This document shows, piece by piece, positions 1 to 45,370 of a stretch of 45,370 bases of DNA. The notes below the pieces were generated by a model that made no database searches, was not told where the DNA came from, and was given only the letters and a program-made list of their open reading frames with translations. The position numbers and the translations under genes are program-made. Origin of the DNA: Rhodospirillaceae bacterium Spongia-Bin9 (GTDB lineage Bacteria > Pseudomonadota > Alphaproteobacteria > Bin65); NCBI GenBank assembly GCA_900197615.1, contig FZLR01000014.1:1-45370 (forward strand), given 5' to 3'. The stretch's first letter is position 1. Each line of letters begins with the position of its first letter.

Positions 1-137
1 GCGGCGCCGGCGAGGGTATCGCCCTGGCCGGGATCGACATGGCGAAGGTGGCCGAAGCGCGCGGGAAAATTCCGGCACTGGACCACGACCGGCCGATGAC
101 GCCGGAAGCGCTGCCCGCTGCCATCGCCGCGGAATAA
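1..137 (+). CDS. C-terminal tail of a probable carbon-nitrogen hydrolase (partial)
   Basis: The reading frame enters from the left edge, with codons in frame from base 3, and stops with TAA at 135-137, leaving about 44 residues. The tail contains GEGIALAGIDMAKVAEARGK followed by IPALDHDRP. This resembles the end of nitrilase/omega-amidase family proteins, where the last strand (GEG-x-x-x-A-x-I-D) is followed by a helix and an R-x-x-x-P-x-L-x-H-x-R motif. The catalytic Glu-Lys-Cys residues would lie upstream, outside the window, so function cannot be assigned beyond the family. Confidence 0.6.
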   Translation, partial: GAGEGIALAGIDMAKVAEARGKIPALDHDRPMTPEALPAAIAAE

Positions 138-156
138 GTGCCGGCGTCTGCAACAC

Positions 157-206
157 TTGCAGTTCCAAAGGCTGCGGCTTATATTAATTCCCGAAAGGGA
201 ATGAAT
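157..206 (+). promoter_or_regulatory. Sigma70-like promoter with overlapping palindrome for the toxin-antitoxin pair
   Basis: A -35-like TTGCAG (157-162) and a -10-like TATATT (180-185) are separated by 17 bp. An inverted repeat with 10-nt arms (183-192 and 197-206, one mismatch) and a GAAA tetraloop overlaps the -10 box and expected start site. It also contains the AAGGGA ribosome-binding site just before the ATG at 208. It could be the operator of an autoregulating antitoxin or an RNA hairpin that hides the ribosome-binding site. The choice between these is inference. Confidence 0.55.
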
Positions 207-207
207 T

Positions 208-798
208 ATGCCGATCACTGCCGATCTGACAATTCGCGAAACCGCGGCGCTGGCGGGAGTGCCGCGAACCACGATCGAAAAGGCGGTTGAAGCCAGCATC
301 CTGCGGACCGTCACCGCGCCGGCGCGCTTGCGCGGCGGGGCGACACGCTATCTCCCGGTCCGCGCTGTCCCCTTTTTCCGCTCCCTCGAGGCTGCCAATC
401 TCACAGACCTCCCGGTCCGCCACAAGCGGACGATCTGGACGCATCTGGTCCGGCTCGAGCCGATGCGGCTCGGCACCGTCGAATTTACGTTCGGCGCCAT
501 GATCGATCTGAAGCGCCTTGCTGCGGACTCGCTGCGTAGCGCCGAGCGATATCGGGAAGCGCGCGACCGGTACATCGTTTCCGATCCGGACATTCTGGGT
601 GGGACGCCGGTCATCGCAGGAACGCGGTTGACGGTCTATTCGATCCTGGGGCGACTGCAGGATGGCGATACTGTCGAGGATCTTGCGGACGACAACCAGG
701 AGGTGCCTCGCGAGGCCTTCGCGACGGCCGAACTTTACGCCAAAGCTCATCCGCTTCGAGGACGCCCTTCCGGCAGGCCTTGGCAGAATGCGGGCTGA
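208..798 (+). CDS. DUF433-domain antitoxin (VapB-like)
   Basis: This 196-residue protein has a DUF433 domain at about residues 121-181, recognisable by RYIVSDPDILGGTPVIAGTR followed by LTVYSILGRLQDGDTVEDLA. A putative helix-turn-helix lies near residues 7-30 (IRETAALAGVPRTTIEKAVE), so the protein is probably a DNA-binding antitoxin that represses its own promoter. The ATG at 208 follows an AAGGGA ribosome-binding site. The DUF5615 PIN-like gene starts 20 bp after this stop, the usual antitoxin-first arrangement for DUF433/DUF5615 pairs. It is longer than minimal DUF433 proteins (about 75 residues) because of the N-terminal DNA-binding half. Family assignment is firm; activity is inferred. Confidence 0.8.
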   Translation: MPITADLTIRETAALAGVPRTTIEKAVEASILRTVTAPARLRGGATRYLPVRAVPFFRSLEAANLTDLPVRHKRTIWTHLVRLEPMRLGTVEFTFGAMIDLKRLAADSLRSAERYREARDRYIVSDPDILGGTPVIAGTRLTVYSILGRLQDGDTVEDLADDNQEVPREAFATAELYAKAHPLRGRPSGRPWQNAG

Positions 799-818
799 AT
801 GCCGGCTGCGGCCCGGGC

Positions 819-1205
819 ATGCGCCTGTTTCTCGATGAGTGCCTGTCGCCGGGGATCGGCCAGGCGCTCAATTCCGAAGGCTTACATGTCGCCATACACC
901 CTCGGGACTTCGGCGGCCTGGGCGCGCCGGACCGCGAGGTATTAGCCCGATGCCTTGAACGGGACCTTGTCCTGGTCACGGAAAACGCGCGGGATTTTCG
1001 TGCTTTGGTTGCTGCGCGGGACGTTCACCCGGGCCTTATCGTCCTACCATGCGTCGGCCGCGCACGTTCCGAAGCCTTGCTGCGCGCCGCAATCGACTTT
1101 CTATCCAAACGTGGCGATCCGATGGATAGCATGGTCAACCATGTGCTTGAAGTAACCGCGGAAACCGGAATGACGCTGTATCCGATGTCGATGCAGGAGC
1201 GATGA
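819..1205 (+). CDS. DUF5615 PIN-like toxin
   Basis: This 128-residue protein starts MRLFLDECLSPGIGQALNSE, typical of the DUF5615 (Mut7-C/PIN-like) family. Acidic residues D6 and E7, and the later VTENARDF segment (D59), fit the metal-binding positions of a PIN-type ribonuclease. I chose the ATG at 819 because homologues begin at this motif. A TTG at 780 would add 13 residues and overlap the antitoxin by 19 bp. The gene follows the DUF433 gene directly and is probably translationally coupled to it. The predicted role is an RNase toxin neutralised by the upstream protein. It could instead be a degenerate, inactive pair. Confidence 0.78.
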   Translation: MRLFLDECLSPGIGQALNSEGLHVAIHPRDFGGLGAPDREVLARCLERDLVLVTENARDFRALVAARDVHPGLIVLPCVGRARSEALLRAAIDFLSKRGDPMDSMVNHVLEVTAETGMTLYPMSMQER

Positions 1206-1322
1206 GCAATCGGCCGGAACTGTCGCCATAGCGTGAAACGACATGGCGAAGAAGGCCGAAGCGCGCCGGAAATGCCGCTGCAAGCCGTCGCTGCGGAAAA
1301 AGGGCCGGCGGGAACGGGGCTT

Positions 1323-2063
1323 CTAAACCGCAGCGGCGCCCATCAGGTCCTGGCGCGCCTTTTCCAGATGGTCCTTGATCTGTTTGACGGCGGCGGCGAT
1401 GTCGCGGCGCTCGATCGCCTCGAACAGCGCCCGATGCTGCCGGTTGTATTCGTCGATCTCTTCCGGCGACAGGATCTTGTTTTTCATCGCGTCCCACTGG
1501 TCGTGGCCGCGCACGGCGTTGATCTGCTGGTAGAGGTGCAGCAATAAGGGATTCCTGGAACTCCGGGCAAGCCATTCGTGGAACATGCTGTCGTGGCGGG
1601 AGAAGGCTTCCTTGTCGTCGCGGCACTGTTCGAGATCGTTCAGGATCGATCCGAGCATCTTGATTTCGGTGGCCGTCGCGTTGAGCACGGCAAGGCGGGT
1701 CATGTGCGGCTCCACCGCCAGCCGCGCCTCGATCAGTTCGAGCGGGCTCACCCGGCCGACGATATCGTGCGCCGCACCGATCGATATGTCATCGTATTTG
1801 ACGAAGGTGCCGCTGCCGACGCGCCGTTCGATCAGGCCGTCATTCTCCAGATTCAGCAAAACCTTGCGGATGGTGCTGCGCGCGGTGTCGAAACGCTCGG
1901 CAAGTTCCCGTTCGGCGGGCAGCTGATCGCCGTTGACGTAGATTCCGCTGCGGATCGCTTCGCGCAGCTGGGCCGTGATATGACCGACATGACGGCCGCC
2001 CTCGCCGAGGCGCGGTCCGGTTGCCGCCCTGTTTTCCGTTACATCCGCGCCTGTGGCATCCAC
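1323..2063 (-). CDS. FadR-subfamily GntR transcriptional regulator
   Basis: This 246-residue protein has an N-terminal winged helix (about residues 28-90: ITAQLREAIRSGIYVNGDQL, then PAERELAERF, RSTIRKVLLNLENDGLIERR and VGSGTFV). An all-helical FCD effector domain follows (EARLAVEPHMTRLAV, then RHDSMFHEWLARSSRNPLL and FEAIERRDIAAAVKQIKDHL). The start is GTG at 2063, supported by an AGGAGGA ribosome-binding site 7 nt upstream (2071-2077). It is transcribed away from the glutamine-synthetase-family operon and probably regulates that operon and itself through the 300-bp divergent region. FCD regulators usually bind small organic acids or amines; the ligand here is unknown. Confidence 0.88.
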   Translation of the reverse strand: MDATGADVTENRAATGPRLGEGGRHVGHITAQLREAIRSGIYVNGDQLPAERELAERFDTARSTIRKVLLNLENDGLIERRVGSGTFVKYDDISIGAAHDIVGRVSPLELIEARLAVEPHMTRLAVLNATATEIKMLGSILNDLEQCRDDKEAFSRHDSMFHEWLARSSRNPLLLHLYQQINAVRGHDQWDAMKNKILSPEEIDEYNRQHRALFEAIERRDIAAAVKQIKDHLEKARQDLMGAAAV

Positions 2064-2363
2064 AACCGCATCCTCCTAATTTCCAAGCGCTTCGCTGTCT
2101 TACATCGATTGGTCGATATTGGCAAAATTGGTTTGCAATTGGTCATCTTACTGTGCAAAGTAGCGACTGCTCAGTCAAGCCGGATCGCGACGGTCAATCC
2201 GCTTGCGGAACCGGATTGGCGCGGATATCCTGATTTTTCATTATCGGACTTCCGGCGCGGGACCGTTCGGTCGGATTCAGTCTAATGGTTCGTATTGGTC
2301 ACGTCAATTGCCAGAGCGGCGTGGCGAGCGCGCAGGGAATGCGCACCTGAGGGGAATGGCGAC
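2064..2363. promoter_or_regulatory. Divergent control region with helically phased ATTGGY repeats
   Basis: This 300-bp gap separates the GntR gene from the ligase operon. ATTGGT/ATTGGC hexamers occur at 2108, 2118, 2127 and 2138, about one helical turn apart, with another ATTGGT at 2294. This is a good candidate operator for the GntR protein. On the minus strand a weak TTGCCA-17-TAAGAC could be the regulator promoter. A GAGGGGA ribosome-binding site (2350-2356) precedes the ligase ATG at 2364. I see no other gene here. Confidence 0.45.
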
Positions 2364-3833
2364 ATGATGGACATCGAAGCCTTTGTGCAACAGGACGGCC
2401 GGGACGACCTGGTCAAACAGGTGCGCAAGAAAATCGACGAAATGGAAATCCAGTATCTGTACCTCCAGTTCGTGTCGATCACCGGCCGGATCTGCGGCAA
2501 GGGCATCCCGGCGGATCACTGGGAATCGATCGCCGAACGGGGCTTCCAGCTCGTCTACGGCGCGACCGTCAACCTGTTCCTCAACCGGCACGGCGAATAT
2601 CTCGGCTACGGCCCGCACGACAAGGAACTGGTCGGCATTCCGGAGCCCGAGACCTTCTGCCAGCTGCCCTGGGACAAGCGGGTCGCGCGCGTCTGGTGCA
2701 CCCTGTTCCGCAACCGTGAGGAGCGCGAAGAGCCGGGCGCTTTCCTGACCGCCGACTGCCGCGGCAACCTGCGCCGCATTCACGAGCAGTTTCGCAAAGA
2801 ACATGACGGCCTGCATCTGCGCCACGGCACCGAGCCGGAGATGATGTGGCTGAAACGGGGCGAGGACGGCAAGCCCGACGGCGGCTTCTCCAATCCCTAC
2901 TGCTACCACATCGACCAGTTCGAGAGCCTGCGCCCGGTCTACATGCGCGCGATCGAATATTCCCGGGCCATGGGGCTCGACATGATCCAGGGCGACCACG
3001 AGGACGCGCCGGGCCAGCTCGAGCTCAACTTCACCTTCGACGATGCGCTCAGGACCGCCGACCGTCTGACGACCTACCGCCAGATTTGCGCCCAGGTCGC
3101 CCGCGAGTTCAATCTGATCGCCTGCTTCATGTCCAAGCCCTTCATGGGCGTGTCGGCCTCCGGCTGCCACCACAATATCTCGCTGTGGCATGGCGGCGAG
3201 GAGGTGGTGAACCCGCTCGGCCACGATCCGCTGCCCGGAATGGAGAAGAACTTCACCTACCTGAAGGGCGGCGAGAACACCTTCATGCCGGATACCGACG
3301 ATCCGCAGATGCCCGGCAAGGTCGGCCTGCAGGTGGTCGGCGGGATCGTGAAGCATCTCGGCGCGCTGACCGCCATCGGCTCGTCGACGGTGAATTCCTA
3401 CCGCCGCCTCTGGGACACCGGCTTCTGGGCGCCGATCTTCGCCGACTGGGGCTATCAGAACCGCACAACCGGCCTGCGCATTTCGGCGCCGGGCCGTTTC
3501 GAATACCGGTCTGTGGACTCGATGGTGAATCCCCATCTGATGGCCGCGGCCATCATCAAGGCGGCCGACGACGGCATCCGCAACGACATCGACCCCGGTC
3601 CGCCGGAAAACCGCAACATCTACCAGGCGATGGAAGCCGGTAAACAGGTTAAGAAGCTGCCGATGACTCTGGGCGCCGCTCTGGACGCGCTGGCCAAAGA
3701 CGATGTCATCAAATCCGCGATGCCCGGCGAGATGTACCGTCTGTACGACGAATACAAGCGGGACGAGTGGGAGCGTTTCCTCCACACCACGACCGAGTGG
3801 GATATGGAGACCTACCTGGATTGCCTGCCCTAG
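2364..3833 (+). CDS. Glutamine synthetase family ligase (GlnT / gamma-glutamylmethylamide synthetase-like)
   Basis: This 489-residue protein has the GS catalytic landmarks: GDHEDAPGQLELNF (E213 and E220 as metal ligands), ASGCHHNISLW (H269/H270 region), STVNSYRRL (344-349) and LRISAPGRFEYRS (R372-R382). The family makes gamma-glutamyl amides from glutamate, ATP and ammonia or an amine. The neighbours are three GOGAT-like subunits in the order seen for glnT-glxBCD and gmaS-mgsABC loci. Formate-THF ligase downstream favours methylamine use (gamma-glutamylmethylamide synthetase), but GlnT cannot be excluded. It is longer than typical GlnT/GmaS proteins (about 435-450 residues). The ATG at 2364 has a GAGGGGA site 7 nt upstream; the next codon is also ATG. 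Confidence 0.82.
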   Translation: MMDIEAFVQQDGRDDLVKQVRKKIDEMEIQYLYLQFVSITGRICGKGIPADHWESIAERGFQLVYGATVNLFLNRHGEYLGYGPHDKELVGIPEPETFCQLPWDKRVARVWCTLFRNREEREEPGAFLTADCRGNLRRIHEQFRKEHDGLHLRHGTEPEMMWLKRGEDGKPDGGFSNPYCYHIDQFESLRPVYMRAIEYSRAMGLDMIQGDHEDAPGQLELNFTFDDALRTADRLTTYRQICAQVAREFNLIACFMSKPFMGVSASGCHHNISLWHGGEEVVNPLGHDPLPGMEKNFTYLKGGENTFMPDTDDPQMPGKVGLQVVGGIVKHLGALTAIGSSTVNSYRRLWDTGFWAPIFADWGYQNRTTGLRISAPGRFEYRSVDSMVNPHLMAAAIIKAADDGIRNDIDPGPPENRNIYQAMEAGKQVKKLPMTLGAALDALAKDDVIKSAMPGEMYRLYDEYKRDEWERFLHTTTEWDMETYLDCLP

Positions 3834-3874
3834 GCGGCGTTCGACAATCCGACATCTGACAGGAGAGACATGCC

Positions 3875-4810
3875 ATGTGTGGCATTGCCGGACTGATCTA
3901 TCGCGACGGCGCCCGCAACATCGGCGCGGAAATGACTGCCATGTTGCAGGCGCTGAAGCACCGCGGCCCGGATTCGACCGGCTTTGCCATGTACGGCGCG
4001 CCCGGACCGAACGAATACATCATGCGCTTCAAGGTCGCCGAGAAGGAAGATCTGGGCGGCGGCACGAAAATCCACCGGGCGATCGTGGAGCGCAAGGCGG
4101 CGGTCGACGCGGTGCTGAACGATCTCGGCGTGGTCGTTCTCGAACTGGACGAGCCGACGGAATACGCCATCCGCTATCGGATTTCCTTCGACGGGGATCT
4201 CAAAACCCTCGCCGACCAGATCGAGGAGGTCGAGGGCGCGGAAATCCTGTCGATCGGCAATGCCCTGGAACTGATCAAGGATTTGGGCGATGCCGCCGAC
4301 GTCTCCGGCGCGTACAGCCTGGGCGGATTTACCGGCACCCACGGCATCGGCCACACCCGGATGGCGACCGAATCCGATGTCGATATCCGTTCCGCCCATC
4401 CCTACTGGGCCTATCCATATAACGACATCGCCGTCGTCCATAACGGCCAGATCACCAATTACTGGCTGAAACGCCGGCAGCTGGAGCGGGAAGGCCAGCG
4501 CTTTGTCAGCGACTGCGATTCGGAGCTTCTGGCGGTCTACACGGCGGTCAATCTCGAGAAGGGCATATCGCTCGAAGAGTCTCTGCGCAAGTCGATCGAC
4601 GAGATCGACGGGGTGTTCACCTATCTGATCACCACCGGCAACGAGCTGGGCATGGCCAAGGACACGATGGCCGCCAAGCCGATGGTGCTCTACGAGGCGG
4701 ACGACCTGGTCGCGCTGGCGTCGGAAGAGGTCGCCATCCGGGCTATCGTTCCCCATGAAATCGACACGAGCGATCCCTACGACGAGGAGGTCCGGGTATG
4801 GCAGGCGTAA
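3875..4810 (+). CDS. Class II glutamine amidotransferase subunit (GlxB/MgsA-like)
   Basis: This 311-residue protein begins MCGIAGLIYR, so after removal of Met1 the N-terminal Cys is the Ntn-hydrolase nucleophile. Further GATase II motifs are HRGPDSTG (29-36), GHTRMATES and VVHNGQITNY. It corresponds to the glutaminase part of glutamate synthase encoded as a separate polypeptide, as in GlxB or N-methylglutamate synthase subunit A. It should release ammonia, or alkylamine from a gamma-glutamyl amide, for transfer at the FMN subunit encoded two genes on. It lies 41 bp after the ligase gene and overlaps the next gene by 13 bp, so coupled translation is likely. An insertion of about 100 residues between the HRGPDS and GHTR motifs is longer than in PurF-type domains. 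Confidence 0.85.
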   Translation: MCGIAGLIYRDGARNIGAEMTAMLQALKHRGPDSTGFAMYGAPGPNEYIMRFKVAEKEDLGGGTKIHRAIVERKAAVDAVLNDLGVVVLELDEPTEYAIRYRISFDGDLKTLADQIEEVEGAEILSIGNALELIKDLGDAADVSGAYSLGGFTGTHGIGHTRMATESDVDIRSAHPYWAYPYNDIAVVHNGQITNYWLKRRQLEREGQRFVSDCDSELLAVYTAVNLEKGISLEESLRKSIDEIDGVFTYLITTGNELGMAKDTMAAKPMVLYEADDLVALASEEVAIRAIVPHEIDTSDPYDEEVRVWQA

Positions 4811-5640
4811 GCGAGTCCATCTCGACCCAGATGGGGATGCATACCGAGCCCCTGACGGGCCGGGACATCAAGACCAAGTTCACCCTCGAGAACGAAGGCG
4901 GGTTCGGCTACCACTTCGCCCGGGACGTCGATTTCAACCGGCGCGCCGAGATCGATTGCGCCGATCGGGAGCCGACGGACATCAACAACCGGATACGCGA
5001 ACTCATGGATTCCGGCCACGGCTCCATCGTGATCCGGAATCCGGGCGCCAAACATTCGCTGATCGTCGGCATCCTCAACCGGATGAACGTCATCGTGGAA
5101 GGCAGCCTGGGCTATTTCGGCTGCGGCCTGCTCGACGGCCCGACCGTGCGGATTTCCGGCCGGGTCGGCTGGTCGTTCGGCGAAAACATGATGGCCGGCG
5201 TGTGCGTGGTCGAAAAGAATGCCGGCTCTACGTTCGGCGCCGCGCTGCGCGGCGGCGATCTGGTGTGCAAGGGCTCGGTCGGCTCGCGCACCGGGATCGA
5301 CCAGAAGGGCGGCACCATCCTGGTCGGCGGCGACACCGGCGCCTTCTCCGGTTTCATGATGCAGCGCGGCCGTATCGTCGTCTGCGGCAACGCCGGCAAG
5401 AATCTCGGCGATTCGATGTATGACGGCACCATCTTTGTCGGCGGCGAGATCCAGGACCTGGGCGTCGATGCCGTACCGGCCGATCTGACCGACCTCGACC
5501 GGGGCTGGCTGACCCGCAAGCTGACCATGTACGAGATGCTGCCCGAAAGGGGCGTCGACCACTTCACCAAGATCGTCGCCGGCAAGCAGCTGTGGAGCTA
5601 CGACAATCTCGAGCCGACGGAGAAGAAGCTGGTCCTCTAG
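4798..5640 (+). CDS. GltB C-terminal GXGXG-domain subunit (GlxC/MgsB-like)
   Basis: This 280-residue protein is a stand-alone version of the glutamate synthase right-handed beta-helix (GXGXG) domain. The repeating pattern is visible in GSLGYFGCGLLDGPTVRISG, RVGWSFGENMMAGVCVVEKN, GGTILVGGDTGAFSGFMMQR and GRIVVCGNAGKNLGDSMYDG. In full-length GOGAT this domain is structural and braces the ammonia tunnel between glutaminase and FMN sites. The ATG at 4798 lies inside the end of the preceding amidotransferase gene, which argues for stoichiometric assembly of a three-subunit enzyme. Family assignment is secure; whether the complex makes glutamate, N-methylglutamate or another product is inferred from context only. 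Confidence 0.86.
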   Translation: MAGVSESISTQMGMHTEPLTGRDIKTKFTLENEGGFGYHFARDVDFNRRAEIDCADREPTDINNRIRELMDSGHGSIVIRNPGAKHSLIVGILNRMNVIVEGSLGYFGCGLLDGPTVRISGRVGWSFGENMMAGVCVVEKNAGSTFGAALRGGDLVCKGSVGSRTGIDQKGGTILVGGDTGAFSGFMMQRGRIVVCGNAGKNLGDSMYDGTIFVGGEIQDLGVDAVPADLTDLDRGWLTRKLTMYEMLPERGVDHFTKIVAGKQLWSYDNLEPTEKKLVL

Positions 5641-5688
5641 GCCCGGCTGCATTTCATCCGCACCGAGGCACCGAAGAAAGAAACCGAC

Positions 5689-7065
5689 ATGCTGGACGAT
5701 CCGACCCCGGGTGACACCGGCCACTCCAAGCTGGAAGTCGAGGAAAAATACATCCTCGGCAAAAGCCAGATTTTCACGCCGGAAGTCATCAACGACATCC
5801 ATGTGAAATCGGAACTCGGCCGCTACCGGATGCGCGGCTTCTCGATCTTCAAGAAAATCCCGCACTGGGACGACCTGACCTTCCTGCCCGGTACGCTGAC
5901 CCGCTTCGTCATCGAGGGTTATCGCGAGAAATGCTTGACAAAGACGGTGATCGGGCCGCGCGCCAAACGGCCGCTGGAGCTGGAAATCCCGATCTACATC
6001 ACGGGCATGAGCTTCGGCGCGCTCTCGTTCGAGGCCAAGACGGCGCTCGCCCGCGGCGCCACCATGGCCGGCACGGCGACCTGCTCCGGCGAAGGCGGCA
6101 TGATCCCGGACGAGCGGCGCTATTCGTCCAAATGGTTCTACCAGTGCATCCAGTCGCGCTACGGCTTCAATCCGCATCACCTGCTGCTGGCCGACGGCTG
6201 CGAATTCTTCATCGGCCAGGGCTGCAAGGTCGGCCTCGGCGGCCATCTGATGGGCCAGAAGGTGACCGACCAGGTTGCCGAGATGCGCTCGCTGCCCGCC
6301 GGCATCGACCAGCGCTCGCCGGCGCGCCACCCCGACTGGCTGGGGCCGGACGATCTGGCCCTGAAGATCCTCGAAATCCGCGAGGCGACCGACGGCCAGA
6401 TCCCGATCCAGCTCAAGCTCGGCGCCGCGCGGGTCTACGACGACGTGCGCATGGCGGTGAAGTGCGATCCGGATTCGATCTATATCGACGGCATGGAGGG
6501 CGGCACCGGCGCCGGCCCGCACCTGGCGACCGAGGAAACCGGCGTGCCCGGCATGGCCGCGATCCGCCAGGCCCGCCGCGCCATCGACGGTCTGGGCAAG
6601 CGCGGCGAGATTTCGCTGGTCTATGCCGGCGGTATCCGCAACGGCGGCGATGTCGCCAAGGCCCTGGCCCTGGGCGCCGACGCCATCGCCATCGGCCATT
6701 CGGCCATGATGGCGCTGAACTGCAACAAGGATATCCCGGAAGCCGATTTCCCGTCGGAAATGGGGGTCCGGGCCGGCAACTGCTATCACTGCCATACCGG
6801 CCGCTGCCCGGTCGGCGTCGCGACCCAGGACCCGGTACTGCGCAAGCGCCTCAACCCCGACGAGGCGGCGGAGCGCGTCTACAACTTCCTGCACACGCTG
6901 ACCATGGAAGCGCAGATGATGGCGCGCGCTTGCGGCAAGACCGACATCCACAGCCTTGAGCCTGAAGACCTGGCAGCGCTGACCATGGAGGCTTCCGCCA
7001 TCGCGCAGGTTCCGCTGGCCGGCACCGACTTCACGGTCGGCGTCGACGACTATCACCACATCTAG
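5689..7065 (+). CDS. FMN-binding glutamate synthase-like subunit (GlxD/MgsC-like)
   Basis: This 458-residue protein carries the GOGAT FMN/synthase barrel: IYITGMSFGALSFEAKTALA, STCSGEGG-type segment (TCSGEGGMIPDERR), IQLKLGAARVYDDVRMAVKC, DGMEGGTGAGPHLATEETGV and YAGGIRNGGDVAKALALGAD. Near the C-terminus NCYHCHTGRCPVGVATQDP places C365, C368 and C373 where GOGAT binds its 3Fe-4S cluster. It should accept ammonia or methylamine released by the amidotransferase subunit and reductively aminate 2-oxoglutarate, or use glutamate in the N-methylglutamate synthase version. No NAD(P)H-dependent GltD partner is encoded here, as is usual for glx/mgs loci. The gene starts 48 bp after the GXGXG gene. Confidence 0.87.
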   Translation: MLDDPTPGDTGHSKLEVEEKYILGKSQIFTPEVINDIHVKSELGRYRMRGFSIFKKIPHWDDLTFLPGTLTRFVIEGYREKCLTKTVIGPRAKRPLELEIPIYITGMSFGALSFEAKTALARGATMAGTATCSGEGGMIPDERRYSSKWFYQCIQSRYGFNPHHLLLADGCEFFIGQGCKVGLGGHLMGQKVTDQVAEMRSLPAGIDQRSPARHPDWLGPDDLALKILEIREATDGQIPIQLKLGAARVYDDVRMAVKCDPDSIYIDGMEGGTGAGPHLATEETGVPGMAAIRQARRAIDGLGKRGEISLVYAGGIRNGGDVAKALALGADAIAIGHSAMMALNCNKDIPEADFPSEMGVRAGNCYHCHTGRCPVGVATQDPVLRKRLNPDEAAERVYNFLHTLTMEAQMMARACGKTDIHSLEPEDLAALTMEASAIAQVPLAGTDFTVGVDDYHHI

Positions 7066-7082
7066 AGGGGAGGGCGCGCAAG

Positions 7083-7493
7083 ATGGCCGGAACCGGATAC
7101 AAGGGCGCCCAGATCGACGATGTCGATCATTTCCTGAAGGGCGGCGGGATCGATTCGGAACGCGAGCAGACCATCGGGCAGCACATCGGGTATCGCTACG
7201 ATGTCAACCTGCTGCCGGACTACGACAAGCTGACCCCGTTCCTGAAGGACTATCTGGAATTCATGGGCTGGGACGACCTGAACTGGCTGGAAGATGTCCA
7301 TATGGGCTACGACGACGGCCAGGCCGCGGTGTTCGACCGCAACATCAACGGCTGGGTCGCGATTCCCGAGGACATGGACCTGCCCGACAATCAGCAGGAT
7401 CGGGACATGATCGCCCGCGAAATGCTGATAAAGTTCCAGATGTCGCCCGATCACCCGATGGTCGACCTCTACAAAGCCTACCGCAAGTTCTAG
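7083..7493 (+). CDS. Uncharacterised 136-residue protein in the GOGAT-like operon
   Basis: I do not recognise this family. The 136-residue protein is acidic and soluble, with no signal peptide, membrane segment or Cys motif. It is rich in Asp, Trp and Tyr (YLEFMGWDDLNWLEDVHMGY, NINGWVAIPEDMDLPDNQQD). It starts 17 bp after the FMN subunit, preceded by GAGGGGAGGG, a strong ribosome-binding site, and ends 76 bp before fhs, so it is clearly part of the operon. Its codon usage matches its neighbours, which supports it being real. It could be a small accessory subunit or an assembly or regulatory partner of the synthase complex; this is inference from position only. Confidence 0.75.
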   Translation: MAGTGYKGAQIDDVDHFLKGGGIDSEREQTIGQHIGYRYDVNLLPDYDKLTPFLKDYLEFMGWDDLNWLEDVHMGYDDGQAAVFDRNINGWVAIPEDMDLPDNQQDRDMIAREMLIKFQMSPDHPMVDLYKAYRKF

Positions 7494-7569
7494 AGAAACC
7501 GTTCCTCCTGCCTGCCGCCGTTCGCCGGTTGCCGTCGGGGCGCCGGCGGGCGGGTAAGGGAGTCATGTT

Positions 7570-9246
7570 ATGGCCGTAAAATCCGATATCGAAATCGCCC
7601 GCGAGGCTTCCCTCCAGCCGATCGCCGAAATCGGCGGCAAGCTGGATATCCCGGCGGACAGTCTGCTCCAGTACGGGCCGCACAAGGCGAAGCTGTCCTA
7701 CGATTTCATCCGCTCGTTGAAGGACCGGCCTGACGGCAGGCTCATCCTGGTCACCGCGATCACGCCGACCCCGGCGGGCGAGGGCAAGACGACCACGACC
7801 GTCGGCCTCGGCGACGGGCTCAACCGCATCGGCAAGCGCGCGACCGTCTGCCTGCGCGAGCCCTCGCTCGGGCCCTGTTTCGGCATGAAGGGCGGGGCGG
7901 CCGGCGGCGGCTATGCCCAGGTCGTGCCGATGGAGGATATCAACCTCCACTTCACCGGCGATTTCCACGCCATCGGCATCGCCCATAACCTGCTGGCCGC
8001 GATGGTCGACAACCACATCTACTGGGGCAACGACGCCGGCCTCGATACCCGCCGGATTGCCTTCCGCCGGGTCGTCGACATGAACGACCGGGCTTTGCGC
8101 CAGATCACTTCGTCCCTCGGCGGCGTCGCCAACGGCTTTGCCCGCGAGGACGGGTTCGACATCACCGTGGCGTCCGAAATCATGGCGATCTTCTGTCTGG
8201 CGACCGACCTGGACGACCTCGCCGGGCGGATCGGCAATATCGTCGTCGGCTACACGCGCACCCGCAAGCCGGTGCGCGCAGCCGATATCAAGGCGGCGCC
8301 GGCGATGGCCGTCCTGCTCAAGGACGCGCTGATGCCGAACATCGTGCAGACGCTGGAAAACAACCCGGCCTTCATCCATGGCGGCCCGTTCGCCAACATC
8401 GCCCATGGCTGCAATTCGGTGACGGCGACGACGACGGCATTGAAACTCGCCGACTATGTCGTGACCGAGGCAGGGTTCGGCGCCGATCTCGGCGCGGAGA
8501 AATTCTTCGACATCAAGTGCCGCAAGGCCGGACTCGCGCCGGACGCCACGGTGCTGGTCGCGACCGTCCGGGCGCTCAAGATGCACGGCGGCGTCGCCCG
8601 GGACGATCTCGGCGCGGAGAATGTCGACGCGGTGCGCGCCGGCTGTTCGAACCTCGCCCGGCATATCGAGAATATAAAGAAGTTCGGCGTGCAGCCGGTG
8701 GTCGCCGTCAACCGCTTCATCGCCGATACCGAAGCCGAGCTCGATGCCGTGCGCGAGACGGCGGCCGGCCTCGGCGCGCAGGCCATCGTCGCGTCTCACT
8801 GGTCGGACGGCGGCGCCGGCACCGAGGAACTGGCGCAAGCCGTTGTCGATATCTGCGACAGCGGCGAATCGAACTTCCGGCCGCTTTACGCCGACGATGT
8901 TTCCCTGTTCGGCAAGATCGAGACTGTGGCGAAGGAAATCTACCGCGCCGGCGAGGTGACGGCCGACGCGAAGGTGCGCAACCAGCTCAAGGACTGGGAA
9001 GCCGAAGGCTACGGCGATTTCCCGGTCTGCATGGCCAAGACGCAATACAGCTTCTCGACCGATCCGGCGCTCAAGGGCGCGCCGGAGGATCACGCGGTAA
9101 ACATCCGCGAGGTCCGCCTCTCCGCCGGCGCCGGCTTCATCGTGGCGATCGCGGGCGATATTATGACGATGCCCGGCCTGCCCCGCGTGCCCGCCGCCGA
9201 AGCGATCCATCTGGACGAGAACGGCCTGGTGCAGGGGCTGTTCTAG
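7570..9246 (+). CDS. fhs: Formate--tetrahydrofolate ligase
   Basis: This 558-residue protein matches the FTHFS family throughout: [20 protein letters not shown] (ATP-binding P-loop), [40 protein letters not shown] and [20 protein letters not shown]. It makes 10-formyl-THF from formate, THF and ATP in the cytoplasm; run in reverse it yields formate and ATP. Length is normal for bacterial Fhs. It lies 76 bp downstream of the 136-residue gene on the same strand, with an AAGGGA ribosome-binding site before the ATG. Placement after the GOGAT-like genes links this operon to one-carbon units, as in methylated-amine degradation clusters where methyl groups are released as methylene-THF. Confidence 0.95.
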
Positions 9247-9347
9247 CGGCCGGCAGAGGGCGTCCGGAGGGACCCCGGCCCGGCGCTCCGGTCCCGGCCG
9301 CGAAAGGCAAGCGTGCCTTGCCGCCATCGGAACCTATCTGGACAGTC

Positions 9348-9899
9348 ATGCTGCCCTTCAAAGTGTCCATCTGCGGCCTCGAAGAGATCGAGGAATTCGC
9401 CGGCGCCGGCGTCACCCATGTGATTTCGCTGCTCGATCCCGGCTGGCCGGATCCGGACGGGTGGGCCGCGCTCGGCGCGGTCGAACATCACCGTTTTCAC
9501 ATGCACGACATCGTCTCCGACATGCCGGGCTGGCAGCCGCCGCTGGAGGAGGATGTCGAACGGCTGCTCCAGGTCGGAGGCCTGCTGGCGCGCTCGGACG
9601 TCGGCCATCTGCTGGTGCATTGCCAATTCGGCCGGTCGCGCTCGACCGCGGCGGCGCTGATCCTCAAGACCCAGCATTTTCCCGGCCGGGAAGACGAGGC
9701 GGCGGACGCCCTGCTGGCGGTGCGCAATCCGCTGTGGCCGAACAGCCGCATGATCGCCTACGCCGATGCGCTGCTGGGACGGGACGGGCGGCTGATCGCG
9801 GCGGCGCGCGGCCTCTACGCCCGGGTCGCGCGCGAGCATCCCCATTTCGCCGACTTCTTCCGCCGCACCGAGCGTGCGAGCGAGGTGCCGGACGAATAA
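9348..9899 (+). CDS. Protein-tyrosine-phosphatase-like Cys phosphatase
   Basis: This 183-residue protein has the PTP/DSP signature HCQFGRSRST (nucleophile C92, phosphate-binding R98). Upstream is a short alpha/beta segment (VTHVISLLDP, then FHMHDIVSD), where an acidic residue such as D54 or D58 may be the general acid. It is close in size to alphaproteobacterial small tyrosine-phosphatase-superfamily proteins of unknown substrate. I chose the ATG at 9348; a longer frame upstream overlaps fhs in another frame and is not credible. It follows fhs by 101 bp on the same strand and may be co-transcribed with it. It is convergent with glmS, with only 19 bp between the stops. Confidence 0.75.
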   Translation: MLPFKVSICGLEEIEEFAGAGVTHVISLLDPGWPDPDGWAALGAVEHHRFHMHDIVSDMPGWQPPLEEDVERLLQVGGLLARSDVGHLLVHCQFGRSRSTAAALILKTQHFPGREDEAADALLAVRNPLWPNSRMIAYADALLGRDGRLIAAARGLYARVAREHPHFADFFRRTERASEVPDE

Positions 9900-9918
9900 G
9901 CTTGCCGGGCCGGCGCGC

Positions 9919-11742
9919 CTATTCCACCGTCACGCTCTTCGCCAGGTTGCGCGGCTGGTCGACGTCGGTGCCGCGGATAACGGCAACGTGGTAGGCGAGT
10001 AGCTGGACCGGAATGGCATAGAGGATCGGCGCGACGAAAGGATCGACGAGCGGCAGTTCGATGCTCGCCATCGCCTTTCCGCCCAGCCTTTCGATGCCGG
10101 GCCGGTCGCTGAGGAAGATCACCTTGCCGCCCCGGGCGATCACCTCTTCGGTATTCGAGGCGGACTTGTCGAACAGGGCGTCGGAGGGGGCGACCACGAT
10201 CACCGGCACGCTCTCGTCGATCAGTGCGATCGGCCCGTGCTTCATCTCGCCCGAAGGATAACCTTCGGCGTGTATATAGCTTATTTCCTTGAGTTTCAGC
10301 GCGCCTTCCAAGGCAATCGGATAAGCCGTGCCCCGGCCGAGATAGAGCACGTCGCGCGCTTCGGCGACCGTGCGGGCGATGTCCCGGATTGCGTCGTCAT
10401 GGGCCAGCACCTCGGCCGCGCGGGACGGCACCTCGGCTATGCTGCGGGACAATTCCGCCTCGCGCCTGTGGTCGATCGAGCCTTTGGCGACGGCGGCCGA
10501 GATCGCCAGACAGGCGAGCGTCGTCAGCTGCGTGGTGAAGGCCTTGGTCGAGGCGACGCCGATTTCGGGCCCCGCTTTGGTCGGCAGCACGACATCGGAT
10601 TCCCGCGCGATCGAACTCTCCGGCACATTGACGACCGAGACGATATGCTGGCCCTGCGCCCGTGCGTAACGCAACGAGGCCAGGGTATCCGCCGTTTCGC
10701 CGGACTGCGAGACGACCAGCATCATGCCGCCTTCGGGCATCGGCGCCTCGCGGTAGCGCAGTTCCGAGGCGACGTCGATCTCGACCGGGATGCGCGCGAT
10801 CTGCTCGAGCCAGTATTTCGCGACCAGGCCGGCATAGTAGGCCGTACCGCAGGCGGCGACGGTAATCCGCGGCACGGCGGCGATATCGAACGGCAGGTCC
10901 GGCAAGTTGACGGTCTGCCCGGCCGGATCGAAGAAGCTCTGCAGGGTGTCGCCGATCGCCGCCGGATGCTCGTAGATCTCCTTCAGCATGTAGTGGCGGT
11001 GGCCGGCCTTGCCGATCGGGGCTCCGGAGGCGGCGGTTTCGACGATCCGGCGCTCGACCGGCTCCCCGCCGGCGTCGTAGATCGTCGCGCCGTCCCGGCT
11101 CATGACGACAAGGTCGCCCTCTTCGAGATAGCCGATGCGGCGGGTCAGCGGGGCCAGCGCCACGGCATCGGACCCCAGATACATTTCGCCGTCGCCGTAA
11201 CCGATGGCGAGCGGGCTGCCGCGGCGGGCGCCGACCATCAGTTCTTCCTCGCCGGCGAAGACGATGGCGAGCGCAAAGGCGCCGTGAAGCCGTTCCAGCG
11301 TTGCCCGAATGGCGTCCCGGAGCGGCAACTGCCGTTCCATGAAATCGGTCAGCAGTTCGGCGACGACTTCGGTATCGGTATCGCTGTCGAAGCTGCGCCC
11401 GCGGGCCAGCAGTTCGTCCTTGAGTTCCTGAAAATTCTCGATAATGCCGTTATGGACCAGCGCCACCCGATCGGTGATATGCGGGTGGGCGTTGATTTCG
11501 TTGGGGATGCCGTGGGTTGCCCAGCGGGTGTGGCCGATGCCGATCGTGCCGCCGATCGGCCGGTCGCGCAGTTTTGCTTCGAGCCGCGAAATCTTGCCTT
11601 CGGCGCGCCGGCGGCGGATCAGGCCTTCCTGGACCGTGGCCACGCCCGCGCTGTCGTAGCCGCGATATTCCAGCCGCTTGAGGCCGTCGACCAGCAGCGG
11701 GACGCAGGGTTCCCTGCCGACGATGCCGATGATGCCACACAC
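9919..11742 (-). CDS. glmS: Glutamine--fructose-6-phosphate aminotransferase (isomerizing)
   Basis: This 607-residue protein starts MCGIIGIVGR with C2 as the glutaminase nucleophile and has YRGYDSAG, GHTRWATHG and the loop VHNGIIENF. Two SIS domains follow, with ACGTAYYAGL, VVSQSGETADTLASLRYARA, EIGVASTKAFTTQL and GRGTAYPIALEGALKLKEIS. The end PRNLAKSVTVE is the conserved GlmS C-terminus. It converts fructose-6-phosphate and glutamine to glucosamine-6-phosphate, the entry step to UDP-GlcNAc for peptidoglycan and LPS. It lies 15 bp downstream of glmU, so the two form an operon covering the ends of the same pathway. No glmS-ribozyme-sized leader exists between them. Confidence 0.97.
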   Translation of the reverse strand: MCGIIGIVGREPCVPLLVDGLKRLEYRGYDSAGVATVQEGLIRRRRAEGKISRLEAKLRDRPIGGTIGIGHTRWATHGIPNEINAHPHITDRVALVHNGIIENFQELKDELLARGRSFDSDTDTEVVAELLTDFMERQLPLRDAIRATLERLHGAFALAIVFAGEEELMVGARRGSPLAIGYGDGEMYLGSDAVALAPLTRRIGYLEEGDLVVMSRDGATIYDAGGEPVERRIVETAASGAPIGKAGHRHYMLKEIYEHPAAIGDTLQSFFDPAGQTVNLPDLPFDIAAVPRITVAACGTAYYAGLVAKYWLEQIARIPVEIDVASELRYREAPMPEGGMMLVVSQSGETADTLASLRYARAQGQHIVSVVNVPESSIARESDVVLPTKAGPEIGVASTKAFTTQLTTLACLAISAAVAKGSIDHRREAELSRSIAEVPSRAAEVLAHDDAIRDIARTVAEARDVLYLGRGTAYPIALEGALKLKEISYIHAEGYPSGEMKHGPIALIDESVPVIVVAPSDALFDKSASNTEEVIARGGKVIFLSDRPGIERLGGKAMASIELPLVDPFVAPILYAIPVQLLAYHVAVIRGTDVDQPRNLAKSVTVE

Positions 11743-11757
11743 GCGCCGCCGGTCCCT

Positions 11758-13149
11758 TTATTCGTTCGCATCTTCGGCCGCGGTGGCCGATCTGCGCTTG
11801 CGGAACCTGGCGGCGCCGCCCGGCACGGCCGTGTGGTCGGACCGGGTCAGCGCCAGGGCATCGGCCTCGACATCCCGGTCTATCGTGCTGCCGGCGCCGA
11901 CGATGGCGCGTTCGCCGATGCTGACCGGCGCGACCAGCGCGCTGTTCGATCCGATGAAAGCGCCGTCGCCGATCGCGGTCCGCGCTTTGCGGAATCCGTC
12001 ATAGTTGCAGGTGATTGCGCCGGCGCCGATATTCGCCCCGGCGCCCACCTCCGCATCGCCGACATAGGCCAGATGGTTCGCCCTGGCGCCCGGTTTCAGG
12101 ACGGCATTCTTGACCTCGACGAAATTGCCGACCGTCGCGCCCTGCTGCAGCTCGGCGCCGGGCCGCAGCCGGGCGAACGGGCCGACAGAGGCGCCGCTTG
12201 CGATCGTCGCGCCCTCGATATGGCAGAAACCCGCGATCTCGACATCGTCGCCGACGCTGACGCCCGGCCCGAAGACGACCTGCGGCCCGACCGTGACATC
12301 GCGGCCGAGCACGGTATCGAAGCTGAACCGGACCGAGTCGGGATCGAGCAGCGTGGCGCCGCCGTCCATTGCCGCCAGGCGCATGCGTTGCTGGAATATC
12401 CGCTCGGCGGCGGCCAGTTCCACCCGACTGTTGATGCCGAGCAGTTCTTCGGTATCCGCTTCCAGGACAGCGCAGGTCCGGCCGCCGCGGCGCGCGATGC
12501 CGACAATGTCCGTCAGGTAATATTCGCCCTTGGCGTTGTCGCAGCCGACGGCATCGATCAGATCGAACAGGACCGCGCCGTCGATCGCCATGACGCCGGA
12601 ATTGCACAGGCCGATCCGGCGCTGTTCCGGCGTGGCGTCGCCGGCTTCGACAATGGCGTCCAGCGCGCCGCTGCCGTCCTGCACCAGCCGGCCGTAGGCG
12701 CCCGGATCGTTCGGCCGGAAACCGAGGACGACGACGGCGTGGCCGCCAGCGCGGCGCCGGGCGATCGCGGTCTCCAGGGTCTGCGGACGGATGAGCGGCG
12801 TGTCGCCACAAAGGACGAGAACGGTATCCGCATCCCGGCCGACAGCGCCGCGCGCCGGCTTGACGGCATCCGCCGTGCCGCGCGGTTCGGCCTGAACGAC
12901 CGTCGGAAAGGGTGCAACCGCCTCGGCGACGGCGGCCATGTCCGGCCCGGCTACCACGACACAGGTCTCGGCGCCGACGGCCCGCGCCGCGTCCAGGGCG
13001 TACAGCACCATCGGCCGGTTGCCGATCATGTGCAGCACCTTGGGTATCCGCGACTTCATGCGGACGCCCTTGCCGGCGCCCAGAATGACGGCGGCGATCC
13101 GGTTCGGCACGGCAGCGTCGGCGCCGATGGCGGAAGGCTCCTGTGTCAT
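11758..13149 (-). CDS. glmU: Bifunctional GlmU: UDP-GlcNAc pyrophosphorylase / glucosamine-1-phosphate acetyltransferase
   Basis: This 463-residue protein has the N-terminal nucleotidyltransferase motif LGAGKGVRMKSRIPKVLH (residues 23-40) and LCGDTPLI. The C-terminal left-handed beta-helix is built from hexapeptide repeats (VTVGPQVVFGPGVSVGDDVE, VGDAEVGAGANIGAGAITCN). GlmU acetylates glucosamine-1-phosphate and then uridylates it to UDP-GlcNAc, so it acts downstream of GlmS in the same pathway. The ATG at 13149 gives a short N-terminal extension before the first beta strand. Its 5' end faces lptF, 242 bp away, so the UDP-GlcNAc genes and the LPS-export genes diverge from a shared control region. 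Confidence 0.96.
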   Translation of the reverse strand: MTQEPSAIGADAAVPNRIAAVILGAGKGVRMKSRIPKVLHMIGNRPMVLYALDAARAVGAETCVVVAGPDMAAVAEAVAPFPTVVQAEPRGTADAVKPARGAVGRDADTVLVLCGDTPLIRPQTLETAIARRRAGGHAVVVLGFRPNDPGAYGRLVQDGSGALDAIVEAGDATPEQRRIGLCNSGVMAIDGAVLFDLIDAVGCDNAKGEYYLTDIVGIARRGGRTCAVLEADTEELLGINSRVELAAAERIFQQRMRLAAMDGGATLLDPDSVRFSFDTVLGRDVTVGPQVVFGPGVSVGDDVEIAGFCHIEGATIASGASVGPFARLRPGAELQQGATVGNFVEVKNAVLKPGARANHLAYVGDAEVGAGANIGAGAITCNYDGFRKARTAIGDGAFIGSNSALVAPVSIGERAIVGAGSTIDRDVEADALALTRSDHTAVPGGAARFRKRRSATAAEDANE

Positions 13150-13378
13150 GGTCCGGCAAATCCCTTCCGGGCGGTGCGCCGGTCAATCCCGGCAGCCGTC
13201 CCGATTTCGATCCGGCGCGACTGTGCCACAAGCCCCGGCGCGCCACCAAGTCACGTATTGTTACGGTTTGCGACCCCGATGAGGCCCCGGCCGATGCGCC
13301 CGCACCGGGGCTCTGCGGCGCCGGTTCGAGCGGCTTCGCCGCAAAATGCGGGAGTGGCCCGGCGGCGCCGGTTGCGCC

Positions 13379-13384
13379 TATAAT
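13379..13384 (+). promoter_or_regulatory. Consensus -10 element directly before lptF
   Basis: A perfect TATAAT sits at 13379-13384 and the lptF ATG is at 13392. Transcription usually starts 6-8 nt after the -10 box, which falls on the start codon. No Shine-Dalgarno sequence precedes the ATG, so a leaderless lptF mRNA is plausible. I find no convincing -35 box at the expected spacing in the GC-rich upstream sequence. Confidence 0.4.
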
Positions 13385-13391
13385 CCGGCGC

Positions 13392-14540
13392 ATGTCGAAA
13401 GCGCAGTTCTATATTCTGCGGCAGGTTGCGGTTGCAACATTGTTCATCGCCGTCACGCTGACGGTTGTCGTGTGGCTGACTCAGTCGACCCGCTTCTTCA
13501 AGCTGATCCTGAACCGCGGGCTGTCGCTCGACGTATTCCTGGAGCTGACTTCGCTTCTGGTGCCGTCGTTCCTGCTGATTACGCTGCCGATCGCGCTGTT
13601 CCTCGCCACCGTTTTCGTGTTGACCAAGATGCTGAACGACCGCGAGCTGGTGGTCATGCGCTCGGCCGGAATGAGCGATCTTGGCCTGGCCGCGCCAGTC
13701 ATCGCGCTCGGCGTCTTGGGCACGATGGTCTGCTATTTTATCAGCCTTTATCTCCTGCCGGCTTCCTTCAAGCAGTTCCGCGATTTGCAGGACGACGTGC
13801 GCAGCAATTTTTCCGTCAGGCTGATCCAGGAGGGCGCGTTCACGAATTTCGGCGACAAGCTGACGATCTATGTGCGCGAACGGGTGGGCGACGAAGTGCG
13901 CGGCGTGCTCGTCCAGGACAATCGCGACAAGGCCAGGACGGTCACCATGATGGCCGAACGCGGCACCGTGACCTTTTCCGAGACCGGACCGCGGGTTCTG
14001 ATGGGCCGGGGCAACCGGCAGGAACGGGACCGCGAGACCGGAAAAATCGCCACCCTGTATTTCGAGCGCTACAGTTTCGATTTCGCGCTCGGTAAGCCGC
14101 GCAGGCGAGTCTACGTCAAACCCAACGAGCGCTTCCTCGGCGAACTGCTCTCGCCGGGCGGCAATCCGGGCGACCGGCGCAACCGCAGCAAATTGATCGC
14201 CGAAGGGCATAACCGGCTGATCGCGCCGCTATACGCGCTGACCCTGCCGATTCTCGCTCTGGTCATCATGCTGGCCGGGCAATTCAACAAGCGCGGCCAG
14301 GGGGTGCGGATCGTCCTCGTTCTGACGGCTGCGGCCCTGTGCGAAGGCGCCGCGATCGGCCTCGCCAATTCTGCGGCCAAGCAAAACCTGCTGATCGTGC
14401 CGGCTTATGCGAATGCCATCCTGCCCATTGTCGTGGGCATGGTTCTGCTGGTGCGCACGGACTGGCTGTCCGCTCTTGCCGGCCGCATCGAACGGCAGGC
14501 CGGCGACGGCGCAGGCGAAGAAAGGCCCGCCGGGGCGTGA
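13392..14540 (+). CDS. lptF: LPS export ABC transporter permease LptF
   Basis: This 382-residue YjgP/YjgQ-family membrane protein has N-terminal transmembrane segments (VAVATLFIAVTLTVVVWL; LLVPSFLLITLPIALFLATV), a periplasmic jellyroll region of about 150 residues, and C-terminal membrane helices (LPILALVIMLAGQF; NAILPIVVGMVLLV). The MLNDRELVVMRSAGMS segment is the cytoplasmic coupling helix that contacts the LptB ATPase. LptF pairs with LptG to extract LPS from the inner membrane. The ATG at 13392 matches the family start (MSKAQFYILRQ); the frame is open upstream, but that stretch overlaps the glmU promoter region. It overlaps lptG by 4 bp (GTGA). Confidence 0.93.
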   Translation: MSKAQFYILRQVAVATLFIAVTLTVVVWLTQSTRFFKLILNRGLSLDVFLELTSLLVPSFLLITLPIALFLATVFVLTKMLNDRELVVMRSAGMSDLGLAAPVIALGVLGTMVCYFISLYLLPASFKQFRDLQDDVRSNFSVRLIQEGAFTNFGDKLTIYVRERVGDEVRGVLVQDNRDKARTVTMMAERGTVTFSETGPRVLMGRGNRQERDRETGKIATLYFERYSFDFALGKPRRRVYVKPNERFLGELLSPGGNPGDRRNRSKLIAEGHNRLIAPLYALTLPILALVIMLAGQFNKRGQGVRIVLVLTAAALCEGAAIGLANSAAKQNLLIVPAYANAILPIVVGMVLLVRTDWLSALAGRIERQAGDGAGEERPAGA

Positions 14541-15706
14541 CCGGCGCCGGCACCCCCGTTGCAGATGGCCCGCACGGTGCTCCGCCGTTGCGACCGGTCC
14601 GGCCGACCCGACTGTCGCTCGGTGTCTCGATCTACCTGGTCCGGCAGTTCCTGGGCGCCTTCCTGCTCGTCTTCATACTGTTCGTCGCCATAATTCTGAT
14701 CGTCGACCTGATCGAACTGCTCCGCCGGGCGTCCGGCAAAGAAAGCGCCACTTTCGGCGTCGTGCTGAACATGGCGATCTACAAGCTGCCGCAAACCGTG
14801 CAGAAGACGTTGCCATTCGCGATCCTGTTCGGCGGCATGCTCGGTTTCTGGAGACTGAACCGGACCAGCGAACTGATCGCGCTGAGGGCGTCCGGAGTCT
14901 CGGTATGGCATTTCGTGCTGCCGGTCGTTTTCGCCGCCGCCGTGCTGGGCGTCGTGAAGGTCAGCCTGATCAATCCGCTGGGCACCATCCTGATCGGCCG
15001 CTACGAGCAGCTGGAGAACCGGCACCTGAAGGGTCGATCGCCACTGATGGCCACAACGACGTCGGGAGTCTGGCTGCGGCAATCGGTGGACGACCGCCAG
15101 GCTGTCATCCACGCCAAGGGCTCGTCGGTTCAACGGGATACGCTTGTCCTGAAGAATGTGATGGTCCTGCTGTATGGCCCGAACGACCGCTTCGACGGCC
15201 GGATCGATTCGGCAAGCGCGGAGCTGCGGGACCGGGCATGGCGGATGGAGAATGCCTGGGTTTCCGTGCGCGGCGAGCCGCCGGAGCGCAAGGCCGTTTA
15301 CACGATTCCGACAACCCTGACGCTCGAGTCGATCCAGGAAAGTTTTTCCTCGCCGTCTTCGATTTCCTTCTGGGAACTGCCGCGCTTTATCGGCGCGCTC
15401 GAAGGCCTGGGATTCTCCGCACAGCGGCACCGGCTTCATTGGCATTCCCTGCTCGCCGAGCCGATGCTCTATTGCGCTATGATTCTGATCGCAGCGGTAT
15501 CGTCGCTAAGGCACAACAGGCGCACCGGAGTCCTGCTCGCTGTCGCAGGGGGTATCGGGGCCGGTATCGTTCTCTTTTTCGTCTCCGACCTCGTCCTTGC
15601 CCTGGCGCATTCCACGGGGGTACCGCCCGTCCTGGCCGCCTGGGCTCCGGCGCTGGCAACCGCATTTCTCGGCGTAACGGCGTTGCTCCATCTGGAAGAT
15701 GGTTAG
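14537..15706 (+). CDS. lptG: LPS export ABC transporter permease LptG
   Basis: This 389-residue YjgP/YjgQ-family permease follows lptF. Hydrophobic segments include FLGAFLLVFILFVAIILIVD, FVLPVVFAAAVLGVV and GVLLAVAGGIGAGIVLFFVS. The coupling-helix signature is LNRTSELIALRASGVSVW, and a periplasmic domain lies in the middle. I chose the GTG at 14537, which overlaps the lptF stop (GTGA), implying translational coupling. The first 25 or so residues are Pro/Gly-rich, so a start nearer RLSLGVSIYLVRQ cannot be excluded, but no ATG is available there. Its end overlaps lptD by 8 bp, so inner-membrane and outer-membrane LPS export parts are co-expressed. Confidence 0.93.
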   Translation: MTGAGTPVADGPHGAPPLRPVRPTRLSLGVSIYLVRQFLGAFLLVFILFVAIILIVDLIELLRRASGKESATFGVVLNMAIYKLPQTVQKTLPFAILFGGMLGFWRLNRTSELIALRASGVSVWHFVLPVVFAAAVLGVVKVSLINPLGTILIGRYEQLENRHLKGRSPLMATTTSGVWLRQSVDDRQAVIHAKGSSVQRDTLVLKNVMVLLYGPNDRFDGRIDSASAELRDRAWRMENAWVSVRGEPPERKAVYTIPTTLTLESIQESFSSPSSISFWELPRFIGALEGLGFSAQRHRLHWHSLLAEPMLYCAMILIAAVSSLRHNRRTGVLLAVAGGIGAGIVLFFVSDLVLALAHSTGVPPVLAAWAPALATAFLGVTALLHLEDG

Positions 15707-17894
15707 CACCGCAACCCGAAGCGCCTCGTTCTTCCTGAAACGGATCGGGCCGGCGTTCCTGGTGGCCCTGGCGCTGCTGCCCGGAGGATCGCCCGGCGCA
15801 CTCGGCCAGGGCGCAAAGACGGAACGATCGCCCGCTGTGATCACCGCCGACAGCCTGCGTCACGACGCGCGGCGGGGCCGGGTCGTCGCCACGGGCAATG
15901 TCCAGGTCACCCAGGGCGGCAGGACCGTCCGGGCCGACAGGGTCGTCTACGACCAGCGCGCCGGACGGGTCACGGCGCTGGGAAATGTCTCGATCGCCGA
16001 GCCGGGCGGCGAAACGGCGTTCGGCGACCGGGTCGTCCTGTCGGAGGACTTGCGCGACGGGCTGATCGAACGTTTCCGGATGCTGTTCCCGGATGGCACC
16101 CGCATCGCCGCCAATGGCGCAAGACGCACCGGCGGTCGCCGGACCGAGATGGCCAAGGTCGTCTTCTCGCCCTGCAAGTTGTGCGAGGAAGATCCGACCG
16201 GGGCGCCGCTGTGGCGGGTCAGGGCCCGCCGGGTGATCCACGACCAAAAAACCCGCGATATCGAATATCGCGACGCTTGGCTCGAATTCTACGGGCTGCC
16301 GGTGTTCTACACGCCCTATCTGTCCCACCCGGACTCGACGGTGAAGCGGCGCAGCGGATTCCTGGCGCCTACCTTCGGCAGCGGAAAGCAACTCGGCGCC
16401 TGGATCAGGGCGCCTTACTACTGGCGCATCGACCGCGACCGGGATGCCACGCTGACGTCCATGATCGCGACCCTGGAAAACCCGGTGCTGTTCGCCGAGT
16501 ACCGGGAGCGGCTGGAAAAGGGCGCGTTGGTCCTTAGCGGCAGCTATACCTCGACGAGCCACCCCAATCCCGATATCCGGCCCGTTTTCGGCGACCGGTC
16601 GCGCGGCCACTTCTTCGGTAAGTTTCGATACGACCTCGACAAATACTGGAGGATCGGCGTCAACGGCAACTGGGCGGCGGACGATACCTATCTGCGCCGG
16701 TTCGATGTCTCCGAAACCGACAGCCTCGAGACTTCGGCCTGGCTCGAAGGTTTTCACGCCCGAAATTACACAGTCTTCCGCCTGCACCACTTCCAGGGCC
16801 TGCGATTCGACGACAGCTACCGCACGACTCCCCTGGTAGCGCCGTATATCGAGCATGAGCGTTTCGGGGCGCCCGGCGGACGGCTCGGGCGTTGGCATTT
16901 CCGCTTCTCGACCGCCAGCCTGATCCGGTGGGAAGGCGCAGACAGCTACCGGAGCAGTGTCAATCTGGGCTGGCGCCTGCCTCATATCCACAAGCCGACC
17001 GGCTTGAAACTGGTGGGTAAACTGGACCTGTTTGCCGACGGATATTATGTGGCCGAACTCGTCCGGTCCGCAGGCTCGCGTTACAACGGCATGGTCGGCC
17101 GCGTCCATCCGGTTGCCGAACTGGACGTGCGCTATCCGCTGGTGCGCGAGCTCGGCAATGTCCGGCTGATCGTCGAACCGCGCGCGGCCCTGATCGGTAC
17201 GACGTCGAGGCTGAATTCTTCGAAAATCCCGAACGAAGACAGCATCGACTTCGAGTTGGACGATGCAAACCTGTTTTCGGCAAACCGCTATCCGGGCCGT
17301 GATCGGGTCGACGAAGGCTCCCGGTTGGTTTACGGCATCAATGCAGCCTTCCTCGGCAACCGGGGCGGGCAGTCAGAACTGTTTCTCGGCCAGAGCCTGC
17401 AATTGGCCGGGGGCCGGGACTTCGACCGGGACTCGGGTCTCGGCAGGTCGCTTTCCGACCTGGTTGGCCGGTTACGGATCAATCCGGGCCAATATCTCGA
17501 TCTGGTATATCGGTTCCGCCTGGATCCTGCCGATTTCCGGGCGCAGCGCAACGAAGTGACCCTGTCTGCAGGCCCTCCGGCGCTGAACGCTTCGCTCAAC
17601 TACCTGCTGTTCGAGAACCGAAATGAGATTGGCGATGTGCCGCCGCGCGAAGAGATGGCTTTCACCGCGCGTTCCCGGGTGACGGAGCGATGGTCGGTAT
17701 TCGGCGGCGGTCGGTGGAATTTGATCGAGGCCGCCGGCAATCTGAACTGGCAGGTCGGTGCCCGGTTCAGGAATGAATGCTGCTCGCTGCGTGTCAGTGT
17801 CGGCCAGGACTTCACGAGGGACCGCGATATCCGGCCGTCGACCAATTTCCTGTTCCAACTGGGCCTGAAACATCTGGGACAGTTCGGCGGCTAG
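15699..17894 (+). CDS. lptD: LPS-assembly outer-membrane protein LptD
   Basis: This 731-residue protein has a signal peptide (hydrophobic FLVALALLPGG near residues 20-30) and an N-terminal OstA beta-jellyroll (about 45-130: VITADSLRHDARRGRVVATG, VQVTQGGRTVRADRVVYDQR). The rest is the LptD C-terminal barrel region (EFYGLPVFYTPYLSHPD, RRSGFLAPTFG). LptD with lipoprotein LptE inserts LPS into the outer leaflet. Cysteines C159 and C162 (SPCKLCEE) and C694/C695 (NECCSL) resemble the two pairs that E. coli LptD joins by long-range disulfides; this reading is inference. It overlaps lptG by 8 bp and precedes surA, whose product folds outer-membrane proteins including LptD. Confidence 0.94.
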   Translation: MVSTATRSASFFLKRIGPAFLVALALLPGGSPGALGQGAKTERSPAVITADSLRHDARRGRVVATGNVQVTQGGRTVRADRVVYDQRAGRVTALGNVSIAEPGGETAFGDRVVLSEDLRDGLIERFRMLFPDGTRIAANGARRTGGRRTEMAKVVFSPCKLCEEDPTGAPLWRVRARRVIHDQKTRDIEYRDAWLEFYGLPVFYTPYLSHPDSTVKRRSGFLAPTFGSGKQLGAWIRAPYYWRIDRDRDATLTSMIATLENPVLFAEYRERLEKGALVLSGSYTSTSHPNPDIRPVFGDRSRGHFFGKFRYDLDKYWRIGVNGNWAADDTYLRRFDVSETDSLETSAWLEGFHARNYTVFRLHHFQGLRFDDSYRTTPLVAPYIEHERFGAPGGRLGRWHFRFSTASLIRWEGADSYRSSVNLGWRLPHIHKPTGLKLVGKLDLFADGYYVAELVRSAGSRYNGMVGRVHPVAELDVRYPLVRELGNVRLIVEPRAALIGTTSRLNSSKIPNEDSIDFELDDANLFSANRYPGRDRVDEGSRLVYGINAAFLGNRGGQSELFLGQSLQLAGGRDFDRDSGLGRSLSDLVGRLRINPGQYLDLVYRFRLDPADFRAQRNEVTLSAGPPALNASLNYLLFENRNEIGDVPPREEMAFTARSRVTERWSVFGGGRWNLIEAAGNLNWQVGARFRNECCSLRVSVGQDFTRDRDIRPSTNFLFQLGLKHLGQFGG

Positions 17895-17951
17895 CGCGGA
17901 TTTCGCAGCGCCGGCTTGCCGGGACGCGCAACCATGTCGCCGGGCCGCCTG

Positions 17952-17981
17952 TTGATATCGCCCGTGGCGGCGGCTTATATC
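17952..17981 (+). promoter_or_regulatory. Possible promoter before surA
   Basis: TTGATA (17952-17957) and TATATC (17976-17981) are separated by 18 bp and lie 45 bp before the surA ATG at 18027. This could give surA-pdxA-rsmA transcription independent of the lpt genes. Both boxes are imperfect, so this is tentative. Confidence 0.3.
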
Positions 17982-18026
17982 CTTGAACTGTCGAGACTTT
18001 CCGAAACGGGATTGGGAGCGCTTCCG

Positions 18027-18992
18027 ATGTTAGGTGCGGTCAAATCGGCTTGGCTCGCGGCGTCGCTGACCGCAGGGTTGATGGCGGTGACGGCGGCCGA
18101 AAGCGCCGTGACGGCTCAATCTGCCGACGCTGCCCGCATTGCCGCCGTTGCCAACAACAGGGCGATCACTGTGCTCGATGTCCAATCGCGCCTGGGGCTC
18201 GTCTTCATGTCGGCTGGCATCCCGGATACCGCCGACACGCGGAAAAAACTACGATCCCAGATTCTTAACCAGTTGATCGTCGAATCCATCCAGCTGCATG
18301 AAGCCAAGCGGCTCGGCATTTCGGTCAGCGACCGGGAGATCGCCCAGGCGCTGGCGGACATCGAGAAACGCAACGGGATGCCGAGCGGCCAACTGCTCAA
18401 GATTCTGGGTCGGCGTAACGTGAACCCGATCGCGATCGTCGATCAGGTCAAGGCGTCGATCGCCTGGACGAAGGTTGTCCGGCGCTTGATCGCCTCCCGT
18501 ATCCGGATCTCCGAGCCGGAAGTCGACGATGCGATCGCGCAGCTCGATTCCAACAAGGACCGGCTGGTGTACCGAATTCTGGAAATCTACATTCCGCTGG
18601 ACCGCGACAGCGGCGGCAGCGCCCTGCGCACCACCCGGCGGCTGATTGCGCAAATCCGGCGCGGCGCCAATTTCGGCAGCCTGGCGAGGCAGTTTTCCCA
18701 GGCAAGCACCGCCAGCGAAGGCGGCGATATGGGCTTCGTCTTCGAAGGCCAGCTGGCGCCGGAGCTGGAAGCCGCCATCGAGCGGGTCAAGCCCGGTCAG
18801 GTGATCGGGCCGGTAAGGACCGCCTCCGGCTACTACCTGTTGGCCCTGGTCTCCAAGCGTCCCTACGGCGCCGGCAAGCCGCCGACGCGCAAGGAGGTCA
18901 GGGACAGCCTCTTCGACCGGAAGGTCGGCGTCCGCGCGCGCCAATACCTGCTCGACCTGCGCCGCGCCGCCTTCATCGACATCCGGATCTGA
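18027..18992 (+). CDS. surA: Periplasmic peptidyl-prolyl isomerase / chaperone, SurA-like
   Basis: This 321-residue protein starts at ATG 18027 behind a GGGAGCG ribosome-binding site. It has a signal peptide (SAWLAASLTAGLMAVTAAES). A SurA N-terminal chaperone region follows (about 35-175: IAAVANNRAITVLDVQSRLG, LRSQILNQLIVESIQLHEAK). One parvulin domain lies at about 180-280 (YRILEIYIPL, ANFGSLARQFSQASTASEGG, DMGFVFEGQL, VKPGQVIGPVRTASGYYLLA). E. coli SurA has two parvulin domains, but single-domain forms are common in alphaproteobacteria. It escorts outer-membrane proteins to the BAM machine. An upstream start at 17916 is possible but would put a charged segment before the signal peptide. Confidence 0.88.
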   Translation: MLGAVKSAWLAASLTAGLMAVTAAESAVTAQSADAARIAAVANNRAITVLDVQSRLGLVFMSAGIPDTADTRKKLRSQILNQLIVESIQLHEAKRLGISVSDREIAQALADIEKRNGMPSGQLLKILGRRNVNPIAIVDQVKASIAWTKVVRRLIASRIRISEPEVDDAIAQLDSNKDRLVYRILEIYIPLDRDSGGSALRTTRRLIAQIRRGANFGSLARQFSQASTASEGGDMGFVFEGQLAPELEAAIERVKPGQVIGPVRTASGYYLLALVSKRPYGAGKPPTRKEVRDSLFDRKVGVRARQYLLDLRRAAFIDIRI

Positions 18993-19000
18993 CGCCTGCC

Positions 19001-20086
19001 GTGTCCCCGGCGCCGGCTTCCGCGATCGCCGCTTCCGGCCGTCCCGGACAGGACGCGCGCCTCTCCGGTCCGGCGCTGGCGCTGACTATGGGCGAACCCG
19101 CCGGCATCGGCGGCGAGATCGCGCTGAAGGCCTGGCGGGCCGGCTGTGCCGCGGTCGGCGGGGCGGCGCCGCCCTTTTTCGTCATCGATTCGCCGGACCG
19201 CCTGCGCACGCTTGCAAGCCTGCCCGGCTGCGACGCACCGGTGGTCCCCATCGCCGACGCCGACGAGGCCGCCGCGGCATTCGGTGCCGGCCTGCCGGTC
19301 CTGCCGCTCCGGGCCGCCGTCTGCGCCGAGACCGGGCGGCCCGATCCAAAATCCGCGGCCGCCGTGATCGAGAGCATCGATACGGCGATCGATCTGGTGC
19401 GCCGGGGCCGCGCAGGCGCCATGGTGACCAACCCGATCCAGAAAGCGCCGTTGATGGCGGCCGGGTTCGGATTCCCGGGCCACACCGAATATCTGCAGCA
19501 TTGCGCCGGCGGCGCGCCGGTCGTGATGATGCTGGCGAGTCCCCGGCTGCGGGTCAGCCTGGTGACCGTGCACATTCCACTGGCGCAGGTGGCGGCCGGA
19601 CTTACCGTCGAGAAGGTCGAGAACGCCGGGCGGATCACGGCCGGGGCATTGCGCCGGGATTTCGGAATCGCCCGGCCGCGGCTCGCCTTCGCCGGCCTCA
19701 ATCCCCATGCCGGCGAGGCCGGCGCGCTGGGCAACGAGGAGACCGAGATTATCGCGCCCGCAGTCGCCGCCTTGCGCAAGACCGGCATAGACGCCTCCGG
19801 CCCCTACCCGGCGGACACCCTGTTCCACGAAGCGGCGCGGGCGGCCTACGACGCCGCCGTCTGCATGTATCACGACCAGGGCCTGATCCCGCTCAAGACC
19901 CTCGATATCGAGCGCGGCGTCAATGTAACCCTGGGATTGCCCTGGGTCCGGACGTCGCCGGACCATGGCACGGCGCTCGACATCGCCGGCGCCGGTCGCG
20001 CCAGCCCTTCGAGCCTGATTTCTGCCTTGCAGATGGCGGCGGACATGGCGCAGCGCCGGGCGGCGGCTGACCCGGCAAGCGGCTGA
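19001..20086 (+). CDS. pdxA: 4-hydroxythreonine-4-phosphate dehydrogenase
   Basis: This 361-residue protein has the PdxA motifs ALTMGEPAGIGGEI, TNPIQKAPLMAAGFGFPGHT (His metal ligand in GHTEYL), LNPHAGEAG, GPYPADTLFH, AVCMYHDQGLIPLK and the end segment VRTSPDHGTALDIAG. PdxA oxidises 4-phosphohydroxy-L-threonine on the DXP-dependent route to pyridoxal phosphate. The start is GTG at 19001, 9 nt after surA stops. The ATG at 19088 lies inside the conserved first strand and would be too late. The surA-pdxA-rsmA order is the classic proteobacterial arrangement. Confidence 0.94.
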   Translation: MSPAPASAIAASGRPGQDARLSGPALALTMGEPAGIGGEIALKAWRAGCAAVGGAAPPFFVIDSPDRLRTLASLPGCDAPVVPIADADEAAAAFGAGLPVLPLRAAVCAETGRPDPKSAAAVIESIDTAIDLVRRGRAGAMVTNPIQKAPLMAAGFGFPGHTEYLQHCAGGAPVVMMLASPRLRVSLVTVHIPLAQVAAGLTVEKVENAGRITAGALRRDFGIARPRLAFAGLNPHAGEAGALGNEETEIIAPAVAALRKTGIDASGPYPADTLFHEAARAAYDAAVCMYHDQGLIPLKTLDIERGVNVTLGLPWVRTSPDHGTALDIAGAGRASPSSLISALQMAADMAQRRAAADPASG

Positions 20087-20092
20087 CCCGGC

Positions 20093-20959
20093 GTGCCGGA
20101 CCCGGCGGCCCCGGCCGGCCTGCCGCCGCTGCGCGAGGTTATCCGCCGACACGGACTCGCCGCGCGCCGTGACCTGGGCCAGCATTTCCTGCTCGATGCC
20201 AACCTGACCGACCGCATCGCCCGGGCGGCGCGCGAACCGGGCGAGGCGGACCTGTCGCGCGGCACCGCGATCGAGGTCGGCCCCGGCCCGGGCGGTCTGA
20301 CCAGATCCCTGCTCCGCCAGGGCGCGCGGGTCCTCGCCGTCGAAGTGGATGCCCGGGCGCTCGACGCCCTGGCCGAGCTCGGCACACTGGCCGGTAGCCG
20401 GCTGGTCGCGATCGAGGCCGATGCGCTGGAACTGGACCTGCGTACGGCTGCACGAGAGCGCGGGCTTCCGCCGCCGTTCCGGATCGTCAGCAACCTGCCT
20501 TACAATATCGGCACGCCGCTGCTGATCCGCTGGCTGCACGATTTGGCGGACATCGAGCGCATGGTTCTGATGTTCCAGCGCGAGGTCGCCGACCGGCTGA
20601 CCGCGCAGCCGGGCTCGAAGGCCTACGGCCGTCTTTCGGTGCTGACGCAGTGGTTGTGCGAGGCCGAGCGCCTGTTCGGCGTGCCGTCCAGCGCCTTCAC
20701 GCCGCCGCCGAAGGTAGCCTCGTCGGTCGTGTCCCTGCGGCCGCGCGCATCGCCGCTCGCGCCCGCCGGCCGCGAAAACCTGGAACGGGTGACGGCGGCT
20801 GCTTTCGGCCAGCGCCGCAAGATGTTGCGCCAGAGTTTGAAGCCGCTGTTTGCCGAGCCTGCAGCGGTGCTGGAGACGCTCGGTATCGATCCGACGGCCC
20901 GGGGCGAAACTCTGACGGTCGAACAATTCTGCGCCATCGCCCGCCTGATCGAAGCGTAG
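20093..20959 (+). CDS. rsmA: 16S rRNA (adenine1518-N6/adenine1519-N6)-dimethyltransferase RsmA/KsgA
   Basis: This 288-residue protein has DLGQHFLLDANLTDRIA (27-43), SAM-binding motif EVGPGPGGLTRSLL (61-74), EVDARAL, and catalytic motif IV NLPYNIGTPLL (134-144). The Thr/Pro-rich FTPPPKVASSVVSLRP and the C-terminal helical domain are also typical. It dimethylates two adjacent adenines in helix 45 of 16S rRNA late in 30S assembly. The GTG start at 20093 is 6 nt after the pdxA stop. It ends the lptFGD-surA-pdxA-rsmA run and converges with rpsD. Confidence 0.95.
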   Translation: MPDPAAPAGLPPLREVIRRHGLAARRDLGQHFLLDANLTDRIARAAREPGEADLSRGTAIEVGPGPGGLTRSLLRQGARVLAVEVDARALDALAELGTLAGSRLVAIEADALELDLRTAARERGLPPPFRIVSNLPYNIGTPLLIRWLHDLADIERMVLMFQREVADRLTAQPGSKAYGRLSVLTQWLCEAERLFGVPSSAFTPPPKVASSVVSLRPRASPLAPAGRENLERVTAAAFGQRRKMLRQSLKPLFAEPAAVLETLGIDPTARGETLTVEQFCAIARLIEA

Positions 20960-21002
20960 GCCGACGACAGGTGACCGGGCCGCGGTCGGCCCCACAAAAC
21001 GC

Positions 21003-21025
21003 AAAAGGCGGCCCGGAGGCCGCCT
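21003..21025 (-). terminator. Rho-independent terminator of rpsD
   Basis: Arms AGGCGGCC (21006-21013) and GGCCGCCT (21018-21025) form a perfect 8-bp stem with a 4-nt loop. Read on the minus strand, the stem is followed by a short T run (21006-21003). It lies 25 nt past the rpsD stop and before the convergent rsmA end, so it can serve rpsD. The T run is short. Confidence 0.7.
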
Positions 21026-21050
21026 CTCGTCGTCGCAACCGGCCGGTGCG

Positions 21051-21668
21051 TCAGCGCGAGTAGAACTCGATGACCAGGTTCGGTTCCATCTGGACGGGAT
21101 AGGGAATGTCCGACAGGCCGGGGCCGCGCACGAACTGGCCGCGCATCTTTTCGAAATCGACGGTCAGATATTCCGGCACGTCGCGCTCGACCTGTTCCTG
21201 GGCGTCCAGGACAAGCGGCAGCTCGCGGGATTTTTGCTTGATTTCGACAACGTCGCCGTCTTTCACCATGTAGGACGGGATATTCACCTTCTTGCCGTTC
21301 ACCAGGACATGGCCGTGATTGATGAACTGGCGGGCGGCGAACACGGTCGGCACGAATTTCATGCGGTAGACCGTGGCGTCGAGGCGGCGCTCGAGCAGCT
21401 CGACCAGGTTCTCGCCGGTATCGCCGCGGCGGCGCACCGCGTCGTCGTAGTAGCGGCGGAATTGTTTCTCGCCGATGTTGCCGTAGTAGCCCTTAAGCTT
21501 CTGCTTGGCCTGAAGCTGGACGCCGAAATCCGACAGCTTGCGGCGGCGCGACTGGCCGTGCTGGCCGGGGCCGTATTCGCGCTTGTTGTACGGGCTCTTG
21601 GGGCGGCCCCACAGGTTGACGCCGAGGCGGCGCGAAATCTTCTCCTTGGAGGAGAGTCGCTTGCTCAT
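21051..21668 (-). CDS. rpsD: 30S ribosomal protein S4
   Basis: This 205-residue protein is unmistakably S4. It starts [20 protein letters not shown] and has [20 protein letters not shown], the S4 RNA-binding domain ([40 protein letters not shown]) and the end [12 protein letters not shown]. It lacks the zinc-binding cysteines near the N-terminus, so it is the C-minus form. It is monocistronic here, with a terminator after its stop, and not in an alpha operon with rpoA. That is usual for alphaproteobacteria. Confidence 0.98.
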
Positions 21669-21879
21669 CGCTATGCTCCATGTCCCGGCAGCGGCGGCCG
21701 GCAGACCGGTCCGTGCCGATGTTGTTGTCTCTTCCTGCGCAGGGCCTTGCGTTGAAGGCCCGTGGCGACCGGAAACGAAAGCCCGGCGCCCGCGTCAGCA
21801 GGACTGAAGCGCGGAATTAAGGGGACAGGGCAGCCCTGTCAATCGGCGCCGCGGTGGCGAAACGGCGCGGGAGACCGGC

Positions 21880-22743
21880 TCAGTCCCGTCCCGCTTCGAC
21901 GATCTTCGCGGCGAGCAGTTCCGGATTGGTGAAGCAGGCCTCGTGGCCGCCGGGCATCTGCACCAGCCGGCACAGTCCCAGACGCGCCGTGAACCGCGGA
22001 TGCCAGGCGAAATCTCCCGGCGGCATGGCGATGTCTTCCATGCAGTTGATGTAGGAGCGTGGAATCTGCAGTTTGTGGAAGGATTTCAGCGCCACCCGGT
22101 CGGTCAGCGTCCTCAACGGATGCGGCGTCGTCAATTCGTAGGTTTTCTGGGCGAGCGCAAGGTCCGCATCGTTCATGAACGCCTCGCGCCACACCGGGAA
22201 AGGCAGCTTGACAGCGCCGGGGCCGTAGGCGCCGGAGCCCGCGATTGCATCCATCAGCTGCTTGTAATGCGGCGGGCTGACGGCTTCGATCGATTCGCCA
22301 TCGTTCAGCACGAAGGCGTTCCAGTAGATCAGTCGGCGGATGCGATCCGGCATTTCCTCCGCCATCCTGGAGACGATCGTGCCGCCGTAGGAATGGCCGA
22401 GGAGCACGAAATCCTTCAGGTCGTTTTCCTCGACATAGTCGACGGCAGACTTGACGGCGTCGCTGTGCCCGACGGTCCGGTCGATATCGTTGCCGGGTCC
22501 ATTGCCGGCCAGGGTCGGGGTGTGGACAGTGTGTCCGGCCTTGCGCAGCGGCTTTGCAACGTCCTCCCACAGTGCGCCATAGTGCCAGGCGCCGTGAATC
22601 AGCACGAATGTCGTCATATTTGCCTCCTGTTTCGGCGTCTTGGCGGGCCTGGCGGCGTCGGCGGCCAGAACGGTTGTCGGAACCGTGGCCAGCGCGCCCG
22701 CCGCGCCCGCCCCCTGCATGAACTGTCTGCGGTGGATGGTCAT
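21880..22743 (-). CDS. Alpha/beta hydrolase with Tat signal peptide
   Basis: This 287-residue protein begins MTIHRRQFMQGAGAAGALAT, a twin-arginine signal with cleavage likely after TVLAADA. The hydrolase fold starts at about residue 43 (MTTFVLIHGAWHYGALWEDV), with nucleophile elbow GHSYGG (S118) and a late His in MPGGHEACF. This pattern fits MhpC/EstC-type esterases of the AB_hydrolase_6 group; the substrate is unknown. M43 begins exactly where cytoplasmic homologues start, so an internal start giving a cytoplasmic form is conceivable. An AraC regulator is encoded divergently 174 bp away and may control it. Confidence 0.82.
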   Translation of the reverse strand: MTIHRRQFMQGAGAAGALATVPTTVLAADAARPAKTPKQEANMTTFVLIHGAWHYGALWEDVAKPLRKAGHTVHTPTLAGNGPGNDIDRTVGHSDAVKSAVDYVEENDLKDFVLLGHSYGGTIVSRMAEEMPDRIRRLIYWNAFVLNDGESIEAVSPPHYKQLMDAIAGSGAYGPGAVKLPFPVWREAFMNDADLALAQKTYELTTPHPLRTLTDRVALKSFHKLQIPRSYINCMEDIAMPPGDFAWHPRFTARLGLCRLVQMPGGHEACFTNPELLAAKIVEAGRD

Positions 22744-22917
22744 CGGTCTGCTCCCTCATGCCCGACAGCCGGCCGTCGTACGCACGCCGCCAGCTTCTCC
22801 GCCGTACATGCGGCGACGGCAGAATTGCCCCGGCCATCGCTCTGCCTTATCCTCACAGGAGCGCCGGGCCGGTTCTTGGCCCACAGCGCACCGCAACGGG
22901 ACTCGAGGGAACATTCC

Positions 22918-23916
22918 ATGGCCCGCGAGGCCGGGCAGGCCGACTGCGTACGCGAGAGGCAATACGGGGTTTGGCGTACCGCGGATGTCGCGGCGCCGGA
23001 TCGCTTCGCTTACTTTCGCGAGGCAGTCTGCGAAGCCTTCATGGATCTGTCGCCGGAACACGACCGTTCGGGCTCGTTCGACGCCGTTGTCGAATCGGTG
23101 CCGCTGGCCGATGGCGCGGTAAACCGGGTTCGCGGCACGCCGCACCATGTGCGGCGGACGCCGGCGCAGATCCGCCGGACGACCGAACAGTGCTTTTTCC
23201 TCAACATCCAGCTCAAATCGGAATGCGTCATCGAGCAAAAGGGACGGGCGGTCCGGCTTGTGCCCGGTCAGGTCGCGCTGTTCGGCAGCGATCTGCCGTT
23301 CCGGATTTACCATCCGGAAGGGCGCGACATGAGCGTCGCCTCCTTCTGGCTGCCGCGCCGGCCGATCGAGGAATCGATTCCGGGTCGGGAGGTTCCGGGC
23401 ATCCGCCGTGTTTCCGACCATCCGTTTCTCGGGCCGCCGATCGCGGCGATCGCCCGCACACTCAACCGGGGCGCCCGCGCCGTCGACCCGGCAGACGCAA
23501 GCCTGATGATGGAGAGCCTGATCCGGCTGACGGCGCAGGCCTGTGCCGGGAACCGCGCTGAGGCCATAGCGCCCGATACGCTCCACCCGGCCCTGCTGGC
23601 GGCCATCCTGGAGCATGTCGAGAGCCGGCTGCACGATCCCGGCCTGTCGGTCGCCGGGGTCGCCGCGCGGTTCGGCATCGGCAAACGCTATGTCCACAAA
23701 CTCTTCGAGAAGACGGGCAACAGTTTTTCCTGCCATGTCCTGCAATGCCGGCTCGAACGGGCGGCTGCGGACTTGGCGGCGGTGGAGCACGCGCGCACTC
23801 CGATCGCCGAAATCGCCTACCGCAACGGCTTCTCCGACCTTTCCTACTTCAATCGCAGCTTCAAGGCGCATTTCCAGGCGACGCCGCGGGAATTGCGGAG
23901 AATCCGGCGCCGATAG
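22918..23916 (+). CDS. AraC-family transcriptional regulator
   Basis: This 332-residue protein has an AraC_binding_2/FeaR-like N-terminal domain (about 20-200: CFFLNIQLKSECVIEQKGR, LVPGQVALFGSDLPFRI). A C-terminal pair of helix-turn-helix motifs follows (LHDPGLSVAGVAARFGIGKR, VHKLFEKTGNSF, then IAEIAYRNGFSDLSYFNRSF and KAHFQATPREL). The start is ATG 22918; the frame is open upstream but there lies antisense to the hydrolase gene. It is divergent from that gene, suggesting it activates it. FeaR-like regulators often respond to aromatic or amine catabolites; the ligand here is unknown. Confidence 0.88.
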   Translation: MAREAGQADCVRERQYGVWRTADVAAPDRFAYFREAVCEAFMDLSPEHDRSGSFDAVVESVPLADGAVNRVRGTPHHVRRTPAQIRRTTEQCFFLNIQLKSECVIEQKGRAVRLVPGQVALFGSDLPFRIYHPEGRDMSVASFWLPRRPIEESIPGREVPGIRRVSDHPFLGPPIAAIARTLNRGARAVDPADASLMMESLIRLTAQACAGNRAEAIAPDTLHPALLAAILEHVESRLHDPGLSVAGVAARFGIGKRYVHKLFEKTGNSFSCHVLQCRLERAAADLAAVEHARTPIAEIAYRNGFSDLSYFNRSFKAHFQATPRELRRIRRR

Positions 23917-24147
23917 ACCGCTTCTGCGGATTGGCGCAGGCGCCGCGCCGCCGGTCGATCCCTCGACTTGCGGCAGACCGCGGTCCCGGCGCACGCCCGG
24001 ACTTCGGCCAACGCGCTATCGACGTCGAACGCCGATTGACAGCCGGATCGCACGCGCCCCAGACTATTGGCGCAGGCTTTGTGCCTGGCGCCCGTTTGGG
24101 GCGTAATCGTGAATATCCGTCACGCAAAAACACCCGAGAGCCTTCTC

Positions 24148-24912
24148 ATGGCAGTGATTGTTCCGACCGACAAATCTGTGGAGACGTTCGAGGGAATTCA
24201 CCTTTACCACGGCGATATTTCGAACTGTTCGATGCGGGTCCGCATGACGCTGATCGAGAAGGGTTTGCCCTGGACCGGTCATCACCTCGACCTGAAGCTG
24301 AAAGAAAATATTTCGGACGCGTATTTCGGCATCAATCCGAACGGTCTGGTGCCGACCCTGATCGACAACGGTGTCGTCCATATCGAGTCCAACGATATCA
24401 TCGACTACCTCGACGAAACCTACCCCGAACCCTCACTGCGTGCGGCCGGCGATGAAGACGGGATGCTCGAATGGCTTCGCCTTGCTGCGTCTATCCATGT
24501 GCCGGCAGTCAAGCCGTATGTTTACGCGACCAAGATGCAGAAAAAATTGAAGAAGACTGCCGCGGAACAGGAAAAATACGATGAGCTTCAGAAGAACGAG
24601 GAGCTGAAGAAATTTCACGCAAAGCATGCCGGCGGCAGTGCGTTCGGTGAGCAGGATATCGCAAGAGCGCACGAGATACTCGAGGCGTGTTTCGCCAAAC
24701 TCGAAAACGCCCTGGAGGGCCGCAAGTGGATTATGGGCGATCGTTTCACCCTGGCAGACATTTCCTGGGTTCCCGTGCACTTCGTGCTCGTTGGATGCGG
24801 CTATCCGTTCGAAAACTATCCGAACGTCTCGCGCTGGGCGGCGGCTTTTCGAGACAGGGAGAGCTACAGGGACGGTATCCTGAAGTGGTGCCCTGATTTT
24901 TCGAAAGTCTGA
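24148..24912 (+). CDS. Glutathione S-transferase family protein
   Basis: This 254-residue protein has an N-terminal thioredoxin-like domain (about 16-95: LYHGDISNCSMRVRMTLIEK, then INPNGLVPTLIDNG and HIESNDIIDYLDETYPEPSL). The C-terminal helical domain contains a Lys-rich insertion near residues 130-155 (KMQKKLKKTAAEQEKYDELQ) and the capping motif MGDRFTLADISWVP. The Ser/Cys in ISNCSMR sits at the glutathione-activating position. I chose ATG 24148; an upstream ATG (24067) would add 27 residues that do not fit the fold. Its substrate is unknown. It is not obviously in an operon, and the next gene is convergent. Confidence 0.88.
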   Translation: MAVIVPTDKSVETFEGIHLYHGDISNCSMRVRMTLIEKGLPWTGHHLDLKLKENISDAYFGINPNGLVPTLIDNGVVHIESNDIIDYLDETYPEPSLRAAGDEDGMLEWLRLAASIHVPAVKPYVYATKMQKKLKKTAAEQEKYDELQKNEELKKFHAKHAGGSAFGEQDIARAHEILEACFAKLENALEGRKWIMGDRFTLADISWVPVHFVLVGCGYPFENYPNVSRWAAAFRDRESYRDGILKWCPDFSKV

Positions 24913-24927
24913 ACCGCCGCTTGCGCC

Positions 24928-25398
24928 TCAATCCCCTGCGAACGCGATCAATCGCCCGCAGACGAGCGCTCCCAGCCAGCAGACCGTCGAGAGGATGGCG
25001 TGACCGGCCAGGCGCGCGCGGGGGGCGTCCTTGAGCAGGAACCCGTGGGTCCGGCACAGGGCGAGCGTGGACAGGACCCCGACAGCGATGAAGATCAGCT
25101 TGAGCTGCAGGAATTCCACTCCGCTGTATTCCCGCGCCCGGACCGCGAACAACAGCAGTCCCGTCAGTAGCGCAAGGATCAGCCCGCTCGCCGCAACGGG
25201 CGCGAGCACCCGGACTACCGCTTCGCGGGAGACGCCGCGCCACACGCCGAGAAGCCGCAGATTGAGCGGGACGACGGACCCGATCAGCAGGCCGATTGCG
25301 AAGATGTGCGCGGCGTTGACGCCGGCATAGAGCCAGCGGGAACCCCGCAGAGCCTGCGCCAGGGCCGTGCCCTCGAGCGCTGCGAACAGGGCCTCCAA
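24928..25398 (-). CDS. Small integral membrane protein, DUF6644-like
   Basis: This 156-residue protein has four likely transmembrane helices (YAGVNAAHIFAIGLLIGSVV, LAPVAASGLILALLTGLLLF, LKLIFIAVGVLSTLALC, HAILSTVCWLGALVCGRLIA). The His in the first helix and the overall layout resemble DUF6644/CopD-like membrane proteins, some of which bind heme or copper. That is family resemblance only. It begins 4 bp after the stop of a gene for a small exported DUF6152-like protein, so the two form a tight operon. The function is not established. Confidence 0.7.
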   Translation of the reverse strand: MEALFAALEGTALAQALRGSRWLYAGVNAAHIFAIGLLIGSVVPLNLRLLGVWRGVSREAVVRVLAPVAASGLILALLTGLLLFAVRAREYSGVEFLQLKLIFIAVGVLSTLALCRTHGFLLKDAPRARLAGHAILSTVCWLGALVCGRLIAFAGD

Positions 25399-25402
25399 GG
25401 TC

Positions 25403-25771
25403 TCAGTCGCGCCCGGGGTAGAGGATATACTCCCGTTTGCCCAGGAACAGCCGTTCCACCTTCACCCGTTTCTCCGACACATCGGCGGCCGGCTCGCCGA
25501 TCACCCGGATCTCGACCCCTTCGGCCAGATCGCCGTCCTTGAGGCCGGCGCGTCGGTTGCGCCAGGGCTGACCGACCTCGACCGTCCACTCCTCGCCCTC
25601 CACGTCGACCTTCAGTTTGCCGTGGGGATTGCCCAGGCGGACGGACTTGATAATGCCGGTCAGATCGATATTGCCGCCGGTCGTCCACGACCAGCCGTGA
25701 TGGGCCAGGGTGCCGACCGTCGGAGCGGTGAGTCCCAGGGCCAGGATCGCGATGAACAATAGCCGTCCCAT
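25403..25771 (-). CDS. Exported DUF6152-like protein
   Basis: This 122-residue protein has a signal peptide (MGRLLFIAILALGLTAPTVG, cleavage near TLAHHG). The mature part begins HHGWSWTTGG and is a small beta-rich domain (NIDLTGIIKSVRLGNPHGKL, KVDVEGEEWTVEVGQPWRNR). The H-H-G-W start of the mature chain and the N-P-H-G motif are typical of DUF6152 and hint at metal binding, which is inference. The start at 25771 places the signal peptide at the N-terminus; an upstream Met would add 19 residues with several Arg. It is co-transcribed with the membrane protein gene that follows. Confidence 0.7.
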   Translation of the reverse strand: MGRLLFIAILALGLTAPTVGTLAHHGWSWTTGGNIDLTGIIKSVRLGNPHGKLKVDVEGEEWTVEVGQPWRNRRAGLKDGDLAEGVEIRVIGEPAADVSEKRVKVERLFLGKREYILYPGRD

Positions 25772-26001
25772 CGTGCGCCTCCGATGCCTCAAGCGTTGCC
25801 GGAAAGGTTGCGTCGCACAGCCGGACATTCAAGCCGACACTTCCCGGCTCCCGGGTCCGGCTTGCACGATCCGGATGCGGAGTGCGGCGGACGGATTGCA
25901 GAGAGTTCCGTCCGAACGGCCCGAACGGCCGGCCGGCCCCGATGGAGGCCTTGCGGATCGCCGCAAATTCGCCGCAACTCCGGCCCGCCGACGCGGGCGC
26001 C

Positions 26002-26757
26002 TCATTGGTTGTATTTGCCGCCGTCGATGTTGAAGGTCTGTCCGGTCACGAAGTCGCTGTCCTCGCTCGCCAGGAACAGCAGTATCCCGACCAGGTCTTC
26101 CGGCACCATGTCCCGCTTGATGGCGCGCGATTGCACCGTCGGTGCGCGGGCGACGTGAAGATCGGGGTGGTTCCGGACGCCTTCGCTCTCGGTCAGGCCG
26201 GGCGCGATACAGTTCACCAGGATGTTCTTGTCGCCGAATTCCCGCGACGCCGACCGCGTGAAGGCGATGATCGCGCCCTTCGAGCAGACATAGTGGGCCA
26301 GGCCGGGCCCGCCGTAGTAGAAGGTGCCCGAGCTGACATTGACGATCTTGCCCCGTCCGTTCTTGAGCATGCTGGGAACGACGGCCCTGGTCGTCTGGAC
26401 CGTGCCCCGCACGTTGACCGTCATCACCCGGTCCCATTCCTCGTTCGGGATCTGCATGATCGGGGTCACGCGCAACTCGGCGAAGAGCCCCGCGTTGTTG
26501 ACCAGGATCTCGATCGGCCCGAAGGCCGATTCGGCGGCGGCGACGAGGTCCGAAAGCGATCCGTCATCGGTTATGTCGGCGATCGCTCCGATGGCCTCGC
26601 CGCCGGCGTTCGCGATCTCGTCGACCGCACGCGACGGATCGGCGATGTCCGAAACCACGACCCGTGCACCCTCCGCCGCGAGCGCCTTCGCATAAGTCTC
26701 TCCGATGCCCTGTGCGGCGCCGGTTACGACCGCGACCTTTCCGTCAAGCCTGCTCAT
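26002..26757 (-). CDS. Short-chain dehydrogenase/reductase
   Basis: This 251-residue classical SDR has the NAD(P)-binding TGAAQGIG (12-19), NNAG (87-90) and catalytic S142/S143, Y156 and K160 (VSSGTFYYGG, HYVCSK). The ending TGQTFNIDGGKY is conserved in the family. An Asp at the end of the second strand (VVVSDIAD, D37) suggests NAD rather than NADP. It lies 77 bp downstream of the TRAP permease gene dctM on the same strand. It probably oxidises the imported hydroxy acid or sugar-derived compound, possibly in sequence with the mandelate-racemase-type enzyme encoded across the LysR gene. The exact substrate is unknown. Confidence 0.9.
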   Translation of the reverse strand: MSRLDGKVAVVTGAAQGIGETYAKALAAEGARVVVSDIADPSRAVDEIANAGGEAIGAIADITDDGSLSDLVAAAESAFGPIEILVNNAGLFAELRVTPIMQIPNEEWDRVMTVNVRGTVQTTRAVVPSMLKNGRGKIVNVSSGTFYYGGPGLAHYVCSKGAIIAFTRSASREFGDKNILVNCIAPGLTESEGVRNHPDLHVARAPTVQSRAIKRDMVPEDLVGILLFLASEDSDFVTGQTFNIDGGKYNQ

Positions 26758-26834
26758 TCCAGTCTCTCCTTTGTTATTCCAACCGTCCTATCACCCCAAG
26801 GCCCGGTAGCAAATGCGAAGGCGGGGGCCGGTCG

Positions 26835-28193
26835 TTACGATCCCAACATCGTATTGGGCAAGAACATCGCGATCCCCGGAAACGCGACCAGCAGCGCGAT
26901 CATCACCGCCATCGCGAACCAGAACGGCCATATCCCCCGGAAAATCGTGCGCATCGGCACCTCCGGCGCAATCGACTTTACGACGAAGACGTTGATGCCG
27001 ACAGGAGGGGAAATCATGCCCATTTCCAGGACGATCACGACGATGATCCCGAACCAGATCAGGTCCCACTGGAGCTGCGTCGCCAGCGCCATCACCACCG
27101 GGATGGTGAGAACGAGCATCGCGATGCCCTCCAGGAACGTCCCGAGGAACATGTAGATCAGAATGACGACGATCAGAACGCCGATTTCGCCGATCGGCAG
27201 CGAGGTGAGAAAGCTCACCATGTCGCCGGCAAGCCCCGTCAGCGACATGAAGGGAATGAAGACGAACGCCCCGATGATGATCAGAAAGACAGTCGCCGTC
27301 GCCTTCATGGTCTGCAGCACCACGGTGCGCAGCCGCCGGGCATCGAGCGAACGCCGCCAGAGCGCGACCAGGAACGTCAGGAGCGCACCCACGGCGGAAG
27401 CCTCCACCGGGGTGAAGAAGCCGGTATACATCCCGCCGATCGTGATCCCGACCACCAGGACGATCGGCAGCGCGGCGGCGACCGAGTTGAATCGTTCGCT
27501 CTGCGTCGCGCGGTCGGCGGCCGGCCCCTTTTCGGGACGCAGCCGAACGGTAATCCAGATCGCGCCGATGAAGAGCAGCGTCAGGACGATGCCGGGTACG
27601 ACGCCGGCCATGAACAGCCGGCCGATCGACTGGTCGGTCAGCACCGCGTAGATGATCATCCCACCCGACGGAGGGATCAGAAATCCTAGGGTGCCGCCGG
27701 CCGCCACTGCACCGGTCGAAAGCTCCGGCGCGTATTTGAACCGTTTCATCTCGGGCAGCGCGACGCGGCCCATCGTGACCGCGGACGCCAGCGAGGAACC
27801 CGAGAGGGCTGCGAATCCCGCGCAGGCCGAAATCGTCGCCGAGGCGAGGCCGCCGCGGAAATGGCCGATCCAGCGGTGCGCCGCGGTGAACAGGTCGCGC
27901 GACATGCCCGAAACGCCCGCGAGATTGCCCATCAGCACGAACATCGGAATGACCAGGAGATTGAAGTTCGAGGCGACCTCGAATGCCTCGCCCGACAGGT
28001 TGGACATCGCCGTGTTCCAGCCTCGTGCCCACGCCCGGTCGCTGGCCATGCCGAGGCCGATAAAACGGTTCGCCTGGGCGCAGAAAGTACCGAGCGTGCC
28101 CACGAAGATCATCGTGAGCGCGACGGGGAAACGGAGTGCCAGGAGCCCGAACAGAACGAGCAGCCCGATCACGCCGATGAGCGACATGCTCAT
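26835..28193 (-). CDS. dctM: TRAP transporter large permease, DctM family
   Basis: This 452-residue, very hydrophobic protein has the DctM pattern: N-terminal LIGVIGLLVLFGLLALRFPV, FVLMGNLAGVSGMSRDLF, the signature SACAGFAALSGSSLASAVTM, GTLGFLIPPSGGMIIYAV and, late, FLGTFLEGIAMLVLTIP with MGMISPPVGINVFV. About 12 membrane helices are expected. Driven by a sodium gradient, it carries a carboxylate delivered by the DctP receptor. The ATG at 28193 overlaps the dctQ stop (ATGA), so the two subunits are translationally coupled. The SDR gene follows. Confidence 0.94.
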   Translation of the reverse strand: MSMSLIGVIGLLVLFGLLALRFPVALTMIFVGTLGTFCAQANRFIGLGMASDRAWARGWNTAMSNLSGEAFEVASNFNLLVIPMFVLMGNLAGVSGMSRDLFTAAHRWIGHFRGGLASATISACAGFAALSGSSLASAVTMGRVALPEMKRFKYAPELSTGAVAAGGTLGFLIPPSGGMIIYAVLTDQSIGRLFMAGVVPGIVLTLLFIGAIWITVRLRPEKGPAADRATQSERFNSVAAALPIVLVVGITIGGMYTGFFTPVEASAVGALLTFLVALWRRSLDARRLRTVVLQTMKATATVFLIIIGAFVFIPFMSLTGLAGDMVSFLTSLPIGEIGVLIVVILIYMFLGTFLEGIAMLVLTIPVVMALATQLQWDLIWFGIIVVIVLEMGMISPPVGINVFVVKSIAPEVPMRTIFRGIWPFWFAMAVMIALLVAFPGIAMFLPNTMLGS

Positions 28194-28732
28194 TGCGCTT
28201 CGCCGTCCGGTTCGGGCATCGGTGCGAGGTTCCGGCCTGCGAGCAACAGGATCAGATCGGCGATCAAAATTGCGACGTAGAGCGCGATCATCGCTCCCAT
28301 GGCGAAATAGAACGGCTCGTAGGAGATCAGGAGCTGCTGTGTCGCCTCGCCGAATTCGCGGGCCGATGCGCCCGACCTGAACAGCCGCCAGGTCAGGACC
28401 GCGACCAGGGGGATCGCGAGCAGCTTCATCGCGACCAGGGACCAGCGCGCGAAGGCCTTCGTCATCCAGGTCTCGAAAATTTCGATTTCGATATGCGCGC
28501 CGGAGCGGCCGCCATAGGGGATGGCGACCGCGACCAGGATCACGAGGTTGAGGATCAGGATGTCTTCGGCGCCGACGATCGGGTCGTTGAGCGCCTTGCG
28601 CATCACGATCACGTTCCAGCTCGTCAGCAGGACCATGACCGCAAGCCCGATCCCGCCGGCGAGGAACGTCAGCCGTTCTACCCACCGATCCAGCCGGCGG
28701 AGCCAGCCGGGCCGGCTGTCGCCGGCGTCCAT
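28190..28732 (-). CDS. dctQ: TRAP transporter small permease, DctQ family
   Basis: This 180-residue protein has four membrane helices, as expected for DctQ (LTFLAGGIGLAVMVLLTSWN, DILILNLVILVAVAIPYG, LVAMKLLAIPLVAVLTW, MGAMIALYVAILIADLILLL). The segment RSGAHIEIEIFETW fits the DctQ motif G-x-H-I. The start at ATG 28732 lies 13 bp after the dctP stop; a longer frame upstream would run back into dctP and is unlikely. Its stop overlaps the dctM start by 4 bp. Confidence 0.88.
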   Translation of the reverse strand: MDAGDSRPGWLRRLDRWVERLTFLAGGIGLAVMVLLTSWNVIVMRKALNDPIVGAEDILILNLVILVAVAIPYGGRSGAHIEIEIFETWMTKAFARWSLVAMKLLAIPLVAVLTWRLFRSGASAREFGEATQQLLISYEPFYFAMGAMIALYVAILIADLILLLAGRNLAPMPEPDGEAQ

Positions 28733-28745
28733 ACGCGAGGGTTCT

Positions 28746-29777
28746 CTACTTGTTGATCGCCTCGTAGATCGCGCGCGCGTCCTTGATGCCGCGATTTTCG
28801 TAGTCCGCGAACAAGGCTTCCAGCCCGCGCAGGACCGCGGCATCCATCTTGGCCCGTTCCCCGGCGGAGACCTGGATCCAATTGACCCGCGCCATCTTGG
28901 GCGAGGTCTTCATCAGTTTCTCCGAACGTCGATCCGCGCCGTCGAAGGCCTCCGCGCCCTTGCGCGACAGGGTGATGCCGGAGAGATCGTCGATGATCTT
29001 TCGGTGTTCGGGCGACAGACCCCGGTAACGCTCCTTGTTCATCGCGACGAATGTGACCGCGAACTGGACCGGAACGTTGCCGACCACGAATTTGGCGACG
29101 TCCCAGAAGTTCCAGGGCGGGGTGATGTTGTTGAACGAGGCGTAAGTCGCATCGATCGTGCCGGTCGAAAGGCCGGTGTACATCTGCGTGACAGGCATCT
29201 GCACCGGTACCGCCCCCATCGCCTTTACGATCGGGGTCGTCATCGCCGCATAGGGGACGAGCTTCGCGCCGCGCAAGCCATTCGCGGTCGAGACGTCCCG
29301 GGTCGCGGCAATCAGACTGCCGGCAACCGTGAACACGCCCAGCACCTTGACGGCCTTGTACTCCTGGGCGAGGTAACGGTCGTAGACCCTCCACAGCCGC
29401 TCGGTCGATTCCCGGGCCGTCGTCGATTTGCCCGGCGGGATGATCAGCATCGAGCGCGGGAACAGGGTGGCGGTGTAGGCCTGGACCCCGAAAGCGATGT
29501 CGGCGACGCCCTCGACCGTCCGCTTCCACTGCTGGACGGGTCCGGCCCCGAGCTGGCCGGCGGGGAAGAGCTTCATGGTCAGGCTGCCGTTGGAGCGCTT
29601 GGCGATCTCCTTGCCGAACCATCCGAACAGGTTCTTGTTGATGTGGTGCTGCGGCGGCATGAAAGTGGCGACCGACAGCTCCTCGGCGGCCGCTGGCGAA
29701 CTCGCGAGCAACGGCGCGACAACCAGAAACGCACCGGCGATCCGGCAGCGATTTGCGTTGGTCGATGGCTGAGCCAT
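28746..29777 (-). CDS. dctP: TRAP transporter substrate-binding protein, DctP family
   Basis: This 343-residue protein has a signal peptide (CRIAGAFLVVAPLLASSPAA, cleavage near AAAEE). DctP-family features are KRSNGSLTMKLFPAGQLGAG, the conserved Arg region TRDVSTANGLRGAKLVPYA that in the family clamps the substrate carboxylate, and MPVTQMYTGLSTGTIDATYA. The ATG at 29777 has a GGGAGGAATT ribosome-binding site; a further upstream ATG would add 20 charged residues before the signal. It is the first gene of dctP-dctQ-dctM-SDR, all read leftwards, downstream of a LysR gene on the same strand. The substrate is probably an organic acid linked to the racemase/dehydratase gene nearby. Confidence 0.93.
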   Translation of the reverse strand: MAQPSTNANRCRIAGAFLVVAPLLASSPAAAEELSVATFMPPQHHINKNLFGWFGKEIAKRSNGSLTMKLFPAGQLGAGPVQQWKRTVEGVADIAFGVQAYTATLFPRSMLIIPPGKSTTARESTERLWRVYDRYLAQEYKAVKVLGVFTVAGSLIAATRDVSTANGLRGAKLVPYAAMTTPIVKAMGAVPVQMPVTQMYTGLSTGTIDATYASFNNITPPWNFWDVAKFVVGNVPVQFAVTFVAMNKERYRGLSPEHRKIIDDLSGITLSRKGAEAFDGADRRSEKLMKTSPKMARVNWIQVSAGERAKMDAAVLRGLEALFADYENRGIKDARAIYEAINK

Positions 29778-29901
29778 GAATTCCTCCCGATCTGCAACTC
29801 TACGATGCCGCGTTTGAGGCAGCGACAACCTGGGCAACCGATTCGGTCACGATCCGGAAGGTGTCGTAGGCGGAATTGGGGAAGATGAAAATGACGAAGT
29901 G

Positions 29902-30864
29902 CTAATACAACATATAGGCTTCCCCTATATCCCGGGAGGCCGAGAATGCCTTTGCGTTGGGTGGCAACCACCGGTACTCGCCCGATCGGATCGACCTGTC
30001 GATGTGCTGCCGTATCAGGTCGAAAATCCGCCGTTCCGCCTCGGACAAAGTCTGTGCGCGCTTCGAATTCAAGTAGAGTTGGCACCAGATGCTGGGTTGT
30101 TCGATGTCATGGCACCGCAGCTCGCCCTTCTCGACTTGTTTGTGCATGAACAAATAAGGGCCGATGAAACCCCGCTGCCCGTTGGCGACCAGCTCCTGGC
30201 GGAGCATCATCGAGCGAATCTGCAGCGACCGCGTCAGGGGTACGCCCAGCTCCTTGGCGGCGCGTGGGGCGACGCTGTATTTGTCCAGGGCGAGCGGCAG
30301 GGCCGCAGCTACCGTGAAGGGGACGCTATCCGGAAGACCTGCAAGTAGCGCCGGACTGCCGATCAGGCGCATCCGGTCGAGATAAAGCGGCGTGGACTCG
30401 AACCGCTCGTCCTGTACCGGTGCAAAAGACAGGGCGCAATCGATCTCGCCCGCGATCAAGGCGAGCGACAGGTTCTCGGTGAACTCGACGAGGATTGAAA
30501 TTTCGAGATCGGGAACGAGCGAATCCGCGGCTTCCAATACTGTCGACATCATGGCGATGCTGACCGATGGAATGACACCGATTCTCAAGGCTTGCCTCGG
30601 CGCGGTGCGCAGATGGTCGACCGCCTGTTCGGCGACCCCGAGGCGTCGCAGCACGTCTTGAATGTGAGAGAAATAGATGGAACCCGCTTCCGTCAGATCC
30701 ACGCCGCGCGAATGGCGCCGAAAGAGCCGGAGGTCGAGCTCTTTTTCGAGCTTCTGAATCTGCACGCCCAGCGTCGGCTGGGAGACGTTCAGGGCTTCCG
30801 CCGCGGCGGTGAAGCTGCGGTGCTCGGCCACTTTGCAGAAATAGCGAAGTTGTCTCAGCTCCAT
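29902..30864 (-). CDS. LysR-family transcriptional regulator
   Basis: This 320-residue LTTR begins MELRQLRYFCKVAEHRSFTA, with the winged helix reaching AEALNVSQPTLGVQIQKLEK and GVDLTEAGSIYFSHIQDVLR. The effector domain follows from about residue 90 (ALRIGVIPSVSIAMMSTVLE, AGEIDCALSFAPV). It lies upstream of the TRAP/SDR genes and is divergent from the mandelate-racemase-type gene. It is therefore well placed to control both halves of one catabolic locus. The likely effector is the transported acid or an intermediate; this is inferred from layout. Confidence 0.92.
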   Translation of the reverse strand: MELRQLRYFCKVAEHRSFTAAAEALNVSQPTLGVQIQKLEKELDLRLFRRHSRGVDLTEAGSIYFSHIQDVLRRLGVAEQAVDHLRTAPRQALRIGVIPSVSIAMMSTVLEAADSLVPDLEISILVEFTENLSLALIAGEIDCALSFAPVQDERFESTPLYLDRMRLIGSPALLAGLPDSVPFTVAAALPLALDKYSVAPRAAKELGVPLTRSLQIRSMMLRQELVANGQRGFIGPYLFMHKQVEKGELRCHDIEQPSIWCQLYLNSKRAQTLSEAERRIFDLIRQHIDRSIRSGEYRWLPPNAKAFSASRDIGEAYMLY

Positions 30865-31261
30865 CGACCGGAACCCGTCGCGGCGCGCTGTCCAAAAAAA
30901 AGCGCAGCAAGCTTGTCCCAGCTATAGCTTCTGTCAATGGCAAAGCGGGAGCGAACTCGCTGCCCGAGAACCGGCGAGACCGATATTCCCGACAGCGGGG
31001 TGTCGGTCTTTGTCGTTTCCGGGCGTTTTCCGTCGATTCCAGAACCGAACCGTTGCCCGGCGCCCGGCTTTGACCCCGGGGTGCCACGGAAAACCCCACG
31101 GAAATCACTTGAGCGTGCCGATCGGCGTTCGACCTGCAAGCCGGCCGACAAATCGTGGTATTGGGATACGCCGGTCCGGCCGAGATGCCGGCCGGCAATG
31201 CCGCAAACCGAGCGAGCGTTCATGCGCGGAGAGCCCCGCAACGCCGATGGAGTCCCGATAG
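30865..31261. other. Intergenic region between lysR and the racemase-type gene
   Basis: This 397-bp divergent region holds no credible gene. A perfect palindrome AGCTATAGCT (30920-30929) lies 56 bp upstream of lysR and may be a regulator site. CCGACA/TGTCGG arms (30989-30994 and 31001-31006) with a short T-rich tail could be a weak hairpin. Positions 31058-31127 carry IS21-like terminal motifs, described separately. Confidence 0.4.
31058..31127. repeat. IS21-like terminal-repeat relict, copy A
   Basis: CGGCGCCCGGCTTTGACCCC (31058-31077) and GCCGATCGGCG (31118-31128 region) match, with few changes and in the same order, two motifs at 41677-41696 and 41728-41738. The GATCGGCG...TTGACCCC pattern resembles terminal repeats of IS21-family elements as I remember them. 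No transposase is present. The assignment is tentative. Confidence 0.3.
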
Positions 31262-32362
31262 ATGACGCCCGAAACACTGACTTTCCGCAGCGTCGATGTG
31301 CGCGCCGTCGTTCTCAAGCTGAAGCGCCCCGTCGTCGCCAGAATCGCAAGCATTGCGGAATGGCCGCTCATCCTGATCGATCTGAAGACCGAGGAAGGGA
31401 TCGTCGGGCGCAGCTATCTGGAGCCCTACATCGTCAAGTCGATGAACTATCTCGTGCCGGCATTGCGCGACATGGGGGCGATGCTCGAGGGCCAAAAGCT
31501 GGCGCCGGCCGAAATCTACGAGACCGCGCGAAAGTCGCTGCATTTTATCGGTTACGAAGGCATGGCGACGATCGCCGTTTCCGGCATCGACATGGCAGCC
31601 TGGGACGCCCTGGCCAAAGCCGCCGGTATGCCGCTGTGCACATTGCTCGGCGGTTCGCCCGGTCCGGTGCGCGCCTACAACAGCAACGGGCTCTGGCTCA
31701 AATCTCCGTCCGAAGTTGCCGCCGAGGCCATCGAGCTCCGCGATGAAGGTCAGTTCGAAGGCCTAAAGCTGCGTCTCGGACGGGACAATCCCAGGGACGA
31801 CCTCGCCACGATCGATGCGGTTCGCCGGACGGTTGGCGAAGACATGCACTTGATGATCGATTTCAACCAGGGTCTGGACATGGCGGAGGCATTGCGCCGG
31901 TGCCACATGCTCGACAATCTCGGCCTGGCCTGGCTGGAAGAGCCGGTCGTCTACGATAATTTCGATGGATACGCCCAGCTCGCCCTGGAGCTCAAGACGC
32001 CCCTGCAGATCGGCGAGAATTTCTACGGCCCGCGCGATCTGCACAGGGCGTTGCGCGCCCGGGCCTGCGATTATGCGATGCCGGATTTCATGCGCATCGG
32101 CGGCGTCACCGGATGGATGCGTGCGGCGGCCATTGCCGGCGCGGCCGGTATCCCGATGTCGACCCACCTCTATCCCGAAGTCGGCGCCCATGCGATGCGG
32201 GTAACCGAAACAGCGCATTGGCTGGAGTGGCAGGACTGGGCCGAGCCGATCCTGCAACAGCCCTATGAGATCAGGGACAGCCATTTGCACATCCCCGATG
32301 TGCCCGGCGTGGGCCTGGAATGGAACGAAGATGTCGTCGCCGGAAACCTGTATGAAGCCTGA
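31262..32362 (+). CDS. Enolase-superfamily enzyme, mandelate racemase subgroup
   Basis: This 366-residue protein has the MLE/MR capping domain (about 1-130) and barrel. With a constant offset of 5 from mandelate racemase numbering, the Mg ligands are D200 (LMIDFNQG), E226 (WLEEPV) and E252 (IGENF). The His-Asp dyad is H302 (MSTHLYPE) and D275 (PDFMRIGG), and E322 matches E317. The first Lys of the KxK motif is K169, but the second, the S-face base, is R171 (LKLRLG). Chemistry may therefore rely on the His face only, as in an acid-sugar dehydratase or a one-sided epimerase. It is divergent from lysR and the TRAP/SDR genes. It ends inside trmFO (11-bp overlap). Confidence 0.88.
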
Positions 32363-33722
32363 CCGCCCGAACACCTGCGCCGTTCCCGCCCCCATCCATA
32401 TTGTCGGTGGCGGGCTGGCGGGATGCGAGGCGGCGTGGCAGGCGGCGCAAGCCGGAGCGCCCGTAATCCTGCACGAGATGCGGCCGGAGCGCGGGACGGA
32501 CGCCCACCGGACGGAAACGCTCGCCGAGCTGGTGTGCTCCAACTCCTTCCGTTCCGACGATGCCGAAGCCAACGCCGTCGGCGTGCTGCACGAGGAGATG
32601 CGGCGCTGCGGCTCGCTGATCCTTGCGGCGGCGGACGCCCACAAGGTGCCGGCCGGCGGCGCCCTGGCGGTCGACCGGGAGGGCTTCGCTGGCGCGGTGC
32701 AGCAAAGGCTGGACGCAAATCCGCTGGTGACGGTCCGACGCGAGGAAGTCTCCGGCCTGCCGCCCGCGGACTGGGACACGGTCATCGTCGCGACCGGGCC
32801 GCTGACCTCGCCGGCCCTGGCGCGGGCGATCCTCGACCTGACCGGCGAGGATGCGCTGGCCTTTTTCGACGCCATCGCGCCCATCGTCCACGCCGATTCG
32901 ATCGATGGGAATGTCGCCTGGCGCCAGTCGCGTTACGACAAGCCCGGACCGGGCGGCGACGCCAAGGCGTACATCAACTGCCCGCTGGACGAGTCGCAGT
33001 ACAACGATTTCATCGACGCCCTGATCGCCGGCGACAAGACGGAATTCAAGGACTGGGAGAAGGACACACCCTATTTCGAAGGCTGCCTGCCCATCGAGGT
33101 CATGGCGGAACGCGGCCGGGAGACCCTGCGCTTCGGCCCGATGAAGCCGGTCGGCCTGACCGACCCGCGCACCGGCCGCCGGGCCCATGCCGTGGTGCAA
33201 TTGCGCCAGGACAATGCGCTCGGCACCCTGTTCAACATGGTCGGCTTCCAGACCAAGCTGAAACACGGCGCCCAGACCGCGATCTTCCGGACCGTTCCGG
33301 GGCTGGAGAAGGCGCAATTCGCGCGGCTCGGCGGTATCCACCGCAACACCTTCCTCAACAGCCCTAAGCTGCTGGACGGGGAACTGCGCCTGAAGGCCGA
33401 TCCGCGCCTGCGCTTCGCCGGCCAGATCGCCGGCGTCGAAGGCTATGTCGAAAGCGCCGCCATCGGCCTGCTCGCCGGGCGCATGGCGGTGGCCGAACGG
33501 CGCGGCCTTTCTTTCGCGCCGCCGCCCGGCACCACCGCGCTGGGCGCCCTGCTGCGCCACATCACCGGCGGCGCCGCGGCCGACACATTCCAGCCCATGA
33601 ACGTGAATTTCGGCCTGATGCCGCCGCCGACGCCGACCGACGGCAAGCGCCTGAAGGGCCGGATGCGCAAACAAGCCATGGCACAGCGCGCGCTGGCCGA
33701 TTTCGACCGCTGGCTGGCCTGA
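32352..33722 (+). CDS. trmFO: Methylenetetrahydrofolate--tRNA-(uracil-5-)-methyltransferase TrmFO
   Basis: This 456-residue flavoprotein has the FAD-binding [20 protein letters not shown], the family motif [35 protein letters not shown] (with the Cys implicated in catalysis) and [20 protein letters not shown] near the end. It methylates U54 of tRNAs using methylene-THF and FADH2. The ATG at 32352 lies 11 bp inside the end of the racemase-type gene. Housekeeping trmFO has thus become coupled to a catabolic gene, or the catabolic cluster was inserted directly upstream. Its end converges on the GST-like gene. Confidence 0.95.
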
Positions 33723-33809
33723 GCGGTTGCGCGCCTGGCAATCAATGCAGACATCGATACGGTCAGAGATGAAGAGGAGAGCGCAGAAGTGTGCATGCAT
33801 TCACTCGGC

Positions 33810-34472
33810 TCAAGAGATAATTTCTTTATGGCCGTATTCTCTTCCAAGATAATCGGGTTGAGCGTCGGGCATTGCTTTGCGAAACGCTTCGACTTTCTCG
33901 CAGGATCTGACAATATTCAGAATTCTCCTGAATCGACCGATCGGGATCCCAAACCAGCGTGCATTACCGACGACGGGCACAAGATAGATGTCTGCAATGC
34001 TGGGCTCATCACCGAAACAAAAGGTGGTTTCCGGCGAACGCCTTTTAAGAATTTCTTCGAGCGTCAAAAGACCCTCGGTAATCCAGTGCGTATACCATGC
34101 CATTGACTTGCTCTCGGACCACTGCTCGCGGCTGGTCAGGTAATTGCGCACACGGTGGTTGTGGATGGGATGTATCTCGCAGGCGATGAACTGGGAAAAC
34201 GACCGCGCTGCCAATCTTTCCATCGGGTCTGCGGGAAAAATAGAGGGCGTTGGGTAGGCTTCCTCGATCCACTCCACTATGGCTGTAGATTGGCCGATAA
34301 TGGTCCCGTCTATTTCGATCGCAGGCAATAAGCCTTGTGGATTTTTGCGCCGGTAGGTCTCTGTGCGCATGTCATCGACAGCAATGTAGTCGTAAGGAAT
34401 GTCTTTCAAGTTAAGGGTCGTGCGGACACGCTGGCCCGCTGAATTCCGGTACCGCGTATAGAGCTTTATCAT
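33810..34472 (-). CDS. GST-family protein, maleylpyruvate/maleylacetoacetate isomerase-like
   Basis: This 220-residue protein has a zeta-class-like N-terminus (IKLYTRYRNSAGQRVRTTLN, with Ser11 region as glutathione site), NPQGLLPAIEIDGTIIGQST and AIVEWIEEAYPTPSIFP. The helical domain contains IACEIHPIHNHRVRNYL, typical of maleylacetoacetate/maleylpyruvate isomerases, and FGDEPSIADIYLVPVV. The start at ATG 34472 overlaps the stop of the upstream GntR gene (ATGA), so the two are co-translated; a start 18 bp earlier is possible. Its GC content is visibly lower than in the housekeeping genes. It may isomerise or detoxify an intermediate of the pathway served by the adjacent TRAP-TAXI transporter. 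Confidence 0.85.
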   Translation of the reverse strand: MIKLYTRYRNSAGQRVRTTLNLKDIPYDYIAVDDMRTETYRRKNPQGLLPAIEIDGTIIGQSTAIVEWIEEAYPTPSIFPADPMERLAARSFSQFIACEIHPIHNHRVRNYLTSREQWSESKSMAWYTHWITEGLLTLEEILKRRSPETTFCFGDEPSIADIYLVPVVGNARWFGIPIGRFRRILNIVRSCEKVEAFRKAMPDAQPDYLGREYGHKEIIS

Positions 34473-35209
34473 TTTTCGTCGCCCGACCATTTTCTCAGAG
34501 CAGATCTCAGTCCCTCAAAGTGGTTTTCCATTTCTTTTCGCGCCCGGCCCGGCGACCTTGCGCGAATGGCTTCAGCAATGGGCCGGTGTTCGTCCTGAAG
34601 CCTTTTCCACTCTTTCAGGGGAACGGCCTCCTTAAAATTGAGAAATCGGTATTCATCCAGAGCCTTTATGATAAGTTCCGCCAGATAGGGATTGCAGGAA
34701 GCGTTTGCGATTGCCGTGTGAATTTCCAAGTTGAGATCCTTCTTGTGGGATTCTTCGGCGGGCAGGGCTTCAATCTCCGCAATCGGAAACTCAATTGCGT
34801 GAATCTGATTGTCGTTGGCGTTCACTGCCGCCAGCTCCGCAGCGCGGATTTCCAGGAGGGACCGGACTTCCCAAATTTGAAGTAAGGCCTTGCGGCGATC
34901 GCGCAGGTGGCTGCGGCGAATTTCGCCGATGTCGATTGGCCGGTCGGAGCGCACGAACCGGCCCGCGCCGTGGCGGCTCTCGACGATGCCTTGCGATTCG
35001 AGGACGCGGAACGCCTCGCGGAGAATGGGACGGCTGACCATCCAACGTTCTGCAAGATCGCGTTCGGCAGGAAATCGGTCGCCGACCTGCAAATCTCCCG
35101 AACCGATCAGGCCCATGATCTGATCGACTATGGACTGGTACCGAAGAATCGCCTTGATGGGTGAAAACTTGGCACTGTCCAGCGCCGATCCACCGTCTTC
35201 CTTCGCCAT
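34469..35209 (-). CDS. FadR-subfamily GntR transcriptional regulator
   Basis: This 246-residue protein has an N-terminal winged helix (ILRYQSIVDQIMGLIGSGDL, FPAERDLAERWMVSRPILRE, AFRVLESQGIVESRHGAGRF) and an FCD domain (VRSLLEIRAAELAAV, DLNLEIHTAIANASCNPYLA). I chose the ATG at 35209, which has a GGGAGAG site upstream; the longer open frame (to 35371) adds 54 residues before the DNA-binding domain. It is divergent from the TRAP-TAXI permease and co-directional with the GST gene. It probably represses both directions, perhaps via the palindrome at 35665-35687. Confidence 0.88.
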   Translation of the reverse strand: MAKEDGGSALDSAKFSPIKAILRYQSIVDQIMGLIGSGDLQVGDRFPAERDLAERWMVSRPILREAFRVLESQGIVESRHGAGRFVRSDRPIDIGEIRRSHLRDRRKALLQIWEVRSLLEIRAAELAAVNANDNQIHAIEFPIAEIEALPAEESHKKDLNLEIHTAIANASCNPYLAELIIKALDEYRFLNFKEAVPLKEWKRLQDEHRPIAEAIRARSPGRARKEMENHFEGLRSALRKWSGDEK

Positions 35210-35729
35210 GCTCGTCTCTCCCCTACTATGCCGTGCCGGTGAGGACGGCCGGATGAGAATGGGGGAAATTTCCTGTGCAGACAAATTCATTGTTTGGGCT
35301 GGGCTTACGTGTTCGGGCTGGCCGCCCATTCGGCAGGCGGGAAGCAGCTTCGCGATCCTCGGCCGGCGCACCGCATTATGGCAGCAAGTCGTCAGCGCGG
35401 TCCCTCCCTAAATCGGAGACACGCCGTCATGCGGTCGGCCGGAAAGATGTCTCGGGCTGCCAGGTGCGCTTCGTCCGCTTCGACGTTTCGGAGCGCTCGT
35501 CCCCTGCCGGATCGGGCGGATCCGACCCAGCGCCCCAATTCCGCTCCCGGTTCCGCCCCTGATGGCGCCTGCTGCGCGATGGCGCCACTGCGCTGCGACA
35601 AGCCCGTAGAATTGGGGCTTGGACCGATACGCCTTGAGGACGATCGGACGGGCGGCTACAGTGGATAGGTAAAGTGGGTTTACCAATCCTCCGTTTCCGT
35701 CTATGTTCGTTTCTGCTGGGGTTCGAAGA
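35210..35729. promoter_or_regulatory. Divergent control region with GGTAAA-N5-TTTACC palindrome
   Basis: This gap of about 520 bp carries no gene I can support; several short GC-rich open frames look spurious. The palindrome GGTAAA (35668-35673), GTGGG, TTTACC (35679-35684) extends with two more pairs to 35665-35687. It lies 43-65 bp before the permease ATG at 35730. It is the best candidate operator for the GntR regulator. Confidence 0.4.
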
Positions 35730-37667
35730 ATGACGAACGGAATTGAAGAATGTGAAACTGTCGAGCGGAACCGGATAACGTTGCGGGAAGTGTTTTTCGG
35801 CGATGGTAAATGGCTTGAGCTCGTTACAAGTAATCTCGCCATTTTCTCCTCGATTTTCGCCCTGTATACAGGACTATTCGGTGAGGAAGTGGAACTTATA
35901 CAACGCGGTGTCCACTTCGGATTCTCTGTTGCGTTAATTTATTTTATTACCGGAAAAGATAGCGCTTGGTGGAAGCGCGTTCCTTCACTTCTTGCGGCGT
36001 TGGTTTTGCTGTATAGCGCCGCTTATATAATCTTCGAATACAACAACATAATGGCTCGGGAAGGTGAGCTTACAACACACGAGATTACGCTTGGAGTCAT
36101 TCTGTTTCCGCTGCTTCTGGAGGCTTCGCGCCGTTCCATCGGTTTGACGTTGCCGCTTGTCTCGTTGCTTTTCGTCGCCTACGCCTACTTCGGACCGTTC
36201 CTCCCGTTCGGATTGGGGCATCGAGGCTACGATATAGAAAGACTCGCCTCTCATCTGTTCCTGAGCACCGATGGGATATACGGTACGCCCCTCGGCGTGT
36301 CGGCGACTTTCATCTTCATGTTCGTCTTGTTCGGCGCCTTCCTTCAGGTATCGGGCGCCGGAGAATTCCTGATCAATCTGGCCATCGCGACCACGGGGAG
36401 GAGCCGGGGCGGGCCGGCGAAGATCGCGGTTGTGTCGAGCGCATTCTTCGGGACGATGTCCGGCAGTGCGATTGCAAATGCATCGGCTACCGGCACATTC
36501 ACAATCCCCTTGATGCGCCGAGTCGGATACAAGCCGCATATCGCGGCTTCGTTCGAAAGCCTGGCTTCCCTCGGCGGACAATTGATGCCGCCTATCATGG
36601 GGTCGGCCGCGTTCGTAATGGTCGAGTTTACCCAGATTGCCTATCTCGACATCGCCGCGGCGGCGCTCTTTCCCGGTCTTCTGTTTTTCTTCTCCGTCTT
36701 TGTCATCGTGGACCTGGAAGCTGCGCGCAACAATCTCAGCGGCTTGCCGAAATCGGAGCTGCCGAGCGTCCGCAAGACCCTCAACGAAGGGTGGATGCTG
36801 TTCGTCCCGCTCGTCACGCTCTTCACGCTGCTCTACCTCGGTTATTCGACGTTCATGTCGGCCTTCTGGTCGATTCCGACTGTCATCCTCGTGGCAGCGG
36901 TGAAGCGAGCTACGCGCCTGTCTTTCCCGCAGTTCCTCGAAGCCTTGCGGAAGGGCGGACTCGCCGTCACCAAGATCGCCGTCGCCTGCGCCTGCTCAGG
37001 GATCATCGTCGGGGTGGCGACACTCACGGGACTGGCGGTCGATCTGTCGAACCTGATGATCGAGCTGGCGGGCGGCAGCCTATTCAACCTGCTCCTGCTG
37101 ACCATGGTCGTCTCCATCATCCTGGGAATGGGCCTCCCGACGGTAGCCTGCTACATCCTTCTTGCCGTGCTCGTGGGACCCGCGCTGGAGCAGATGGGAC
37201 TGTCGTTGCTGGCCTCCCATCTGTTCATCTTCTATTTCGGTATTGTTTCAGGGATAACGCCACCGGTCGCCCTGGTTTCGTATGCCGCCGCGGGTGTGGC
37301 CAATACGGACGCGATCAAGACGTCCTGGGCGGCCTGCCGGCTCGGGATTGCCATCTACATTCTGCCTTACGCCTTCGTGTATGTGCCTGAACTTCTCCTG
37401 ATTGGAGAGTGGCACAACGTCGTGATTCGGATCCTCCTTGCCTTCGGATCCCTCTACGTCTTTGTGGCGGCAATCCAAGGCTACCTCTTCGTTCCCCTCA
37501 ACATCGTACACCGCTTGGGCTTTGGGTGCTTAGCGGTCTGTCTGCTGATTGCCAATGTCTGGATCTACCTTCCCGCCGCCGCCATTGCCGTTATTTCCGT
37601 CCTGTTCTTGCGGCGTTCCGTCGGGCGGACCGCCGAACGTACCGCCGATCATTCCGCCCGAAAGTAA
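35730..37667 (+). CDS. TRAP-TAXI transporter fused 4TM/12TM permease
   Basis: This protein of about 645 residues fuses the small (DctQ-like) and large (DctM-like) TRAP permease parts, as in TAXI-type systems. The N-terminal part has helices such as LAIFSSIFALYTGLFG and VPSLLAALVLLYSAAYIIFE. The DctM-like core has GTPLGVSATFIFMFVLFGAF, SSAFFGTMSGSAIANASATG, LASLGGQLMPPIMGSAAFVM, IILGMGLPTVACYILLAVLV and FYFGIVSGITPPVALVSYAA. I placed the start at ATG 35730, which has a G-rich stretch upstream; ATG 35703 is an alternative. The first 400-500 bp are more AT-rich than the rest. The receptor gene follows 80 bp downstream. Confidence 0.92.
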   Translation: MTNGIEECETVERNRITLREVFFGDGKWLELVTSNLAIFSSIFALYTGLFGEEVELIQRGVHFGFSVALIYFITGKDSAWWKRVPSLLAALVLLYSAAYIIFEYNNIMAREGELTTHEITLGVILFPLLLEASRRSIGLTLPLVSLLFVAYAYFGPFLPFGLGHRGYDIERLASHLFLSTDGIYGTPLGVSATFIFMFVLFGAFLQVSGAGEFLINLAIATTGRSRGGPAKIAVVSSAFFGTMSGSAIANASATGTFTIPLMRRVGYKPHIAASFESLASLGGQLMPPIMGSAAFVMVEFTQIAYLDIAAAALFPGLLFFFSVFVIVDLEAARNNLSGLPKSELPSVRKTLNEGWMLFVPLVTLFTLLYLGYSTFMSAFWSIPTVILVAAVKRATRLSFPQFLEALRKGGLAVTKIAVACACSGIIVGVATLTGLAVDLSNLMIELAGGSLFNLLLLTMVVSIILGMGLPTVACYILLAVLVGPALEQMGLSLLASHLFIFYFGIVSGITPPVALVSYAAAGVANTDAIKTSWAACRLGIAIYILPYAFVYVPELLLIGEWHNVVIRILLAFGSLYVFVAAIQGYLFVPLNIVHRLGFGCLAVCLLIANVWIYLPAAAIAVISVLFLRRSVGRTAERTADHSARK

Positions 37668-37677
37668 CGTCCTTCCC

Positions 37678-37724
37678 GAGCCGGAGAGAAATGCCGGCTC
37701 CCAACAAATCGGGTGAAAAACCCG
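37678..37724 (+). other. Two tandem hairpins between permease and receptor genes
   Basis: Hairpin 1 has arms GAGCCGG (37678-37684) and CCGGCTC (37694-37700). Hairpin 2 has arms CGGGT (37710-37714) and ACCCG (37720-37724) around GAAAA. They sit in the 80-bp gap before the receptor's ribosome-binding site. Neither has a T run, so they are more likely RNA-stability or processing elements than terminators. That role is inferred. Confidence 0.5.
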
Positions 37725-37747
37725 GGAAACCAAAGAGGAGATGTCAA

Positions 37748-38746
37748 ATGAAGACCTTAAACAAGACCGTGTCAGCGTCGGTCCTTGCCGGCGCGGTCGC
37801 TCTGGCTGCATCTGCGCCCGCCCTTGCGGAGACCTATGTATCTATCGGAACGGCAAAAGCGACCGGTAGCTGGTATCCGCTGGGCGCCGCACTCTCGACA
37901 GTCGTGAGCAAGCATGCAGCAGGCGTTACGGCGAAAGTGGAATCGACCAAAGGCGGCATGGCGAACGTCCATCTTCTGGCCAAAAAGCAGGTGGATATAG
38001 CCTTCGTCCCGCCTTGGGCCATCGCAGACGCCAGAAAGGGCGCCGGAGCTTATAAGGGCAAGAAGGGCTTCCCGGTGAAGGTGTCGGGCTGGCTCGGCTT
38101 TGCGCCGAATTATCTGACGATCATGGTCCCGGCGGACAGCGCTATCAAATCCGTGAACGACCTGCGCGGAAAGCGGGTCAATATGGGCGCGCCGGGAACC
38201 TTCAACCGGCCCATCCTCAGGATGGTTCTGAACGAGCAGGGCATTGGCGTGAAGGATGTCAAGGCGTTCGATATCGCCCTTGGGCCTGCCGTCAATCGGC
38301 TGAAGAACCGCCAATTGGACGTCGTCTGGTGGTGGGCGGCGACCCCGGCATCGGCGTTTACCGATGCGTCCGTCTCCCTGAATACCCGCCTCGTCGGATT
38401 GAGCCCGGCAACTGTCACGCAGCTTACGGGAAAATATTCCTGGTTCAGCGCAGGAGCCATTGCAGCCGGTATCTATAAGGGCACCGCACAAAAAACTCCG
38501 ACGGTCTTCACGAAGATCAGCGCGGCCATGTTGAGCTCGATACCGGACGAAGTCGCCTACAAGATGACCAAGGCGGTCTTTGAAAATCTTGACGAGCTGG
38601 GTGCGATCCATCCGGTCTTCAAGAAACTTTCGAAGATTAACGTACTCGAAGGCCTGTCCATTCCGATCCATCCCGGAGCTGAAAAATACTTCCGGGAAGT
38701 CGGTGTACCCGGGCTCGATGCTTTCGTGAAAAAAATGGCCCAATAA
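37748..38746 (+). CDS. TAXI-family TRAP transporter solute receptor
   Basis: This 332-residue protein has a signal peptide (TVSASVLAGAVALAASAPAL, cleavage near ALA-ET). TAXI-family features follow: YVSIGTAKATGSWYPLGAAL, ESTKGGMANVHLLAKKQVDI, DLRGKRVNMGAPGT and VFENLDELGAIHPVFKKLS. It should deliver an unknown small solute, typically a dicarboxylate or amino acid for this family, to the fused permease encoded upstream. An AGAGGAG ribosome-binding site (37734-37740) precedes the ATG. The gene is separated from the permease by two RNA hairpins, which may let it be expressed more strongly, as is common for receptors. Confidence 0.92.
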   Translation: MKTLNKTVSASVLAGAVALAASAPALAETYVSIGTAKATGSWYPLGAALSTVVSKHAAGVTAKVESTKGGMANVHLLAKKQVDIAFVPPWAIADARKGAGAYKGKKGFPVKVSGWLGFAPNYLTIMVPADSAIKSVNDLRGKRVNMGAPGTFNRPILRMVLNEQGIGVKDVKAFDIALGPAVNRLKNRQLDVVWWWAATPASAFTDASVSLNTRLVGLSPATVTQLTGKYSWFSAGAIAAGIYKGTAQKTPTVFTKISAAMLSSIPDEVAYKMTKAVFENLDELGAIHPVFKKLSKINVLEGLSIPIHPGAEKYFREVGVPGLDAFVKKMAQ

Positions 38747-38841
38747 AGGGAAGGATGCGGCCCGCGCCTGTTCCCAGCGCTGGCCGCATCCACCGGCCGT
38801 TTCGGAGGCGGACGAAAATTGGTTCGAAGGAATCCCGACCG

Positions 38842-39621
38842 ATGGTTACAAAGACAAAATCGACTCAGGCAGAAATCGAAAAAATGGTCAAGATATTGGG
38901 AAAAATGGAATTTCCCCAATGGACGGCGCGCCAGCGCCTGGCTATCGGTTGCCGAATTCTCGCGGACAACGGACACGGATCCGGTCTTGCCGGCCAATTC
39001 ACGGCTCGTGGGGAGGAACCGGACACCATGTGGACCCTGCCCTACGGAATGGGATTCGAGGAAGCGACGGCATCGGCCTACTTGCTGGTCGACCGCGATC
39101 TAAAAGTCCTGGAAGGATCGGGTACACCGAACATGGCGAACCGCTTTCACCTTCATGTCTACCGCGAACGCCCGGATGCCATGGCGCTCGTTCATACGCA
39201 CCCGCCATACAGTTCGGCGCTCTCGATGATTGGCGAGCCGCTGCACGTCTCACATATGGATACGGCGATGTTCTACGACGACGTGGCCTATCTGCCGACC
39301 TGGCCGGGGGTTCCCTTCGGGGATGAGGAGGGCGAGATCATCTCCAACGCGATCGGCGACAAGAACGCCATACTCCTGGCCCACCACGGCCAAATGTGCG
39401 CCGCACCGTCGATCGAGGCGGCCTGCGTCATGGCGGTCTTTATCGAACACGCGGCGCGGCTCCAGCTCCTCGCCATGGCGGCAGGAGAAATCAGGGATAT
39501 CGAACCAAAACTGGGCAAGGAGGCCCACGACTGGCGCCATGCACCGGAAGCCATGGCCGTAACCTTCCACTACTTCGCCCGGCTCGCCCTCCAGAAACAT
39601 ACTGACGCGGTATTCCAATGA
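38842..39621 (+). CDS. Class II aldolase/adducin family protein
   Basis: This 259-residue protein has the fuculose-aldolase-like zinc site: H103 (RFHLHVYRERPD), H118 and H120 (LVHTHPPYSSALS) and H181 (ILLAHHGQM). The early segment LADNGHGSGLAGQFTARG matches the family's G-x-G-S/H-R phosphate-site region, but with G-Q-F-T where sugar-phosphate aldolases usually have conserved binding residues. It may therefore act on a non-phosphorylated substrate or as a decarboxylase. It lies 95 bp after the TAXI receptor on the same strand and probably breaks down the imported compound. The exact reaction is unknown. Confidence 0.88.
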   Translation: MVTKTKSTQAEIEKMVKILGKMEFPQWTARQRLAIGCRILADNGHGSGLAGQFTARGEEPDTMWTLPYGMGFEEATASAYLLVDRDLKVLEGSGTPNMANRFHLHVYRERPDAMALVHTHPPYSSALSMIGEPLHVSHMDTAMFYDDVAYLPTWPGVPFGDEEGEIISNAIGDKNAILLAHHGQMCAAPSIEAACVMAVFIEHAARLQLLAMAAGEIRDIEPKLGKEAHDWRHAPEAMAVTFHYFARLALQKHTDAVFQ

Positions 39622-39790
39622 GGACAGGGGCAAAACCGCAGCTTTTCGATGCTGGCGCCGACCATGATCCGGGCTTTAGCGAGGGCCGTGTATGGCAGAC
39701 CCTTCCCAAAGCCGCCGCCAGCCGATAATCCCTGTGCGGTGGCGCGCCGCAAGGTCCGCGGCGCAGCCTGCCGCAAACGGGAGCCGGCCC

Positions 39791-40921
39791 ATGCCCGCCG
39801 AAGCCGTAACGGTCGAAACCTTCGATTACCGCCACAGCCCGCTGCCGGTGCGCGAAGGCCTGGTGGCCTCGCAGCGGCGCGCCTGGGCAAGGCTGGCCGA
39901 ACCGGGCGAATGGTGGCCGGCCGCCGTTCGCATCGCGATTGCCGAGGAGACCCGCGCGGCGACCGCCTGCGCCTTCTGCGCCGAACGCAAGGCGGCGCTC
40001 TCGCCCTACGCCGTCAGCGGCCGGCACACCGCGGCGACCGTCCTGCCGGACGTTCTGGTCGACACCGTCCACCGCATCCGCACCGATCCGGAGCGCCTGA
40101 CCCGCCGTTTCTACGATACGGCGCTCGCCGCCGGCGGACTGAGCGATGCGGAATATGCCGAGACGGTCGCCATCGTCGCCACGGTCGTCGCCATCGATAC
40201 CTTCTGCGACGCCATGGGGCTGCCGCGCCACGCGCTGCCCGAACCGGTTGCCGGCGAACCGCGCCGGCGGCGTCCACCCGGCGCAAAGCCGGGGTTGGCC
40301 TGGATCGCAACGGTCGCGCCTGAGGACGTGACGGAAGGCGAGGCCGGTATGTACGATGGGCTGGCCGGCGTGAACATCCACCGGGCGCTGTCGCTGGTGC
40401 CGGCGGAAGTCGTCGGGTTCTTCGATCTGGACGCCGAGCACTACCTGCCCGATGCGCTGCTGCGCGATTTCGGCACCGAACACCGCGCGCTCACCCATGC
40501 CCAGATCGAGTTTCTGGCGGCGCGGGTCTCGGCGATCAACCAGTGCGTCTACTGAACCACCAGCCACGCGGTGCTGCTCCGTGGGAGCGGCGAACATACC
40601 GGCGACGCCTACGATCTGAGCGCCATCGTCGATGACCGCGGCACCGGCGGCGGCGTCGCTGCGGCGGCGGCGCTGACCGGCTACGCCAACGCTTTCTTCG
40701 ACGATGAAGCCGACTTCGCCGCGGCGCGCGACCGGCTGCACGCGGAAATCGGCGGCGAAGCGCTGGTCGACGCCGCCGGGGTGCTCGCCATCTTCAATGC
40801 CGTGGTGCGGATCGCCGATTCCACCGGCATCCCGCTGGAGGACCAGAAGGCCGAAATGTCGGCCGATTTCCGGGACGCGCTGGGCATCGGCGACTATCCG
40901 TCGACAGAAGGCAAGTTCTGA
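39791..40921 (+). CDS. Predicted selenoprotein: two-domain AhpD/carboxymuconolactone-decarboxylase-like (in-frame TGA = Sec at 40553-40555)
   Basis: Read straight through the TGA at 40553-40555, the frame gives a 376-residue protein. The N-terminal AhpD-like half has C60-A-F-C63 (TACAFCAERK). The C-terminal half has C252-V-Y-[TGA]-T-T-S-H259, which is the AhpD redox motif CxxC-x3-H with the TGA exactly at the second Cys. Coding quality, frame and homology-like character continue to TGA 40919-40921 (ending STEGKF). A hairpin fitting the bacterial SECIS model follows (40572-40592). AhpD-like CxxU selenoproteins are known in bacteria. Predicted role: a selenol-based peroxidase or thiol oxidoreductase. 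The ATG at 39791 has a GGGAG site; an in-frame ATG at 39692 is an alternative. If not Sec, it is a nonsense-mutated gene. Confidence 0.8.
40572..40592 (+). promoter_or_regulatory. Bacterial SECIS-like hairpin
   Basis: Arms GCTGCTCC (40573-40580) and GGAGCGGC (40584-40591) pair fully with one G-U. One more T-G wobble at 40572/40592 extends the stem around the loop GTG (40581-40583). The apical loop starts 25 nt after the TGA and begins with G. Bacterial SECIS models expect a 16-37 nt distance and a small loop with a G in its first two bases. It lies inside coding sequence, as bacterial SECIS elements do. Confidence 0.7.
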
Positions 40922-40927
40922 CGCCGC

Positions 40928-40960
40928 ACCGCCCGGCCGCCGATCGGCCGGGGCGGTTTA
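40928..40960 (+). terminator. Rho-independent terminator after the selenoprotein gene
   Basis: ACCGCCCGGCCG (40928-40939) pairs with CGGCCGGGGCGGT (40945-40957), with one bulged G and a 5-nt loop, followed by TTTA. It begins 6 nt after the second TGA (40919-40921). This fits the gene truly ending there and not at the internal TGA. Confidence 0.65.
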
Positions 40961-41019
40961 GAGACTAATTTCTGAGGTGTGCAATATTCGGAATTTGGCT
41001 TCGATTCGAAGCCCGCCCG

Positions 41020-41298
41020 CTATTCCTGCTTCGACGCCGCCGCCATCGCCGCGTCGTCGAACGCCGGCAGGCTCTGGAACGAGCCGAAGCCCTGCTTCAC
41101 ATACCAGACCGAGAAATTGAGCATGGCCTCAGGGGTCGGCGCGTCCGCGATGTCGACGAAGTCGTAATTGCCCTGTGTGTAGAGGATCGACCGGAAGGTG
41201 ATGCCAAGCTCGTCGGCCTTGGCCAGCGCCAGCCTCCTCCGCTCGTCGTGCCTAGTCAGCCACTCGTCGCTCTGCTTGCCGAGCATGACATATTTCAT
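41020..41298 (-). CDS. GYD-domain protein
   Basis: This 92-residue protein is MKYVMLGKQSDEWLTRHDER followed by a region with LGITFRSILYTQGNYDFVDI and PEAMLNFSVWYVKQGFGSFQ, which matches the small GYD (PF08734) ferredoxin-like domain. The G-N-Y-D here corresponds to the name-giving G-Y-D motif. No biochemical role is established for the family. The start is ATG 41298; the frame is open upstream but has low-quality Arg/Pro-rich composition there. It converges with the selenoprotein gene. Confidence 0.75.
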   Translation of the reverse strand: MKYVMLGKQSDEWLTRHDERRRLALAKADELGITFRSILYTQGNYDFVDIADAPTPEAMLNFSVWYVKQGFGSFQSLPAFDDAAMAAASKQE

Positions 41299-42001
41299 AA
41301 CGGTCTCCGGTTTCGGGCGCCCGGTCGTGGGGCGCGGTTGTCTCCGATCGCCGGCGCCTGTCGCAACGGCGGGCCGGCCCGGGGCGAACCTAGGCGCGCG
41401 CAGGCGGGTAAGGCAAGAATGCCGTGACAGAACGCAGCGCAGCCGAAGTTCGTTCCAGCGCCTCGGAACGACGCAGGTAATGACAGACCGTGACGTTTCA
41501 TTAGAAGATATTCGTTTCGCCGCGGATCGTCGTTCCTCGACCTGCTTCGTCACGTTCTTTCATAACGTCTTGTAGTAATTTATTTTTTCTGACTGTGTTC
41601 CTGTTACTCGTTTCGACGACGGCGGCTGTCTTCGAATATCCGCTGACGCGACTTCGGTCGGTTGGGATCCGATATTCGGCGCCCAGACTTGACCCCATAG
41701 AATGACCGACAATCGAAGGGTTAGCCTGCCGATCGGTGCTCAATGCACACACCGAACGACAGCAGAACGGCTTGGGTGCCGACGAAATGGAAGCGCAGCG
41801 AACGTCCCATCCGGTTTGTCAGCTCGACCGGCTGTCGAAGTTCCAGGACAGGAGTGTCGATCGGCGCTAAAATATGACCCACGGAATCACGCATTATCAA
41901 TGATTTAGCGTAAGATCGGCGGTCGTGCTACGCCCCGCTCGACACTCGCCCGAATTCTTGCAACGGTCACCGGGAATACCGCAGCAACCTGAGGAACGAC
42001 T
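41299..42001. other. Gene-poor 0.7-kb region with AT-rich patch and IS-like motifs
   Basis: I find no supportable gene here. About 41500-41620 is clearly more AT-rich than its surroundings and contains a T-rich run near 41578-41590. From 41677 to 41882 lie IS21-like terminal motifs (separate entry). The GYD promoter presumably lies just above 41298 and the promoter of the GST gene just before 42002; I could not identify convincing boxes for either. Confidence 0.5.
41677..41882. repeat. IS21-like terminal-repeat relict, copy B
   Basis: Three related motifs occur: CGGCGCCCAGACTTGACCCC (41677-41696), GCCGATCGGTG (41728-41738), and GTCGATCGGCGC followed by AAAATATGACCCAC (41856-41882). The first two match copy A at 31058-31127 (17 of 20 and 10 of 11 bases). 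This resembles the multiple terminal repeats of IS21-type elements without istA/istB. It may be a solo end, an internally deleted copy, or a scar. Confidence 0.35.
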
Positions 42002-42781
42002 ATGCTCGAACTCTACTATTTTCCGACGGCGACCTGCGGTCTCAAGGCGCGCCTCGCTGCCGAAGAGAAAGGGGTGGACTACGTTTCGCGGGTGCTCGAC
42101 CGCGATGCCGGAGCCCTGAACGCGCCGTCCTATCGTGCCCTCAACCCGCAAGGCGTGGTGCCGACGCTCGTGCACGACGGACGGGTGTTCGTCGAATCGA
42201 GCATCATCATGCGCTATCTCGACGATGCCTTTTCCGGTCCCGATCTGATGCCGGATTCGCCCGGCGACTGCGCCGTCGCCAATCTGTGGATGAAGCGCGC
42301 CGACGAAGGTTATCTGCCAGCGCTGGGAGCGTTGACCTACGCCATCTTCGTCCGCCACAAAGTGCTGGAAAAATCGCCGGAGGAATTGCAGGCCTATTAC
42401 GACGCCATTCCGGACCCTGAGCGGCGGTCCCGCCGGATCAGCGTGGTCGAACGGGGCCTCGACGCTCCCGAGGTTGTGCCGGCCGCGAAACAGCTGGCCG
42501 GCATGGTCGCGTCGATCGATGCCGCAGTGCGGCAGAGCGACTGGCTTGCCGGGCCGCGCTGGTCGCTGGCCGACGCAGCGATCGTTCCCTTTGTCGAGCG
42601 CCTGCACCAGTTGGGCGGCCTCTGGCTCGCCGATCGTCCGGCAGTCGACAAGTGGTGGGCGCGCGTCACGGCGCGGCCTTCCTATCGGTCGACCGCCGAA
42701 GCGCAGCGCGACCGGCGTCGCGAAGCCGCCATGCGCGAACGCGGCCGCGCCGCCCTTACGAGATTGTCCGAAATCGCCTGA
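42002..42781 (+). CDS. Glutathione S-transferase family protein
   Basis: This 259-residue protein has an N-terminal thioredoxin-like domain (LYYFPTATCGLKARLAAEEK, with C12 in the glutathione-activating position), NPQGVVPTLVHDG and FVESSIIMRYLDDAF. The helical domain includes LAGPRWSLADAAIVPFVERL. A 12-residue Arg-rich C-terminal tail (QRDRRREAAMRERGR region) is unusual. The substrate is unknown. A start codon ATG at 42002 follows GAGGAACGACT, a reasonable ribosome-binding site. It stands alone, between the IS-like relict and a truncated amidohydrolase read in the opposite direction. Confidence 0.88.
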   Translation: MLELYYFPTATCGLKARLAAEEKGVDYVSRVLDRDAGALNAPSYRALNPQGVVPTLVHDGRVFVESSIIMRYLDDAFSGPDLMPDSPGDCAVANLWMKRADEGYLPALGALTYAIFVRHKVLEKSPEELQAYYDAIPDPERRSRRISVVERGLDAPEVVPAAKQLAGMVASIDAAVRQSDWLAGPRWSLADAAIVPFVERLHQLGGLWLADRPAVDKWWARVTARPSYRSTAEAQRDRRREAAMRERGRAALTRLSEIA

Positions 42782-42963
42782 CGGACTTAGCGGCCTCCAT
42801 TCGCCCTCTTCGACCGGATTGCCGGGACACCCGACGCCGGATATCTCCACCTCCTCCCGCCCGCCCGGCTTCAACCGGAGCGACAGATCGCGCCGGGCCC
42901 GACGCCCGAGGGCGTAGCGGTAGCGATTGTTGGCCGGTCGGCGCCGGGCTGAATGCGGAGGGT

Positions 42964-43881
42964 TCAGATGTCGGCGGCAGGGAATACCCGGCCGTCCTGG
43001 ACCGTTCCCCATACGCGGACATCCCTGAGCCCGTCGGCGCCGATCTCCGTCGGATCGTCCTCCAGCACGGCGAAGTCGGCGCGCTTTCCGCATTCGATGG
43101 AGCCGATCTCGCCGTCGAGTTTCAGCGTGTAGGCGGCGCCCAGCGTTATCGCATGGAGCGCCTCCCCGACGCCGATGCGTTCGCGCTCGCCCAGCGTGCG
43201 CCCGGAAGCCGTCCGGCGATTGACCGCGCACCAGGCGGTGAACAACGGCCCGAGCGGTGTGATCGGCGCGTCGGAGTGGATTGCCGTCGGAACGCCGCTG
43301 GCCAGCGCGGTTGCGCAGGCGTTCATCCGCTCTGCGCGCTCCGGCCCGACGGTCTGCGCATAATGTTCGTCGCCCCAATAGAAGATGTGGTTGGAGAACA
43401 GGTTGACGCACAGCCCGAGCGCGCGCATGCGCCGGAACAGGGCGGCGTCGGCAAGCTGGCAGTGCTGCATGGTGAGGCGATGGTCCGGCGCGGGATGGCG
43501 TCGCAGGGCCTCCTCGATGCAGTCCAGCGCCAGTTCGGTCGCCTCGTCGCCGTTGGTGTGGGTGTGGACCTGGATGCCGTGTTCGAGGGCAGAGCGGTAG
43601 AGATCGCGTATCTGTTCCGGCGGCAGATACCAGAGCCCCTCCGGCGCGCCGTTGTAGTAGCCCGGCCAGCGCAGCCGCGCGGTGAACCCCTGAATCGATC
43701 CGTCCACGACCATCTTGACCGATCCCAGGCGCAGCCGGTCGGTGCTCAGAGGGGCCAGCTCGATTGCCCGGTCGATCAGGTCCGGCACGCCGATATTCTG
43801 CAATTTCCGCATTGCGACGATGCGCACCGGATAATCCGGCTCGCCCGTGACCCGCAGCATCATTTCGACCCAAGTTGGCAC
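42964..43881 (-). pseudogene. Truncated amidohydrolase (YtcJ/amidohydrolase 3-like), N-terminal part missing
   Basis: About 306 residues read as the C-terminal half of a YtcJ-type metal-dependent amidohydrolase: YPVRIVAMRKLQNIG, KMVVDGSIQGFTARL, HGIQVHTHTNGDEATELALD, MQHCQLADAALFRRM, AIHSDAPITPLGPLFTAWCA, TLGAAYTLKLDGEIGSIECG and KRADFAVLEDDPTEI. Family members have about 530-570 residues and begin with an HxH metal site; that half is absent. Upstream of about 43881 the frame stays open but its composition changes, and an IS1634-like transposase gene begins at 44095 on the other strand. Insertion of that element probably removed or displaced the 5' half, which may lie beyond the window. Confidence 0.78.
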
Positions 43882-43930
43882 TTTTCGCGTTTGTCCGGCA
43901 CCGGTTTGGCCAGATTCTCCCGGCTGACAT

Positions 43931-45370
43931 ACCATATATAGCGTTGTCGGGGAGGCCATGCCCCTATATTTGCGATTGACGCCCTGAGAGTGCTTTGTAG
44001 TGCCAGGAAATGGTGTTATTGTCATAATTTCCCTTGACCCCACTACCAAAGCCGACATATCTGAACCCGCCACGACCAAAACGTGCCGGGCGACATGTTC
44101 ATCAGGGCAACCAAGACCCACACCACCGAAGGCAAGCCGGTCCGCAGCCATCGCCTCGTGCTCTCGCAGCGCATCGGCGACAAGGTCAGGCAGCGCACGC
44201 TTCTCAACCTCGGCACCGACTATCCGGTGCCGAAGGAGAAATGGCGCGAAGTTGCCGGACTCGCCGAGGCGCTGCTCAACGGCCGCCCGCCCCTGCTCGA
44301 AGCCGCGCCGGACGTGCAGGCCGCAGCCGAGGACATCGTCGCCAAGCTCAGGGCCAGGGGGTTCCGCGTCGAGGCGATGCAGGAAGAGGCGCGCAAGCCT
44401 GAAGTCGCCACCGTCGACCTCGATACCCTGGAGCACGAGAACCCGCGCACCGTCGGCTGCGAGCGCCTGTGCCTCAAGGCCCTCGACGATCTCGGCTTCG
44501 CCGACATCCTCCACGACCTGGGGATCAAGGGCCGCGAAGGGCGCATCGCCAGCGCGCTGGTCGTCGCCAGGATGGTCCATCCCGCCAGCGAGCGTGAGAC
44601 CAGCCGCTGGCTGCGCCGCGACAGCGCGACCGCCGAGCTTCTTGAGCTGGAAGGCGACCGCAAGGCGCTGCGGCGCAAGACGCTCTACCGCATCGGCGAC
44701 CTGCTCTGGCGCCACCGGGCTGCCATCCAGCGGAAGCTGTTCAACCGTGAGCGCGCACTGCTCGACCTGCCCGAAACGATCGCCTTTTACGATCTCACCA
44801 ATGTCCACTATCACGGCCACACCCACGGCGAGCTTCCCCGCTTCGGGCGCTCCAAGCAGAAGCGCGACGACTGTCCGCTGATCACGCTTGCGCTGGCGCT
44901 CGACGGCGCGGGCTTCCCACGCAGTTGCGAGATCCTGCCGGGCAACGTGAGCGAGCCGGGCACGCTGGAGGATGCGCTGGCCCGGCTCGAGGCGGTGTGC
45001 GGCGGCACGGCGGCGAAGCCCACGGTGGTCATGGACGCGGGCATCGCCACGGAGGAGAACATCGTCTGGCTGGGCGAGCAGGGCTACGACTGGATCGCGG
45101 TGAGCCGCGGCGCCAGGCCGCCGCTGCCCGAGGGCGGGCCCGAGGCTCTGCTGATCACCAGCGCGCGCCACGAGGTGCGCGCCTGGCGCCTCGCAAGCGA
45201 GGACGGCGAGGCGCGGCTCTACGTCGTCAGCGAGGGCAAGAAGAAGGCAGAGAACGCGATTATCGGCCTGCGGAGGAACCGCTTCGAGGCGGCGCTGGAA
45301 AAGCTCCACGGCGGCCTCCCGGTCAAGGGCCGCCTCAAGCGCTACGACAGGGTGCTGGAGAGCATAGGCC
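43931..45370 (+). mobile_element. IS1634-family-like insertion sequence (left part; right end outside window)
   Basis: The element is recognised by its transposase (44095 onward) and its position against the broken amidohydrolase. Its left boundary lies between about 43882 and 44094; I could not identify the terminal inverted repeat, since the other end is not visible. A nested inverted repeat (GTAGTG 43997-44002 with CACTAC 44041-44046, and GGAAAT 44006-44011 with ATTTCC 44027-44032) lies before the transposase and may be regulatory or part of the end. Confidence 0.6.
44095..45370 (+). CDS. IS1634-like DDE transposase (partial, runs off the end)
   Basis: From ATG 44095 the frame is open to the window end, about 425 residues without a stop. 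It begins MFIRATKTHTTEGKPVRSHR. The first catalytic Asp is probably in TIAFYDLTNVHYHGHTHGEL. After it come FGRSKQKRDDCPLITLALAL, RSCEILPGNVSEPGTLEDAL and a second Asp in PTVVMDAGIATEENIVWLGE. The catalytic Glu would lie past the window. These motifs fit the IS1634 group of IS4-related DDE transposases. An antisense open frame over the same DNA is not credible as a gene. The gene looks intact as far as visible. Confidence 0.8.
   Translation, partial: MFIRATKTHTTEGKPVRSHRLVLSQRIGDKVRQRTLLNLGTDYPVPKEKWREVAGLAEALLNGRPPLLEAAPDVQAAAEDIVAKLRARGFRVEAMQEEARKPEVATVDLDTLEHENPRTVGCERLCLKALDDLGFADILHDLGIKGREGRIASALVVARMVHPASERETSRWLRRDSATAELLELEGDRKALRRKTLYRIGDLLWRHRAAIQRKLFNRERALLDLPETIAFYDLTNVHYHGHTHGELPRFGRSKQKRDDCPLITLALALDGAGFPRSCEILPGNVSEPGTLEDALARLEAVCGGTAAKPTVVMDAGIATEENIVWLGEQGYDWIAVSRGARPPLPEGGPEALLITSARHEVRAWRLASEDGEARLYVVSEGKKKAENAIIGLRRNRFEAALEKLHGGLPVKGRLKRYDRVLESIG

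Follow-up and report, generated by a model that had tools for sequence, protein, structure and literature searches.

The window analysed here, a 45,370-nt stretch of contig FZLR01000014.1 from Rhodospirillaceae bacterium Spongia-Bin9, carries on its forward strand a frame (39791-40921) that contains a single internal stop, TGA 40553-40555, ahead of the terminal TGA at 40919-40921. This raises the question whether the internal TGA ends a gene, marks a broken one or is decoded as an amino acid. The codon almost certainly encodes selenocysteine (Sec), and we hold with great confidence that the frame is an intact selenoprotein gene of family NF041238, in which Sec255 is inserted under the direction of SelB and a hairpin, and whose C-terminal half carries an AhpD-type site with peroxide or disulfide reduction as its likeliest chemistry. 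A preliminary description of this DNA had proposed a Sec-containing AhpD-like protein, and had read both the lone TGA and the residues C-V-Y-U-T-T-S-H around it correctly; the proposal itself is supported by the presence of selA, selB, selC and selD, by the TGA in 50 of 50 members, by constraint on the hairpin and by co-occurrence with tRNA-Sec. With the TGA read as Sec, the gene product has 376 residues, and its features are as follows.

39791..40921, + strand: selenoprotein gene, NF041238 (AhpD_rel_CFYUT)
39779..39783, + strand: GGGAG, likely ribosome-binding site for ATG 39791, as read in the sequence
39968..39979, + strand: CxxC of the N-terminal half (C60-A-F-C63), found in 44 of 50 members; Lys67 after it takes the place of the AhpD His
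40508..40510, + strand: Glu240, the AhpD proton-relay position, 12 residues before Cys252; invariant in 50 members
40544..40567, + strand: active-site motif C252-V-Y-U255-T-T-S-H259; C252, U255, T256 and H259 invariant in 50 members
40553..40555, + strand: predicted Sec255, in-frame TGA
40572..40592, + strand: bacterial SECIS element 16 nt beyond the TGA, a hairpin with loop GTG on a 9-bp stem (RNAfold, codon constraint, covariation)

The ATG at 39791 is the likely start, since GGGAG lies 7 nt upstream of it and the similarity in nucleotide sequence shared with the nearest orthologues sets in at about 39770; the upstream ATG at 39692 lies outside that similarity. Past the second stop, where a terminator had been suggested, there is a G+C-rich inverted repeat (about 40928-40956) followed only by TTT, and no intrinsic terminator passed the terminator scan there, so this suggestion found no support.

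A profile search of the protein, with U entered as C, matched NF041238 almost from end to end (450 bits against a cut-off of 175, 6.5e-135, residues 20-370, model positions 1-356 of 357), and the CVYUT motif with its in-frame TGA lies at 40544-40558. The family is named AhpD_rel_CFYUT, "alkylhydroperoxidase-related (seleno)protein". The general AhpD models matched only weakly across the second half (the Pfam CMD domain covers residues 231-295), and the score against TIGR00777 (AhpD), 17.9 bits with a cut-off of 191.95, is below threshold, so the protein is AhpD-related rather than AhpD. The family was first listed in the 2005 Sargasso Sea selenoproteome as "hypothetical protein 1", with a predicted SECIS element, a suggested redox role and a small count of Cys homologues (PMC1088965), and it appears in a 2026 review as "AhpD-related protein (hypothetical protein 1, Sargasso Sea metagenome)" with the motif CxxU (PMC13188914). 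The protein thus falls in a catalogued family already predicted to contain Sec, and a claim of novelty for it is not borne out; the window gene is a good new example. In the literature on NF041238 we found no substrate and no characterised member.

Homologues were collected from 385 genomes of the class at the NF041238 cut-off, which gave 50 genes in 27 genomes. Each of the 50 has exactly one internal TGA, always in the Sec column of the alignment, with C-x-x ahead of it and T-x-x-H behind; the same was true of 30 of 30 among the members listed from the order sample and of all five close relatives in a single-query contig scan (four alphaproteobacterial, one labelled Immundisolibacterales). 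No Cys form of NF041238 was found among the 385 class genomes, in which the next matches scored below 67 bits and were other CMD proteins. A sample of 398 genomes of the phylum, searched at E 1e-40, gave no member beyond the window's own genome; distribution outside the class is poorly sampled by it, so Cys forms may exist there. A protein search of plasmids gave no match. In codon alignments with six orthologues, dN ranged over 0.03-0.29 and dS over 0.23-2.1 before as well as after the TGA, and third-position differences dominate downstream of it too, from which we take the part after the TGA to be functional coding sequence.

The Sec machinery, for which a search of the genome had been recommended, was recovered completely: selA (548.7 bits), selB (411.9 bits), a tRNA-Sec gene (anticodon UCA, 74.2 bits; also called by ARAGORN) and selD form one cluster of about 6 kb on another contig of the same genome (C157, about 69.4-75.0 kb). 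The selD domain is the end of a long frame whose first part is NADH dehydrogenase-like; Ndh-SelD fusions have been described (PMC2398784). A tRNA-Sec gene was detected in 26 of the 27 genomes that carry an NF041238 member, compared with 2 of 27 class genomes chosen for comparison that carry none. The one genome in which it went undetected (G366, an assembly of 240 contigs) has TGA-containing members and selA, and the missing tRNA-Sec there is probably an assembly gap.

The hairpin described earlier, a 9-bp stem with a 3-nt loop beginning in G, was found again at 40572-40592, where the strands TGCTGCTCC (40572-40580) and GGAGCGGCG (40584-40592) enclose the loop GTG (40581-40583) and pairing begins 17 nt past the TGA. 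RNAfold returned precisely this stem with short flanks and eight of its nine pairs with longer ones. The folding energy of the single sequence was tried as proof of a SECIS element and is insufficient: against shuffled sequences, three cuts gave z-scores of -1.07, -1.72 and +0.19, which are non-significant in such GC-rich DNA, so that a chance hairpin is excluded only through comparative data. An Rfam scan of the window returned no family at threshold, a result that is no argument against a bacterial SECIS element.

Across the family, the 48 nt from the TGA onward align without gaps in 48 distinct sequences, and the spacing between TGA and hairpin is gap-free among the 50 class members. We compared how often pairs of sequences with the same amino acid share its codon with the expectation from family codon usage. 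Codon identity was far above expectation at codons 257-258 and 262-267 (Leu263, 1.00 against 0.29 expected; Ser266, 0.70 against 0.24), the ten seven-codon windows with the strongest constraint, out of 367, all have their first codon among 256-265, and synonymous variation falls sharply exactly across the hairpin codons. Such constraint is expected of an overlapping RNA element and is not predicted by selection on the protein alone. In the family alignment standard pairs make up 74% of cells at the stem positions, and 38-56% when the stem is slid; the covariation score is 0.163, compared with 0.055-0.086 for the slid stems. Variation is almost absent from the core pairs (24-36 to 27-33) and present in the outer ones, and five pairs have changed on both sides; the two outer pairs and the innermost one are often unpaired across the family, leaving a conserved core of four pairs with partly covarying neighbours. 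The element thus has what is looked for in bacterial selenoprotein genes, a conserved hairpin with a G in its apical loop close downstream of the UGA.

Two other readings of the TGA must be weighed against Sec. The genome is a draft assembly, where one wrongly called base could create a nonsense codon, and ordinary gene callers would split the frame, as the preliminary description had foreseen and as the open-reading-frame list, which gives two ORFs, bears out; the locus could accordingly be a pseudogene, or a miscalled TGC or TGT, with the downstream part an orphan fragment. This is exceedingly improbable. Across 27 genomes the same TGA stands in the same column in all 50 members, among them two paralogues that share a genome with the window gene, and its recurrence in independent genomes and in these paralogues excludes a sequencing error; downstream of the TGA the ratio of dN to dS is well below 1 (0.09/0.53 against the orthologue L024), and the presence of selA, selB, selC and selD also speaks against a dead or misread gene. 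Readthrough of the TGA as another amino acid, such as Trp, by near-cognate suppression or a change of code, would likewise yield the long frame. It too is very improbable, given that TGA also terminates genes here (at 40919, and at 39619-39621 in the aldolase gene), that a tRNA-Sec is encoded, that in the AhpD motif this column belongs to the second Cys and that a SECIS element follows. For Sec insertion, we envisage that SelB with Sec-tRNA(UCA) would bind the hairpin 40572-40592 downstream of the UGA and that Sec would be placed at residue 255, translation running on to 40918; we infer this decoding from the machinery and the hairpin, both of which are present.

An AlphaFold model built from the 50-sequence alignment (mean pLDDT 94.8) suggests a product of two fused halves of AhpD/CMD type. 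Its C-terminal half resembles AhpD-type structures (6k40, Z 13.3), and residues 8-348 superpose on residues 74-477 of human Sestrin2 (Z 17.1, 239 residues, rmsd 3.3, 11% identity), itself a two-fold pseudo-symmetric fusion of AhpD-like halves (PMC4674687). The AhpD motif E-x11-C-x-x-C-x3-H occurs in the C-terminal half with U replacing the second C, and would there form a complete AhpD-type site of E240, C252-x-x-U255 and H259. The preliminary description had placed a CxxC in the first half and a CxxU in the second; both are present in the window protein (the former as C60 and C63), but the N-terminal half is unlikely to be a second complete AhpD site, as judged from the residues, because its CxxC is missing in 6 of the 50 members and Lys rather than His stands at +4. 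Six members (L033, L034, L035, L066, L067 and L068) form a clade without the N-terminal CxxC region, in which the CxxU and a variant hairpin are kept. Aligned as sequence profiles, the two halves match weakly, CxxC on CxxU (probability 23%, P 9e-4). The N-terminal half would then be a degenerate copy whose CxxC, where present, may serve as an auxiliary dithiol relay, with the chemistry presumably carried out by the C-terminal site.

The window's own genome has two further NF041238 members on other contigs (C215 and C111), both with the same TGA. In the tree the window gene falls in a clade of seven together with genes from its own genus and from another family, apart from both paralogue clades. 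Ten genomes have a paralogue no more than about 4 kb away from selC, the tRNA-Sec gene, and these paralogues come from two or more branches of the tree (G007 C741, G091 C73, G123 C19, G227 C550, G185 C80, G279 C50, G357 C22, G744 C90, G745 C15 and G747 C84), and in G747 the sel genes have members to either side of them. The exclusive use of Sec among the members seen, and the position of a paralogue next to selC in these ten genomes, have possibly gone unremarked before. The window copy is not near sel genes. Its upstream neighbourhood (33720-39770) encodes a GST, a GntR/FCD regulator, a TRAP DctM permease, an NMT1-like binding protein and a class II aldolase. At two orthologous loci, L074 and L020, the selenoprotein gene directly follows the counterpart of the window's gene at 32.4-33.7 kb, so that the segment is most plausibly an insertion acquired in the window's lineage rather than a functional partner; a functional link to the TRAP and aldolase neighbours was rejected, the insertion being absent from the examined orthologues except L075. 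Sequence identity to L075 is 98-99.7% for the products of the TRAP, binding-protein and aldolase genes but only 88% for the adjacent selenoprotein, a disparity that suggests recent horizontal spread or recombination of the segment. A DDE_Tnp_1-type transposase gene (44083-45369) runs past the window end and is accompanied by a long antisense frame.

As to function, the motif and the predicted fold, a tandem AhpD arrangement like that of Sestrin2, point most probably to a peroxidase or reductase of the thiol or selenol type; the most likely chemistry would be reduction of a peroxide or disulfide in which Cys252 and Sec255 form a selenenylsulfide and Glu and His relay protons. The protein, with Sec inserted, might instead serve in selenium handling or another thiol-redox task, such as delivering or sensing reduced selenium. 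The paralogues within about 4 kb of selC in ten genomes point in this direction, as does a family whose observed members all use Sec and for which no characterised member was found, but the window copy lies away from the sel genes and the AhpD catalytic residues are all kept; we regard this reading as unlikely. A bolder view, which we put forward only as a speculation and consider quite doubtful, is that NF041238 has obligate Sec and the build of a Sestrin-like fused AhpD dimer, and that it expanded in alphaproteobacteria to several copies in each genome, with some branches tied to the sel locus, and that it may be a CxxC self-relaying selenoperoxidase or a selenium-handling enzyme; if the self-relay were true, the N-terminal CxxC would re-reduce the Cys-Sec pair within the same chain. 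The analysis confirms a functional recoded gene where ordinary annotation would split it, and supplies 50 aligned members with a measured SECIS signature at the nucleotide level; the all-Sec membership, the selC-adjacent paralogue branches and the Sestrin-like fold are leads toward the substrate of the family.

The window protein shares the fold of its C-terminal half and the motif E-x11-C-x-x-[C/U]-x3-H with single-domain AhpD-like proteins (TIGR01926; 6k40, 2prr, 2oyo and 3c1l) and with M. tuberculosis AhpD (1knc). It differs from the single-domain proteins in having Sec for the second Cys and an extra AhpD-like half in front, and its TIGR01926 score (43 bits) is below the cut-off. With Sestrin2 (5dj4, 5t0n) and with the prokaryotic fused AhpD dimers that have been described as resembling Sestrin, in an account that does not mention selenocysteine (PMC11429811), it has in common two AhpD-like halves per chain. 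The layout of Sestrin, with its redox Cys in the N-terminal half only and a C-terminal half devoid of AhpD catalytic residues (PMC4674687), is not that of the window protein, whose active site lies in the C-terminal half; Sestrin2 has one Cys with Leu replacing the second, whereas the window protein has Sec there. With NF041238 it agrees over the full length, in the place of the CxxU and in the SECIS element downstream, and CVYUTTSH here, against the CFYUT of the family name, is no essential difference.
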